From Bacteroidota bacterium (lineage in GTDB: Bacteria; Bacteroidota; Bacteroidia; Chitinophagales; Chitinophagaceae): 64,000 nucleotides of DNA. The stretch is taken from contig CANGQJ010000003.1 of assembly GCA_947456625.1 (NCBI GenBank), positions 62,001-126,000 on the forward strand, read 5' to 3'. Shown piece after piece: positions 1 to 64,000 of this stretch (the stretch's first letter is position 1; the number at the start of each line of letters is the position of its first letter). Under the pieces are notes generated by a model. It searched no databases, was not told the origin of the DNA, and saw only the letters and a list, made by a program, of their open reading frames with translations. Both the position numbers and the translations under genes were made by a program.

Positions 1-1001
1 TTAGTGGCGAGGAAAGTATACAGCAAATCAAAATGCGCGCTGATCGTTTAAATTTAAAAAACGAAAATTTTTATTTACTTACCGAAACACGCACCTCAGA
101 TATTTTCAAAGCCATTAAAAAATTAAAACCCACTGTTGTAATTGTTGACTCTATTCAAACACTAGAGTCTAATTTAATAGAGGCTGCAGCTGGTAGTGTT
201 TCTCAAATAAAACAAACTGCCGCCGAGTTTCAACGCTTTGCAAAAGAAACAGGTACCCCAGTATTTTTAATTGGACATATCACAAAGGAAGGTACCATTG
301 CAGGACCAAAAATATTAGAGCATATGGTGGACACCGTACTTCAGTTTGAGGGCGACCGTCACTATGCTTACCGTATGTTGCGTACTTTAAAAAACCGTTT
401 TGGTAGCACCAGTGAATTAGGAATTTATGAGATGACTGGCGAAGGCATGAAAGTAGTAAATAACCCTTCTGCTTTTTTAATTGCACAACGTAACGAATCC
501 TTAAGCGGAAGCACCATTGCTGCAAGTATGGAGGGAATGCGTCCTTTATTAATTGAAGTGCAAGCATTAGTTACACAAAGTGTTTACGGCACCCCGCAAC
601 GAACCGTTACTGGCTTTGATTTAAGAAGGTTACAATTATTATTAGCTGTGCTTGAAAAACGCGGTGGATTTGCATTTGGCATGAAGGATGTTTTTGTAAA
701 TATTGCAGGTGGTTTAAAAATTGAAGACCCTTCCTTGGACCTTGCAATAATATTATCTTTATTATCATCCTATGAGGACATTCCATTACCACAAGGTATA
801 TGCTTTGCTGGTGAAGTAGGATTAAACGGTGAAATAAGAGCAGTTAATAGAATCCAACAAAGAATAGCAGAAGCAGAAAAATTAGGATTTGAAAAAATTT
901 ATATTTCTGCTTTTAATAGTAAGGGCATTGAGCCAAAAAAACATAGTATTCAAATTATTCCAGTAGAAAGAGTAGACGAAGCTTATCGACTATTCTTTTA
1001 A
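1..1001 (+). CDS. radA: DNA repair protein RadA/Sms, 5'-truncated by window start
   Basis: Reading frame is open from base 3 (SGEESIQQIKMRADRL...) into the ORF at 33..1001; RadA ATPase/Lon-like C-terminal region (VTGFDLRRLQLLLAVLEKRGG, CFAGEVGLNGEIRAV). Confidence 0.95.
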   Translation, partial: SGEESIQQIKMRADRLNLKNENFYLLTETRTSDIFKAIKKLKPTVVIVDSIQTLESNLIEAAAGSVSQIKQTAAEFQRFAKETGTPVFLIGHITKEGTIAGPKILEHMVDTVLQFEGDRHYAYRMLRTLKNRFGSTSELGIYEMTGEGMKVVNNPSAFLIAQRNESLSGSTIAASMEGMRPLLIEVQALVTQSVYGTPQRTVTGFDLRRLQLLLAVLEKRGGFAFGMKDVFVNIAGGLKIEDPSLDLAIILSLLSSYEDIPLPQGICFAGEVGLNGEIRAVNRIQQRIAEAEKLGFEKIYISAFNSKGIEPKKHSIQIIPVERVDEAYRLFF

Positions 1002-1735
1002 TGCAATTGCAAAGATTCCTTATCCTAAAGCCCTATGCTGTAATTCGGGAATTGTTACAAGGATTTATTCATTTATTTTATCCTCATGTTTGCTTGCATT
1101 GCGCATCCGAACAATTACATCAGGTACAAATAATTTGCAGTAGTTGTGAAAGCCAATTGCCATTCACAAATTTTGCACAAATAAAAAACAATCCAGTAGA
1201 AAAAATATTTTGGGGAAGAACTAATATTTATCAAGCTAACAGTATTTTATTTTTTACCAAGGACAGTATTGTTCAATCAATTATTTTTGAATTAAAGTAC
1301 AAACAAAATAAAAAAGCGGGATACCTATTAGGCAGGCTTATCGCAATTGACCTATGCAATAATCCAAAATACAGTGAAATTGATTATTTAGTTCCAATTC
1401 CTATAAGTATACGAAAACAAAGGACTAGAGGTTTTAATCAAAGTCAAATAATTTGCGAGGCTATTGTTGCAGGTGGTTTTCAAAAAACTATTGTACAGGC
1501 TTTAAAAAAAACAAAAAGCGTTTTCACTCAAACGCACAAAAACAGAACACAAAGAGGGGAATTAAGGAGCAAAATGTTTGCTGTAAATGACAATTATATA
1601 TTAAAAAACAAGCACTTATTAATCATTGATGACGTGCTCACTACTGGAGCCACTCTGGAGGCAGCTAGCATATGTTTGTGGGATGTGGCACCTGCAAGTA
1701 TTAGTATTTTAACAGCAGCTTATACTTATCATTAA
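1001..1735 (+). CDS. ComF family protein (phosphoribosyltransferase-like)
   Basis: N-terminal CxxC pairs (CLHCASE...CSSC) and PRTase motif LLIIDDVLTTGAT. Confidence 0.88.
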   Translation: MQLQRFLILKPYAVIRELLQGFIHLFYPHVCLHCASEQLHQVQIICSSCESQLPFTNFAQIKNNPVEKIFWGRTNIYQANSILFFTKDSIVQSIIFELKYKQNKKAGYLLGRLIAIDLCNNPKYSEIDYLVPIPISIRKQRTRGFNQSQIICEAIVAGGFQKTIVQALKKTKSVFTQTHKNRTQRGELRSKMFAVNDNYILKNKHLLIIDDVLTTGATLEAASICLWDVAPASISILTAAYTYH

Positions 1736-1782
1736 ACCATTTTATCAAAATATTGTTATATTCATATCATAAATACTATTCA

Positions 1783-2307
1783 ATGAAAATATTAGCAACT
1801 CTATTAATTATGGCAACTGCCTTAATGGGTAATACTCAAAGTATACATACATTTAAAGTAACTGGAATTGACGGCAAGCAAATTGACCTTGCCGCATATA
1901 AAGGAAAGAAAATATTAGTTGTAAATACGGCAAGCAAATGTGGTTACACGCCGCAATACGAGGCCTTAGAAAAAGTCTATGAAACTTACAAAGACAAATT
2001 AGTAATCATAGGATTCCCTTGTAATCAATTTGGTGGACAAGAGCCAGGAACCAACGAAGAAATTGTAAGTTTTTGTAAGAAAAATTACGGAGTAACTTTC
2101 CCTCTTGCCGATAAAATTGACGTGAAAGGTGCACAAACAGCTCCTATTTATCAATGGCTTACTCAAAAGTCAAAAAATGGTGTATTAGACGCAAGTATTG
2201 CATGGAATTTTAATAAATTTTTATTGGATGAAAATGGCAAAATGATTGCCTATTTCCCAAGCAGTACCAAACCTGATAGCGAAGAAATTTTGTCTCGTTT
2301 AAAGTAG
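1783..2307 (+). CDS. Glutathione peroxidase family protein
   Basis: NTASKCGYTPQYEALEKVY, GFPCNQFGGQEPG, WNFNKFLLDENG; start chosen at MKILATLL (signal peptide), ORF opens at 1753. Confidence 0.92.
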   Translation: MKILATLLIMATALMGNTQSIHTFKVTGIDGKQIDLAAYKGKKILVVNTASKCGYTPQYEALEKVYETYKDKLVIIGFPCNQFGGQEPGTNEEIVSFCKKNYGVTFPLADKIDVKGAQTAPIYQWLTQKSKNGVLDASIAWNFNKFLLDENGKMIAYFPSSTKPDSEEILSRLK

Positions 2308-2340
2308 GTCGCTTCTCAAACTATCCATTATCTTCGCCCT

Positions 2341-3537
2341 ATGTTACTTAGCGAAGTTATCGGGCATGAAAAATTAAAAAAGCAGTTGGTTGACATGGTG
2401 CAAAACCAGCGTTTAAGCCATGCTATGCTTTTTGTGGGACCCGATGGTGCTGGTGCTTTACCGCTAGCTATTGCTTTTGCTCAATACATAGTAAGCATCC
2501 CAAATGCCGCAGAAAATAGTGGTGCGAATTTATTTGGTGCTCCTGAAACCAGTGTGCCTAAGATGTATAGTCCCAATGAAATTGCTGCCCTGCCTGCTTA
2601 TCACAGGGCCAGTCAATTAATGCATCCCGATTTACATTTTTCATTTCCAAGTATTACCGAAAAACCAGGAACCAAAAATTTAAGCTCCAATTTTATAGAA
2701 CAGTGGAGAGAGTTTATAAATGGCTATCCTTATGGAAATGTTTTTGATTGGTTGCAATCTATTAAAGCCGATAACAAACAAGGAAATATTAGCGCAGACG
2801 AATGCGCCGAAATTATAAAAAAACTTTCTTTTAAAAGTTTTGAAAGTACATACAAGGTACTTGTAATGTGGATGCCCGAATATTTAGGGAAAGAAGGAAA
2901 TAAATTATTAAAATTAATAGAGGAGCCGCCTGTAAATACAATTTTTATTTTAGTAGCTGCATCGGATGAGCAAATTCTTCCAACTATATTAAGTAGGTGT
3001 CAATATATTAAAGTGCCCCGACTCACTAAAGAGGATATTCAAACCGCACTCACCGAAAAGGGACATTTGGATCCAGAAAAAGCCGCCCAGATAGCTGCCA
3101 TCTCGGACGGCAACTACCGTGAAGCACTTCACTTGGTGCAACATAGCGATTCGGACTTTTTAACCCAAATTAGAGAGTGGCTTAACGCTATTTTAAAAGG
3201 AGGCCCTTTGGCCCAAAACAAATGGGTAGAGGAAACCAGTAAAATGGGCAGGGAGCCTCAAAAGCAGTTTTTGAAGTATTTTAACCACTTATTAGAACAA
3301 AGTATTAGACTTAAGGTATTGGGAGCCGATATCCCATTGGACCCAGCTTTAAAGGATTTTGCCCTTAGAATTAATAAAATAGCGGGTGTTGGGCAATTAG
3401 AGGCCATGGTACAGGAGCTTGACAAGGCAGTTTATCATATTGAGCGTAATGCCAACCCAAAAATGCTTTTTATGGCCTTGGGTATCAAGTTCTATCATAT
3501 CATTCAGAACAAAACCTTAATTTTGACAGAAGGCTAA
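2341..3537 (+). CDS. DNA polymerase III subunit delta' (HolB-like)
   Basis: GHEKLKKQLVDMVQNQRLSHAMLFVGPDGAG, KLLKLIEEPPVNTIFILVA, TILSRCQ. Confidence 0.88.
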   Translation: MLLSEVIGHEKLKKQLVDMVQNQRLSHAMLFVGPDGAGALPLAIAFAQYIVSIPNAAENSGANLFGAPETSVPKMYSPNEIAALPAYHRASQLMHPDLHFSFPSITEKPGTKNLSSNFIEQWREFINGYPYGNVFDWLQSIKADNKQGNISADECAEIIKKLSFKSFESTYKVLVMWMPEYLGKEGNKLLKLIEEPPVNTIFILVAASDEQILPTILSRCQYIKVPRLTKEDIQTALTEKGHLDPEKAAQIAAISDGNYREALHLVQHSDSDFLTQIREWLNAILKGGPLAQNKWVEETSKMGREPQKQFLKYFNHLLEQSIRLKVLGADIPLDPALKDFALRINKIAGVGQLEAMVQELDKAVYHIERNANPKMLFMALGIKFYHIIQNKTLILTEG

Positions 3538-3611
3538 GCCAAAAAAGGAATGGAGTGACAGGATGCTTAGTATGGTATTTATTATTCATTAACAGTTAGA
3601 ACTAACTATAT

Positions 3612-4892
3612 ATGGGATGTGGATCATGCGGAACTGGTAAACCAGGCGGTTGCAAAAGCAATGGCGGTTGTAGTTCAGGAGCTTGTAACAGATTAAATGT
3701 GCACGATTGGTTGTGTGACTTACCTATTGACGATATGGACAATCAATGTAAGGTTGTAGAGGTAAGTTTTAAACAAGGCAGCCGCAAAGATTTTTTCAGA
3801 AACACTACTTTACAGCAATTTGAAAAAGGAGACTATGTAACTTTAGAAGGCGTCAACGGATATGACCTTGGTGAAGTTTCCCTTACAGGCGAATTAGTAA
3901 GAGTTCAATTAAAGAAAAGAGGGGTTGACGAGTTCAATCCTGATATGAAAAAAATTCTTAGGCCAAGTGCAGATCGTGAAATTGAAACATTTAAAATTAG
4001 CAAAAGTAGAGAAGCCGATATATTAGCAAGAAGCCGTACTCATGCTTCTAATTTAAAATTGGCCATGAAATTAAGTGAGGTTGAATTGCAAGCCGATGGC
4101 AAAAAAGCAACATTTTTTTATACAGCCGATGACCGTATTGACTTTAGAGAGCTTATTCGCATTTTTGCAGGTGAGTTTAAAGTAAAAGTAGAAATGCGTC
4201 AAATTGGTATTCGTCAGGAAGCTGCAAAGCTAGGTGGAATAGGCAGTTGCGGACGAGAGCTATGTTGTAGTACTTGGTTACACGATTTCAAAAGTGTAAA
4301 TACTACAGCAGCACGTTATCAAAATTTATCTATTAATCAAACCAAATTAAGCGGACAATGTGGTCGCTTAAAATGTTGTTTGAATTTTGAATTAGACACT
4401 TACTTAGATGCCTTACAAGGTTTCCCCGATTATGCTGATACTTTGCAAACTGCAATGGGTCAAGCATTTTTAATTAAGAAAGATATTTTCAAAAACTTAA
4501 TGTGGTACACCCTTCCTAATAATACCAAACATTATCCATTAACTATTGACCGTGTTGTTGAAATAAAAAAATTAAACCAACAAGGTGTAATGGTAGATGA
4601 ATTACAAGCCGTTGAAATAACAAGTGGCAAATCTAAGGAAGTGGAATCTTCGTTTGTAGAATTAGTTGGTCAAATAAGCCTTAAAACACTTGAGAAAAAT
4701 GATCGTCGCAGAAGAGACCAACAAGGTGGTGCTCGTCCTAATAACAACCGTCCTAACAATGGCCCAAATGGCCCTAGAAATAACAACGGCCCAAGACCAA
4801 ATCAAGGACAAAGACCAAATCAAGGACCAAGACCAAATCAAGGACCAAGAAATAACAATCGTCCTTCACAAGGCGGCCCTTCCCAAGCATAA
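3612..4892 (+). CDS. PSP1 domain (RicT/YaaT-like) protein with low-complexity C-terminal tail
   Basis: Cys-rich N-terminus; GGIGSCGRELCCSTWL, LSGQCGRLKCCLNFE typical of PSP1; RPNQG(Q/P) tail. Confidence 0.9.
   Translation: MGCGSCGTGKPGGCKSNGGCSSGACNRLNVHDWLCDLPIDDMDNQCKVVEVSFKQGSRKDFFRNTTLQQFEKGDYVTLEGVNGYDLGEVSLTGELVRVQLKKRGVDEFNPDMKKILRPSADREIETFKISKSREADILARSRTHASNLKLAMKLSEVELQADGKKATFFYTADDRIDFRELIRIFAGEFKVKVEMRQIGIRQEAAKLGGIGSCGRELCCSTWLHDFKSVNTTAARYQNLSINQTKLSGQCGRLKCCLNFELDTYLDALQGFPDYADTLQTAMGQAFLIKKDIFKNLMWYTLPNNTKHYPLTIDRVVEIKKLNQQGVMVDELQAVEITSGKSKEVESSFVELVGQISLKTLEKNDRRRRDQQGGARPNNNRPNNGPNGPRNNNGPRPNQGQRPNQGPRPNQGPRNNNRPSQGGPSQA
4794..4850 (+). repeat. 18-bp tandem repeat (about 3 copies) encoding RPNQG(P/Q)
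   Basis: agaccaaatcaaggac(a/c)a repeated three times within the PSP1 tail. Confidence 0.85.
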
Positions 4893-4896
4893 TATT

Positions 4897-6621
4897 TTAA
4901 TGAAATAATTTTTCTAATTCTTGATTGGTAAAGTCCATTAATGTCTTTACATAATTAGGAGAGAAATTAAATTCAAGACCTGCCGTCTTATACAGCTCTG
5001 GCAAGGTTTTGGTACCTCCTAGTGCCAGTGCATTCATATAGTTTTCCAATGCTTGGCTTGGATGCTTCTGATACTGCATCCACATACCAATTGCTCCTAA
5101 TTGTGCAATGCCATATTCGATATAATAAAAAGGTACTTCAAATAAATGTAGTTGTCTTTGCCATCCTATGGCACGGTACATATCAAGCCCAGAATAATCA
5201 ATGCTATTAGTAGAGAACTCTTTTAAAATTGCCGTCCAGGTATTTGTTCTTTGCTCAATTGTGTGATTAGGATTTTCATAAATCCAATGTTGGAATTTAT
5301 CAATAATTGCAATCCAAGGGAAAATAGTAATGGTACGTTCTAACTGATGTTCTTTTGCACGATTTAATTCTGCATCATTATCAAAAAAAGATTGCCAATG
5401 ATTCATGGTAAATAATTCCATGGACATGCTTGCCACTTCCGCAATTTCCATTGGATATTCTTTAAACGCACTTAGTGCAAGTGGGTGTGCTAAAAACGAA
5501 TGAATGGCATGGCCACCTTCGTGAACCATTGTGGTCACGTCACTCATTTGACCTGCTGCATTCATAAATATAAATGGTGCACCCGATTCTGCCAACGGGC
5601 AATTGTATCCACCTGGCGCTTTTCCTTTCCTACTTTCTAAATCAAAATGTTTAAGTTCTTTCATTTTTTTCAAGCAATCTGCAAAAAATGGATTGAGTTG
5701 CTCAAAGCAAGTGACCGATTTTTCGTATAAATCCGTGCCATCTGTAAAAGGGCGCAAAGGCTTGGTGCCAGCAGGTTCGGCTTCGGTATCCCAGGGCTTT
5801 AAAGTAGCTAAACCTAGTTTTTGTTTTTTGCGTGCATATATTTTGTCAATCAAAGGAAGCACATGTAATTTAACGGCTTCATGAAATTGGAAACAATCTT
5901 CTTTAGTATAATCAAACCTACCTAGTTCTGCAAATTTGTAATCACGATAGTTTTCAAAACCAGCATTCACTGCAACCTGATGTCTTTTTTGAATTAATGT
6001 AGTATATAATTCATGCATGACATCCTTGTCTTGTAAACGACGTTCTTGAATTTTTTTATACGCTTCCTCCCTCACTGCCCTATTTTCATTTTCTAAAAAT
6101 TGAGAAGCTTGTTGTAATGTATATTCTTGACCATTCATTTCAATAGTCATTTTGCCAGCAATAGTTCCGTATTGTTGTTGCAAAACACTTAATTCGGCTT
6201 GTAAAGGAATATTTTCGGTTCTGAATAATTCAATGCTTTTTTTAACGGAACGTAAATAAGTAAAATATAAATCCTTGTCTAATTCATGCACAAATTCGGA
6301 GGCAACTAATTTTTTATTTAAGGCATCGGCATATGGTTGCATTTTAGGCTGTATTTCCATGCAGAAATACGTAAAGGCATCCTCTAGGGTTTTGTCAGTG
6401 GTATCACATGTCATTTTTATTTGTCTCCAACAAGCATCCTCGCTAATAAAAGCTTCCAATTCACTTAAATCCTGTAACCATTTTTCAAGCTCCCCTTTGC
6501 TTTGAATTGAGCGATTGGTTAATTCAATAAAAAAAGGCTCTAAACCCTCCCAATTGGTTAATTCAAATGCCGTTGGAAGGTATTTATGGGGTGTTTTTTT
6601 TATGTCCGCTGTTCTTAGCAT
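4897..6621 (-). CDS. M3 family oligoendopeptidase
   Basis: HEGGHAIHSFL zinc motif; overall M3 peptidase architecture. Confidence 0.93.
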   Translation of the reverse strand: MLRTADIKKTPHKYLPTAFELTNWEGLEPFFIELTNRSIQSKGELEKWLQDLSELEAFISEDACWRQIKMTCDTTDKTLEDAFTYFCMEIQPKMQPYADALNKKLVASEFVHELDKDLYFTYLRSVKKSIELFRTENIPLQAELSVLQQQYGTIAGKMTIEMNGQEYTLQQASQFLENENRAVREEAYKKIQERRLQDKDVMHELYTTLIQKRHQVAVNAGFENYRDYKFAELGRFDYTKEDCFQFHEAVKLHVLPLIDKIYARKKQKLGLATLKPWDTEAEPAGTKPLRPFTDGTDLYEKSVTCFEQLNPFFADCLKKMKELKHFDLESRKGKAPGGYNCPLAESGAPFIFMNAAGQMSDVTTMVHEGGHAIHSFLAHPLALSAFKEYPMEIAEVASMSMELFTMNHWQSFFDNDAELNRAKEHQLERTITIFPWIAIIDKFQHWIYENPNHTIEQRTNTWTAILKEFSTNSIDYSGLDMYRAIGWQRQLHLFEVPFYYIEYGIAQLGAIGMWMQYQKHPSQALENYMNALALGGTKTLPELYKTAGLEFNFSPNYVKTLMDFTNQELEKLFH

Positions 6622-6640
6622 AAGTTGATATTTTAAGTGG

Positions 6641-6648
6641 CAAATTTA
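6641..6648 (-). promoter_or_regulatory. Putative Bacteroidetes -7 box (TAAATTTG) upstream of M3 peptidase
   Basis: Matches TAnnTTTG, about 20 nt upstream of the start codon. Confidence 0.4.
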
Positions 6649-6680
6649 CTACTTTTACACACTTTAAAAGTTTAAAAATA

Positions 6681-8537
6681 GTGTCCAATAGCATTCATTT
6701 ATTACCAGATCATATAGCCAATCAAATTGCGGCAGGCGAGGTTATACAACGACCTGCAAGTGCGGTAAAGGAGCTATTGGAAAACGCTGTTGATGCTGGC
6801 GCTACCGAAATTAAACTTATTATTAACGACGCAGGTAAAGCCCTTATTCAGGTTATTGATAACGGCAAGGGCATGAACCCCATTGATGCTCAAAATGCTT
6901 TTGCGCGTCATGCGACAAGTAAAATAAGTTCTATTGAGGACCTTTTTCAGATAAGAACCATGGGATTCAGAGGGGAAGCACTTGCATCCATTGCTGCAGT
7001 TGCGCAGGTAAGTTTAAAAACCCGACAAGCAAATGAGGAACTAGGTACAGGCGTGGTAATTGAAAACAGCCAAGTGAGTGAAACCAGTCCGGTGGCTTGT
7101 CCAGTGGGTACAAGCATTAGCATGAAAAATTTATTTTTCAATGTGCCTGCGCGCAGAAATTTTTTAAAAAGTAATTCGGCCGAATTAAAACATATTATTG
7201 AAGAATTCACAAGAGTAGCTTTAGCTTTCCCTGAAATTTATTTTAGTCTTACCAATAATGGTCAGGATGTTTTTCATTGGGAAGCAGGAAGTTTTAAACA
7301 AAGAGCAATTCAAGTTTTAGGAAATAGTTATCAAACTAAACTTGTTGCAGTTGGTGAAAAAACCGACTACCTTACTATTTCAGGTTTTGTTGGAAAGCCC
7401 GAGACGGCAAAAAAAACAAGAAGCGACCAATATTTTTTTGTAAATCGTCGTTTTATAAAAAGTGCGTACTTACATCATGCCATTGCAAATGCATTTGAAG
7501 GACTTATTCCAAAAGAAAATTTCCCTAGTTATATTTTATACATAGACGTAGATCCTGCGCAAGTAGATATTAACGTGCATCCTACCAAACAAGAAATAAA
7601 ATTTGAGGACGATAAAATAATTTATGCATTTGTGCAAGCAGCTGTAAAGCATGCATTAGCTCAATTTAGTATTGCACCTTCCTTAGACTTTTCACTGGAT
7701 GCCAACATTCAAGAACTAGATGCCATTCAGAAACCATTTTCTGAGGAGCAAAAATTTAGTGCCGCTAGCAGTTCTTTGTATGCTGGATTTACACAAAAAA
7801 ATCAGGCGCACTTTATTCCTAAAGTAAGTGAGGCAGAAAAAAAAGAGTGGAAAAGTTTCTTCACCAACATCCCTTCTGGAGATGGCAATGATCAAAATAA
7901 TGCCGAATCCTTTATTGTAAAGTCCTCTTCTATGGGGCTATACAAGGATGATACCAATGAATTAAGTATAGACAAGGATGCCACCTTATTGCAAATTAAC
8001 AATACCTATATATTAGCGCCAATGAACGCTGGTTTAATTATGGTACATCAACAACTTGCTCATGAGCGTGTACTTTATGAAAAGTATCAAAACGCAACTA
8101 CACAAGCCCATGCTACGCAAAAAAGCTTATTCCCTGTTGTTTTAGAATTAAGTGTTGCCGATGCTATTTTACTTGAAGATATTATAGAAGACTTAGCTGT
8201 AATAGGTTATGAAATAGAACCTTTTGGACAAAATAGTTTTATTATTCAGGGTATCCCTGCCGATGTAATTTCCGGAAATGAAAAAAATGCAATTGAACTT
8301 TTACTTGAACAATTTAAACACTTTAGTAGTGATATTAAATTTAGTAAGCGAGAAAAATTAATTAGATGTATGGCAAGGCAATCGGCAATTAAAGCTGGCC
8401 AATCCTTATCACAAAAGGAAATGCATATTTTAATTGAAGATTTATTTAATTGTAATACACCCAATATTACTGCTACTGGAGCCCCCACCTTCATAGATTT
8501 TAAAGAGGCTTACCTAGACGGCCTATTTAGCAAATAA
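6681..8537 (+). CDS. mutL: DNA mismatch repair endonuclease MutL (GTG start)
   Basis: LPDHIANQIAAGEVIQRPASAVKELLENAVDAGATEI; GFRGEALASIAAVA. Confidence 0.97.
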   Translation: MSNSIHLLPDHIANQIAAGEVIQRPASAVKELLENAVDAGATEIKLIINDAGKALIQVIDNGKGMNPIDAQNAFARHATSKISSIEDLFQIRTMGFRGEALASIAAVAQVSLKTRQANEELGTGVVIENSQVSETSPVACPVGTSISMKNLFFNVPARRNFLKSNSAELKHIIEEFTRVALAFPEIYFSLTNNGQDVFHWEAGSFKQRAIQVLGNSYQTKLVAVGEKTDYLTISGFVGKPETAKKTRSDQYFFVNRRFIKSAYLHHAIANAFEGLIPKENFPSYILYIDVDPAQVDINVHPTKQEIKFEDDKIIYAFVQAAVKHALAQFSIAPSLDFSLDANIQELDAIQKPFSEEQKFSAASSSLYAGFTQKNQAHFIPKVSEAEKKEWKSFFTNIPSGDGNDQNNAESFIVKSSSMGLYKDDTNELSIDKDATLLQINNTYILAPMNAGLIMVHQQLAHERVLYEKYQNATTQAHATQKSLFPVVLELSVADAILLEDIIEDLAVIGYEIEPFGQNSFIIQGIPADVISGNEKNAIELLLEQFKHFSSDIKFSKREKLIRCMARQSAIKAGQSLSQKEMHILIEDLFNCNTPNITATGAPTFIDFKEAYLDGLFSK

Positions 8538-8555
8538 ATAATAAAAATTTATTTA

Positions 8556-9872
8556 CTAATAATCTCCCATTACTGCAGTAAGGTATTGCTCTACCGCATG
8601 TCTCACTGGGTAAGTACTAGCACTCACATGATTTCCAACTAAAACCGAAAATAATAATCGAGTTCCTTTATTTGTTATAATGTAACCACTAAGCGCAATT
8701 TGATTACCAAGTGTTCCTGTTTTCGCATACAAAACTCCAGGAATATTTTTATAGTAGGAAGACAATGTTCCTTTACCACCTTGCGCAAATACTGCTTTAA
8801 TCCTGTCCATAGAAAACTCGGTTTCCATTTTTTGCAATAAGGTGATATAGTTTTCTGGAGTTGTTAAATTGAATCTGCTTAAACCACTACCATCAGCCCA
8901 CTCTGGCTTTTGTGGAAAACTCGAAAAATCGGTTTTTAAAATAGTATCTATAATTGCAGCATCATTAATAGTTCCCAGAAGCTGCTGACTTGTCATTAAC
9001 ATTACTTGTTCAGCAAAAAAATTATCACTTCTGTTCATCATAATTTTTAGCAAAGTATCGGTTGGCGCTGTTTTAATAATAGTAGCAGTTGCCTGACTCC
9101 ATCCTTTTTGAATTACAATTTTCTTTTTTGGATGTAAGCTATCTTCTATTAAGGCTTTTGCTAATGCATATTTATTGTCAGTTATAAAAGGCACTTGATG
9201 TTCTAAATCCCTAATTGAATCGGGCTTAGCAAAGAAATTATTGTTTAATTTTTCACGAGTCCACTGCGTATACACTTCGGGCATAGTTAGTTTTTTAGTA
9301 AAATAGCTTGGCCTTATTTGAACACCATCCTCTTTCTTTGAAACTGTTAATACGTTACCATAAATATTTAACCTACTTCTTTCGGGTTGATAGTCCTCTG
9401 GGTAATCATCCCAAGCCCAGCCCCTACCATAACTTTCAAAGCGATCCTCTTTTTCTGGCAAGCATAAAACAATTCGCTTTTTGGTAGATTTAATTAATTC
9501 AGCAACAGGTTGATAACTAAAATCGGGATGCATGAAACTAGGATCTCCTAATGGCATTAAAAAAATACTATCCTTGTTTTCGGCAAACTGCCAACCAGGA
9601 ATAGAGTCCTTTAAATATTTCATTCCTAAATAACAAGATTGAATTTTAGTGTTGCTTGCAGGAGTGAAGTAGTGATCACTTTGGTATTTTTCTACCCATT
9701 GTCCAGTGGACTCATTAAATATGGCAATACCTACATGCGCTCCTTTTAAAGCTGCTGAGGATAATAAATTTGTTTTTGCATTTTGTGCAAGTGCAGCAGT
9801 ATTTAATAAAAATGCGGCAAATAAAATAAATGAAATTGGAGTAATTACTCTCTTTCTAATGCTCTTAACCAT
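8556..9872 (-). CDS. dacB: D-alanyl-D-alanine carboxypeptidase/endopeptidase (PBP4-like)
   Basis: Signal peptide; TPASNTKIQSCY (SxxK), SDNFFAEQVM, YAKTGTLG (KTG). Confidence 0.88.
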   Translation of the reverse strand: MVKSIRKRVITPISFILFAAFLLNTAALAQNAKTNLLSSAALKGAHVGIAIFNESTGQWVEKYQSDHYFTPASNTKIQSCYLGMKYLKDSIPGWQFAENKDSIFLMPLGDPSFMHPDFSYQPVAELIKSTKKRIVLCLPEKEDRFESYGRGWAWDDYPEDYQPERSRLNIYGNVLTVSKKEDGVQIRPSYFTKKLTMPEVYTQWTREKLNNNFFAKPDSIRDLEHQVPFITDNKYALAKALIEDSLHPKKKIVIQKGWSQATATIIKTAPTDTLLKIMMNRSDNFFAEQVMLMTSQQLLGTINDAAIIDTILKTDFSSFPQKPEWADGSGLSRFNLTTPENYITLLQKMETEFSMDRIKAVFAQGGKGTLSSYYKNIPGVLYAKTGTLGNQIALSGYIITNKGTRLLFSVLVGNHVSASTYPVRHAVEQYLTAVMGDY

Positions 9873-10987
9873 CGTTCAGGAATTTCGTTATTGGAAGCTA
9901 CTAAATAATCCTTATAACTGCAAGGACACCATTGTTCGTTATGTAATTGCATCCACCAGCGGCCGGTACTTTTGCTTTGTAAAAATTTAGTGTCAATATC
10001 AGAAAAGGCAATATGAAATTCCTTAAACCTTTCAATTTCAGATAAGGGGGCTTCCTTTTTGCCCTTTTGTACTCCGTCTACTATATACCAAATCATTTGA
10101 GCCATTTGTATAGCTGTAAGTCCTTTATGGTCCTGCTCGGCTTGGTATCCAAAAAGCCCAATGGTACTGGTTTTCCAGCTCATACCTGCATATTGCATTA
10201 AAACACAAGCCTCCTCGCCATTAAACCCATTGGGTGTAATTAAATTAGCAGGTGCATGTGCATTTTGAATAGCACTAATATCAAAACTCATCATATGTGA
10301 ATCCCTAATTACAGGTTCCATTTCTTCAATACTTTCTCTAACAACCCCTAATCTAAAACAGTCAAATCTTAATTTATCAATTGTTTCCAGCATATGCGGA
10401 TGCATAAAATAACTTTGGAAACCAATATGTGCATAATGATTTAAGTGATTAGGAAGTCCTGTAAATAGTTCTTCTAAAAAATGATCAGAAGGAAGTCTTG
10501 CCTCTAAATCTAAATCAATTTTTGCATCGGCCACCACTGCATTTACTAGTGTTGGAATGGAAGTATATGCATGATATTGTGCCAAGGTTAAATCGTGTGA
10601 GCCTCCAATAATAACCACTTTTTTATTTTGTAAAAGCAATTCTGAAATTACTGTTCTAAGTGCCGCATAACTATCGGCTATAGATTGCCCTAATTTAACA
10701 TTGCCTAAGTCCGCAATATTTACTTGCGCATGCCAATAATATAAATCATAAAAAGCTGCTCTTATTGCATCGGCAGCTGCATGTCCATTTAAAGCATAAC
10801 CAGCACCCCTGCATTCACCTGCTCCAATAATTACAATATCGGCATTGGAAATATCGGGCAGCGTTCCTTGGTTTACAAGTACATGTTTACCCAGTTGGGT
10901 ATCCCTATAACCCTCGTCCTTTGAAAGGAGGTCCAAATTAACGGGTTCAACAAAATCTTGAATAGACGAAAGTGACATGCGTATCAA
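9845..10987 (-). CDS. Arginase/formimidoylglutamase-like family protein with degenerate metal motifs
   Basis: GGSHDLTLAQYHAY, DAKIDLDLEARL, SFDISAIQNAHAP in arginase-fold context. Confidence 0.82.
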   Translation of the reverse strand: MIRMSLSSIQDFVEPVNLDLLSKDEGYRDTQLGKHVLVNQGTLPDISNADIVIIGAGECRGAGYALNGHAAADAIRAAFYDLYYWHAQVNIADLGNVKLGQSIADSYAALRTVISELLLQNKKVVIIGGSHDLTLAQYHAYTSIPTLVNAVVADAKIDLDLEARLPSDHFLEELFTGLPNHLNHYAHIGFQSYFMHPHMLETIDKLRFDCFRLGVVRESIEEMEPVIRDSHMMSFDISAIQNAHAPANLITPNGFNGEEACVLMQYAGMSWKTSTIGLFGYQAEQDHKGLTAIQMAQMIWYIVDGVQKGKKEAPLSEIERFKEFHIAFSDIDTKFLQSKSTGRWWMQLHNEQWCPCSYKDYLVASNNEIPERWLRALERE

Positions 10988-11048
10988 TTAACTATAGCAT
11001 TAACGATAAATCTGAGCAAACATTGTCTTCAAAAGGGTCAAATATGGA

Positions 11049-11756
11049 TTATTTCCCTAATTCATCCTGAAATTTATAGCCTATGCCCCTAATGGAAATA
11101 AAGTGAAGTGGATTTCTTACATCTTTTTCAAAATACTTTCTAAAATTAAGGATGAAATTGTCAATAGTTCTGGTATTTGGAAAAACATTATACCCCCAAA
11201 CAGCTTGTAAAATACGTTCCCTAGATACGACATTGTTTTTATTGTCAATAAGCAACTTTAATAACATGGCTTCCTTTTTGGTTAGTGTGATTTTTTGACC
11301 AGTAAATGTAATTGCCTCTAGCGCGTTAAAATCAAAATGGTTATTGGAAAATTGATAGTGATCATTTGAATTTATGGGACCAGACGCGCTTGATTTTTGA
11401 ATTAATTTAGAGACTCTTAATAATAGTTCCTCCAAATTAAATGGCTTAGTCATATAATCATCTGCGCCTATTTTTAACCCCTGTATTTTATTTGCACTTG
11501 TGTTTTTTGCACTTAAAATAAGAATGGGGGTTTGATTGTTTTTTAGTCTGACAGTTTCAGTGATAGAAAATCCGTCAATGCCCGGAAGCATCACGTCCAT
11601 AATTATTAAATCAAAATGTGCATGCTCTATTAAATTTAATGCGGCAGGGCCTTCGTATGCCGAACTAACCTCATAGCCTTCTAAAGTTAGATTTAATTTT
11701 AGCGCATCATGCAAATGCACTTCATCCTCTACTAATAAAATAGAATAATTAGCCAT
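11049..11756 (-). CDS. OmpR/PhoB family response regulator
   Basis: Receiver domain (LIIMDVMLPGIDGFSITE) and winged-helix C-terminal domain (RTIDNFILNFRKYFE). Confidence 0.93.
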   Translation of the reverse strand: MANYSILLVEDEVHLHDALKLNLTLEGYEVSSAYEGPAALNLIEHAHFDLIIMDVMLPGIDGFSITETVRLKNNQTPILILSAKNTSANKIQGLKIGADDYMTKPFNLEELLLRVSKLIQKSSASGPINSNDHYQFSNNHFDFNALEAITFTGQKITLTKKEAMLLKLLIDNKNNVVSRERILQAVWGYNVFPNTRTIDNFILNFRKYFEKDVRNPLHFISIRGIGYKFQDELGK

Positions 11757-11758
11757 AT

Positions 11759-12742
11759 TTAATTTAACAAATAAGTAAATGTAAAAATGCTTCCAGTTGG
11801 CGTATTAGCAACTACTTCTAGTTTTGCTTTATGAAAAACAGCAATGCGCTTACACAGGTATAAACCAAGCCCAGTGCCTTTTGTAGATCTTGTATACTCG
11901 GCACCCACCCTGTAAAATTTTTCAAATATTTTTTCTTTATCACTGGCTGGAACTCCCACTCCTAAATCTGCAACAGACAATTCTACCAAGCCATTATTTT
12001 CTAATAATTTAATGGCAATTGGATCCTTGGCATTTGAATATTTAATGGCATTGTCAATTAAATTATTTAAAAGTAATTGAAGCAAAACCGACTCACCTTT
12101 AATGTAAATATTTTCTTGAACAGTAGTGACAAAATTTCTTTCTAAAAATCGATTCTTAAAAATAGTAGCTGTGTTTTCTACTATTAAGGATAAACTTACT
12201 TCTTGCGCATTTGCTTGATATGCTCCCATGTCTAATTGAGAAGCCAATAAAATATTATTACATAAATTATCTAGCCTTTGCGTTTCCGAAAGTGAGGCGG
12301 TTAACATTTTTTTTTGCTGTTCCGCATCCAGCTTTCTTTTTAATAAGGTTTCAATATTTAACTGCGTAATGGCTATAGGCGTTTTTAATTCATGGGTAAC
12401 TGCCATCATAAAATTTTGCTGCTGATTAGAATAGCGGATTTGTTTTATTAAGGACCTATATACATAAATAGCACCCAGTAAGAATAAAAATAAAATAGTG
12501 AGCCCTTCGCCAATGTATTGTTTGTTTTTTCTTTGCTGATAATCCTGAATGGCATGTACTTTTTGAGTAAGCGCTGGATCGTTGGTTTGAAAACTACCAT
12601 ACTGCACATTTGCAATTTGATCGTTTTGCTTAACTAGCGCTACATACCACCATAAAAAAGCAGCAACCATATAGGTTAAGAACAACCAATAAAAAATACG
12701 GACAAACTGAAGTTTATTTATTTTTTTAAAGCTGCTTATCAT
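11759..12742 (-). CDS. Sensor histidine kinase
   Basis: HELKTPIAITQLNIETLL, NNLIDNAIKYSN, GTGLGLYLCKRI; two TM segments. Confidence 0.94.
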   Translation of the reverse strand: MISSFKKINKLQFVRIFYWLFLTYMVAAFLWWYVALVKQNDQIANVQYGSFQTNDPALTQKVHAIQDYQQRKNKQYIGEGLTILFLFLLGAIYVYRSLIKQIRYSNQQQNFMMAVTHELKTPIAITQLNIETLLKRKLDAEQQKKMLTASLSETQRLDNLCNNILLASQLDMGAYQANAQEVSLSLIVENTATIFKNRFLERNFVTTVQENIYIKGESVLLQLLLNNLIDNAIKYSNAKDPIAIKLLENNGLVELSVADLGVGVPASDKEKIFEKFYRVGAEYTRSTKGTGLGLYLCKRIAVFHKAKLEVVANTPTGSIFTFTYLLN

Positions 12743-13218
12743 GGCTTTATTTTTTCAACCCGAATACCAGTAGATAATATATTTTCAAGTGGATCCTCGC
12801 GCATGGTATGTTGTAATACAAATTTATAAACTCCTTTTTTAAACTTAATAGGCTCCGTTCCAACTGGAATTCTTTGATCAAAAATGTCGTCCATCCCAGT
12901 GCCAAGCCAACCCTTTTCGTCATCCGCTAAGTTTAAATTTAAAGACTGTTTTGTAACAGAGTCGTTGGGCGCTGTTGTATTTAATTGAATCCAAATATTT
13001 TTATAATGATAAGCGTTATGATGTCTTATCACAAAAAACACTTTGTAATAAGCACTGGTATCGGCAATAGTAAATTGATATTCATTTGCTTGCCTTGAGG
13101 GCCAACTATGGTTGGGATAAATTGTATTTTGCTCATAAAGCTGTTTGGTTTGACAACCTAATACAATTAGCATTGCCAATAAAGTATTTATTAAAAATAA
13201 ATTTTTAAATCGCAACAT
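12739..13218 (-). CDS. gldH: Gliding motility lipoprotein GldH
   Basis: Lipobox (VLGC); GldH-like sequence (YYKVFFVIRHHNAYHYKNIWIQL, GWLGTGMDDIFDQRIPV). Confidence 0.85.
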   Translation of the reverse strand: MLRFKNLFLINTLLAMLIVLGCQTKQLYEQNTIYPNHSWPSRQANEYQFTIADTSAYYKVFFVIRHHNAYHYKNIWIQLNTTAPNDSVTKQSLNLNLADDEKGWLGTGMDDIFDQRIPVGTEPIKFKKGVYKFVLQHTMREDPLENILSTGIRVEKIKP

Positions 13219-13221
13219 ATC

Positions 13222-14097
13222 TTATAACACATTTAGTATTTGTTCCTTTGCTTTTTCAAGCTCGTCCTTCATTAATATCACTGCTTTTTGAATTTCAATA
13301 TCATTGGCTTTTGAGCCTGTAGTATTTATTTCTCGTCCCATTTCCTGTAGTATGAATGAAAGCTTTTTTCCTTTTGAAGGATCTTTTTCCTTAAGTACAT
13401 CCTTAAAATAATTGCAATGATTGGTAAGCCTAACCTTCTCCTCCGAAATATCAATTTTTTCTATATAGTAAATTAACTCTTGCTCTAATCGGTTGTTGTC
13501 ATATTTATCAGCACCTACATGTTGATCTAATAATTTTACAAGCCCTTCTTTTATTTTAACACGGCGATTGGGTTCGTGAACAGCAATACTTGCTTGTTGT
13601 GCCTCAATTGCTGCAACCCTTTCTAGTAAGTCTTTTTCAATAGATTTCCCTTCCTCTATTCTGTGATTTGTTAATTGATCTATGGCCAATTGCAATGTTT
13701 TAAAAATTGCATTCCACTCTTCGTCGGTAATAATTTCACTAGTAGAAGAAACTACGTCGGGTAGTTTTAATAAAGTACTTAAAATATTTTCTTGAGCAAT
13801 TCCTAATTCGTTTGCCAATTCAACAATAGGTAAATAATAAGATTTAGCCAAAGCTGTATTAATGCTTACTGGCTTGGATACCCCATTTGATTTTACCGAA
13901 ATACTACATTCTACACTTCCTCTAAATAAGCACTCATTTAATTTATTGCGTATTTCAATTTCATAGGACTTTAAAAGCGAAGGTATGTTTAAACGAAGGT
14001 CAAATTGCTTGCCGTTAAGTGACTTAACTTCTATTAAAATTGTCTTTTCATTGAAATTAGTTTCTGCGCGCCCATATCCTGTCATTGAATGCAACAT
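13222..14097 (-). CDS. YicC family protein
   Basis: MLHSMTGYGRAE... and C-terminal FILQEMGREINTTGSKAND signature. Confidence 0.95.
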   Translation of the reverse strand: MLHSMTGYGRAETNFNEKTILIEVKSLNGKQFDLRLNIPSLLKSYEIEIRNKLNECLFRGSVECSISVKSNGVSKPVSINTALAKSYYLPIVELANELGIAQENILSTLLKLPDVVSSTSEIITDEEWNAIFKTLQLAIDQLTNHRIEEGKSIEKDLLERVAAIEAQQASIAVHEPNRRVKIKEGLVKLLDQHVGADKYDNNRLEQELIYYIEKIDISEEKVRLTNHCNYFKDVLKEKDPSKGKKLSFILQEMGREINTTGSKANDIEIQKAVILMKDELEKAKEQILNVL

Positions 14098-14155
14098 AGT
14101 ATACCTTTTTATTAGTGAATAAAGGTATTAAATTATAGGCAAGCAAGGCCACTTT

Positions 14156-14896
14156 TTAGAAATCAATGCCTATGAAATTTTTCTTTTTTTGCTGATATTG
14201 TATGAAATCAAAGGTATACAATTTGCCAGGCCTATGGGTTACATGGGTCTCCATCTCATCGGTGTCATTTAAAAAGCCCATAGAAGCAAATTTCTTTCTG
14301 AAATTCCTTCTGTCTAATTTAACATCCAATATTGCTTCGTATACATTTTGCAACTGCCTTAATGAAAATTTGACTGGCAATAAATTAAAGGCCAAAGGCT
14401 GTTCCTGAATTCTTTTTTGCAACCACCTGGTACACACTTCTAAAATTTGTTTATGATCAAAAGCCATTTCGGAGAGCTGATTTACGGTATGCCATTTTAA
14501 TTCATTGTCATGTAACAACAACTCATGGTGTTTTATATTTAAAAGTGAAGCGTAAACAGAAGTAATCACTCTTCCACCTGGATGTCTGTCGGGCTTGCTA
14601 AATGTATGTACTTGTTCTAAAAACACATTGGTCATCCCTGTTCTTTGTTGCAATACTCTGTTTGCTGCCGTATCCAAATCCTCATGGGCATGCACTTTAT
14701 CCCCCAATAGAGATAACTTTCCACGAAACTGAGATAAATCGCTTTTGATAAGCAATACTTTAAGGGAGTTGTCATGGAACCCAAAAATGACACAGTCTAC
14801 CGTTAATGGCACTTTTGGATAAGCGTTTACCAACTCAATGGCGTCTTTGTCTTCCTTAGCTAAATTAGAAACTAAGGACTTGTTGGGGTCTAACAT
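14156..14896 (-). CDS. Nudix-domain protein with C-terminal winged-helix (NrtR-like regulator)
   Basis: Nudix fold N-terminal region followed by FSLRQLQNVYEAILDVKLDRRNFRKKF wHTH; start taken at MLDPNK, ORF opens at 14929. Confidence 0.8.
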   Translation of the reverse strand: MLDPNKSLVSNLAKEDKDAIELVNAYPKVPLTVDCVIFGFHDNSLKVLLIKSDLSQFRGKLSLLGDKVHAHEDLDTAANRVLQQRTGMTNVFLEQVHTFSKPDRHPGGRVITSVYASLLNIKHHELLLHDNELKWHTVNQLSEMAFDHKQILEVCTRWLQKRIQEQPLAFNLLPVKFSLRQLQNVYEAILDVKLDRRNFRKKFASMGFLNDTDEMETHVTHRPGKLYTFDFIQYQQKKKNFIGIDF

Positions 14897-14966
14897 AAGC
14901 AAACTAAAATAAAAGCAATCGTAAGCCAAAATACGAAATAAAAGAATAAAACAATTTGTAATTTAG

Positions 14967-17066
<2,100 letters not shown>

Positions 17067-17129
17067 GGTCTATAAAATCTTGTATTAATAATTTTATCTG
17101 GCAAATATAATTTAATTCTTCTCTATCGC

Positions 17130-17220
17130 CATGGCCGCTAAAATTCATAAACACGAACTAAAAGTCTGAGCGCAGCGAGTTCACAATTTTAGATGTAGCT
17201 TTTTATTTTTAGCGGCCATG
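17130..17220. repeat. 91-nt intergenic element bounded by 14-bp perfect inverted repeats
   Basis: catggccgctaaaa (17130-17143) / ttttagcggccatg (17207-17220); inner gaact/agttc stem; between convergent ligA and asd. Confidence 0.7.
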
Positions 17221-17256
17221 TCGAGCTCGAAGCATGAGATGATTTATGAACACTTT

Positions 17257-18255
17257 TTAAATAATCCCCTTTTCATTTAAGTACTCTGCAATTTGAACTG
17301 CATTGGTTGCAGCGCCTTTGCGCAAGTTATCACTCACTATCCACATGTTTAATGTTTTAGCTTGTGTCTCGTCACGACGTAAACGGCCTACAAATACTTC
17401 GTCTTTTTCATGAGCCCATAATGGCATTGGATAAAATTGTGTAGCATCGTCCTGTTGAACCACAACACCAGGTGCAGCAGCGAGTTCTGCTATTAATTCT
17501 TTTAAATCAAATTCATTTTCAAACTCTACATTAACACTTTCGCTATGCCCGCCCATTACTGGGATACGCACGGTGGTAGCAGTTACTTTAATATTATCAT
17601 CTTGCATAATTTTGCAAGTTTCTTTTACCATTTTCATCTCCTCTTTGGTGTATCCATTTTCTAAGAACACATCAATTTGAGGAATGGCGTTTAAATCAAT
17701 TTGATATTTATAAGCCATTTCAGCTGCATCTAATTTTTTTCCTGCACGCTCATCCATTAATTGGTCTACTGCTTGTTTTCCTGTACCAGTAACACTTTGA
17801 TAAGTGCTTACGATTACTCTTTTAATTTTATACTTTGCATGTAATGGTTGTAATGCTACCACCATTTGAATTGTGGAACAGTTTGGATTTGCAATGATCA
17901 TATCTTCGGCAGTTAGCGCAGAAGCATTTACCTCTGGAACTATTAATTTTTTAGTAGGATCCATTCTCCAAGCGGAAGAATTATCAATAACACGAATGCC
18001 TGCTGCTGCAAATTTTGGAGCCCACTCGGTAGAAGTTCCACCACCTGCCGAAAATATTGCTACTGCTGGTTTTGCAGCAATACCTTCTTCCATTCCTACT
18101 ACTTTATAGGTCTTTCCTTTAAAACTAACTTCCTTGCCAACCGAACGTGCAGAGGCAACTGGAATTAATTCAGATACTGGAAAATTTCTTTCAGCTAGTA
18201 CTTGTAACATTTTTGTGCCTACTAGCCCTGTGGCACCTACTACTGCAACACGCAT
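17257..18255 (-). CDS. asd: Aspartate-semialdehyde dehydrogenase
   Basis: MRVAVVGATGLVGTKMLQVL, NPNCSTIQMVVAL, VPVMGGHSESV. Confidence 0.96.
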   Translation of the reverse strand: MRVAVVGATGLVGTKMLQVLAERNFPVSELIPVASARSVGKEVSFKGKTYKVVGMEEGIAAKPAVAIFSAGGGTSTEWAPKFAAAGIRVIDNSSAWRMDPTKKLIVPEVNASALTAEDMIIANPNCSTIQMVVALQPLHAKYKIKRVIVSTYQSVTGTGKQAVDQLMDERAGKKLDAAEMAYKYQIDLNAIPQIDVFLENGYTKEEMKMVKETCKIMQDDNIKVTATTVRIPVMGGHSESVNVEFENEFDLKELIAELAAAPGVVVQQDDATQFYPMPLWAHEKDEVFVGRLRRDETQAKTLNMWIVSDNLRKGAATNAVQIAEYLNEKGII

Positions 18256-18306
18256 GGTTATTGGTTTTTATTTTTAAAATTCATTTTAATTATTACAATG
18301 ATTAAC

Positions 18307-18336
18307 AAAAAAAGCCTTCCTGGTTAAGGAAGGCTT
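18307..18336 (-). terminator. Rho-independent terminator (possible attenuator upstream of asd)
   Basis: 10-bp perfect stem AAGCCTTCCT/AGGAAGGCTT, 5-nt loop, T7 tract on minus strand. Confidence 0.85.
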
Positions 18337-18377
18337 CTGAGTATATTTATTCGCATACAAACAATCAGACCTTCCGC

Positions 18378-18422
18378 TTAGCGAGGTTTTTTAATTTGTT
18401 TTGTATGTTTATTTTTATGCAT
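18378..18422 (-). CDS. Possible 14-codon leader peptide MHKNKHTKQIKKPR upstream of asd
   Basis: ATG...TAA short ORF ending 3 nt before a GGAAGG segment that can pair with the terminator 5' arm. Confidence 0.3.
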   Translation of the reverse strand: MHKNKHTKQIKKPR

Positions 18423-18461
18423 TGCGAAGCAAAATTAATAGCTCTTATTGTTTTCACCAAA

Positions 18462-19382
18462 TTAAACTAACTTAATTTCAAAGTTTACTAAATCAACGAA
18501 CGATTGTACGCGTGCTTTAATATCAGCATCATTTATCTCGGTTAAACGTTGCGTACCAAACTTTTCAACGCAAAAACTAGCCATCGCACTACCTAATATA
18601 ATAGCTGCTTTCATATTTTCAAAAGAGTAGTCTTTTGTTTTTGCTAAATGTGCTACAAAGCCGCCAGCAAAGGTATCTCCAGCCCCTGTTGGATCAAATA
18701 CTTCCTCTAATGGTAAAGCCGGTGCAAAAAATACTTCGTTCTCATGGAATAATAAAGCACCGTGCTCCCCTTTTTTGATGATTAAATATTTAGGCCCCAT
18801 GGTCATAATTTTCTTTGCCGCTTTCACTAAACTATATTCACCACTTAATTGACGCGCTTCACTGTCATTAACAAGCAATACATCTACTAAACTAATTGTG
18901 TGTTTTAAATCATCCATCATAATTTCCATCCAAAAGTTCATGGTATCCATGACAATTAATTTAGGACGACTTTTCATTTGCTTAATCACACTGCTTTGAA
19001 CTCCTGGCACTAAATTGCCAAGCATTAAAATGTCGCAGTCCTGATAACTCTCAGGTACCACCGGTTGGAAATTTTCCAATACATTTAATTGCGTATCTAA
19101 AGTATCGCGTGTGTTCATATCTAAATGATACTTACCGCTCCAAAAAAATGTCTTTTCGTCTTTTTTAATTTGAACACCTTCTAAAGTAACGCCACGGTTA
19201 GTTAACGCATCTAATTCGGATTGTGGGAAGTCACCACCTACTACAGAAATTTGTTTTACAGGAGTGAAATTAGAAGCACACCATGCAATATATGTTGCTG
19301 CACCACCAATAATTTTATCACTTTTCCCAAAGGGAGTTTCAATGGCATCAAAAGCCATAGATCCAACTACTACTAAAGACAT
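18462..19382 (-). CDS. PfkB family carbohydrate kinase
   Basis: PfkB C-terminal signature DPTGAGDTFAGGFVAHLA. Confidence 0.92.
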   Translation of the reverse strand: MSLVVVGSMAFDAIETPFGKSDKIIGGAATYIAWCASNFTPVKQISVVGGDFPQSELDALTNRGVTLEGVQIKKDEKTFFWSGKYHLDMNTRDTLDTQLNVLENFQPVVPESYQDCDILMLGNLVPGVQSSVIKQMKSRPKLIVMDTMNFWMEIMMDDLKHTISLVDVLLVNDSEARQLSGEYSLVKAAKKIMTMGPKYLIIKKGEHGALLFHENEVFFAPALPLEEVFDPTGAGDTFAGGFVAHLAKTKDYSFENMKAAIILGSAMASFCVEKFGTQRLTEINDADIKARVQSFVDLVNFEIKLV

Positions 19383-19546
19383 TTTAATTTTTTTTATTTT
19401 CAGGTGCGAAACTACGATTTTTAAAGCTAAGAAGTGAGTAAGGTTAAGCCTAAAATAACAACTACTCGTAAGTGACTGATAATCAAAAAACTAACAAAAA
19501 TTAAGATTTTTTGAAAATATTAGTGAGTTTTAAAGGTAAATTGGAG

Positions 19547-19554
19547 TAATTTTG
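19547..19554 (+). promoter_or_regulatory. Putative -7 box TAATTTTG upstream of TetR gene
   Basis: TAnnTTTG match about 27 nt upstream of ATG. Confidence 0.35.
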
Positions 19555-19580
19555 TAGCATAAATCAAGCAATTTTATATC

Positions 19581-20177
19581 ATGGCTAGAATTAAAACCGA
19601 AAAAAATTTATCTCGCAAAGACGTAATTGTTAGCAAAGCAGCTACTTTATTTAGAGAAAAAGGATACAAGGCAGCAAGCATGCGAGACTTAGCAGAGTCG
19701 GTGGGTGTAGAGGCTGCAAGTTTGTACAATCACATCAAATCCAAAAGTGAATTATTGCACGAATTGGTATTTAGTGTTGCCAATAAATTTGTTTTAAAAT
19801 TAGACGAGATTGAATCGGAGCCAATTAGCTCGCTTCAAAAAATGGAAAAGATTTTAAGATTCCATATCAGTGAAATGATCAATCATTATGAGGAAGTATA
19901 TGTAAGCGACCGTGAATGGAAACATTTATCTGACCCATACTTATCTAATTACCAAAATCAGCGCAGAGTATATCGTAAAAGATTAGCTGCATTAATTGAA
20001 GAAGGAATTAGAATCAAAGAAATTAAAGCCATAGACGCTCCTACTGTTGTATTAATATTTTTACACGCTGTTAGTGGAATTGAAAGTTGGCACCGTTCAA
20101 CAAAAAAAATTACTGCTGAGGAATTAGAGCAAAACATGGTAGCCATTTTAATTGATGGTTTAAAAGCAAATAAATAG
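19581..20177 (+). CDS. TetR/AcrR family transcriptional regulator
   Basis: N-terminal HTH: VSKAATLFREKGYKAASMRDLAESVGVEAASLYNHIKSKSELL. Confidence 0.92.
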   Translation: MARIKTEKNLSRKDVIVSKAATLFREKGYKAASMRDLAESVGVEAASLYNHIKSKSELLHELVFSVANKFVLKLDEIESEPISSLQKMEKILRFHISEMINHYEEVYVSDREWKHLSDPYLSNYQNQRRVYRKRLAALIEEGIRIKEIKAIDAPTVVLIFLHAVSGIESWHRSTKKITAEELEQNMVAILIDGLKANK

Positions 20178-20179
20178 AT

Positions 20180-20187
20180 TAACTTTG
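20180..20187 (+). promoter_or_regulatory. Putative -7 box TAACTTTG upstream of obg
   Basis: TAnnTTTG match 17 nt upstream of GTG start. Confidence 0.4.
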
Positions 20188-20203
20188 TTGTTAATCTTAT
20201 ACC

Positions 20204-21205
20204 GTGTCAGAAAGAAATAATTTCATTGATTACATCAGAATTTTTGCCCATAGTGGTCATGGCGGAGCTGGTTGCAAGCATTTTTTAAGAAACAAATTAA
20301 CTGCAAAAGGTGGACCCGATGGCGGTGATGGAGGCCGCGGTGGTCATGTAATATTAAGAGGCAATAGTCAACTTTGGACTTTACTGCATTTAAGATATCA
20401 TAAAAATGTAATTGCCGAAAATGGCGAAAACGGAAGTAAAAATAATTGTACCGGTAAGGATGGTAAAGATATTATTATTGAAGTCCCTTTAGGAACCATT
20501 GCAAGAGACGAGGAGACTGGAAAAATTGAAGCCGAAATTTTACATGATGGTCAAGAAATAGTTTGGTTGAAAGGCGGACGTGGTGGCTTAGGAAATAGCA
20601 ATTTTGCTACTGCCACACAACAGGTTCCAGAATATGCACAACCCGGTGAAGATGGAGTTGAAGGTTGGAAACAAATAGAATTAAAAGTTTTAGCAGATGT
20701 TGGATTAGTAGGTTTCCCGAATGCAGGAAAATCTACGTTACTATCATCTATTACTGCAGCAAAACCAAAAATTGCCAATTACGCATTTACTACACTTACA
20801 CCTCAATTGGGCATGGTAGCATATCGTGACAATCGCTCGTTTTGCATTGCCGATTTACCAGGAATTATTGAGGGCGCTGCCGAAGGAAAAGGCCTAGGGC
20901 ACCGCTTTTTAAGACATATTGAACGCAATGCGGTTTTGTTATTTTTAATTCCAGCAGACGCTAACGATCATAAAAAAGAATTCGAAATTTTAAAAAACGA
21001 ACTCAACGAATTTAATCCAGAACTATTACAAAAAGAATTTATCATTGCCATTAGCAAATCCGATTTATTAGATGATGAATTAACTGAAGCAATAGAAAAA
21101 GAATTGCCCGAAAATATTCCGCATATATTTATCTCCTCTGCCATTAATAAAAATTTAGTTGAGCTTAAGGACATGCTTTGGAATGCTTTAAATAAACCTA
21201 TTTAA
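20204..21205 (+). CDS. obg: GTPase Obg/CgtA (GTG start)
   Basis: Obg Gly-rich N-terminus ([30 protein letters not shown]), [12 protein letters not shown]. Confidence 0.96.
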
Positions 21206-21226
21206 TATAATTTTATCTACCTATTT

Positions 21227-21255
21227 AGCGCGTCAAAGTTGACGCGCTTTTTTTA
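21227..21255 (+). terminator. Rho-independent terminator after obg
   Basis: AGCGCGTCAA-AG-TTGACGCGCT followed by T-run. Confidence 0.92.
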
Positions 21256-21272
21256 TTATTTAAAAACAATAA

Positions 21273-21302
21273 AAAAAGCCTCCGAAATTTCGGAGGCTTT
21301 TT
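21273..21302. terminator. Bidirectional terminator (30-nt perfect palindrome), downstream of typA
   Basis: aaaaagcctccgaaatttcggaggcttttt. Confidence 0.9.
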
Positions 21303-21324
21303 ACTAGCTAATATTTTGTAAATA

Positions 21325-23127
21325 CTAATTGTTATTTGACTTGGCAGCTTTGCTACGTTCATTTTCATCCAACATTGACTTACGCATACGAACCGACTTT
21401 GGAGTCACTTCAATACACTCATCAAATTGAATATACTCCATACACTCTTCCAACGTGAACTGAATTTTTGGAGTGATACGAACGCTATCATCAGATCCAC
21501 TAGCACGGTGGTTGGTTAATTTTTTCATCTCCACTGCGTTGATATTTAAATCACCTGGCTTAATGTGTTCTGCTAAAATTTGACCTGCATATACTTCCTC
21601 ACCTGGCTCAATAAAGAAACGACCTCTGTCTTGTAATTTATCAATTGAATATGCAGTTGTTGTACCACCACCTTTTGCAACCAATACGCCATTGCTTCTT
21701 CCAGGAATTTGACCTTTCCAAGGCTTGTATTCGTTAAAACGGTGCGCCATTACAGCTTCACCAGCAGTTTGCGTTAACATTTGAGAACGTAAACCAATTA
21801 ATCCTCTTGAAGGAATATCAAATTCTAAATGCTGCATGGTACCCTTAGATTCCATAATTAACATCTCCCCTTTCTTTTGGGTTACTAAGTCAATTACTTT
21901 ACCACTAAATTCACTTGGTACATCTACCACCAATATTTCAAAAGGCTCATTCTTTTTGCCATCAATTTCTTTAACTAAAACTTGTGGGTTACCTACTGTT
22001 AATTCATAACCTTCACGACGCATAGTTTCAACCAATACACCCAAGTGCAAGATACCACGACCGTAAACCAAGAAACTATCAGCACTATCTGTTTCCTCAA
22101 CACGCAATGCAAGGTTCTTTTCGGTTTCTTTAATTAAACGATCACGAATGTGACGAGAAGTTACAAACTTACCTTCCTTACCAAAGAAAGGAGAGTTGTT
22201 AATACTAAATGTCATACTCATGGTAGGTTCGTCTACACTAATAATTGGTAAAGCTTCTGGGTTTTCAGGATCTGCAATGGTATCACCAATATTAAACTCT
22301 TCTAACCCAACTACAGCACATAAGTCACCAGAAACTACTTCGGTTACTTTACGCTTACCCATTCCTTCAAATACGTATAATTCTTTTACTTTATTCTTTT
22401 TAATACTACCATCGGCTTGCACCAACACAATATTTTGACCTTCCTTAATAGTTCCTCTTTCTACTTTACCAATGGCAATACGACCTAAGAAAGTAGAATA
22501 GTCTAATGAAGTAATTTGCATTTGCGTATGCCCTTCCTTCACATCTGGACCTGGTACATATTTTAAGATACCATCCATTAAAGGAGTGATGTCTTCACAT
22601 TGCGTTAAGCTATCATTAAACCAACCATTTTTACCACTACCATAAAAAGTAGGGAAGTTTAATTGATCTTCTGTTGCATCTAAGTTGAAGAATAATTCAA
22701 AAACGGCATCGTGCACTTCGTCAGGACGACAGTTTTCTTTATCTACTTTATTAATGATTACAATTGGTTTTAAATTTAATTGCAATGCTTTTTGTAATAC
22801 AAAACGTGTTTGTGGCATTGGACCTTCAAATGCATCCACTAACAAGCAAACACCGTCGGCCATTTTTAACACACGCTCTACTTCACCACCAAAGTCAGAG
22901 TGACCTGGAGTATCAATTACGTTAATTTTAACGCCTTTATATGTTACAGAAGCGTTTTTACTTAAGATAGTAATTCCTCTTTCACGCTCTAATTCGTTGC
23001 TATCCATGATAAGATCACCAGTCTCTTGGTTATCTCTGAATACCTTAGTTGCGTGTAAAATTTTGTCCACCAAAGTTGTTTTACCGTGGTCAACGTGCGC
23101 GATAATTGCAATGTTTCTTATTTCCAT
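21325..23127 (-). CDS. typA: Translational GTPase TypA/BipA
   Basis: RNIAIIAHVDHGKTTLVDKIL, EF-G-like domains, GRGILHLGVLVETMRREGYEL. Confidence 0.96.
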   Translation of the reverse strand: MEIRNIAIIAHVDHGKTTLVDKILHATKVFRDNQETGDLIMDSNELERERGITILSKNASVTYKGVKINVIDTPGHSDFGGEVERVLKMADGVCLLVDAFEGPMPQTRFVLQKALQLNLKPIVIINKVDKENCRPDEVHDAVFELFFNLDATEDQLNFPTFYGSGKNGWFNDSLTQCEDITPLMDGILKYVPGPDVKEGHTQMQITSLDYSTFLGRIAIGKVERGTIKEGQNIVLVQADGSIKKNKVKELYVFEGMGKRKVTEVVSGDLCAVVGLEEFNIGDTIADPENPEALPIISVDEPTMSMTFSINNSPFFGKEGKFVTSRHIRDRLIKETEKNLALRVEETDSADSFLVYGRGILHLGVLVETMRREGYELTVGNPQVLVKEIDGKKNEPFEILVVDVPSEFSGKVIDLVTQKKGEMLIMESKGTMQHLEFDIPSRGLIGLRSQMLTQTAGEAVMAHRFNEYKPWKGQIPGRSNGVLVAKGGGTTTAYSIDKLQDRGRFFIEPGEEVYAGQILAEHIKPGDLNINAVEMKKLTNHRASGSDDSVRITPKIQFTLEECMEYIQFDECIEVTPKSVRMRKSMLDENERSKAAKSNNN

Positions 23128-23203
23128 GTACTGTTTTGAGGCTGCAAAGGTACGCCGTTTACAGTCCTAAAAAAAACAAAAGGAAAAAAAGGAGTGAATA
23201 GAT

Positions 23204-24292
23204 TTACACTCTGATATATATTTTATATTTATTTAATATATAACCCAATAACCAGCAAACCAACATAAAACTTAGCGCAAAGGCTAAAGATGCCCAATAA
23301 GGGGCAAAATGGGAGAATCCGTGCTCATAAATCCACTCAAATAGGGACTTATCCCCTATGTCTATCATATTTAGGGTCATGGCCAGTAGCTCTGAAAACA
23401 AATATATAACCAAGGGGTTTTTGCCAAAAATTTCAAAAAAGCCCGAAAACTGCAATTGTCTTTGTAGTTCAATGCGGTAAATAATGGTGCCAATAATTAC
23501 CATGTCTAGTCCCACCGTGAGCATCACAAAACTACTAGACCATAATTTTTTATTAATTGGAAACTGATAATTCCACATGAATCCTAAAAATATAAAGCCA
23601 GCTCCCCACATTAATAAATGAGTAAGTCCTTCATAGGTCTTTCCTTTTTCTTGAATAAACTTTCCAACTCTAAATCCAATTAATACATTCACAATAGCTG
23701 GCAGGGTGCTAAGCCATCCTTCTGGATCAAAAGCAATGCCTTCGCCATGATACATATGCGAATCACCCATAAACCATTTGTCAAATAAAATACCTGCATT
23801 ACCTGTCATTGTTAACTCTTGGCCAGGCATTCCAAAATGCAAACTTAAATACCAATACAACAATAATAAAATTGCCGAAAGCACCATTACTACACGCTCA
23901 TGCATATAATGTACAATAATAGAACCAATACCATAACAAAGTGCAATGCGTTGTAATACGCCTAAAATGCGGGTATCATTAATGGACTTAGTAAAAGGAA
24001 ACCAATACATTAAATACCCTAATAAAAATATAAGCGCAGTGCGTTTTAAGATTTTAAAAATTACAGTAGTGTTAGTTAATTTTTCCCATTTTGGAAGTAC
24101 AAAACTCATTGCATTCCCAACTGCAAATAAAAAGGAAGGGAACACCAAATCAGTAGGTGTAAAGCCATTCCAATGTGCATGTAAAAAAGGAGCAAATGTA
24201 ACTGCACCATCCCCTGGGGTATTTACAATTATCATTAAACAAATAGTCATACCCCTAAATACATCTAGAGATAAAAATCTTTGATTTGACAT
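23204..24292 (-). CDS. DUF5009/HGSNAT-like multi-pass acyltransferase family membrane protein
   Basis: RFLSLDVFRGMTICLMIIVNTPGDG, TPTDLVFPSFLFAVGNAMSF; many TM segments. Confidence 0.85.
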   Translation of the reverse strand: MSNQRFLSLDVFRGMTICLMIIVNTPGDGAVTFAPFLHAHWNGFTPTDLVFPSFLFAVGNAMSFVLPKWEKLTNTTVIFKILKRTALIFLLGYLMYWFPFTKSINDTRILGVLQRIALCYGIGSIIVHYMHERVVMVLSAILLLLYWYLSLHFGMPGQELTMTGNAGILFDKWFMGDSHMYHGEGIAFDPEGWLSTLPAIVNVLIGFRVGKFIQEKGKTYEGLTHLLMWGAGFIFLGFMWNYQFPINKKLWSSSFVMLTVGLDMVIIGTIIYRIELQRQLQFSGFFEIFGKNPLVIYLFSELLAMTLNMIDIGDKSLFEWIYEHGFSHFAPYWASLAFALSFMLVCWLLGYILNKYKIYIRV

Positions 24293-24375
24293 AGCATCGT
24301 TTTTAGATAATCAAGGTACGCAAAATATTTTTTATTAAACATTGAATTAGTTAGCTTTAATTAAATATTAAAATT

Positions 24376-25362
24376 ATGCGCGCCTTAAAAATGATAGCAG
24401 TATTTATATTAGTTATAACCCTAGTATATTTTTTGGGATCTCATCCAAAAGCCCCAGTATTTGATACTACGCTTCTTTCTATTGCCGCAAATACCAACTT
24501 GGACAGCTTAGTGGCTGCAGGTGAAGCAAAACATAAATTAAAACCAAATAACCAGGCCAAAATAATTTGGGCGGATAGTGCACATCAAACAACAGAATAT
24601 GCAATTGTTTATTTGCATGGGTTTAGTGCAAGTCAAATGGAAGGCGACCCAGTTCATAAAAACATTGCAAAACAATTTCATTGTAATTTATACTTATCAA
24701 GATTAGCCGAACATGGAATTGATACTACCGAAGACTTAGTAAATTTAACAGCAGAAAATTATTGGGAGTCGGCAAAATGGGCATATGCCATTGGAAAAAA
24801 AATAGGCAAAAAAGTAATTTTAATGAGCACCTCAACTGGTGGAACACTTTCGTTACAACTAGCAGCAGCGTATCCAGAAATTGCAGCGCTAATTATGTAC
24901 TCTCCAAATATTGCTATTAATAATCCTGCAGCACCATTGTTAAACAATCCTTGGGGATTGCAAATTGCAAGAAAAGTAAAAGGAGGTAATTATGCAAATA
25001 TTGATTTTAAAAATAATGATTATCCTAAATATTGGAATACACACTATAGGTTAGAAGCAACCGTTGAATTAGAAAATTTAGTAGAAGCTACCATGAATAA
25101 GGAATTATTTAAAAAAGTACATCAGCCTACTTTAACTCTTTATTATTTTAAAGACGAACAACATCAGGACAATGTAGTTAAGGTAAGTGCCATCCGTGAA
25201 ATGATGTCCGAAATTAGCACCCCAAATCCTTTAAAAAAACAAGTAGCTATTCCTAACGCAGGAAATCATGTTCTTGGTTCTCCAATAGTATCTAAGGATA
25301 TTATAACTGTTGAAAAAGAAACAGCTGCTTTTATGGCTTCGCTATTGCAACAGCAATTTTAG
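24376..25362 (+). CDS. Alpha/beta hydrolase
   Basis: YLHGFSASQMEGDP, LMSTSTGGTLSLQLA, C-terminal GNHVLG. Confidence 0.85.
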   Translation: MRALKMIAVFILVITLVYFLGSHPKAPVFDTTLLSIAANTNLDSLVAAGEAKHKLKPNNQAKIIWADSAHQTTEYAIVYLHGFSASQMEGDPVHKNIAKQFHCNLYLSRLAEHGIDTTEDLVNLTAENYWESAKWAYAIGKKIGKKVILMSTSTGGTLSLQLAAAYPEIAALIMYSPNIAINNPAAPLLNNPWGLQIARKVKGGNYANIDFKNNDYPKYWNTHYRLEATVELENLVEATMNKELFKKVHQPTLTLYYFKDEQHQDNVVKVSAIREMMSEISTPNPLKKQVAIPNAGNHVLGSPIVSKDIITVEKETAAFMASLLQQQF

Positions 25363-26413
25363 AATCGGCTGTTCCATAATATAAAATCCATTGGTCTTTA
25401 AAATAAACCAGCCCTTCTACAAAGCAAACATTGTTTACTTCTCCTTTTAACTCATAGGGCTTATTGGGATGAATAAAATAATTAGCGTCTCGGTCAAGTA
25501 ATTTATAAGGTTGGTTTTTATCAAACAACGCCCCTGCTGCGGCATAGGTAAACTTAGGTTGAGTTGTATCATTATTATTAGCAGCATTGCTACTATTATA
25601 AATAAGAATTATACCTTTTGAAGTATACAATGCAAATGGACCAGGTTCCACCAACCTACTATCAAAATAACCAGGCCTTGGATTCAAAACGGCAATTAAT
25701 TTTTGGTTTTCACTGTTTTCAACTGCTTCCCAATGTAATAAGTCGGTTGAACTTGCCATAAATAAATTGGTGTCACCAAAATACATCCAGTATTTACCTT
25801 TTATTTTTTTGGCAACCATTTTTTCACCAGCTTGCTCAACTACAATAGCGCCAGACTTGGACCAACTGTTTATATATTTTGAAGATTGCAAAACAGGGCC
25901 TTGTTTTTTCCAATGCAAAAAATCATAAGTAGTTGCAAAACATAGTCTTGCTGTTTTGCCATCATAGGAAGTATAGGTTAATAAATATCCACTATCTGGC
26001 ATGCTAACAATACGTGGGTCTTCTACACCACCTTTCCATTCATATTTTAAAACCGAATCCCTTGTTGGATAAAAAATGGGGTAAGGTTGTTTTTTAAAAT
26101 GAATGCCGTCCTCGCTAATAGCTAAGCCTAAACGTGAGGTCATGGCACTATCCTGTGCTCGATATAATAAAAATACTTTTCCGTCCTTTACAAAAGCAGT
26201 GGGATTTAAAACATTTTTAGATTGCCAGTTAACTTTTTTATTTTGTACAGGGCATAAAAAACTAAAACTAGTATCGGGAAGTAAAATTGGGTTTACGCTA
26301 TCCAATTTTACAAACGTGTTAAAATACCAAGCGGCTTGTTTTTTTTCTTTTTGATCAGAAAAATTACAAGCCGCAAGTAAAAATAATATAGGTAGTAGTT
26401 TTAATTTGTTCAT
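25331..26413 (-). CDS. Lipoprotein with glycoside hydrolase family 43/130-like five-bladed beta-propeller
   Basis: Lipobox LLAACN; KVFLLYRAQD, GGVEDPRIV, YFDSRLVEPGPFALY. Confidence 0.72.
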   Translation of the reverse strand: MNKLKLLPILFLLAACNFSDQKEKKQAAWYFNTFVKLDSVNPILLPDTSFSFLCPVQNKKVNWQSKNVLNPTAFVKDGKVFLLYRAQDSAMTSRLGLAISEDGIHFKKQPYPIFYPTRDSVLKYEWKGGVEDPRIVSMPDSGYLLTYTSYDGKTARLCFATTYDFLHWKKQGPVLQSSKYINSWSKSGAIVVEQAGEKMVAKKIKGKYWMYFGDTNLFMASSTDLLHWEAVENSENQKLIAVLNPRPGYFDSRLVEPGPFALYTSKGIILIYNSSNAANNNDTTQPKFTYAAAGALFDKNQPYKLLDRDANYFIHPNKPYELKGEVNNVCFVEGLVYFKDQWILYYGTADSKIAVAIAKP

Positions 26414-26436
26414 ACTACCAAGTTACATAAATGTTT

Positions 26437-29400
26437 TTATTCAACCGGTTTTCTGTGTTTGCTAGAAACATAAGTATACACCGATGGGATTACAAACAAA
26501 GTTAAAATAAGTGAAAACAATAAACCTCCTACAATTACAGTTCCTAGAGGTTTACGGCTTGTTGCCGCAGCGCCTAAGCTAATTGCAATTGGAAGCGCTC
26601 CTAATGCAGTAGCTAAACTGGTCATTAAAATAGGACGGAATCGTTGCGAAGCTGCTTCTAGTACCGCCTCTCTAATTAAAAGTCCTGCTTCACGTTTTTT
26701 ATTTGCAAACTCCACAATTAAAATACCATTCTTAGTTACTAGACCAATTAACATGATAATACCAATTTGAGAGAATATATTTAAGGTTTGATTAAACAAC
26801 CATAAACAAAGTAGTGCACCAGCAAGTGCTAATGGAACAGTAATCATTATTATAAACGGATCGGTGAAACTTTCAAACTGAGCAGCAAGTACTAAGTAAA
26901 TTAAAATAAGTGCTAATAATAATGCTTGAGAAGTATTAGAAGAGCTTTCTTTAAAGTCTCTACTAGGGCCACTTAATGCAGTTTGAAAACTTTCATCCAA
27001 TTGCTCTTTAGCAATTCGCTCCATTGCTGCAACTCCGTCGCCAATTGTTTTTCCTTCGGCAAGTGAAGCCGAAACTGTAGCAGAGTTAAACCTGTTGTAA
27101 TGGTATAGGTTAGGTGGGTTACTATTTTCCTCTGCTACCAGTACACTTGAGATTGGAATATTCTCACCTTTATTATTACGAACATATATTTTATTAATAT
27201 CGGTTGGCTCGTTGCGTTCTGATCTTGGCACCTGTGTAATAACTTGATACTGGCGATCGTTCATAATAAAGTAAGCCGAGCGTGCTCCACTAAATGCAGC
27301 TTGTAATGCTTGTGCAACATCGGCAGTATTTAAACCTAAATCACGAACACGCATACGGTCAATAGATAAATCCAATTCAGGTTTATTGAACTTTAAGTTT
27401 ACATCCACGTTTTGGAAAGTCTTGTCCTTACGGGCAGTTTCTAAAAACTTAGGAATTGCTTTTTTTATTTTTTGAAAATCTAAATTCTGAATAATAAATT
27501 GAACTGGTAATGAACCTCTAGACATCATACCCACCGATATTGTTTGTTCCTCAATAGCAAATACACGCACGTTTTTAAAACGCTTCATTTTTTTATTAAG
27601 ATCCATTGCCACTTCGGATTGTGTTCTTTTGCGGTCTTGCTTGTCAACTAAACCAATACGACCCGAAGCCGAACTGTTTCCGCTATTACCACCATAACCA
27701 GGAATACTACCCCATGTGAACGCTTGCTCTGGGAAAGAGTCCTGCATAATTTTTACTGCCTTTAATAAATCGCCTTTCATGTCTTCATAACTCGTACCCT
27801 CGGCACCAGTTAAGGTAATTCTAATAGAGCCCTTATCTTCTAAAGGAGCTAATTCACTTTGTATAGTTTTACCAAGTACAACAATTAATCCCACACAAGC
27901 AATTACAATTACCCAAGCAAACCAACGTACTTTTAAAAACTTTGATAATAAATTTTTATAGCCATCTTCAAGGCCTCTAAAGAATGGCTCGGTACGCTCA
28001 TAAAATTTACCATGCGCTCCGTCCTTTCTGTTTAAATACACATTTAATACCGGTGTTATTGTAAGTGATACAAATGCGGAAACTAAAACAGCACCTGCAA
28101 CTACCACTCCAAATTCTTTAAATAAAGAACCTACAAATCCTTGTAAAAATATCACAGGCATAAATACCACAGCGAGCGTAATTGAAGTAGAGATAACGGC
28201 AAAGAAAATTTCTTTACTGCCTTCTCTAGCTGCATCTTTTAAGGAAAGTCCTTCTTCTATTTTTCTAAAAATATTTTCGGTAACCACAATTCCATCATCC
28301 ACCACAAGCCCAGTGGCAAGTACAATAGCAAGTAAGGTTAATACATTAATAGAGAACCCTGCCAAGTACATAATAAAGAAAGTGGCAATTAATGAAATTG
28401 GAATATCTATTAAAGGGCGAATTGCAATTAGCCAGTTTCTGAAGAAGAAAAATATCACCAATACCACTAGCCCAAATGAGATCACAATAGTTTCTCTTAC
28501 TTCCGAAAGTGCTCTTCTTATATTTAAAGTATTATCAATAGGCAATGCAAATTCAATATCCGATTTATTTTGTTTTTTAACTTCTTCTAATCTTTTATAA
28601 AACTCGTCGGCAATTTTAATTTGATTGGCACCTGGTTGAGGCGATATAGTTAACATAACTACTGGCACCCCATTAAAATAAGTACCTTGATCCTCTTGTT
28701 CTGGCCCCAATTCCACTTTTGCAACATCACCTAAACGAACAATCCCATTATCGTCTTGTTTTAAAATAATATTTCTGAAATCAGACTCGGTGGTTAGTCT
28801 TCCCAAGGTTCTAATAACAAATTCAGATTTATTTCCATTAATAGTACCTGCTGGAAGTTCTACGTTTTCTTTGTTAAGCCCAGTTTGAATATCATTAAAT
28901 GCAATTCCATAAGCGTTTAATAAATCGGCATTAGGATAAATACGCATAGACTGGCGCTTACCTCTAATTCCTACATTACTTACTTCGTCAATAGTTTGAA
29001 AGCGTTGTTGTAAAACATTTTCGGCATACTCGGTTAATTCAAGCAACCCTTTTGTTTTACTCCTAACAGTAAGCATGATAATAAAGTCGCTAGCATCTGC
29101 TTTAGAAACTACTGGAGGACTTGGTAAATCCTGAGGTAAAGCCCTCATTGCTTGAGAAACTTTATCACGCACATCATTTGCGGCAGTTTCTAAATTGGCG
29201 CCTAGATTAAATTCAACTGTAATATTTGAATTACCTACCGAGCTTGAAGAATTTATAGTTCTGATTCCAGGAATACCATTAATTCCTTTTTCCAAAGGCT
29301 CGGTAATTTGGCTTTGTATTACTTCGGCATTGGCACCCGTATAAGCTGTTTGAACCGTAATAATGGGCGGGTCAATGGCAGGATATTCTCTTAATGCTAA

Positions 29401-29493
29401 AAAAGAAAAACCAACTAAACCAAAAATAATAATGGCAATATTCATAACCGTTGCAAGCACCGGTCGCTTTAATGAAAGTTCAGATATATTCAT
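26437..29493 (-). CDS. Efflux RND transporter permease subunit
   Basis: AcrB/MexF-like: LKRPVLATVMNIAIIIFGLVGFSFLALREYPAIDPP, TGLVVDDGIVVTENI, TKNGILIVEFAN. Confidence 0.96.
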   Translation of the reverse strand: MNISELSLKRPVLATVMNIAIIIFGLVGFSFLALREYPAIDPPIITVQTAYTGANAEVIQSQITEPLEKGINGIPGIRTINSSSSVGNSNITVEFNLGANLETAANDVRDKVSQAMRALPQDLPSPPVVSKADASDFIIMLTVRSKTKGLLELTEYAENVLQQRFQTIDEVSNVGIRGKRQSMRIYPNADLLNAYGIAFNDIQTGLNKENVELPAGTINGNKSEFVIRTLGRLTTESDFRNIILKQDDNGIVRLGDVAKVELGPEQEDQGTYFNGVPVVMLTISPQPGANQIKIADEFYKRLEEVKKQNKSDIEFALPIDNTLNIRRALSEVRETIVISFGLVVLVIFFFFRNWLIAIRPLIDIPISLIATFFIMYLAGFSINVLTLLAIVLATGLVVDDGIVVTENIFRKIEEGLSLKDAAREGSKEIFFAVISTSITLAVVFMPVIFLQGFVGSLFKEFGVVVAGAVLVSAFVSLTITPVLNVYLNRKDGAHGKFYERTEPFFRGLEDGYKNLLSKFLKVRWFAWVIVIACVGLIVVLGKTIQSELAPLEDKGSIRITLTGAEGTSYEDMKGDLLKAVKIMQDSFPEQAFTWGSIPGYGGNSGNSSASGRIGLVDKQDRKRTQSEVAMDLNKKMKRFKNVRVFAIEEQTISVGMMSRGSLPVQFIIQNLDFQKIKKAIPKFLETARKDKTFQNVDVNLKFNKPELDLSIDRMRVRDLGLNTADVAQALQAAFSGARSAYFIMNDRQYQVITQVPRSERNEPTDINKIYVRNNKGENIPISSVLVAEENSNPPNLYHYNRFNSATVSASLAEGKTIGDGVAAMERIAKEQLDESFQTALSGPSRDFKESSSNTSQALLLALILIYLVLAAQFESFTDPFIIMITVPLALAGALLCLWLFNQTLNIFSQIGIIMLIGLVTKNGILIVEFANKKREAGLLIREAVLEAASQRFRPILMTSLATALGALPIAISLGAAATSRKPLGTVIVGGLLFSLILTLFVIPSVYTYVSSKHRKPVE

Positions 29494-29517
29494 CTAAATA
29501 ACTTAATTTTTAAAAAC

Positions 29518-30567
29518 CTATTTTGTAATATCAATATTGGATAGTGTCTTTCCAATTTTTAATTTAGAACCCTCTTTTACAAACAACATACCTGCCACAA
29601 TAACACTATCACCTACTTGCAACCCTTTTGTAATTTCAACTGCAGTTTGTGACCTGTATCCTGTTTCCACATTCACAAATTTTGCTTGGCCATTTTTTAC
29701 AATTACAATTTGTTTTGACTTGGAGTCGGGTATAATCACATTTGAAGGTACCATGATAACCGGCTTGGTATTGGTTTCACCTAAATACACTTTTGCATAA
29801 GCACCAGGTAAAACCTTTCCTTGAAAACTAGTACGAATTTTTAAATTTCTAGAGGCAGCAATAATTTGAGGCTCAATTGCAGTAATGGTTGCGACTGCTT
29901 TAGACCCTGTAGCGCCTGCAGTTACAACATTTACTTTTTTACCTACAGCTACATAAGATGCATATACTTCAGGAACTGTAAAATCAAGTTTTAATTTTCC
30001 CAAGTTTTGAAGCGTAGCAATTGTAGTAGTGGTGTTAATATAAGCACCAACACTCACTAGTCGTAAACCTATTTGACCAGTAAATGGAGCTTTAATAATT
30101 GTTTTATCAATTAAAGATTGAGTGTAAGCAACGTCGGCTTGAATACTTTTTACTTGTTGCAATGAAACATCATAGTCGCTTTGATTAATTCCTTTTACTG
30201 CTAATAATTGCTTGTTGCGTTTTTCATTAATCACAGCTAAATCCAATTGCGCTTTTGCTTTTAATAATTGGGCTTGTAAGTCGGCATCATTTAATTTAGC
30301 AATAACAGTTCCAGCTTGAACTAATTTACCTTCGGGAATCTGTAAAAAAGTAACACGGCCATTTACCTCGGGTCTTAACTCCACATAGTCATTTGCAAGG
30401 ACAGTTCCGTTTACTTCAACTTGCTTTTCTATCTTTTGAGTTTCCAAAATTGTAACGTCCACCGAAACGGGCGCGTTTGGATTAAACTTATCGGGACCTT
30501 TTAACTTTTCTTTACAAGCACCAAATAATAAAACGCCTGAAATGGCAAATAAATGTATCTTTCTCAA
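29518..30567 (-). CDS. Efflux RND transporter periplasmic adaptor subunit
   Basis: Lipobox; TVLANDYVELRPEVNGRVTFLQIPEGKLVQAGTVIAKLND; APFTGQIGLRLVSVGAYI. Confidence 0.95.
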   Translation of the reverse strand: MRKIHLFAISGVLLFGACKEKLKGPDKFNPNAPVSVDVTILETQKIEKQVEVNGTVLANDYVELRPEVNGRVTFLQIPEGKLVQAGTVIAKLNDADLQAQLLKAKAQLDLAVINEKRNKQLLAVKGINQSDYDVSLQQVKSIQADVAYTQSLIDKTIIKAPFTGQIGLRLVSVGAYINTTTTIATLQNLGKLKLDFTVPEVYASYVAVGKKVNVVTAGATGSKAVATITAIEPQIIAASRNLKIRTSFQGKVLPGAYAKVYLGETNTKPVIMVPSNVIIPDSKSKQIVIVKNGQAKFVNVETGYRSQTAVEITKGLQVGDSVIVAGMLFVKEGSKLKIGKTLSNIDITK

Positions 30568-30653
30568 GTGACTGAATTTTAGCCACTAAAGGTAGTCAAA
30601 CCACCGCTTTTTTGGAAATAAAATAGATGAGTGGCGTGGCCTAAATCAACGCT

Positions 30654-31385
30654 CTAACGGCCTTTTTTATACTCTTGGTACTTTTTTTCAATATAAAGCC
30701 CCAGTTCAAGGTCGTTTAGTAACCCCAAAAGCTCATAGGAAGGCCTACAATAGGTCATAAATTTAGACAAAGATTCACCTTCTAAATGAGTTAGTTTTTG
30801 AACAAAACGCTTGGTGAAACGATAGTCTATGTATTTGTCGTGCTCCTGAGTGAGCAGCCTTTTTTGAAGAAATTGAAGGTTTTTGTTTCTGTGAAAACGA
30901 AACATATTTATAATTTCATCTAAATCAAACCCAACTGTTAAGCCGGCAGGTCCAAATAACTGCTGATTATTACTTAATCTAAGCCCTGGCGGTTGGTAAT
31001 TAAAATACTTGGCATAATCGTTTCGGTTTTGAATAGAGTCCAGCCTGTAATAACTATTCCTAACGCGCACTTCTGGTAAATCATAACCCGCCACATGAAT
31101 CATGATATTAAAATTATGTGGATCCAAAACAGTGTCAACTGGAAATTTTTGCGTGTTTTTGCCAAAAAGGGAAAACCAAACTGAATCCTTTTGTTTCACC
31201 GTTATTAGATACCTGCCAAGTGAATCGGTAATAGCTTTATTGTTTCCGCTATTTACCACCACCGATTCAATGGGCCTTCGACCCGAGATATCATAAACAA
31301 CTCCACTTAATGTAACAATTTGTGCATTAGAAGTAATTGCAAAAAACATCAATAAAATGATTCCAAAAAAAAGCTTCAAATTCAT
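30654..31385 (-). CDS. Carboxypeptidase-regulatory-like domain protein
   Basis: Signal peptide; LSGVVYDISGRRPIESVVVNSGNNKAITDSLGRYLI. Confidence 0.75.
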   Translation of the reverse strand: MNLKLFFGIILLMFFAITSNAQIVTLSGVVYDISGRRPIESVVVNSGNNKAITDSLGRYLITVKQKDSVWFSLFGKNTQKFPVDTVLDPHNFNIMIHVAGYDLPEVRVRNSYYRLDSIQNRNDYAKYFNYQPPGLRLSNNQQLFGPAGLTVGFDLDEIINMFRFHRNKNLQFLQKRLLTQEHDKYIDYRFTKRFVQKLTHLEGESLSKFMTYCRPSYELLGLLNDLELGLYIEKKYQEYKKGR

Positions 31386-31476
31386 TGATGCAATATTAGG
31401 GAAGGATTGAATAAAAAAACAATTATGGTAATTAAATTAACAGGTTTTTACCTTTTAATTCACTTTTTGAGATGCA

Positions 31477-32739
31477 CTAAAACAATAAACTAATAAGTCC
31501 AACTCCAATTACACTTAAGACCAACCAGTGCGTGGCTATTTTTTTTGTGTATAATAAGTAGGTGCATATTGCTAAAATGCTTGCATTGATAAAAATATTA
31601 GCAGCACTTGCCACTTGAATAGATTGCAATAAGTCCTTACACAAATAAAAACTTGCCCCTAGCATAATACCTACTACTGCTGCATGTATCCCTTCCAATG
31701 ACCTATAAACAATTGCATGTTGTTTTAAATTTTGCCACAGCGGAAATGAAAAAAGAACAATAAAAAAACTAGGCAAAAAAGCACCCAGCACCGCAACTAA
31801 TGCGCCTATGACTTGCCAATGCATGCCACTATTTTTTATAGCAACGGCTCCGGTATAGCTTGTAATAGACCACACAGGTCCAGGAAGTACTCTACTAATT
31901 CCAACACCTGTTAAAAAAGTTTCGCTTGAAATTTTAATTACATCTCTTTTACTTGCAATTACTTTATTTGACAATGGCCTAGTTACATATTGTTCATACA
32001 TTAAAGGAATTAGAACATCACCTCCCCCAAAAACAAAAGTACCAAACCTATAATTTGTTTCAATTAAATTAAAAATTTTCTGATGTGCCCAATTATTTTT
32101 TGTTGCTTTTTCTGACAAAAATCCTGCTGTGATAAAAAGTGTTATAAATAGTAAGAGCGTGCTATAATTAATTTTTATTTTTTGAACAGCAATGGTCGGG
32201 ATTCTTTTTTTACTAAAATTGGTGGCAATACCAGCAAGTATAATTAAAATAGGAATAGTCCATGGTGATTTAAATGCAATCACAATTGAAATGCAAGTGC
32301 CAAAAAAAATAAATTTAGTAATGGTATTGTTAATTGCTTTTCTGTACAGTACTATGGTTGCACTTATTATAAAAGCAATGGACATAGGTTTTAAATAAAC
32401 CAAACTTTTTAAAAAAACTGGGTAAATATTATTTGAAAATAAAATACCAATAATAGCCATAATAGTACATGCCGGGAGCAACCATACAAAAAGAGTTAAG
32501 GTAGCTAAAGTATATCCTCCTATTTTATACCCTATTAGAATTAAAGTTTGCGTGGAGGTAGCACCAGGAAGTAATTGACACAATGCGTTGTATTCTAATA
32601 GTTCATCGGATGTTAAATCCTTTCTGTCTTCAACAAATCTGGATTGCATTAAACTTAAATGTACCTGAGGCCCTCCAAAGGCAGATAGACTATGGTATAA
32701 AACAGCTTTTAAAAATGATATGTATCTTAATAGTTTCAT
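31477..32739 (-). CDS. chrA: Chromate transporter (ChrA, two-domain)
   Basis: FGGPQVHLSLMQ..., LCQLLPGATSTQTLILIGYKIGG, FGGGDVLIPLM. Confidence 0.9.
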   Translation of the reverse strand: MKLLRYISFLKAVLYHSLSAFGGPQVHLSLMQSRFVEDRKDLTSDELLEYNALCQLLPGATSTQTLILIGYKIGGYTLATLTLFVWLLPACTIMAIIGILFSNNIYPVFLKSLVYLKPMSIAFIISATIVLYRKAINNTITKFIFFGTCISIVIAFKSPWTIPILIILAGIATNFSKKRIPTIAVQKIKINYSTLLLFITLFITAGFLSEKATKNNWAHQKIFNLIETNYRFGTFVFGGGDVLIPLMYEQYVTRPLSNKVIASKRDVIKISSETFLTGVGISRVLPGPVWSITSYTGAVAIKNSGMHWQVIGALVAVLGAFLPSFFIVLFSFPLWQNLKQHAIVYRSLEGIHAAVVGIMLGASFYLCKDLLQSIQVASAANIFINASILAICTYLLYTKKIATHWLVLSVIGVGLISLLF

Positions 32740-32823
32740 GTAGGATTATACCCTAAAATTAAAATATTTTAAGCACTTTAATACCTGTCATCCAATTTAA
32801 AGCAGCGGGGACTAATTATTTTA

Positions 32824-32831
32824 TAACTTTG
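32824..32831 (+). promoter_or_regulatory. Putative -7 box TAACTTTG upstream of DUF3089 gene
   Basis: TAnnTTTG match about 20 nt upstream of ATG. Confidence 0.4.
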
Positions 32832-32850
32832 TACTTTAAAAATTTGATTT

Positions 32851-33909
32851 ATGGTGCGTTATTTCATTTCTTTTGTCCTGCTCATTATAATTGCAGGTTG
32901 CGCTCAAAGTAACTATTCTAAATATGCCCCTATATATGACAGAGATACCTTAGCCGATATTCCGGATTATAGCAAATTGGAATATTGGGCTGCGCATCCA
33001 AATAAAAGAAACCCTTCGGACAGCATACCTCATGATATTAAAACAAGTGTTGCTAGTACAAAGGATGTAGATGTATTTTTTCTTTATCCAACAAGCTATT
33101 TGGATAGGACTATGCCCTATGGATGGTCTGCCCCATTAAAAGAAAATAAAATAAATATCTATACCGATTTTTCTGCCATTTTATATCAAGCAAGTGTGTT
33201 TAACGAAGTGGGTAAAATTTATGCGCCAAGATATAGACAAGCAAATATAATGGCTTATTATCCTGTCACTAGCGAGGATACCACTAAAGCATTGGCCGCT
33301 TTTGATTTAGCATACCAAGATGTTAAAAATGCATTTGAATACTATTTAAGTCATTTCAATAATGGAAGACCTATTATTATTGCATCGCATAGTCAAGGTT
33401 CTACGCATAGTATTAGATTATTAAAAGAATATTTTGATGGAAAACCACTTGCCAAACAATTGGTTGCAGCATATGTAGTAGGCATGGCTATTAATCCTGC
33501 TAATTATACTTCTCTAAAAGCATGCGAAAAACCAAATGAAACAGGATGCATTTGTGCATGGAGAACATTTATGGAAGGATTCCAAGAGCCATTTGTAGAT
33601 AAGGAAAATTTTAATTCCATTGTAACCAACCCGCTTTCCTGGGACAATCAAAATGTTAAAATTAGTAGGGACCAAAATCCTGGATCTCTTTTGTATAATT
33701 TTAATAAAATCTCTCCACAAGTTGCAGGTGCAATAAATCACAACGGCGTTTTGTGGACACCTAAGCCACACTTTTTTGGGAATTTTTTAATTAAGACTAA
33801 GAACTATCATATTGCGGACTATAATTTGTATTATGTTAGTATCCGAAAAAATGCAGCGCTTCGCGTTAATAATTATTTTGAAAAGCAAAAAGGAAATTAT
33901 ACCAATTAA
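32851..33909 (+). CDS. DUF3089 family lipoprotein (alpha/beta hydrolase-like)
   Basis: VDVFFLYPTSYLD, PIIIASHSQGSTHSIRLLKEYFDG, CICAWRTFMEG. Confidence 0.85.
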   Translation: MVRYFISFVLLIIIAGCAQSNYSKYAPIYDRDTLADIPDYSKLEYWAAHPNKRNPSDSIPHDIKTSVASTKDVDVFFLYPTSYLDRTMPYGWSAPLKENKINIYTDFSAILYQASVFNEVGKIYAPRYRQANIMAYYPVTSEDTTKALAAFDLAYQDVKNAFEYYLSHFNNGRPIIIASHSQGSTHSIRLLKEYFDGKPLAKQLVAAYVVGMAINPANYTSLKACEKPNETGCICAWRTFMEGFQEPFVDKENFNSIVTNPLSWDNQNVKISRDQNPGSLLYNFNKISPQVAGAINHNGVLWTPKPHFFGNFLIKTKNYHIADYNLYYVSIRKNAALRVNNYFEKQKGNYTN

Positions 33910-36164
33910 TTACCCACCACACTTAAAAATTTAATGCGCATTATTTTTAATTGCTCCCAAGTGTAATCGTTCTCGCTTAATTCTTCCTGTGCTATTTGCA
34001 AAGAAGAGGTTTCGCAGTTTTTAAAATATTCCAAAATTTCTTCTTGGTCATATTCATCTAACCATTCGTCAATAGCGTAGTCTAAATTTAATTTTGTGCC
34101 ACTTGCGGCAATGGTTTCCATTTCCTCAAGCAATTCATCCAATCGTAAATCTTTATTTTTTGCAATAGTTTCTATTGGAATTTTTTTGTCAACATTTTGT
34201 ATGATGTAAATTTTATTACTGGATTTATTTGCAACCGATTTCATTACAAAATCATCGGGCTTTTCAATATTATTTTCAGTAACATACTTATCAATCAATT
34301 CTACAAAGGGTTTGCCATACTTAATGGATTTACCTTTACTAACCCCTTGGCATCTTTCCAATTCCTCAAGTGTTGTTGGATATAATGTAGCCATATCCTG
34401 TAAAGAGGTTTCTAAGAAAATGACAAAAGGCGGTAGCTTTCTTTTTTTAGCCTCCACTTGACGCATTTCCTTAAGCATTTCAAACAAAGGTTCGTCGGTG
34501 GTAGCTGTGCCTGATGCTCCAGTTTCTGTTTCATCATCGTCGGCATTGGCATCATCAAAAACCTGGTTTAATACAATTTTAAAGCTAGTAGGTTTTTTCA
34601 GAAATTTTTGTCCGTTACTGGTTAATTTAAGTAAACCGTATTCCTCAATGTCTTTCTCTATCATTTTTTCAAGCATGGCTTGACGTACTAAACTATTCCA
34701 AAATAAATTGTCTTGGTCTTTCCCAATTCCAAATACCGATAGTTTTTCATGACGGTATAAACCAATTTGAGGCGTAAAGGCACCCATTAATATTTGTACC
34801 ACATAGTCCGCAGCAAATCTTTCATCTAGTGCTTGAATTACTTGTAATAATTTTACAAGTTGTGGTTTTGCTTCAATTTTTTCTTTTGGCTGTAAACAGT
34901 TATCGCAATTGCCACAATTTTTATCCGGCCATGGTTCCCCAAAATAATGCAATAAACTACGGCGCCTACAAACACCACTCTCGGCAAACGCAACCGTCTC
35001 GTCAATTAATTGTGCGCCAACTTCTCGTTCACTTAAAGGCTTATCTCTTAAAAAATGTTCTAGTTTTGAAACATCGGCATGTGAGTAATATAAAATACAA
35101 TTGCCCTCTAATCCATCTCGGCCAGCCCTTCCGGTTTCTTGATAATAATTTTCAATAGACTTTGGAATGTTATAATGGATTACAAAACGAATATCAGGTT
35201 TATCAATGCCCATTCCAAATGCAATGGTCGCAACAATAACTTGAACATCCTCATTTAAAAATTGATCTTGTCTGTCGGCCCTTAATTTTTGATCTAATCC
35301 TGCGTGGTATGCAACTGCTTTAATATTATTTGCAATGAGTAAATCCGCTAGCTCTTCGGTGGTTTTTCTGTTAAGTGTGTAAATAATACCACTCTTACCT
35401 TTATGTCCACTTATATATTTTACAATACTTTTTACAGTTAACTCCTTTTTTACTTTAGGTTGTACCTCGTAATATAAATTAGCCCTGTTGAAAGAAGATA
35501 TTAAAACCTCGGGATCACGTAATGCTAAATTTTTAACAATATCAGATTGAACCTTAGGTGTTGCTGTAGCTGTTAAGGCTATAATTGGCACTTCGTTATT
35601 TATTTCCTCCATCATTTCCTTAAGCCTGCGATACTCGGGCCTAAAATCATGACCCCACTCCGAAATACAATGGGCCTCGTCCACAGCAAAAAATGAAATC
35701 TTTAAGTCGCTAAAAAAATCTAAATTTTCTTGCTTAGTAAGTGTCTCTGGGGCCACATATAAAAGCTTGGTTTTGCCAGATAATAAATCCGATTTTACCT
35801 CTTTTATTTGACCTTTATTTAAGGAAGAATTTAAAAAATGTGCTACATCATCCTTTTCGCTATACCCTCTTACCAAATCCACCTGGTTTTTCATTAAAGC
35901 AATTAAAGGGGAAACCACAATGGCGCAGCCGGGTAGCATTAAAGCTGGTAATTGATAACATAAACTCTTGCCACCACCCGTTGGCATAATAACAAAAGTG
36001 TCCTTCCCACTTAATAAAGATAAAATAGCTTTTTCCTGGGTGCCCTTAAACTCCTTAAAGCCAAAATGTTGCTCTAAAGCAGCCACAATATGTTCCTTAC
36101 CCAATCCTTGGGGATTTGAGTTGGAATTAGAGGCAGGTTTGGGTGTTTTTTTGGCTTTTGGCAT
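33906..36164 (-). CDS. recQ: ATP-dependent DNA helicase RecQ
   Basis: MPTGGGKSLCYQLPAL, DEAHCISEWGHDFRPEYR, CGNCDNC zinc motif, HRDC-like C-terminal region. Confidence 0.95.
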   Translation of the reverse strand: MPKAKKTPKPASNSNSNPQGLGKEHIVAALEQHFGFKEFKGTQEKAILSLLSGKDTFVIMPTGGGKSLCYQLPALMLPGCAIVVSPLIALMKNQVDLVRGYSEKDDVAHFLNSSLNKGQIKEVKSDLLSGKTKLLYVAPETLTKQENLDFFSDLKISFFAVDEAHCISEWGHDFRPEYRRLKEMMEEINNEVPIIALTATATPKVQSDIVKNLALRDPEVLISSFNRANLYYEVQPKVKKELTVKSIVKYISGHKGKSGIIYTLNRKTTEELADLLIANNIKAVAYHAGLDQKLRADRQDQFLNEDVQVIVATIAFGMGIDKPDIRFVIHYNIPKSIENYYQETGRAGRDGLEGNCILYYSHADVSKLEHFLRDKPLSEREVGAQLIDETVAFAESGVCRRRSLLHYFGEPWPDKNCGNCDNCLQPKEKIEAKPQLVKLLQVIQALDERFAADYVVQILMGAFTPQIGLYRHEKLSVFGIGKDQDNLFWNSLVRQAMLEKMIEKDIEEYGLLKLTSNGQKFLKKPTSFKIVLNQVFDDANADDDETETGASGTATTDEPLFEMLKEMRQVEAKKRKLPPFVIFLETSLQDMATLYPTTLEELERCQGVSKGKSIKYGKPFVELIDKYVTENNIEKPDDFVMKSVANKSSNKIYIIQNVDKKIPIETIAKNKDLRLDELLEEMETIAASGTKLNLDYAIDEWLDEYDQEEILEYFKNCETSSLQIAQEELSENDYTWEQLKIMRIKFLSVVGN

Positions 36165-36316
36165 TTATAAATATCTTGAAATCAACGTTTTCGGTAAAAT
36201 TGGACTAATAAGTTAACGAATTTATTGCAAGAATTGTTCATTCCAATATGGAATTTAAAGAAAAAGCTTTTTTTTAAGGTTTTCTTTTAAATAGGTTAAT
36301 AAAGTATATGAAACGT

Positions 36317-36324
36317 TAACTTTG
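36317..36324 (+). promoter_or_regulatory. Putative -7 box TAACTTTG upstream of kpsF/gutQ-like gene
   Basis: TAnnTTTG match about 18 nt upstream of ATG. Confidence 0.4.
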
Positions 36325-36341
36325 CCAATCGTTAAAAGCTT

Positions 36342-37304
36342 ATGACAAATAGCATTAAGTCCATCGCAATTAGAACACTTGAAATTGAAATTGACGCAAT
36401 TAAAAACTTGTCGAATTTTGTAGATAATTCATTTGAGCAAGCCATTATCGCAATTCATGAATCAAAAGGAAGGCTAATTGTTAGTGGCATTGGCAAAAGC
36501 GCCATCATTGCTCAAAAAATAGTTGCAACTTGTAACTCTACTGGAACCCCGTCTATTTTTTTACATGCTGCCGAAGCCATTCATGGCGACTCGGGCATGA
36601 TTACTCCCAATGATATAATCTTAGTTATTAGTAAAAGCGGTGAAAGTCCAGAAATAAAAAATTTAGTGGCCCTAGTTAAAAGTTTTGGAAATATTTTAAT
36701 TGGCATGGTAGGCAACACGCAAAGTTATTTAGCAACTGCTTCCAACTTTGTTTTAAATACTACAGTTAACAAAGAAGCTTGCTTAAATAATTTGGCTCCA
36801 ACTTCCTCCACAACAGCACAAATAGTTATGGGCGATTTAGTTGCCATGTGTTTAATGGAGCTAAATAATTTTAATGCTAGCAACTTTGCCAAATTTCACC
36901 CTGGTGGAAATTTAGGAAAACGATTAACCTTAACAGTTGAACAAATTGCAAATACAAATAATAAGCCATTTGTTAATGCAAATACAAGTTTAAAGGAAGT
37001 GATTTTAACTATTTCAAAAAACAGGTTAGGCGCTACAGCAGTGGTAGACGATCAAAATAATGTACAAGGTATTATTACCGACGGAGATATTAGAAGAATG
37101 CTTGAGAAGCATAATAGTATACAAGACTTAAATGCTAGCGACATTTATCATCAATCACCAATTACCATTTCCCCAAACAATTTAGCAGTAGGCGCTTTGG
37201 AGCTTATGGAGCAAAAGGATATTAGTCAAATTATTGTTGCTGAAAATAATAAGTATGTTGGTATTATACACATACATGACTTAATGAAAGAGGGCATTTT
37301 ATAA
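36342..37304 (+). CDS. kdsD: KpsF/GutQ family arabinose-5-phosphate isomerase (SIS + CBS)
   Basis: SGIGKSAIIAQKIVATCNSTGTPSIFLHAAEAIHGDSGMI, FHPGGNLGKRL. Confidence 0.94.
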   Translation: MTNSIKSIAIRTLEIEIDAIKNLSNFVDNSFEQAIIAIHESKGRLIVSGIGKSAIIAQKIVATCNSTGTPSIFLHAAEAIHGDSGMITPNDIILVISKSGESPEIKNLVALVKSFGNILIGMVGNTQSYLATASNFVLNTTVNKEACLNNLAPTSSTTAQIVMGDLVAMCLMELNNFNASNFAKFHPGGNLGKRLTLTVEQIANTNNKPFVNANTSLKEVILTISKNRLGATAVVDDQNNVQGIITDGDIRRMLEKHNSIQDLNASDIYHQSPITISPNNLAVGALELMEQKDISQIIVAENNKYVGIIHIHDLMKEGIL

Positions 37305-37321
37305 AATAAATAAATTAAGGG

Positions 37322-38407
37322 ATGAATAATAAACATCACTATGTAGCAATAATGGCAGGTGGGATAGGAAGCAGATTTTGGCCTATGAGCAGAACTGCTT
37401 ATCCAAAACAATTTTTAGATGTTCTAAACACAGGCAAAACATTAATTCAGTGGACCTTTGATCGTTATGAAAAATTTATTCCTAAAGAAAATATTTTTAT
37501 TGTAACTTCTGAAGAGTATGTAGACATTGTAAAAAAACAACTGCCTACCCTGCCAGTAGAAAATATTTTAGCCGAACCAAGTAAAAAAAATACAGCCCCT
37601 TGTATTGCGTATATCTCTTTTAAATTAGCTCAAAAGGATCCTGAAGCTAACTTAATTGTAGCCCCTAGCGACCACTTAATTTTAGAAGAAACTAAATTTC
37701 AAAATATAGTAGAGCGTGCATTAGATTTTGTTTCAAACATCAAATCATTGGTAACACTTGGCATAAAACCTTCTCATCCTAATACTGGATATGGTTATAT
37801 TCAATATGAAGGTTTGGAAGTGGCCAGTGGGGTTTATAAAGTTAAAACCTTTACAGAAAAGCCAACTTTAGAAATAGCAAAAACGTTTATTGAAAGCGGA
37901 GACTTCCTTTGGAATGCAGGTATTTTTGCCTGGAAAGTAAGTACCATTTTAGCAGCTTTTGAAAAACTGCAACCCGAAATGTATGAACTTTTTGAAAATG
38001 AAAAAGAAAACTTTAATACCGAGAACGAAAAACAAGCAATACAAAAAATATATCCGCAGTGTACTAATATTTCTATAGACATTGCTATAATGGAAAAGGC
38101 AGAAAATGTATATGTATTGCCTTCCGAGTTTGGCTGGAGCGACTTAGGCACTTGGAACAGTGCTTATGATAATATGGAAAAGGATTATTTAAGTAATGCA
38201 GTAGCCTCGGACAATGTAGTTGTTATTGATGCTACAAAATGTATGATTAATGCCCCCAAAGATAAATTAGTAGTGGTGCAAGGTTTAGACGATTTTATTG
38301 TAGTGGACACTAAGGATGTATTACTCATATGCAGTAAAGAAAAAGAGCAGTCTATAAAAGAATATGTTGCCGAAGTAAAACGCAATAAAGGCGATAAATA
38401 TATTTAA
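37322..38407 (+). CDS. manC: Mannose-1-phosphate guanylyltransferase
   Basis: MAGGIGSRFWPMSRTAYPKQFLDVL, VAPSDHLI, PSEFGWSDLGTW. Confidence 0.94.
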   Translation: MNNKHHYVAIMAGGIGSRFWPMSRTAYPKQFLDVLNTGKTLIQWTFDRYEKFIPKENIFIVTSEEYVDIVKKQLPTLPVENILAEPSKKNTAPCIAYISFKLAQKDPEANLIVAPSDHLILEETKFQNIVERALDFVSNIKSLVTLGIKPSHPNTGYGYIQYEGLEVASGVYKVKTFTEKPTLEIAKTFIESGDFLWNAGIFAWKVSTILAAFEKLQPEMYELFENEKENFNTENEKQAIQKIYPQCTNISIDIAIMEKAENVYVLPSEFGWSDLGTWNSAYDNMEKDYLSNAVASDNVVVIDATKCMINAPKDKLVVVQGLDDFIVVDTKDVLLICSKEKEQSIKEYVAEVKRNKGDKYI

Positions 38408-38421
38408 CCACACCCCATACT

Positions 38422-39486
38422 ATGGCAACAATTATAACCGGAACTGGTAGCTATATTCCTAGCATTGTAAAAACCAATAAGGATTTTATTGACAACAGCT
38501 TTTATGCAGAAAACGGTGTACTTATTGAAACGCCCAATGCAGAGATTGTTGAAAAATTTAAAGACATCACTGGTATTTATGAAAGAAGATACGCTAGCGA
38601 AAATATGAATACATCCGAGATGGCAACTGAGGCTTCAAAATTAGCTATTAAAGATGCAGGCATAGATCCTGAAACCATTGATCAAATTATTGTTGCACAC
38701 AATTTTGGAAACGTTTTACCAGGAACCATTCAAACCGATACCATTCCTGCAATTGCATCGCGTGTAAAAAATCAATTAGGCATATACAATCCAAATTGTG
38801 TTGCTTATGATATTTTATTTGGTTGTCCAGGTTGGATACAAGGTGTAATACAAGCCGACGCATTTATAAAATCTGGAATGGCAAAACGTTGTTTGGTCAT
38901 TGGTGCCGAAACACTAAGCCGTGTAGTAGACCCACACGATAGAGACAGTATGATTTTTAGTGATGGTGCAGGTGCATGTATTGTGGAAGGTGATGATACA
39001 ACCACAAGTGGCATTTTAGCTTCTAGTGTTCAAAGTCATTGTAACGACGAAACTTATTTTTTATATTTAGGAAAGTCCTATCATCCAGAAGGTGAGGAAG
39101 AAACTAGGTATATAAAAATGAAAGGGCGTAAAGTTTATGAATACGCTATCAAAAATGTACCAATTGCTATGAAGCAATGTATAGAAAAAGCAGGCGTAGA
39201 CATTAAGGACGTTAAAAAGTTTTTTTTACATCAAGCCAATGAAAAAATGGATGAGGGCTTTATAAAAGCATTGTTTAAATTATACGGTACCAGAGAAGTG
39301 CCAGAAAATATTATGCCAATGAGCATTCATGATCTTGGCAATAGTTCGGTTGCTACCATTCCAACTTTATACGATATGGTAAAGCATGGCAAATATCCTG
39401 AGCATACTTTAAATAAAGGTGATATTGTTATTTTTGCTTCCGTAGGCGCTGGTATGAACATCAATGCCATTTGCTACAGAGTTTAA
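38422..39486 (+). CDS. 3-oxoacyl-ACP synthase III (FabH-like) family protein
   Basis: Active-site context FGCPGWIQG, FFLHQANEKMDEG, DLGNSSVATIPT. Confidence 0.9.
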   Translation: MATIITGTGSYIPSIVKTNKDFIDNSFYAENGVLIETPNAEIVEKFKDITGIYERRYASENMNTSEMATEASKLAIKDAGIDPETIDQIIVAHNFGNVLPGTIQTDTIPAIASRVKNQLGIYNPNCVAYDILFGCPGWIQGVIQADAFIKSGMAKRCLVIGAETLSRVVDPHDRDSMIFSDGAGACIVEGDDTTTSGILASSVQSHCNDETYFLYLGKSYHPEGEEETRYIKMKGRKVYEYAIKNVPIAMKQCIEKAGVDIKDVKKFFLHQANEKMDEGFIKALFKLYGTREVPENIMPMSIHDLGNSSVATIPTLYDMVKHGKYPEHTLNKGDIVIFASVGAGMNINAICYRV

Positions 39487-39511
39487 CTAGTTAACTTTAC
39501 ATCATATTAAT

Positions 39512-39538
39512 AAAAAAGGAGCTAATAGCTCCTTTTTT
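39512..39538. terminator. Bidirectional terminator between fabH-like and purF-like genes
   Basis: aaaaaaggagct-aat-agctcctttttt. Confidence 0.9.
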
Positions 39539-39539
39539 A

Positions 39540-41387
39540 TTAATATCCGCGAACATTATTTCCTTCTATATAATTCACAAAGGCTTTATTACAAACTCTA
39601 TTTCCTCCTGGTGTTGGATAGTTGCCTGTAAAGTACCAGTCGCCTGTATTGGTTGGACAACATTCATGTAAGTCCTCAATGGTTTGATATATTACTTCCA
39701 CAGGAATATTTACATTTGGCGGCGTAATAAGTTGTGCAATTTTATCTGAAATCTCCTCGGGTGTGAAAGGCTTATATAATTGCCTTACTACATTCTCGGT
39801 ATGTAAATTAGTACTTGCTTCTAATTCCTTAATTCTTTGGTAGGTTTGGTCTATAATATTTTGCATGCCTCTTTCCTCTAATAAGGCTATAGCTGCTTTA
39901 AAAGCAATAAAATCGCCCATCTTACTCATATCAATACCGTAACAATCGGGATATCTAATTTGTGGGGCCGAGGATACTACAATAATTTTTTTAGGCGATA
40001 AACGAGATAACATTCTTATGATACTTTCACGAAGTGTGGTGCCTCTTACAATACTATCGTCTATCACAACTAAAGTATCCTCGTCTTTTTTTACAGTACC
40101 ATAAGTAATATCATAAACGTGTTGTACCATTTCGTTTCGGTTGGCATCCTCTGTTATAAAGGTTCTAAGCTTAACATCTTTTATAGCAATTTTTTCCTGA
40201 CGAATTTTTCGGTTTACCATTTCTTCCAATCGCTCTGCATCTACCTCTTTACCCCAACTTAAAATACGCTCTACTTTAATTTTATTTAAGTACTGCTCCA
40301 TGCCTTTTACTAAACCATAAAATGCAACTTCCGCGGTATTAGGGATATACGAGAAAATGGTGTTTTTTAAATCCTTCTCTATTCGGTCAAGTACAATTTT
40401 ACTTAAATGATTTCCTAAAGCAATACGCTCACGGTATATTTTTTCATCACTGCCGCGTGAAAAATAAATACGCTCAAAGGAACAGGCTCTTCTTTCTTTA
40501 GGTTCAACAATTTGCTCAATTTTATAATCTCCTTTATCATCTACAATAAGCGCAGTTCCTGGCATTAATTCCAAAACTTCGTTTTCACCTACATTAAAAG
40601 TAGTTCTAATAGAAGCTCTTTCGCTAGCAGCAACAATTACTTCGCCGTCAATATAATAATATGCTGGACGAATACCGTTGGCGTCACGCATAATAAAACT
40701 ATATCCATTGCCAATTAATCCGCCAATAGTAAAACCACCGTCAAATAAAGGAACGGCTTGTTTTAAAACATTTACAATATTGGGGGCATTGGGATTAAGC
40801 GCTTCCTCCTTTACTAAAAAATGATGAATCACTTCCATCATAGCTGCTAGGTCACTTTGCTTTTCAAAAGGACCTGGATCAAAACCAATTTGCTGAAATA
40901 GTTCGTCGGTATTTACTAAATTAAAATTACCAGCTAAAGCAATATTTTTTCCTGGCACTAAATCCTTTTTGATAAAGGGATGACAAAACTCTACATTGTT
41001 TTTCCCTTGTGTACCATAACGCAAATGACCTAATAAAATCTCACCCATAAAATGCAAATGTCCTTTCATTAATCCTGGGTGTTTGCTAATATCGGGTTGG
41101 AACTTTTCAAGCTCTTGTATTTCTAAACCTATTTTATAAAATAAATCTGCAATAGGTTGAGGGGCATTACTTCGTTGTCGGTATAAAAAAGGATTACCTG
41201 CTTCTATGTCTAATTTTAAGGTAGCAAGTCCTGCACCATCTTGACCACGATTGTGCTGTTTTTCCATGAGCAGGTAAAGCTTATTAAGACCGTAGGTAAC
41301 CGTCCCTCTTTTTTGTAAGTAATAAGAGAAAGGTTTTCTTAATCGAATGTAAGCAAGGCCACATTCGTGCTTTATTTCGTCGCTCAT
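39540..41387 (-). CDS. Amidophosphoribosyltransferase (PurF-like, class II glutaminase + PRTase)
   Basis: HECGLAYIRLRK, HNRGQDGAGLATLK, GHLRYGTQG, VVIDDSIVRGTTLRE. Confidence 0.9.
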   Translation of the reverse strand: MSDEIKHECGLAYIRLRKPFSYYLQKRGTVTYGLNKLYLLMEKQHNRGQDGAGLATLKLDIEAGNPFLYRQRSNAPQPIADLFYKIGLEIQELEKFQPDISKHPGLMKGHLHFMGEILLGHLRYGTQGKNNVEFCHPFIKKDLVPGKNIALAGNFNLVNTDELFQQIGFDPGPFEKQSDLAAMMEVIHHFLVKEEALNPNAPNIVNVLKQAVPLFDGGFTIGGLIGNGYSFIMRDANGIRPAYYYIDGEVIVAASERASIRTTFNVGENEVLELMPGTALIVDDKGDYKIEQIVEPKERRACSFERIYFSRGSDEKIYRERIALGNHLSKIVLDRIEKDLKNTIFSYIPNTAEVAFYGLVKGMEQYLNKIKVERILSWGKEVDAERLEEMVNRKIRQEKIAIKDVKLRTFITEDANRNEMVQHVYDITYGTVKKDEDTLVVIDDSIVRGTTLRESIIRMLSRLSPKKIIVVSSAPQIRYPDCYGIDMSKMGDFIAFKAAIALLEERGMQNIIDQTYQRIKELEASTNLHTENVVRQLYKPFTPEEISDKIAQLITPPNVNIPVEVIYQTIEDLHECCPTNTGDWYFTGNYPTPGGNRVCNKAFVNYIEGNNVRGY

Positions 41388-41406
41388 GATGGTGTTTAAG
41401 GAGCCA

Positions 41407-41414
41407 CAAATTTA
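41407..41414 (-). promoter_or_regulatory. Putative -7 box TAAATTTG upstream of purF-like gene
   Basis: TAnnTTTG match about 20 nt upstream of the start codon. Confidence 0.4.
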
Positions 41415-41461
41415 CAATAGTTCCTTAATCTTATCTAGCAAGAAGCTAAAAAAATAAAAAA

Positions 41462-42856
41462 TTAATAGGTTTTTTGCTTGATTAAGGCATTGGCCACTTT
41501 AGTCCACTCCTTAATCTCAGAACAGTGCTGATATTCTTCGTCAATAAAAATGTAATAATTGGTAATATGTTCATTAAACCAACCCTCTAAAATTTTGGCC
41601 TTTTTTTGCTCAAGTGCCCTTGCAGCAACTCGGTTATAATCCTCTTTTAGGTTTTCCTTATGTGGCTCGGTTCGGTCCTTAAAATAAACCAATCTTACTG
41701 TTTTTCTGCCTCTATCGTCGGTATAAACCTGAGGAGCCGAAACATCACCTGGCTTCATAGTTTTTAATAATACAATCATATCCTTGTCGGGAAGCATATC
41801 GTAATTTACATACGTAGATCCGTCTCTTCCCGAAACAGCACCACCAGTAAACTTACTGCCTTCGTCATCACTATTTTTATTCACCGCTTCTCCAAAACTA
41901 TATTTATTTGCTAGGATATCTTTTCTAACACTGTCTAAAAAATGTTTGGTCTCGTTAATTTCATCGGCAGAAATTGGAGGGATTCGTAAAATGTGTTTTA
42001 CCACTGCATCATCTCCAGATCTTGAAATTAATTGAATTAAATGGTAGCCAAACTTTGATTTAATGGGTGCAGAAATTTGGCCTTCCTTTAATCGGAATGA
42101 ACCCGACATAAATGCAGGATCAAAATTTTTCTCATTTCGATTTAAATTAAACTGTCCTAGGTTTTCCTTTGAACTAGGATCCTCGGAATACAATTTAATT
42201 AATTGATCAAACTTATTAATGCCAGCCTCTACCTGACGGCGGTAATCCATAAGTTGTTTAATTACATATTCCTCTATATCCCTATTTGCTTTTGGATGCA
42301 TTACCAACTCAAGTACTTGCACTTCACTTTCATATAAAGGCAAACTATCGGCTGGAATTTTATTATAAAAAGCACGAACCTCGGTTGGTGTAATTTTAAT
42401 TTTTTCTACAATTTTTTGCTGCATTTCGTCGGCTAGCTTTTGTTCCTTAATTAAAAGTTTAAAATCATCTTTTAATTGTGAAATACTGCGACCTGCAACT
42501 TCCTCTAACACTTCCTTAGAACCAAATTGTTGTAAAAAACTTCTGATACGACTATCAATTGCACTTTGAATTTCGTCCTCGGTAACATTAATTGAATCCT
42601 TCTCGGCTTGTAATACCAAGGCTTTACGAATAAGTTGTCCTTCTAATACTTGACAAAGACTAGGAATTACAACACCCTCTTGTCCCTGTGCCTGCCTTTT
42701 GTAATCGGCAATGGCATTGTCAATGTCGGATCTTAAAATAAATTTATCTCCAACTGTAGCAATAATTTTATCGGCTAATACTTTTTTTACTTGTGCCTGT
42801 GCCGAAAATGTAAACGACAATAAAACTAAAGAAAAAACAACGCTAACTATTTTCAT
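41462..42856 (-). CDS. Periplasmic peptidylprolyl isomerase (SurA-like)
   Basis: Signal peptide MKIVSVVFSLVLLSFTFSAQAQ; parvulin domains (FGYHLIQLISR); SurA_N-like region; ORF opens at 42907. Confidence 0.88.
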   Translation of the reverse strand: MKIVSVVFSLVLLSFTFSAQAQVKKVLADKIIATVGDKFILRSDIDNAIADYKRQAQGQEGVVIPSLCQVLEGQLIRKALVLQAEKDSINVTEDEIQSAIDSRIRSFLQQFGSKEVLEEVAGRSISQLKDDFKLLIKEQKLADEMQQKIVEKIKITPTEVRAFYNKIPADSLPLYESEVQVLELVMHPKANRDIEEYVIKQLMDYRRQVEAGINKFDQLIKLYSEDPSSKENLGQFNLNRNEKNFDPAFMSGSFRLKEGQISAPIKSKFGYHLIQLISRSGDDAVVKHILRIPPISADEINETKHFLDSVRKDILANKYSFGEAVNKNSDDEGSKFTGGAVSGRDGSTYVNYDMLPDKDMIVLLKTMKPGDVSAPQVYTDDRGRKTVRLVYFKDRTEPHKENLKEDYNRVAARALEQKKAKILEGWFNEHITNYYIFIDEEYQHCSEIKEWTKVANALIKQKTY

Positions 42857-42926
42857 CAATAATATAATTAATGGGGTAAAGATCTGATAGGGGAGTGAAA
42901 CTCCCAACTATCAAATCTTAATTATT

Positions 42927-45827
42927 TTATAAAGTACGTTTAACTTCTTCTTCTTCAAAAGCTTCCACGATATCTCCTGGTTTCAGATCGCTAAAGTTTT
43001 TAATTGTTAAACCACACTCCATATTTGAAACTACTTCTTTTACATCGTCTTTGAAACGCTTTAAACTTCCAAGCTCTGCTGCTTGACCTTCGCCTTTTGG
43101 ATATTCTACAATACCATCACGAATAATTCTGATCTTAGAATTACGACTTAATTTACCATCTAATACAAAACATCCTGCAACAGTTGCTTTGTCAAATTTG
43201 TAAACCTCGCGCACTTCCACGTTGGCAACAATTTTCTCTTGAATTTTTGGTTCTAGCATTCCTTCCATCGCACTCTTGATTTCGTCAATCGCATTATAGA
43301 TAATGGAATACATTTTAATTTCAACGCCTTCCGCCTCTGCTAACTTATTTGCTTGCATACTTGGACGAACGTTAAATCCAATAATAATTGCATCCGATGC
43401 AGCAGAAAGCAATACATCCGATTCAGAAATTTGACCTACTCCTTTTAATACTACGCGTACCGCAATTTCTTCGGTAGATAATTTTTGTAAGGAATCACTT
43501 AAGGCTTCTACAGAACCATCCACGTCACCTTTAATGATGATGTTTAATTCTTTAAAGTTTCCTAAAGCCAAACGACGACCAATTTCATCTAAAGTAATAT
43601 GTTTTCTAGTTCTTAAACCTTGCTCTCTTAATAATTGTGCACGTTTAGTAGCTAGTTCCTTAGCTTCCGATTCCTCTTCGTAAACTTTAAATTTCTCACC
43701 CGCTTGTGGTGCTCCATTTAAACCTAAAATAACAACTGGTGTAGAAGGAGGTGCAACTTCAATTCTTTGGTTACGCTCGTTGAACATAGCTTTTACACGA
43801 CCATAATATTGGCCAGATAAAATTAAATCTCCTTGACGTAATGTTCCGTTTTGAACTAATATGGTTGCAACGTATCCACGACCTTTGTCCAAAGAAGCTT
43901 CTATGATAGTACCTGTTGCTTCTCTGTTAGGATTTGCTTTTAAATCTAAAATTTCAGACTCTAATAATACTTTTTCTAATAAAGCATCTACATTCAAACC
44001 TTGTTTAGCAGACAATTCTTGGTTTTGGAATTTACCGCCCCAAGCTTCTACTAAAATATTCATTTGAGATAATTGCTCGTATATTTTTTGAGGATTAGCT
44101 CCGTCTTTATCAATTTTATTTACCGCAAAAATCATGGGTACATTCGCTGCTTGCGAGTGACTAATGGCTTCCTTGGTTTGCGGCATCACTGCGTCATCGG
44201 CAGCAACTACAATAATAGAAATATCGGTTACTTTAGCACCACGCGCACGCATTGCTGTAAAGGCTTCGTGACCTGGCGTATCTAAGAAAGTAATTGCTTT
44301 TCCGTTTGGAAGTGTTACCTCATAGGCACCAATGTGCTGCGTGATACCACCGGCCTCACCTGCAACCACATTTGCATTACGGATATAATCCAAAAGTGAA
44401 GTTTTACCATGATCCACGTGACCCATGATAGTTACAATTGGAGGACGCTCTACTAAGTTTGCTTGATCTTCTGCTTCTTCCTCTTCATCCATTTCTTCTG
44501 CATCTTCCAATCCAACAAACTCTACTTCAAAGCCAAATTCAGATGCAACTAATTCAATAACTTCCGCATCTAAACGTTGGTTAATAGATACCATGATGCC
44601 CAAGTTCATACACTTGCTAATGATATCTGCAAAGCTTACATCCATTAAACTTGACAACTCACTTACTGTTACAAATTCTGTTACTTGTAATTTGTTATCA
44701 TCTCTTTGTTCGTTGTTTTCGTTTTCTGCAGCTTCTTCACGACGTTGACGACGATACTTGGATTTCATGCTCTTACCTCTACCACCTTGGCCAGATAATT
44801 TAGCTTGTGTTTCCTTAATCTTATCCTGAATTGCTTTTTGATCTATTTCTTTTTGTTCTGCTGTTTGTGGTACATTTCTACGACCACCACCTGCTTGACC
44901 TGGACGGTTGTTATTAGGACGATTGCCTTGATATCCGCCACCACCGACATTATTAGGACGATTGCCTTGGTATCCGCCACCTTGTGGACGATTGCCTTGT
45001 TGTGCACCGCCACCATTTTGATTACCGCCTTGTCCTTGTGGACGATTGCCTTGTCCTTGAACTGGAATACGCTTACGAACACGTTTTTCCTCTTGACTTA
45101 ATGGCTTAGGACGTGTATCACTATTAATTGGTAAATCAATTTTACCTAAAATTTTTGGACCTGTTAATTTATCGGCTTGAATATTTGTGATTTCACCATG
45201 TACATTTTCTGGTGCAATAGAGTGATCCACTGGAGGAGCTGGCGCTGGTTTTGGCGCATCCTCTGTTTTTTTAGTTGCCGCTTTTTTAGTCTTTGCTTTT
45301 GCAGCTTCTTCTGCAGTTTCTTTTGCCGCTGCATTTGTTGCTACTTCTGCTGGAGTATCTGTTTTCTTTGCAGATTTTTTTGGTCTTGTTGATGAGTCAA
45401 TTAAAGACAAATCTATTTTATCAAGCACTTTTGGCGCTTCCACTTCTGGAGCATCCACCTTTACTTTTACAGGCGCTTCTTTTACTGGATTTGCAATTTC
45501 TGCAAATGCATCCACTTTAGGTGCTTCGGGAGCTTTAACCACTTCCGCTACTTTCTTAACTTCTGCAGCAGGCGCATCCTCTGTTTTTTTAACTTTTTCT
45601 GCACTAGCACCTTTTGGAAGTTCCACATGATCTGCTTTGTTCCTAGCAACTTTATCGCTCTGGAACTCGGCCTGTAAAGCATAATACTGCTCTTCAGATA
45701 ATTTAGCTGTAGGCTTTAGGTCGTCTTTAGGAAAACCTTTCTTTGCCAAGAAATCAATGATGGTATCTTGACCCACATTGAATTCTTTAGCAGCTGCTAA
45801 CAGTCTTGGTAGTTTCAATTCTGACAT
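42927..45827 (-). CDS. infB: Translation initiation factor IF-2
   Basis: [45 protein letters not shown]; low-complexity N-terminal linker. Confidence 0.97.
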
Positions 45828-45907
45828 TCTATTGTTTTTTGTCCCATTTAAATCTAAAGATGACTAGGGACCAATCACCTATTACAAATATACTTCTTAT
45901 TCAAAGG

Positions 45908-47158
45908 TTATTCGCCTTTGTCAAATTCTTCTTGTAAGATACGACGCACATCTTCGATCGTTTCTTTTTCTAAGTCGGTTCTTCTTTCCAATTCTTCTGG
46001 ACTTAATTTTAAAACACTGCGGCCTGTATCACAACCCACACGCTTAAATTCGTCAATAATCCATGGTTCAATTTCATCGGTAAATTCGTCCATGTCAATA
46101 TCAAATTCATCCACCATTTCTTCATCTTCACGGTAAACATCTAATTCGTATCCTGTTAATTCAGAAGCCAATTTGATATTCACACCTCTACGTCCAATGG
46201 CTAATGATACTTGATCGGCTTGCAAATAAACCTCTGCACGCTTTCGTTCGTTATCCAAGTTCATGAAGCTAATTTTTGCAGGCGTTAATGAACGTTGAAT
46301 TAATAATTGGGTATTGGTTGTAAAATTAATTACGTCAATATTTTCATTTTTTAACTCACGAACAATACCGTGAATACGAGAACCTTTCATACCTACGCAA
46401 GCACCTACTGGATCAATTCGGTCGTCAAAAGATTCAACTGCTACTTTTGCACGCTCACCTGGCTCACGAACAATTTTCTTAATGGTAATTAAACCATCAA
46501 AAATTTCTGGAACTTCTATTTCTAATAATTTAGCTAAGAACAACGGACTTGTTCTTGATAAGATAATTACTGGTGTATTATTTTTCATATCCACTCGTTC
46601 AATTACCGCTCTTATGTTTTCTCCTTTCTTGAAAAAGTCTTGTGGAATTTGTTCTGTTTTAGGAAGAATTAATTCATTGCCTTCTTCGTCTAATAATAAA
46701 ACTTCTTTTTTCCACACTTGATAAATTTCAGCATTCATGATTTCACCAATGCGATCAGAATATTTTTTTACTAAAGCAGTTTTCTTTAAATCGTTGATAC
46801 GTGAAGCTAAAGTTTGCTTTGCAGCAAGAATAGCTCTACGGCCAAAATCATAAATATTTACTTCCTCTAATAATTCCTCACCAATCTCAAAGTCAGGCTC
46901 TATCTTGATTGCGTCAGAGTATGAAACCTCTGCTAAAGGATTGTCTACATCATCATCGGGACGAATTTCACGACGACGGATAATTTCCAAGTCACCTTTT
47001 TCGGCGTTTACGATAACGTCAAAGTTCTCGTCGCTACCATATTTTTTTCTAAGTAAAGTTTTGAAAACATCTTCTACCACTTTCATCATGGTTGGACGAT
47101 CAATGCTTTCTGCGTCTTTAAATTCTTGGAACGCCTCAATCAAATTTATACTTGCCAT
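45908..47158 (-). CDS. nusA: Transcription termination/antitermination factor NusA
   Basis: S1/KH architecture; GACVGMKGSRIHGIVRELKNENIDVI; AIGRRGVNIKLASELTG; start taken at MASINL. Confidence 0.95.
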   Translation of the reverse strand: MASINLIEAFQEFKDAESIDRPTMMKVVEDVFKTLLRKKYGSDENFDVIVNAEKGDLEIIRRREIRPDDDVDNPLAEVSYSDAIKIEPDFEIGEELLEEVNIYDFGRRAILAAKQTLASRINDLKKTALVKKYSDRIGEIMNAEIYQVWKKEVLLLDEEGNELILPKTEQIPQDFFKKGENIRAVIERVDMKNNTPVIILSRTSPLFLAKLLEIEVPEIFDGLITIKKIVREPGERAKVAVESFDDRIDPVGACVGMKGSRIHGIVRELKNENIDVINFTTNTQLLIQRSLTPAKISFMNLDNERKRAEVYLQADQVSLAIGRRGVNIKLASELTGYELDVYREDEEMVDEFDIDMDEFTDEIEPWIIDEFKRVGCDTGRSVLKLSPEELERRTDLEKETIEDVRRILQEEFDKGE

Positions 47159-47196
47159 AACATAATTTTTTTTCAAGCGCTGTGCTTGATGATTTG

Positions 47197-47667
47197 TTAA
47201 AATTGAATTTGAACTATAGTTGTTTTAATATTTTCAAACGGAATAAGCAATTGTTGTTGGGTAGCTTTTTTACCCTTCCCCTCGGTCCACTCAATAATAA
47301 TATCGGCTTCCGCTACTGTTGTAAGTGTACCTTCTTTTTTGGTGCCATCCAACATTTCAACCTCTACTTTACGACCTATATTTTTATTGTATTGTCTTTT
47401 TAAAATAAGCGGTTCGTCTACACCTGGAGAAGAAACTTCTAAAGCAAAATCTCCTTCGGGAAACCAGCCAGACTCCTCTATTGCCCTATACAATTTGCGG
47501 TTAAAGTAAATACACTTTTGAATAGGCAATCCGTTGTCGCCATCCAAGTATATTTTGATAATGTGTCCAGGTTTTACCTTTACAAATACCAAAAAGTATT
47601 CTGGATCCTCTAATAATAGAGGTTCAATAATACCATATACCCTTTCCTTTAAATCGTTTACTTCCAT
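47197..47667 (-). CDS. rimP: Ribosome maturation factor RimP
   Basis: Position upstream of nusA-infB; FALEVSSPGVDEPLILKRQYNKNIGRKVEV; start MEVNDL. Confidence 0.94.
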   Translation of the reverse strand: MEVNDLKERVYGIIEPLLLEDPEYFLVFVKVKPGHIIKIYLDGDNGLPIQKCIYFNRKLYRAIEESGWFPEGDFALEVSSPGVDEPLILKRQYNKNIGRKVEVEMLDGTKKEGTLTTVAEADIIIEWTEGKGKKATQQQLLIPFENIKTTIVQIQF

Positions 47668-47673
47668 AGTTAA

Positions 47674-47704
47674 AAAAGAAGAAGGGAACGATTTCGTTCC
47701 CTTC
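47674..47704 (-). terminator. Terminator-like hairpin in the rimP 5' leader
   Basis: gaagggaacg/cgttcccttc 10-bp perfect stem, followed on minus strand by ttcttttttaact, just before the rimP ATG. Confidence 0.7.
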
Positions 47705-47725
47705 ATTTCTCTGCTTATTCTGGAA

Positions 47726-47733
47726 CAAAGGTA
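47726..47733 (-). promoter_or_regulatory. Putative -7 box TACCTTTG for rimP-nusA-infB
   Basis: TAnnTTTG with an upstream TTG about 21 nt away. Confidence 0.45.
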
Positions 47734-47787
47734 ATAAAACGGGATGAAATATCCCAATAATATTGGTTAGAAGTGTATTTTTGCGCT

Positions 47788-48042
47788 ATGTGGAAGATAA
47801 TTATAGACGGAATAGTTATTTACTTGCTATACAAAATCATTTTTGAGATAGTAATCCCAATAAGCAAGGGGGTTAAAACAGTAAGGAAAAATATGGAGCA
47901 GGTTCAAAGGCAGCAGGCGGAGGCATTTAAACAAGCACAAAATGCTACTGCTCAAAATTCAAGTGCAACAACTACCCATACGCCCAAAAAGGAGGTAACT
48001 GTTGAGGCTGAATACATTGATTTTGAAGAAGTTAAGAAGTAA
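47788..48042 (+). CDS. DUF4834 family small membrane protein
   Basis: N-terminal TM helix, C-terminal EYIDFEEVK; start taken at MWKIIIDG. Confidence 0.75.
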   Translation: MWKIIIDGIVIYLLYKIIFEIVIPISKGVKTVRKNMEQVQRQQAEAFKQAQNATAQNSSATTTHTPKKEVTVEAEYIDFEEVKK

Positions 48043-48056
48043 TTTACCAAACACAT

Positions 48057-48674
48057 TTAATCCAAAACTAAGTCGTTTTCCACGCGCATTCCTGGTTTTA
48101 AATACAAAACCTGCATACCTACGCTAGCAGCAGCTATTATATTAGGTTCGTTATCGTCAATAAATAAGGTTTCCGAAGCCAGCAAACCTTCCTTATCCAA
48201 AATATGCCTAAAAGAGGCCGAATCGGGCTTTCTTTGGCCCATTTTGTGCGAAAAATAGGGTGTTTTGAACAGTTTTTCAAAATTTCCACCAATTTCTTGG
48301 GCATATTGTGGGATAAAATGGTCGTAATGGATTTGATTGGTATTAGAGTATAAGAATGTGGCATATTTGCCATTATTTGCTTTTACCCATTCGATACTCT
48401 CTTTTCTGTAGCCAATTAATAAAGCATTCCAAGCGGTAATAATTTGCGCTTTGGTTAAGTTCAGCAAATACAATTTATTGAAGCCTTCGCAAAATTGATC
48501 CTCAGTAATAAGTCCAATTTCTAGGTCAAAAAATATTTGATCCGATTTATTGAGCGTGAAATGATTTTCAAAATTAGGAATTCCTAAATCATCAAAGGCC
48601 TTATACATTTTTTCAAAATCAATGTCATACAATACATTGCCTAAATCAAAAATCAAATTTTTAGTGGCTGTCAT
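48057..48674 (-). CDS. HAD family phosphatase (YihX-like)
   Basis: LIFDLGNVLYDIDF, MGQRKPDSASF, LFIDDNEPNI. Confidence 0.9.
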   Translation of the reverse strand: MTATKNLIFDLGNVLYDIDFEKMYKAFDDLGIPNFENHFTLNKSDQIFFDLEIGLITEDQFCEGFNKLYLLNLTKAQIITAWNALLIGYRKESIEWVKANNGKYATFLYSNTNQIHYDHFIPQYAQEIGGNFEKLFKTPYFSHKMGQRKPDSASFRHILDKEGLLASETLFIDDNEPNIIAAASVGMQVLYLKPGMRVENDLVLD

Positions 48675-48722
48675 ACATGGGTTTTAACAAAGTTGAAGAT
48701 AAATAAACCTTTTAAATATTTG

Positions 48723-48730
48723 TACATTTG
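48723..48730 (+). promoter_or_regulatory. Putative -7 box TACATTTG upstream of VOC gene
   Basis: TAnnTTTG match close to ATG (5 nt); could be coincidental. Confidence 0.2.
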
Positions 48731-48734
48731 ATTT

Positions 48735-49133
48735 ATGAAACAAAATTTAGCGCATGTAGCAGTGGTAGTAAAAGATTATGACGAGGCCATTCAATATTAC
48801 ACAACTACTTTAGGTTTTAAATTAATTGAAGACACCGTGCTTTCTGAAACCAAAAGATGGGTGATGGTGCAACCCCATGGTGCAAATAATGGATGCATGT
48901 TACTACTTGCAAAAGCAGCCACGCCCGAACAAGAAAAACATATCGGCTTTCAAACTGGAGGACGTGTGTTTTTGTTTTTACACACTGATGATTTTTATAG
49001 AGACTATAATAATTACACTGCCAAAGGAGTGGAATTTACCATACCCCCTCATGTCGAAGAATATGGAACCGTGGCGGTGTTTAAGGACCTATATGGAAAT
49101 TTATGGGACTTAATTGAACCGTCAAAAAAATAA
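48735..49133 (+). CDS. VOC (glyoxalase/dioxygenase) family protein
   Basis: VAVVVKDYDEAIQYYTTTLGFKLIED, FKDLYGNLWDLIEP. Confidence 0.92.
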   Translation: MKQNLAHVAVVVKDYDEAIQYYTTTLGFKLIEDTVLSETKRWVMVQPHGANNGCMLLLAKAATPEQEKHIGFQTGGRVFLFLHTDDFYRDYNNYTAKGVEFTIPPHVEEYGTVAVFKDLYGNLWDLIEPSKK

Positions 49134-49135
49134 AT

Positions 49136-49744
49136 TTATCGCTTCATAGCTGCTGCCATATATTTACAAGGAGCATCTCCTTTTTCAAGTTCTGCTTGAA
49201 TATTTGCATGCGAGGCCTCGTCTCTGTTTTGACTTAATTTAAAAACGTGCTGTAAGTCCGATACCACTATATCAAATGAGAATATGGCTTTCATGTTTTG
49301 TTGCATGTACTCCTCCGATAAATTTTTTACCTGTGTGGGCGAGTCTGCATCCTTTTCAAAATGCAAAGTCAAATTAGTGAGTAACTGTCGTAAATGAGAC
49401 TGGTCCTTTATTTCCATTTTACCACGTGCATGCACTGTTTGATAATTCCAAGTGCTTCCCATATTTTTTGTGGTATACCAACTAGCACTTACAAATGCGG
49501 ACGGCGCCGAAAAAATAACCAACACATTATTGTTTAATTCAAATGCATTGGAATGATCTTGCTTGCGCATCATATGACCACTTAAAGTAACTACATCGTT
49601 TTCAATTTTTATAAGCACAGGAACATGTGTTGCCACGGGCAAACCACTCGCATCCACTCCACAAATGGTTACAAAAGGATTGGCTTGCATAAAATCAATA
49701 ACTTCTTGATGATTGCTTGCTTTGAAATATGAAATATCGTACAT
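49136..49744 (-). CDS. FMN-binding (PaiB-like) family protein
   Basis: ATHVPVLIKIENDVVTLSGHMMRKQDHSNAF, SASWYTTKNMGSTWNYQTVHARG. Confidence 0.9.
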   Translation of the reverse strand: MYDISYFKASNHQEVIDFMQANPFVTICGVDASGLPVATHVPVLIKIENDVVTLSGHMMRKQDHSNAFELNNNVLVIFSAPSAFVSASWYTTKNMGSTWNYQTVHARGKMEIKDQSHLRQLLTNLTLHFEKDADSPTQVKNLSEEYMQQNMKAIFSFDIVVSDLQHVFKLSQNRDEASHANIQAELEKGDAPCKYMAAAMKR

Positions 49745-49771
49745 AAAACAGAATTAAATTTTAATAATTTT

Positions 49772-50230
49772 TTAAAGTGGCAATGCGGTTGTTGTTTTAA
49801 TTTCATCCATTACAAATAAACTATTAATATGTGCTACCATAGGAAGCACCGCTAGTTTTTCCTGATAAAATTTATTGTAAGTTTCTACATCCTTGCTTAC
49901 TACTTTTAAATAATAATCAAAGCTTCCTGATACCAAACTACAGGAAATGATTTCATCAAATTGTAAAATAATTTGTTCAAACTCGGCAAAATTATTTTTG
50001 GTTTGTTTGTCTAAAGTAACATGGCAAAACACTACCATGCCTAAGTCAATTTTTTTGCGATTGATAAGTGCTACATAATTTCCAATCACTCCCTCCGACT
50101 CTAGCCTTTTAATACGGTCGTGAGTGGGGCTAACCGATAAATTAATTTCGGCACTAATGTCTTTTAAGGTAGCCAATGCGTTTTTTTGGAGGATACGCAA
50201 AATAGCAAGGTCGATATTGTCTAAATTCAT
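49772..50230 (-). CDS. Lrp/AsnC family transcriptional regulator
   Basis: LDNIDLAILRILQKNALATLKDISAEINLSVSPTHDRIKRLESEGVI. Confidence 0.95.
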   Translation of the reverse strand: MNLDNIDLAILRILQKNALATLKDISAEINLSVSPTHDRIKRLESEGVIGNYVALINRKKIDLGMVVFCHVTLDKQTKNNFAEFEQIILQFDEIISCSLVSGSFDYYLKVVSKDVETYNKFYQEKLAVLPMVAHINSLFVMDEIKTTTALPL

Positions 50231-50400
50231 AAGTTAAAAATAGTGGGCGTAATTATTTCGGTGAATAGGCTAAAAACAAGCTAAAAATACTGCATATTTC
50301 TAAAAATATAGTATTTCAAAGTAAATTTTACTGTATTTTTTAATTTATTTAATAATATTTTCTTTTATCAGAACTTTACGCAGTAATAAAAACAAATACT

Positions 50401-51486
50401 ATGATTATTGGCTGCCCAAAAGAAATTAAAATTCAGGAGTACAGAGTGGGTTTAACACCCGAGGGTGTGGACGCTTTAGTGAGACAGGGACATGAACTTT
50501 ACATGGAAACCCTTGCAGGTGCTGGTTCTGGATTTTCGGATGAGGCTTATATAAAAGCGGGTGCTAAAATTTTAAATACCGCGGCACAAGTATACGCTAT
50601 TTCGGAGATGATTGTAAAAGTTAAAGAGCCATTGGCAGTAGAATTTCCATTAATTAAAGCTGGACAAATATTATTTACTTATTTCCACTTTGCAGCATCT
50701 AAGGAATTAACCGATGCTATGATAAAATCACAAGCAGTATGTATTGCTTACGAAACAGTAGAGCTTGCCGATGGTTCTTTACCATTACTAGTTCCAATGT
50801 CTGAAGTGGCAGGTAGAATGGCTATTAATGTAGGTGCTTACTATTTAGGAAAGCCATTTGGTGGAAAAGGAAAATTATTAGGTGGTGTGCCAGGAGTAAA
50901 GCCAGCTGAGGTTTTAGTGATTGGTGGTGGAATTGTGGGAACACAAGCCGCTAAAATGGCTGCAGGGCTTGGTGCTAACGTAACTCTAATGGATACCAAC
51001 TTAGCAAGATTAAGATATTTAAGTGATGTAATGCCAGCCAATGTGGTTACGCAATACTCTACAATCATGGCAATTAAAGAAAAATTACCTACCGCCGACT
51101 TAGTAATTGGTGCTGTTTTGTTACATGGTGCAAAAGCCCCTCACTTAATTAAAAAAGAGGATTTAGTAAGCATGGAGCCAGGATCGGTTGTTGTGGATGT
51201 AGCAGTTGACCAAGGTGGTTGTATTGAAACTTGCAAACCTACCACACACGAAAATCCTGTATTTACAATAGATGGTGTAATTCATTACTGTGTTGCAAAT
51301 ATGCCAGGTGCAGTTCCTCAAACTAGCACACGTGCTTTAACACAAGCAACGCTACCTTATGCTATTTCCATTGCAAATAAAGGATGGGAAAAAGCGGTTA
51401 TGGAAAATACAGCGCTTGCAAAAGGATTAAATATTAGAGCTGGTAAAATATTACACAAGGGTGTTGCAGACGCCTTTAACGCATAA
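50401..51486 (+). CDS. ald: Alanine dehydrogenase
   Basis: MIIGCPKEIKIQEYRVGLTPEGV, VIGGGIVGTQAAKMAAGLGANVTLMD; divergent from lrp. Confidence 0.95.
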   Translation: MIIGCPKEIKIQEYRVGLTPEGVDALVRQGHELYMETLAGAGSGFSDEAYIKAGAKILNTAAQVYAISEMIVKVKEPLAVEFPLIKAGQILFTYFHFAASKELTDAMIKSQAVCIAYETVELADGSLPLLVPMSEVAGRMAINVGAYYLGKPFGGKGKLLGGVPGVKPAEVLVIGGGIVGTQAAKMAAGLGANVTLMDTNLARLRYLSDVMPANVVTQYSTIMAIKEKLPTADLVIGAVLLHGAKAPHLIKKEDLVSMEPGSVVVDVAVDQGGCIETCKPTTHENPVFTIDGVIHYCVANMPGAVPQTSTRALTQATLPYAISIANKGWEKAVMENTALAKGLNIRAGKILHKGVADAFNA

Positions 51487-51520
51487 GTTCATATTAGTTT
51501 TGGTTTGGTTTTAGAAATTT

Positions 51521-51549
51521 AAGCCCCTTGTTTTCACAGGGGGCTTTTT
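51521..51549 (+). terminator. Rho-independent terminator after ald
   Basis: aagccccttg-ttttca-cagggggctt(ttt), one G.U pair. Confidence 0.85.
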
Positions 51550-51637
51550 ATGATATATATTAGTTTTAATAAAAAATAATGCAAAATAATATAGACGTTA
51601 AACTATTAATCGTATTTTTACGATTAATAAGATAACC

Positions 51638-51952
51638 ATGTCCGAATACGCACTCAAACAAGAACAAATTGCCCAATTTGCAAAAGCATTAGGTCACCCT
51701 GCAAGAGTGGCAATCCTAAATTTATTAATCAAAAACCAATCCTGTATTTGCGGAGATATTGTAGACGAACTTCCCTTGTCTCAAAGTACCGTTTCACAAC
51801 ATTTAAAAGAATTAAAAGAAGCGGGCATTATTAAAGGTGAAATTAGTGGTGTAAAAACTTGTTATTGTATAGACGAAGCCAATTGGGCTAAAATGGGTAA
51901 TATGCTTACAAAATTATTTGACGCATATTCCGCTCCTAAAAAATGTTGTTAA
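51638..51952 (+). CDS. arsR: ArsR family transcriptional regulator
   Basis: [49 protein letters not shown] with CxC metal-binding-like motif. Confidence 0.93.
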
Positions 51953-51970
51953 CTAAATAAATAAAATTTT

Positions 51971-52810
51971 ATGAAAACAGAATTAGAATTAAAAGAAATT
52001 GTAAAAGCAAAATATAGTGAAATTGCTTTACAAGATAAGGAAACCAATATGTCCTCTTGTTGTGGTGCAGGTGGTTGTAGCACTGAGGTTTATAATATTA
52101 TGTCCGATGACTATACCAAAATGGAAGGCTATGTGGCCGATGCCGATTTAGGTTTAGGTTGTGGACTTCCTACCGAGTTTGCAAAAATTAAAGAAGGTGA
52201 CACAGTAGTGGATTTAGGATCTGGTGCAGGCAATGATTGTTTTGTAGCTCGCAGGAGTGCTGGTGTTTCCGGTAAAGTAATTGGCGTGGATTTTACACCC
52301 GCTATGATAGAAAAAGCAAGAGCCAACGCCGAAAAAATGGGATACAATAATGTAGAGTTCAGACAAGGTGATATTGAAAACATGCCCATTGGTGGGGATG
52401 TAGCCGATGTAGTAGTAAGTAACTGTGTTTTAAATTTAGTACCCAACAAACATGCAGTATTAACGGATATTTATAGAGTATTAAAACCAGGAGGACATTT
52501 TAGTATCTCGGATGTAGTGCTTGTAGGCGCCCTACCAAACGAACTGCGCAACGCCGCAGAAATGTATGCTGGTTGTGTAAGTGGAGCTATTCAAAAGCAA
52601 GTATATTTAGAGCTCATCAATGCCTGTGGTTTTAAAAATGTGGTATTGCAAAAGGAAAAACCAATTATTATCCCAAATGATATTTTGAAAAATTATTTAT
52701 CGGATACAGAAATTGCAAAGTTTAATCAATCCGAACTTGGAATTTTCTCAGTTACTGTATACGCGGAAAAACCAGTAGCCGCATGTACTCCAGGATCGGG
52801 ATGTTGCTAA
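51971..52810 (+). CDS. arsM: Arsenite S-adenosylmethyltransferase
   Basis: SAM motif VVDLGSGAGNDCFVA, SNCVLNLVPNK, YAGCVSGA, Cys-rich CCGAGGC and C-terminal GSGCC. Confidence 0.93.
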   Translation: MKTELELKEIVKAKYSEIALQDKETNMSSCCGAGGCSTEVYNIMSDDYTKMEGYVADADLGLGCGLPTEFAKIKEGDTVVDLGSGAGNDCFVARRSAGVSGKVIGVDFTPAMIEKARANAEKMGYNNVEFRQGDIENMPIGGDVADVVVSNCVLNLVPNKHAVLTDIYRVLKPGGHFSISDVVLVGALPNELRNAAEMYAGCVSGAIQKQVYLELINACGFKNVVLQKEKPIIIPNDILKNYLSDTEIAKFNQSELGIFSVTVYAEKPVAACTPGSGCC

Positions 52811-52841
52811 AAATTATTAAATACAAACTATCTAATAAGTT

Positions 52842-53255
52842 ATGAAAAATATTTTAGTGTTATGTACTGGCAATAGTTGCCGCAGTCAAATTGCCGATGG
52901 TTATTTAACTAAGCTTACAAAAGACAAAGCCAATGTATATTCTGCAGGCGTGGAAACGCATGGTGTAAACCCAAGAGCTATTGCAATTATGCAAGAGGAT
53001 GGCATTGACATTTCAAAAAACACATCCAATAATATAACGGAGTATTTTGGGATTGATTTTGACTTTGTAATTACTGTTTGTGATAACGCCAAGGAGCGTT
53101 GCCCCTATTTCCCAACCAAAGCATTAAAATTTCATTACAATTTCCCCGACCCCGCAAAAGCAACTGGCACCGAGCAAGAAATTATGGAGCAGTTTAGGGC
53201 AGTAAGGGAAATGGTTAAAAAATACTGTGAGGACTTTGTGAAAGAAAATTTATAA
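52842..53255 (+). CDS. arsC: Arsenate reductase (low-MW PTP-like ArsC)
   Basis: VLCTGNSCRSQIADGYL (CX5R), VITVCDNAKERCPYFP. Confidence 0.92.
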   Translation: MKNILVLCTGNSCRSQIADGYLTKLTKDKANVYSAGVETHGVNPRAIAIMQEDGIDISKNTSNNITEYFGIDFDFVITVCDNAKERCPYFPTKALKFHYNFPDPAKATGTEQEIMEQFRAVREMVKKYCEDFVKENL

Positions 53256-53696
53256 ACATATCTTTTTTTTATACATTTTCTTGTCGGCTACAAATTTTTT
53301 TCTAAGATAAAAGGTTTGTGTTGTGGTTGCCACAGGATTGCATAAAACCTCAATGTTATTAATTCCCATTTGAATTGCTTTTGCTTCAACATGAGCATAT
53401 AGCACGTCAGCTAAATGGTATTTTCTATACTTAGGTGACACAAAAAAATCCTTTAGCTGAATTGCTTTTTTATTATTTATGTGAAAATCAATTTTTTCAC
53501 CAATTATGCAACCAATTATATTCCCAAGCTCATTTTCGGCCACTGCTATGATATAATTTCTAGTAGAACATATTTTATTATATTTTACAGAAAAATTTTC
53601 CATGTCAAACTCATTAAGATGAATTTGCGATAAGGATACAATGAAATAAGGTAAATCATTGGAGGTTGCTTTTCTAATTGTCCATTTGTCTGTCAT
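53250..53696 (-). CDS. GNAT family N-acetyltransferase, PhnO-like candidate
   Basis: GNAT fold; NEFDMENF, DFHINNKKAIQLKDFFVSPKYRKYHLADVLYAHVEAKA and CNPVATTTQTFYLRKKF resemble E. coli PhnO; 3' end of phosphonate-type operon. Confidence 0.7.
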   Translation of the reverse strand: MTDKWTIRKATSNDLPYFIVSLSQIHLNEFDMENFSVKYNKICSTRNYIIAVAENELGNIIGCIIGEKIDFHINNKKAIQLKDFFVSPKYRKYHLADVLYAHVEAKAIQMGINNIEVLCNPVATTTQTFYLRKKFVADKKMYKKKICL

Positions 53697-53701
53697 AATA
53701 A

Positions 53702-54379
53702 TTACAACTTTAATAAAGTAAATAGTTCTTTTAAATCATTAATTATATAATCTGGATTGGCCTGTAAGAGTTGTGCTTTATTTTGTGCCCCAGTAGTAAC
53801 CCCAATATTTAATAAACAATTTGCATTTTTGCCTTCTTCAATGTCTATTTGAGAATCTCCAATTTTAATTACATTTTTCGAATTCTCTATTTCAAATAAA
53901 TTCATTGCTAAATGTATCATATCAGGTGCTGGTCTTGAATTTTTTACATCAGAAGCAGTCACTAATAAATCATAATGATAAAATTGTCTCCAATTAATTT
54001 TATTCAAAATAAAATTGGCCGTTTTTTTATCGTAGCCTGTATTTAATACCACTAATATGTTTTTATTCCTTAGTTCTAATAACACCGTTTCGGCATTTTT
54101 CATTGCTTTTAAATCAAATATTTCATACGATTTTTCTAAATTTTGTTTAAAAAGCTCAAAAATATTATTTGCTTTTTGCAAATCCACTTCCGACCCAACA
54201 GTTTTAATAATATCTTGTATGGCATTTAACTTTTCTTTCCCAGCTCCAATGGATAAGACTTGTTCTAAACTAGCATCAATATCATACTCATTAACAGCTT
54301 TCTGCAAGGTCTTGTATACAATATTATCCTCGTCAATTGTAGTTCCAGCCATATCAAAAACAATCATAGATACTTTCAT
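53702..54379 (-). CDS. PhnX-like (phosphonatase-like) HAD hydrolase
   Basis: FDMAGTTIDED (DxAGT motif), GAGKEKLNAIQ cap-domain Lys region, SRPAPDMI, IGDSQIDIEEGKNANC; start taken at second Met, right after the PhnZ stop. Confidence 0.88.
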   Translation of the reverse strand: MKVSMIVFDMAGTTIDEDNIVYKTLQKAVNEYDIDASLEQVLSIGAGKEKLNAIQDIIKTVGSEVDLQKANNIFELFKQNLEKSYEIFDLKAMKNAETVLLELRNKNILVVLNTGYDKKTANFILNKINWRQFYHYDLLVTASDVKNSRPAPDMIHLAMNLFEIENSKNVIKIGDSQIDIEEGKNANCLLNIGVTTGAQNKAQLLQANPDYIINDLKELFTLLKL

Positions 54380-54380
54380 A

Positions 54381-54935
54381 TTATTCAATTAAAGCGTTTT
54401 CAATAATGGATTTATAGGATTCAATAGGGTCAACTTTGAAATTTGGAATTTTTGCCAAGTCATCCCATTTTCTTAGTTCCACAGCCTGTTTATAAAAAAC
54501 ATTTTTTTCAAATTCTAATTTTTGTTGATCATTCATAATGCCTCCTTGTAAAATTAAACTAGCTTTTGAAACAGAAGATAAGATACTGTAGTAACCTGGT
54601 TCTATTAAACATAAATATCTTTTAGCTGCTACATGTAATTTAACCGATTCTACCACTTCAGATTTAAAATAGGTTTCTAAAAATGCGGCACCCAACGCTT
54701 CATGTACATCGTCAATGCCTTGTTCGGTGGCGTTATCAGGTAAGTCATGTAGAAGATGTCCAATATCATGCAATAAAGCAGCTGTAATTAATTCATCCGA
54801 ACCGGATGCTTGTTTTGCAAAATAAGCTGCTTGAAGCCCATGCTCTAACTGCGTAACTGCCTCACCTCCATACAAATCACCTCCCTTAGTGTTAAATAAG
54901 TTAATGATATAATTTGCTACTAAATGTTTTTCCAT
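54381..54935 (-). CDS. phnZ: PhnZ-like HD-domain diiron oxygenase (2-amino-1-hydroxyethylphosphonate dioxygenase, glycine-forming)
   Basis: YGGEAVTQLEHGLQAA, ALLHDIGHLLHDL, DVHEALGAAFL, VKLHVAAKRYLC, LQGGIM; Y..E and HD ligand spacing matches PhnZ as recalled. Confidence 0.85.
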   Translation of the reverse strand: MEKHLVANYIINLFNTKGGDLYGGEAVTQLEHGLQAAYFAKQASGSDELITAALLHDIGHLLHDLPDNATEQGIDDVHEALGAAFLETYFKSEVVESVKLHVAAKRYLCLIEPGYYSILSSVSKASLILQGGIMNDQQKLEFEKNVFYKQAVELRKWDDLAKIPNFKVDPIESYKSIIENALIE

Positions 54936-54945
54936 AAAAATATAT

Positions 54946-56073
54946 TTAAATTTTTGCAACGGCCTCCTCTGCAAATCCAAACGAAAGTGTCATTCCATTT
55001 CCACCAATACCATTAATAATAAATACTCCAGGTTCAACTTTTAAAAATAAATCGGTGGCGCCATTAGTCATTTTAGGATAAATACCATTCCAAGATTGTT
55101 GTAAGGTCCAGTTATCAATATGTATTAATTTTTTTAGATATTTTAAAATCAATTCATTAATGTAATTATTGTCAAATGGCTCAAAATCTAAACCATATTC
55201 ATGAGAGTCACCTACCGTTAATTCGCCTTTATTATTTTGAGACACCATTACATGTATTCCATGTTTAAGATATTGAGGTAATTCTATTTCAATTTTTGTT
55301 TTTAATTTATCTAATAAAGCAGAGGCGGTAAAACTTTTATAATGAAGTAAGGACAAGCCACCGCAAACCGATGTCCCAATACGATAGTTATTATCATTTG
55401 GAACAAAGCGCATCATTTGCAACTTGGTTTTTATAATAGGAAGTTCTTTAAATTTAAAAGGATACAATGTTTCAAAATCGGCTCCAGAACATATACAAAT
55501 GATATCTGCGTTGTATTTGGTTTTAAATGACCATACCGTGTTTGTTGTTACATTGGTTACCGCTGTTCCCCATAAAATATTAATATTATAATATGTTTTT
55601 AAGTAGGTTGGTAAATTTTTAATGCCTTCTCTAGGATCAATTATAGTTTCATCGCTACTATACAAGCCAGAAAATAAATTATTATTATTAATTCCTTTAA
55701 ATTTCTTTTGTATAGTTTCTGAATTTAATAAAGTAACGGGTCTTTGAGATTTTATGAAATGTTCATATAATTCTTCTAAAACCTCATTTTCTTCATTATC
55801 ATAAGCTAAATGAACACTACCACATGGGTCAAAAGGAATTTTAGCGGACTTTAAGTACTCTTTCCAAACTTCTCTTGATCTAATTGCTCTTTCGTACAAA
55901 GGACCATCTGGTTGACCAATTGGCCATAACATTCCAAAGTTTCTAATTGATGCGCCTAAAGATTGTTGAGACCTTTCTATTATAGTAACCTTATAGCCTT
56001 TTAATGCTAAAGCTCTTGCGGTAGCCATTCCTAAAATCCCTGCACCTACTACTATGGCTGTTTTATCGCTCAT
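54946..56073 (-). CDS. TIGR03364/HpnW-like FAD-dependent oxidoreductase (DAO family)
   Basis: VVGAGILGMATARALALKGYKVTIIER, SLGASIRNFGMLWPIGQPDGPLYERAIRSREVW. Confidence 0.87.
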   Translation of the reverse strand: MSDKTAIVVGAGILGMATARALALKGYKVTIIERSQQSLGASIRNFGMLWPIGQPDGPLYERAIRSREVWKEYLKSAKIPFDPCGSVHLAYDNEENEVLEELYEHFIKSQRPVTLLNSETIQKKFKGINNNNLFSGLYSSDETIIDPREGIKNLPTYLKTYYNINILWGTAVTNVTTNTVWSFKTKYNADIICICSGADFETLYPFKFKELPIIKTKLQMMRFVPNDNNYRIGTSVCGGLSLLHYKSFTASALLDKLKTKIEIELPQYLKHGIHVMVSQNNKGELTVGDSHEYGLDFEPFDNNYINELILKYLKKLIHIDNWTLQQSWNGIYPKMTNGATDLFLKVEPGVFIINGIGGNGMTLSFGFAEEAVAKI

Positions 56074-57340
56074 AACTAAATTGATTAATTTTTCTTGTAT
56101 AATAAGTTAGTGAATAAATAGAAATTAGTAACCCAAAAACAGATGATATGATTACTCCTTTTGCATAAAATTGTGCCCAGTTTAAATTTAAATGAGCCAC
56201 CCCTTTTATATAAATAACTACTACAGAAGCAAAATATCCAAACGAGTCCATTAAATAAATTAAAAACCCCACGTTCCCTTTTAATTTAAAAGTGGCAATC
56301 ATTCGATCAAATAAAATGGAGTTAAAAGGAGTATAACCAATATACAATCCCAGTCCAACCAATAGCATCCAATAAAACCCATTTAAATAATGGTATTCAA
56401 ATAATAAGGAAAAAATAAAAACCATTAAAAAACCAAGAATAATCATGTATTGACTAATTAGAAATACCAAACTATTATTTTTGATCATTATCATACTTGC
56501 TATTATTGTTAAAACAATGATAGCAATAGGCAACTCGGTATTTGTAAAAACATTTGCATTATTATACCCCAAATTAGTCCATATATCAGAAGCAAAATTA
56601 TCCCTAAGATCTCTGAAAAGAGTAAGTACTATATATATAATTATAAAAGACAAAAGACCAGGCATAAAGGTTTTAAAAAAATGTTTTCTTTCATCTTTAT
56701 TCATTGGAAGCCTTGCTGTTTTTAACTTAACTTCCGAATCATTTGGCTCTGATATTTGTTCTAATAAAAAAACCAATATTATAATTGGAATAATAAACAT
56801 TAGGCCAGTATCAAAAGGCAACCATATATCACTCACTTGAAAATTAAGTTGTACCCATTTCCCAACCGATTTTGCAAAACCAGAAGATACAATTATACTA
56901 GCACCCATTGCAGCACCAATAAAATCAGTACCTCTCCTACCTTCTACGTATGAAAAAATAACGCCCCAGGTAATTCCTAAAGGAAACCCATTTAAAAATA
57001 AACACACAATATTTAAAGGAGTTGGAATTATGGGAAATATGAATAAGGGTATAAGTGAACAGAGCACTAATATTAATACCAATTTACCTCTGCCAACATG
57101 TTTTAGCTCGGAAATATATTTTACTCCAAAAATTTTACTTGTTGTGTATCCAAGTACTTGCGCTATAACCAATAAATTTTTAAACTCAATACCCATAAAC
57201 TTAGGCATAGTAGCGTATAACCCTACTGTAAAGGGTTTGCGAAATGCAAATATGCAAGAATAAGTTAAAAAGCATACTAAAGCCGTATAAACAGAAACAG
57301 CTATTTGGTTTTTCTTTAATTCTTGAAACTTAAAACTCAT
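56063..57340 (-). CDS. DUF5690 family MFS-like transporter
   Basis: about 12 hydrophobic segments; LTYSCIFAFRKPFTVGLY; translationally coupled to neighbours. Confidence 0.8.
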   Translation of the reverse strand: MSFKFQELKKNQIAVSVYTALVCFLTYSCIFAFRKPFTVGLYATMPKFMGIEFKNLLVIAQVLGYTTSKIFGVKYISELKHVGRGKLVLILVLCSLIPLFIFPIIPTPLNIVCLFLNGFPLGITWGVIFSYVEGRRGTDFIGAAMGASIIVSSGFAKSVGKWVQLNFQVSDIWLPFDTGLMFIIPIIILVFLLEQISEPNDSEVKLKTARLPMNKDERKHFFKTFMPGLLSFIIIYIVLTLFRDLRDNFASDIWTNLGYNNANVFTNTELPIAIIVLTIIASMIMIKNNSLVFLISQYMIILGFLMVFIFSLLFEYHYLNGFYWMLLVGLGLYIGYTPFNSILFDRMIATFKLKGNVGFLIYLMDSFGYFASVVVIYIKGVAHLNLNWAQFYAKGVIISSVFGLLISIYSLTYYTRKINQFSYER

Positions 57341-58446
57341 TTCAAAATGTAATTCAAAGGTTCGCCAACGGGATGTTTTGCAATAGTTTCATTAAAGTCT
57401 TGTCCCATTAATTTTGCAATTGTGGATGCTATTTGTTTTTGATAAAACTGCCCTGCCACTTTAACCTCCCCTAAATTTTGAATTTTTGGCCCCATTGCTG
57501 CAAGCCAAATTTGTGAGGATTCTTTAACTTCTTGGCCATGATTTTTCCATGTGGATTTCCCAGTTCCTCCTCTTCCATGATCACACGTAATTATTAAGGT
57601 AGTATTATTTTTGTACTGTGTTATAGATTGTATTGTATTCCATAAATTCGAAATCATAGCGTCTTCCGCATGTAATGATTTTAAATATTGATCATACATA
57701 CCAGAATGTGCAAAGTCATCGGTTTCATCAAATGAAATGTATAATAAACTAGGGTGATATGATTTTAGATATTCTTTGGCTGCAAAATATGTAATTATAT
57801 CAGGCCTTACATTAATTGGCTTTGCAGTTAAAAACTGCATTTCATTTAATAAATTTAATGAAGGCTCTTTAAACGAAAGCGTATCTACATCGGAATTTAC
57901 ATATACGCCACTTCTGTTTTCATTTAAAATGTATGGAAAAACATCCCATGTTGAAAATGCAGCTACTTTGCCTTTGTACGCAGGTACTTTATTCAAGTAC
58001 TCAAGCACATTTATGTTTTTATTTAAAATTTTGTCGTTAGAGTTTACCGCGTCATCCGGGAAACCTGTAAAAATTTCGTTATAACCAGGATATGAAAATT
58101 GATACTTATTTGCGACATTAAAATTTACATCATAATTCCTATTGCCTAAAATTACGCCATTACGCTGTATGGTATTCCAAATAAAAGGCGCTAGTAAACT
58201 TCTCCTATTATTTAAATCTTTGGACCAAAAATTAGTTTTAACATACTCAATATCGCCGTCATAAGTCTTATCGTTTAAAATAATGCTATCGGCACCATTG
58301 AAAATTTCTTGCCATCTTAATCCATCTAATGTAACAACGATCACATTTGGAGTGCTAATTGTAGTTTTATTCCCAGTAAAAAATAATGAAAAAATAGTTA
58401 AAAAAAAGGGTATAAATATGTCTAACATTTTGAGTTTTTTTTGCAA
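57337..58446 (-). CDS. Secreted alkaline-phosphatase-superfamily protein (type I phosphodiesterase-like)
   Basis: VIVVTLDGLRWQEIF, FDETDDFAHSGMYDQYL, TCDHGRGG, NHGQEV metal ligands; N-terminal signal/TM segment. Confidence 0.87.
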   Translation of the reverse strand: MQKKLKMLDIFIPFFLTIFSLFFTGNKTTISTPNVIVVTLDGLRWQEIFNGADSIILNDKTYDGDIEYVKTNFWSKDLNNRRSLLAPFIWNTIQRNGVILGNRNYDVNFNVANKYQFSYPGYNEIFTGFPDDAVNSNDKILNKNINVLEYLNKVPAYKGKVAAFSTWDVFPYILNENRSGVYVNSDVDTLSFKEPSLNLLNEMQFLTAKPINVRPDIITYFAAKEYLKSYHPSLLYISFDETDDFAHSGMYDQYLKSLHAEDAMISNLWNTIQSITQYKNNTTLIITCDHGRGGTGKSTWKNHGQEVKESSQIWLAAMGPKIQNLGEVKVAGQFYQKQIASTIAKLMGQDFNETIAKHPVGEPLNYILK

Positions 58447-58469
58447 TTCAAAACTAAAATTTAGTACTA

Positions 58470-58489
58470 TTGTATACCCTTTTTGTATA
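58470..58489. repeat. Direct repeat TTGTATA (x2, 13-bp period) upstream of the phosphatase-MFS-hpnW-phnZ operon
   Basis: TTGTATA at 58470-58476 and 58483-58489 in the 5' intergenic region. Confidence 0.4.
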
Positions 58490-58593
58490 TGATATAATCG
58501 TTACCTTATTATTACCAAATCATTAAGAAACCTTGTATTTTATTATCTAAAAAAGTATAATAAATGAAATTGAATGATATTTTTAGAACCTAT

Positions 58594-59436
58594 TTAATAA
58601 GTATAAATCGCTCTTAATTGTTTAATTTTTTTATCGTTGAGTCCCATTACTTTTTCTAAATAATTATCAATTGTACCATATTGTGCTTTGATAGTTGTAA
58701 AAGTAGATTGGATGTACTCTTTTTTTGCCGACATCATGCTACTAGCAGTTTTTTCATCCAAACCATAGTATTTAGTCATTTGCGCAATGGCCTTTGCATT
58801 TTCATTTCTACGATAATAATTAGTGGCTTCATAATCATTAAAAATGATTTCTTCGTCAACGCCTAATGCATATAATATTAAGGCAGCAGCTATTCCTGTT
58901 CTATCTTTTCCTGCTGTACAATGAAATAAAATTGGGTTGGCATTTTTGTTCGAAATGAGACTATCAAATAAAGGCATGTACCTGTCTTTAAAAGGAGTTA
59001 ATACATTATAAAAACTAATCAGAAAAGAGTCTGATTTCATGTATTTACTCATATTTTTCATGTAATTGCTATCTCCTACATTTTCACTACCCGCAGGTAA
59101 TGATATACGCAAAGTTCCTACTGGAATTTTATCTGGTGCGGTTTTAACTTCATATGGGCCTCTAAAATCAAAATCGTATTTGATATGCAAGGATGCAACT
59201 TTGGATAAATCTTCGTCGGTTAAGGTATTTAAGGCGGCAGAGCGATACAATAATCCAAGCTTAACTTTTTTATCGTTTTTTGTTTTATAACCTCCAATGT
59301 CTCTAAAATTTACAGCCCCTTGTAATTTTACTTCTCTTATGTTACTATCAACTAGTTGTGCATTTTGAGCATTATAACCTTGTCCTTTTGTATTAATAAA
59401 AAAGAATATAAATAAAATTAAATAAACGTTTTTCAT
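58594..59436 (-). CDS. Secreted tyrosine/dual-specificity protein phosphatase family protein
   Basis: Signal peptide; NFRDIGGYKT, LFHCTAGKDRTGIAAALIL (CX5R). Confidence 0.9.
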   Translation of the reverse strand: MKNVYLILFIFFFINTKGQGYNAQNAQLVDSNIREVKLQGAVNFRDIGGYKTKNDKKVKLGLLYRSAALNTLTDEDLSKVASLHIKYDFDFRGPYEVKTAPDKIPVGTLRISLPAGSENVGDSNYMKNMSKYMKSDSFLISFYNVLTPFKDRYMPLFDSLISNKNANPILFHCTAGKDRTGIAAALILYALGVDEEIIFNDYEATNYYRRNENAKAIAQMTKYYGLDEKTASSMMSAKKEYIQSTFTTIKAQYGTIDNYLEKVMGLNDKKIKQLRAIYTY

Positions 59437-59451
59437 ATGTTAAAATGTAAT

Positions 59452-59958
59452 TTAAAAAGTAAATCCAAGCTGTAAACCAAGCCCTACTGAAGCAGGCGCG
59501 TAATTACCAAATCTAAAAGGCACGGGGATGGAAAACCAATAGGCATAATCATTGGTCTTATAATATACTTTATTGAAAACAAAAGTATAACCAAATCTTC
59601 CCGAAGTTTCAAATGCAACTCTTGTTAAAAAATTAAAATTATTTGGTCGTCTAAAAATAATTCCAGGATGGAATAAAAAATTAGTTTCCTTGGAAATACC
59701 ATTGACTCTTTTAATAGTAGGTGAAAATTCAAAGCTATATGCTATAGTTTTGCTTTTAAGAATGTTTATCCCCATAGGAAAGGACACCGTATATTGATGA
59801 TCGAAATTATAAGATATCCCATTTGCATCGGTAGTAAACAATGGATGGCTTATACTAAAATAGCCCTTGGTTTTCAAATTTGGATCAATTTGTTGTGATT
59901 TAACCAAACCAAATACCCCAATAAAAAGGAATAAAAGTATGATTCGCTTTCTGTTCAT
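59452..59958 (-). CDS. Hypothetical small outer-membrane beta-barrel-like protein
   Basis: Signal peptide, alternating amphipathic strands, C-terminal LGFTF. Confidence 0.5.
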   Translation of the reverse strand: MNRKRIILLFLFIGVFGLVKSQQIDPNLKTKGYFSISHPLFTTDANGISYNFDHQYTVSFPMGINILKSKTIAYSFEFSPTIKRVNGISKETNFLFHPGIIFRRPNNFNFLTRVAFETSGRFGYTFVFNKVYYKTNDYAYWFSIPVPFRFGNYAPASVGLGLQLGFTF

Positions 59959-60045
59959 AGTATTTTTAAAATATTTTTTGTTTACCTTAAATTTATATTT
60001 GGTCTAAGAATATTTAGATCTTCGACTTTGGCTTTTAAGTAAATT

Positions 60046-60077
60046 AAAAAAAAGTGGGAAGTTTTTACACTCCCCAC
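60046..60077 (-). terminator. Rho-independent terminator downstream of susD
   Basis: minus strand GTGGGGAGT-gtaaaa-ACTTCCCAC (one G.U) followed by T8. Confidence 0.85.
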
Positions 60078-60106
60078 CCTAAATTATAAACATGAGTACC
60101 TATGAA

Positions 60107-61726
60107 CTATTTGATTAACCACATTTTAGCAGTCAAATCGTCTGTACCACCATATTGAGATTGTAAAGCCGCTTTGTTATTAGTTGGGTTATAGTTTGTT
60201 TCGTCCACCGGATATTGCCATCTTAATGGAATCTTAAACGATGGAGTACCAATTCCAGTACCACCTTCTTTAAATGCTGGGATTCCAGTTCTTCTCCATT
60301 GATAGTATGACTCAAAACCTGAGTTCAAGAAGAAAGAAACATATTTCTGATTTAAAATTTGCGTTAAACCAGTAGCATTGTCACCAGCATAAGCAATATT
60401 TGTTAAGAAAGTATTTACGTCATAAGTAGCCGTTCCTAATGCAGGCTTAGTACCGTCATTGTTACCAATTGCAATAGTGCCGCCTTGTTTAATACCATAC
60501 CAATCAAGAGAAGCTTGCACTCCTTTTGTATACCAGCTAGCAGCAGATTGACCTGTAACCCAACCTCTATTAGCAGCTTCCGCAATATTGAAACACATTT
60601 CACTGTAGCCTAATAAAATATAAGGCTCTGATAAAGTACCACCAATATTTGTTGAAGTCATATATCTGTTATAACTAAGACTTGCAAGCGGTGTATTGTT
60701 CGTAAATGTAAATTTCATTGAAGCAATTGCAGAATCTTGTTCCTGTCCAACATAGTTTGCAAAACTTCCAACAGGATTTGTTGCATCTATACTTAATACA
60801 CCTGGAGATAATAAAGCCAATACACGAGGATCTTTATTTGGAACTGTAACACCAATCCAAGTTTTAGAAACATTCAAACAGTTATTATATTGCGCATAAC
60901 CATATCGTTGAGGAGGGTATTGGTTGTAAGCTGAATTATAAACAAACTTCACATTATCACTATTACTTGTCATAATAGGATATTGTGTTGGGTTACTTAA
61001 AATAGCAGCAAACTGAGATTTAATATTTAAATCTGCATTGTCATCAGCACGCTTGCTTAATGAAATCAATACTCTTAATTTATAAGTATTAATTGCTTTT
61101 TGCCATTGTGCGTAAGTTAACCCAAATACATCACCACCTGCATCCACTTTTGTGTTTGCATTTGAAGTAGAAATTAAAGCAGCGATTTGTAAGTTAGCAG
61201 AATCTAATAAAGCTAAAGATTGCTTATACACATCATGCTGACTATCATACTTAGGAGTCAAGTTATTGATGTCATTTGATTGAGACATTGGGATATCACC
61301 TACTCTTTGTGTTAACCAAATGTAAGAATACGCTTTAAAAAACTTACTTAAAGCAAAGTATACATTGGTTTTGTTTTTATACTGATTAAACGCTTGTTCC
61401 TCCATTTTCACACAATACTTAATATTATCATAAGTAGTGCTTGTAGTTGACCAGTTGTAGGCGTTTGAACCGAAATAATAAGTATAGTTAGACACTACGT
61501 TTTGGTTATACTTATACACGTTAGAAACGATAGGATCTTCTTCCTTCATTAAATTCGCAGTAATGTGATTTAATATTAATGAGGAAGGGATGGTAGAGCT
61601 TTCCGCAGCCACGTTTGGATTGGATAACAAATCGCCTTTTTGGCAACCTGTGATACCAAAACTTACAGCTACTAAGCCTAAGATGATATTACTTAATTTG
61701 ATTTTCATATAATTACTTTTATACAT
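60107..61726 (-). CDS. SusD/RagB family nutrient-binding outer membrane lipoprotein
   Basis: Lipobox ITGCQKG, helical SusD-like sequence, CFNIAEAANRGW, directly downstream of SusC. Confidence 0.9.
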   Translation of the reverse strand: MYKSNYMKIKLSNIILGLVAVSFGITGCQKGDLLSNPNVAAESSTIPSSLILNHITANLMKEEDPIVSNVYKYNQNVVSNYTYYFGSNAYNWSTTSTTYDNIKYCVKMEEQAFNQYKNKTNVYFALSKFFKAYSYIWLTQRVGDIPMSQSNDINNLTPKYDSQHDVYKQSLALLDSANLQIAALISTSNANTKVDAGGDVFGLTYAQWQKAINTYKLRVLISLSKRADDNADLNIKSQFAAILSNPTQYPIMTSNSDNVKFVYNSAYNQYPPQRYGYAQYNNCLNVSKTWIGVTVPNKDPRVLALLSPGVLSIDATNPVGSFANYVGQEQDSAIASMKFTFTNNTPLASLSYNRYMTSTNIGGTLSEPYILLGYSEMCFNIAEAANRGWVTGQSAASWYTKGVQASLDWYGIKQGGTIAIGNNDGTKPALGTATYDVNTFLTNIAYAGDNATGLTQILNQKYVSFFLNSGFESYYQWRRTGIPAFKEGGTGIGTPSFKIPLRWQYPVDETNYNPTNNKAALQSQYGGTDDLTAKMWLIK

Positions 61727-61734
61727 TTTGAATT

Positions 61735-64000
61735 TTAGAAGTTAAGATTAATGTTAAATCCGAATCTTCTTGCAGTAGCAGATTGTAAAATCGCTCCTTT
61801 TTGTAAAGATCTATCTGAGTCATTATATCCAGAGGCAAATTGATCTAAGTCCTGGTCTTTTCTATCAGCAAAGTATAATAAGTTTCTACCTACTAATGAG
61901 ATAGTTGCACCTTTAATATACTTTAACTTAGCTAAAAAGTTTGCAGGTAAAGAATAAGCAATATTTACTTCACGTAATTTTACAAAAGAACGATTAGTCA
62001 TCCAATACTCATCCACACCACCGTAACCAGAAGCTCCAGCAATTGTTTGTACTTTAGCAGCAACATCATTTTGAGCGAAAGTCAATGCACTCATATTTGT
62101 TATCACACCACCTGCATAAGTTGGAGTACCAGATACAATTTTAACACCAGGTCCAACATATTTAGCAGTTTGAGCTACAGTACCATTTGCAGTTGTTTGC
62201 CATTCTGCTAAACGAGCAGCACCAATTGCACCTTGAGTAGACTCAATTGAAGTACCACCATTCATACCATCATGATAAATTTGGTCGTAGATATTTCCAC
62301 CAATTCTACCATCAAATTGGAAACCAAAGCTTACATTTTTGAAAGTGAATTTGTTGCTAATTCCAAAAGTATAATCAGGATTTGCAAATCCTAAGAATTT
62401 ATTGTTACCAATATCTGAAGGCGCTCTTAATGGAGTACCACCAGACCAAACAATATTGTTTGAACCATCACGTACAAATGCAGAACCATAAATCGCATCT
62501 AAACGATCGCCTACTTTGTAAACGTGGTTGTTTAAAGTTAAGCCGGTTTCAGAACCATAAATTGCATCCAATGTTTCTTGGTAAGTTGCATAAGTAGCAT
62601 TGATATCCCAGTTAAAGTTAGCAGTTTTGATAGGTGTTCCAGATAAAGTAATTTCAAAACCTGCTTTTTTAGAAGTGATACCATTTACGTTTTGTGCAGC
62701 ATAACCTGTTGAAGATGCTACTGGTAAAGCGTAAATTTGAGGTCCGTTAAAGCTTGTAAAGTAAGTGAAGTCAAATCCTAATCTGTTTTTTGCAAATTTT
62801 AAATCAACACCACCTTCATATGAAGTACGGTCAAATGGTTTTAAAGTACTATTTGCAATGGTATTAGAATAACCTACCGAAGGAGTTCCATTATAATAAG
62901 TTTGGAATGCGTATGCATTTTGGTTTGCATAAGAAGGGCCATCATAAGAACTATATAAGTCAGAGCCATATCCTAATAAACCACCATTGGTACTTGTACC
63001 AGTAATTGCAGTGAATGCAGAAGGAACAGTAGATTGAGTTAATCCACCTTTTACATCGGCAAATGAAGCACGTACTTTAGCAAAAGAAATAAATGAAGGT
63101 AAATTCAAATAATCTTTTAAAGCAGAACTTAATGATACGGAAGGATAGAAGAAAGTATTGTTTCCATCAGGTAAAGTAGATAATTGATCTAAACGACCTG
63201 TGTGAGATAAAGTAGCATACTTACTTAATGTTAAATCCACAGAGTAAAATGCGCTATACACTTGCATTCTTGAATTCCATGTATAAGCTAAAGCGGCATC
63301 TTTTGTATTTGACAATACATATAAGTTTGGAACCGCTAATGCTTTGGTAGTTCCCCAGAAAGAGTTGTAAGCAAAAGATCTTTCAGAAACACCCGCTAAA
63401 GCAGAGATACCAATTTGACCTACTTTCTTTTCGTAATTAGCAGTTAAGTCAGTATTATTTTCGGTCAATCTTCTGCTATCCTCATGGTAGTCACCATACC
63501 ATCCAAAGTAGAACCATGGAGTGTACGTATTTAAGTTAGCGCCTGCTGGAACTTGTTCAGTTCTTAATTGGCTCCAAGTAGAGAATTGAGAACGTAAGTT
63601 GAATGTTAAATCGTTGGTTGGCTTATAAGAAGCTTTTACATATCCATTCACATCTGTTTTATCATGAGAACGTAACCACTTTTTAGCCATAAACCAAGCA
63701 CTGTTTTCACGACCATATTCTTGAGCATATGGAATTAAGTTTTGAACTCCTTGTGGTCCTTTATAGATATCTTTTAAGTCATTGATATCGTAATCAGATG
63801 ATCCATATACTTTAAACATATAGATGTAAGAGTTTGGACCATAGTTTACGTCAGGAATATTTGGAGAGTATTGCTTATTCATGTTTAAGCTAGCTTCTAA
63901 TCTTAATTTCTTAGAAATGTTGTAGCCACCATTCACTGCTAAAGTATAAGAATTTAACTTTGTGTTTGGAGACATCCCTTTTTGATCCATATTAGAAATA
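61735..64000 (-). CDS. SusC/RagA family TonB-linked outer membrane protein (N-terminus outside window)
   Basis: SusC C-terminal barrel features (NKFLGFANPDYTFGISNKFTFKNVSFGFQFDGRIGGNIYD, NRSFVKLREVNIAYSLP, ISLVGRNLLYFADRKDQDLDQ). Confidence 0.93.
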   Translation of the reverse strand, partial: ISNMDQKGMSPNTKLNSYTLAVNGGYNISKKLRLEASLNMNKQYSPNIPDVNYGPNSYIYMFKVYGSSDYDINDLKDIYKGPQGVQNLIPYAQEYGRENSAWFMAKKWLRSHDKTDVNGYVKASYKPTNDLTFNLRSQFSTWSQLRTEQVPAGANLNTYTPWFYFGWYGDYHEDSRRLTENNTDLTANYEKKVGQIGISALAGVSERSFAYNSFWGTTKALAVPNLYVLSNTKDAALAYTWNSRMQVYSAFYSVDLTLSKYATLSHTGRLDQLSTLPDGNNTFFYPSVSLSSALKDYLNLPSFISFAKVRASFADVKGGLTQSTVPSAFTAITGTSTNGGLLGYGSDLYSSYDGPSYANQNAYAFQTYYNGTPSVGYSNTIANSTLKPFDRTSYEGGVDLKFAKNRLGFDFTYFTSFNGPQIYALPVASSTGYAAQNVNGITSKKAGFEITLSGTPIKTANFNWDINATYATYQETLDAIYGSETGLTLNNHVYKVGDRLDAIYGSAFVRDGSNNIVWSGGTPLRAPSDIGNNKFLGFANPDYTFGISNKFTFKNVSFGFQFDGRIGGNIYDQIYHDGMNGGTSIESTQGAIGAARLAEWQTTANGTVAQTAKYVGPGVKIVSGTPTYAGGVITNMSALTFAQNDVAAKVQTIAGASGYGGVDEYWMTNRSFVKLREVNIAYSLPANFLAKLKYIKGATISLVGRNLLYFADRKDQDLDQFASGYNDSDRSLQKGAILQSATARRFGFNINLNF

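Follow-up and report, generated by a model that had tools for sequence, protein, structure and literature searches.

The closest described counterparts of the locus include: (i) phnZ genes without phnY* in phnWX and phnWAY clusters, tabulated in 2021 as 15 and 24 clusters, respectively, against 7 of phnY*Z (PMC8154272, Table 1), and never found with pbfA (PMC8154272), (ii) the HpnW-PhnX-PhnHD set of Achromobacter, described in 2024 without PhnY*, for which HAEP was considered the likely substrate and the function was called open (PMC11203657), and (iii) the PbfD2-PhnX route of Mariniblastus fucicola, in which an FAD oxidase and a phosphonatase serve AEP/N-methyl-AEP without PhnW (PMC10590968). 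In the phnWX/phnWAY clusters the oxygenase is an accessory branch to the hydrolytic AEP route, suggested for R-HAEP, which PhnW-PhnX is unable to process properly; R-HAEP is noted in Acanthamoeba glycans, and HAEP in the lipids of the predatory bacterium Bdellovibrio stolpii (PMC8154272). Two TIGR03364 members, PbfD1 and PbfD2, form phosphonoacetaldehyde by oxidation of N-methyl-AEP; PbfD2 accepts AEP as well (PMC10590968). The core idea of a hydroxylase-less oxygenase beside AEP-hydrolytic genes is, thus, already known (PMC8154272, PMC11203657).

The window (the whole 64,000-nucleotide stretch of Bacteroidota DNA that was analysed) carries a minus-strand locus in the order SusC, SusD, 168-aa protein, PTP-fold phosphatase, PF01663 phosphodiesterase, DUF5690, FAD oxidoreductase, oxygenase, HAD and GNAT. 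The stretch that begins with the phosphodiesterase and ends with GNAT, downstream of SusC/SusD, is a tight operon whose neighbouring genes overlap or are no more than 11 bp apart. By ascending coordinate, the features are:

53250..53696, minus strand: GNAT acetyltransferase, with a weak aminoalkylphosphonate N-acetyltransferase match (34.7 bits against a cut-off of 142)
53702..54388, minus strand: HAD hydrolase, phosphonatase-like (TIGR03351, 211 bits against a cut-off of 218.9)
54381..54935, minus strand: predicted HD-domain diiron oxygenase of the PhnZ/TmpB family (ATG at 54935; 184 aa; YGGE variant of the YxxE loop)
54946..56073, minus strand: FAD-dependent oxidoreductase of the HpnW/PbfD group (TIGR03364, 393.2 bits, passing the cut-off of 285)
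56063..57340, minus strand: DUF5690 MFS-fold protein, candidate phosphonate transporter (PF18943, 480 bits; FRKPF motif in an early helix)
57337..58446, minus strand: alkaline-phosphatase-superfamily phosphodiesterase (PF01663; hydrophobic N-terminus, export signal judged by eye)
58594..59436, minus strand: PTP-fold phosphatase, possible locus member (PF13350; HCTAGKDRT motif; hydrophobic N-terminus)
59452..59958, minus strand: 168-aa exported/outer-membrane-like protein, loose locus member (no family match)
60107..61726, minus strand: SusD-like outer-membrane lipoprotein (PF12771)
61735..63990, minus strand: SusC/RagA TonB-dependent receptor, C-terminal two thirds (profile positions 311-981 of 981), apparently extending beyond the window end

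The operon and the Achromobacter cluster share a TIGR03276 oxygenase, a TIGR03364-type FAD oxidase and a phosphonatase, and both are without PhnW and PhnY*. By contrast, the Achromobacter cluster encodes a LysR activator and phnSUT transport, and its phosphonatase is a true PhnX (PMC11203657); in the window, the PhnX-like HAD belongs to TIGR03351, and SusC/SusD, exported phosphoesterases and DUF5690 are present. Compared to the phnWX/phnWAY clusters, an FAD oxidase replaces PhnW in the window. The published pathway of M. fucicola has neither a PhnZ-type oxygenase nor Sus/DUF5690 uptake genes (PMC10590968), whereas the window has both. Searches of the open literature did not recover the Bacteroidota SusC/SusD and exported-phosphoesterase arrangement, the DUF5690-phosphonate association or a separate YGGE clade; relative to that literature, the Sus-type context, the interchangeable exported phosphoesterases and DUF5690 as a candidate transporter are new here.

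Related loci retain this architecture. Locus L104, with an oxygenase 74% identical to that of the window, has all of the locus genes in the same order except for the 168-aa protein, while L106 has most of them; the GNAT gene is at the same position, and the PTP-fold phosphatase is conserved, in both. The L104 orthologue of the window HAD clears the TIGR03351 cut-off (220.2 bits). The window HAD scores 108.3 bits against the PhnX model TIGR01422, below the cut-off of 220, and belongs to the TIGR03351 PhnX-like group; it has a DMAGTT nucleophile motif (DxAGT) and a Lys aligned with PhnX Lys53, with a weak alignment of the cap. The window phosphodiesterase had no match in a PDB sequence search. 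In related loci, the exported phosphoesterase falls into four other groups (PF04185 with a propeller, PhoD, a calcineurin-type and another alkaline-phosphatase-superfamily protein). Because unrelated esterases fill this role, the freeing of the head group, and not the particular protein, may be what matters. The genome has no PhnW above the cut-off and no PepM (PEP mutase), so the operon looks catabolic, with the PbfD-type FAD oxidase as the only visible entry for AEP. An arsR-arsM-arsC operon on the plus strand (window 51638-53255) is convergent with, and touches, the phosphonate operon; its arsM encodes an arsenite methyltransferase (356 bits) and its arsC a thioredoxin-type arsenate reductase.

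Sequence comparison and a structure model identify the window protein as a genuine member of the PhnZ/TmpB diiron oxygenase family, with predicted catalysis. The nearest solved structure is TmpB (6npa; phmmer E = 8.2e-33, 41% identical), followed by PhnZ (4mlm; E = 4.8e-29, 37% identical), and the PDB sequence search gave no credible match beyond these two. In the alignment, window residues Y22/E25, H32, H56-D57, H60, H78, H101, K105, R155 and D158 correspond to PhnZ Y24/E27, H34, H58-D59, H62, H80, H104, K108, R158 and D161. The sequence-only reading had listed the diiron and YxxE residues with their PhnZ counterparts; each of them is present, and the PhnZ numbering agrees with the phmmer alignment. 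Nine residues (H32, H56, D57, H60, H78, H101, K105, R155 and D158) are invariant in both the 20-row and 25-row alignments of relatives, while Y22 is invariant in the former and at least 90% conserved in the latter, and E25 is at least 90% conserved in the former and invariant in the latter. The AlphaFold model (mean pLDDT 92.6) matches only 10 PhnZ/TmpB chains at E < 0.001 (TM 0.81-0.88), with TmpB at E 2.2e-13 and PhnZ at 4.6e-12, compared to E 0.3 for MIOX and E > 0.07 for generic HD proteins and hydrolases. Thus, alignment, tree and fold search together uphold the assignment to PhnZ/TmpB-type oxygenases over MIOX or a generic HD phosphohydrolase, and the comparison with the PhnZ structure that had been proposed for this gene revealed neither a displaced active site nor a grouping with MIOX or HD proteins. 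The protein scores 207.1 bits on the family profile, just below the cut-off; as a TmpB that passes its own cut-off scores 202.1 bits on the same profile, the family threshold cannot separate members.

Within the family, the description 'PhnZ-like' holds at the family level and fails at the subgroup level. In a tree of 118 homologues with PhnZ and TmpB, these two fall on opposite sides of a branch with support of 100/97. The window protein groups with the TmpB half, within a clade of 13 rows (support 100/96) that is mainly of Bacteroidota and adjoins Planctomycetota; this clade is part of a wider one of 21 rows with weak support, in which no row has a detected PhyH or TauD neighbour. PhnZ (HF130_AEPn_1) has all catalytic residues in common with the window protein but is on the opposite side of the split, and the window has no PhnY* partner. 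TmpB (Leisingera caerulea) shares the half of the tree, and the window has no TmpA (TauD) partner; TmpB and the TmpA-paired sequences form a subclade distinct from the window clade. Eight alignment columns distinguish the TmpA-paired proteins from the window clade (positions 17, 23, 29, 62, 64, 81, 154 and 161), and at none of them does the window protein have the TmpB-typical residue. Position 23 of the YxxE loop is Gly in the window clade (12/12 rows), compared to Ile in PhnZ (YIGE) and Leu in TmpB (YLGE), and a YGGE-xVTQ signature is invariant in the clade (12/12 rows). Scores against the equivalogs of TmpB (NF049941, 170.9 bits) and of the GmPhnZ1 hydroxymethylphosphonate dioxygenase (NF052439, 172.3 bits) are both below the cut-off of 300. 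The protein departs from PhnZ sensu stricto in grouping with TmpB and in having no PhyH in its operon, and from TmpB sensu stricto in its NF049941 score and in having no TmpA (TauD) neighbour. By sequence, it is, thus, inside the family but outside every characterised subgroup. In G300, a genome of the same genus, a comparable operon encodes a protein from the PhnZ side; two deep oxygenase lineages, therefore, occupy the same kind of operon. Two other genomes hold two PhnZ-family genes each, one per deep lineage: G013 (L039, L040) and G185 (L053, L071). In G185, a PhyH accompanies one of the two genes, and FAD and DUF5690 accompany the other.

Hydroxylases of the PF02668 (TauD) and PF05721 (PhyH) families were searched for as PhnY*/TmpA-type partners. 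The operon has no gene of either family, in agreement with the earlier remark that no PhnY is visible here. TauD/TfdA (PF02668) is absent from the whole 2.24-Mb assembly (89.6% complete, which makes an absence in this genome alone suggestive rather than conclusive), and the sole PhyH (PF05721) is a weak 32-bit match outside the operon (G000:C2:124853-125860), so the genome search for PhnY advised by the sequence-only reading returned one PhyH that looks unrelated. This PhyH is surrounded by ABC-transporter, hydrolase and amidohydrolase genes, is 24% identical to the PhyH adjoining PhnZ in L071, and is 58-96% conserved across scattered genomes with and without PhnZ (G202 and G361 lack PhnZ). 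It was not found in the complete genome G300, which has PhnZ in a like operon. A PhyH of some kind is present in 11 of the 12 genomes that hold relatives from the window clade. Neither PhyH nor TauD was detected in four PhnZ-bearing genomes of 99-100% completeness (G150, G265, G330 and G373), of which three have the PhnZ-HAD-DUF5690-FAD order. The suggestion that PhnY is encoded elsewhere is weakened by these near-complete relatives and is improbable.

A missing neighbour is common in the family. An adjacent hydroxylase was noted at 19 of 121 loci (PhyH in L071, L073 and L160; TauD in 16), with none detected at the other 102, and just two loci (L071 and L073) have an adjacent PhyH among 40 oxygenase-bearing Bacteroidia genomes. 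The absence of PhnY is, thus, less surprising than the sequence-only reading held, and such loci are already published (PMC8154272, PMC11203657). As 102 of the 121 sampled homologues are without a detected adjacent hydroxylase, counting phnZ in metagenomes as 'AEP oxidation' is unsafe. AEP-hydrolytic genes (FAD/HAD/PhnA/PhnW) are within 9 kb at 66 of the 102 loci without an adjacent hydroxylase, compared to 2 of the 19 with one. This exclusion is mostly at the level of clades and is not significant once ancestry is respected (5 independent contrasts); a phylogeny-aware claim that hydroxylases exclude DUF5690/AEP genes was set aside, as so few contrasts give no power. The L074-type PhyH (141 bits) was likewise rejected as a hidden PhnY*, with a Gfo/Idh-type oxidoreductase as its neighbour and approximately 30% identity to PhnZ-linked PhyH.

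DUF5690 (PF18943) is present in 37 of 40 PhnZ-bearing genomes and in 4 of 40 without PhnZ (Fisher p 1.7e-14, with controls drawn largely from other families); two of these four have a TIGR03364 gene. Away from phnZ, the DUF5690 gene often adjoins PhnW, PhnX-like HAD, FAD or PHP genes. A PDB sequence search with DUF5690 gave no match. Its structure model has an MFS fold, for which Foldseek returns MFS proteins in general, with the organophosphate transporter G6PT at rank 4, and hhalign relates it nearly end-to-end to the GlpT/PgtP-like (OPA-type) proteins of other phnZ loci (83% probability, E 8.6e-6, 366 columns). DUF5690 is, thus, a candidate aminophosphonate importer. The open-licence literature yielded nothing relevant that links DUF5690 or SusD to aminoethylphosphonate, which is weak evidence of novelty. 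In genome G057, a PhnZ-type gene is split in two frames (G057:C1:2942598-2943123) and a DUF5690 gene (1051999-1053155) has an internal TAG; both genes are apparently disrupted, through loss of the function or an assembly error.

The reading that we favour, with a confidence only slightly above even, is that the operon is a scavenging system for preformed aminophosphonates, in which the oxygenase forms a parallel branch that needs no PhnY*/TmpA and acts on a predicted substrate. It builds on the computed family, fold and active-site residues, the operon order, the genome without TauD or a PhnZ-linked PhyH, and the association with DUF5690 and AEP-hydrolytic genes; for the cellular location of the parts, the transport role of DUF5690, the substrate and the products, we infer the following scheme. 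Small aminophosphonates would probably be liberated from environmental phosphonolipids or phosphonoglycans, with SusC/SusD bringing material across the outer membrane, the exported phosphoesterases freeing the phosphonate head group, and DUF5690 carrying the head group into the cytoplasm. In one branch, deamination of AEP and N-methyl-AEP by the PbfD-type FAD oxidase would yield phosphonoacetaldehyde, and the PhnX-like HAD would then cleave this product to release Pi. In the other, the oxygenase would take a 1-hydroxylated aminophosphonate, most likely (R)-1-hydroxy-2-aminoethylphosphonate ((R)-OH-AEP), and use O2 to split the C-P bond to Pi and glycine (or N-methylated glycine). Without a hydroxylase, a compound imported in hydroxylated form would be the simplest substrate, and PhnY*/TmpA would be unnecessary since the hydroxyl is already in place. 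The branches are placed in parallel, rather than in series, because the oxygenase is retained in loci that differ in the enzyme of entry (FAD oxidase or PhnW) and in that of exit (HAD or PhnA). Direct import of OH-AEP is the best supported of the three explanations offered by the sequence-only reading, given the adjacent AEP-hydrolytic genes, the candidate transporter and the relatives without PhyH/TauD, and it stands as a prediction. Against it are the substrate-loop residue Gly23, at which the window clade departs from both PhnZ and TmpB and which may indicate another substrate, the poor turnover of HAEP by TmpB and GmPhnZ (PMC11203657), and the incompleteness of the genome (89.6% complete), together with its one divergent PhyH.

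The same kind of operon could instead present the oxygenase with a different imported 1-hydroxyphosphonate (e.g., hydroxymethylphosphonate, N-methylated OH-AEP or an unknown head group), a possibility that we consider real but rather unlikely. It fits a separate clade with an invariant YGGE-xVTQ, unlike YIGE of PhnZ and YLGE of TmpB, the roughly equal TmpB and hydroxymethylphosphonate dioxygenase scores (170.9 and 172.3, both far below 300), and the preference of the neighbouring PbfD group for N-methyl-AEP (PMC10590968). By contrast, the checked substrate- and metal-binding residues of PhnZ/TmpB are kept, including the amine-binding Glu25, and HAEP is the one ligand common to the three characterised relatives (PMC11203657). 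An extension of this idea, in which the YGGE-xVTQ clade of Bacteroidota and Planctomycetota is a new functional group of diiron oxygenases for a 1-hydroxyphosphonate new to this chemistry, freed by exported phosphoesterases and imported by DUF5690 as a new transporter family, is doubtful but conceivable. A normal two-step oxidative pathway from AEP, with a PhnY*/TmpA-like hydroxylase at another genomic site or in the 10% missing from the assembly, is improbable: while the genome is incomplete, its one PhyH shares 24% identity with the PhnZ-linked PhyH of L071 and nearly all genomes with clade relatives have some PhyH, the lone PhyH is conserved regardless of PhnZ, absent from G300 and located among unrelated genes. 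Moreover, true pairs are adjacent where they exist, as in the three PhyH and 16 TauD loci, the genome is without TauD, and the four near-complete relatives are without either family.

A serial arrangement, in which the oxygenase receives its substrate from the FAD oxidase or from some other enzyme of the operon, was left as a possibility for the Achromobacter set (PMC11203657), and the FAD and oxygenase genes adjoin in the window. It is very improbable for this operon, as the oxygenase occurs without an FAD gene, and with PhnW-HAD or PhnA, in L035, L038, L042-L044 and L056, and as known PbfD enzymes yield an aldehyde and not a 1-hydroxy compound (PMC10590968). In a partial Mantel test over 20 loci, oxygenase divergence was uncorrelated with that of the FAD oxidase given HAD and DUF5690 (partial r -0.04) and did not significantly track HAD (partial r 0.10, p 0.08); the latter result also led to the rejection of a co-replacement of oxygenase and HAD, both of which had looked foreign compared to the G300 operon. 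That the protein is an HD phosphohydrolase retaining an oxygenase-like active site is barely credible: the H...HD...H...H...D motif is common to some dimetal hydrolases (PMC11203657), but the window protein has the YxxE loop and a fifth His, and its structure model matches TmpB/PhnZ alone (hydrolases at E > 0.07).

If the scavenging reading is true, phosphonate scavenging in Bacteroidota is organised as a Sus-type utilisation locus, DUF5690 (a domain of unknown function) is named as a testable phosphonate transporter, and the operon bears on the question raised in PMC11203657, namely the role of a PhnY*-less oxygenase beside a flavin oxidase and phosphonatase.

Other genes recur in related loci. 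A zinc alcohol dehydrogenase (TIGR03366 'HpnZ') is found by the oxygenase and DUF5690 in L108 (283 bits against a cut-off of 328), L113, L115, L117, L139, L152 and L158. An XRE-cupin regulator of approximately 190 aa, a candidate phosphonate sensor, recurs in L036, L041, L047, L051, L054, L055, L063, L065 and L191-L192, and a PHP-type (histidinol-phosphatase-like) protein of approximately 288 aa recurs by DUF5690 or the oxygenase in L038, L041, L043, L045, L051, L056, L197, L199 and L200. L105 (CALPWK020000202.1, 3262 bases), binned as Comamonas, has DUF5690-FAD-oxygenase-HAD genes 63-77% identical to those of the window and is probably a misbinned contig of Bacteroidota origin, or else the product of a recent transfer.
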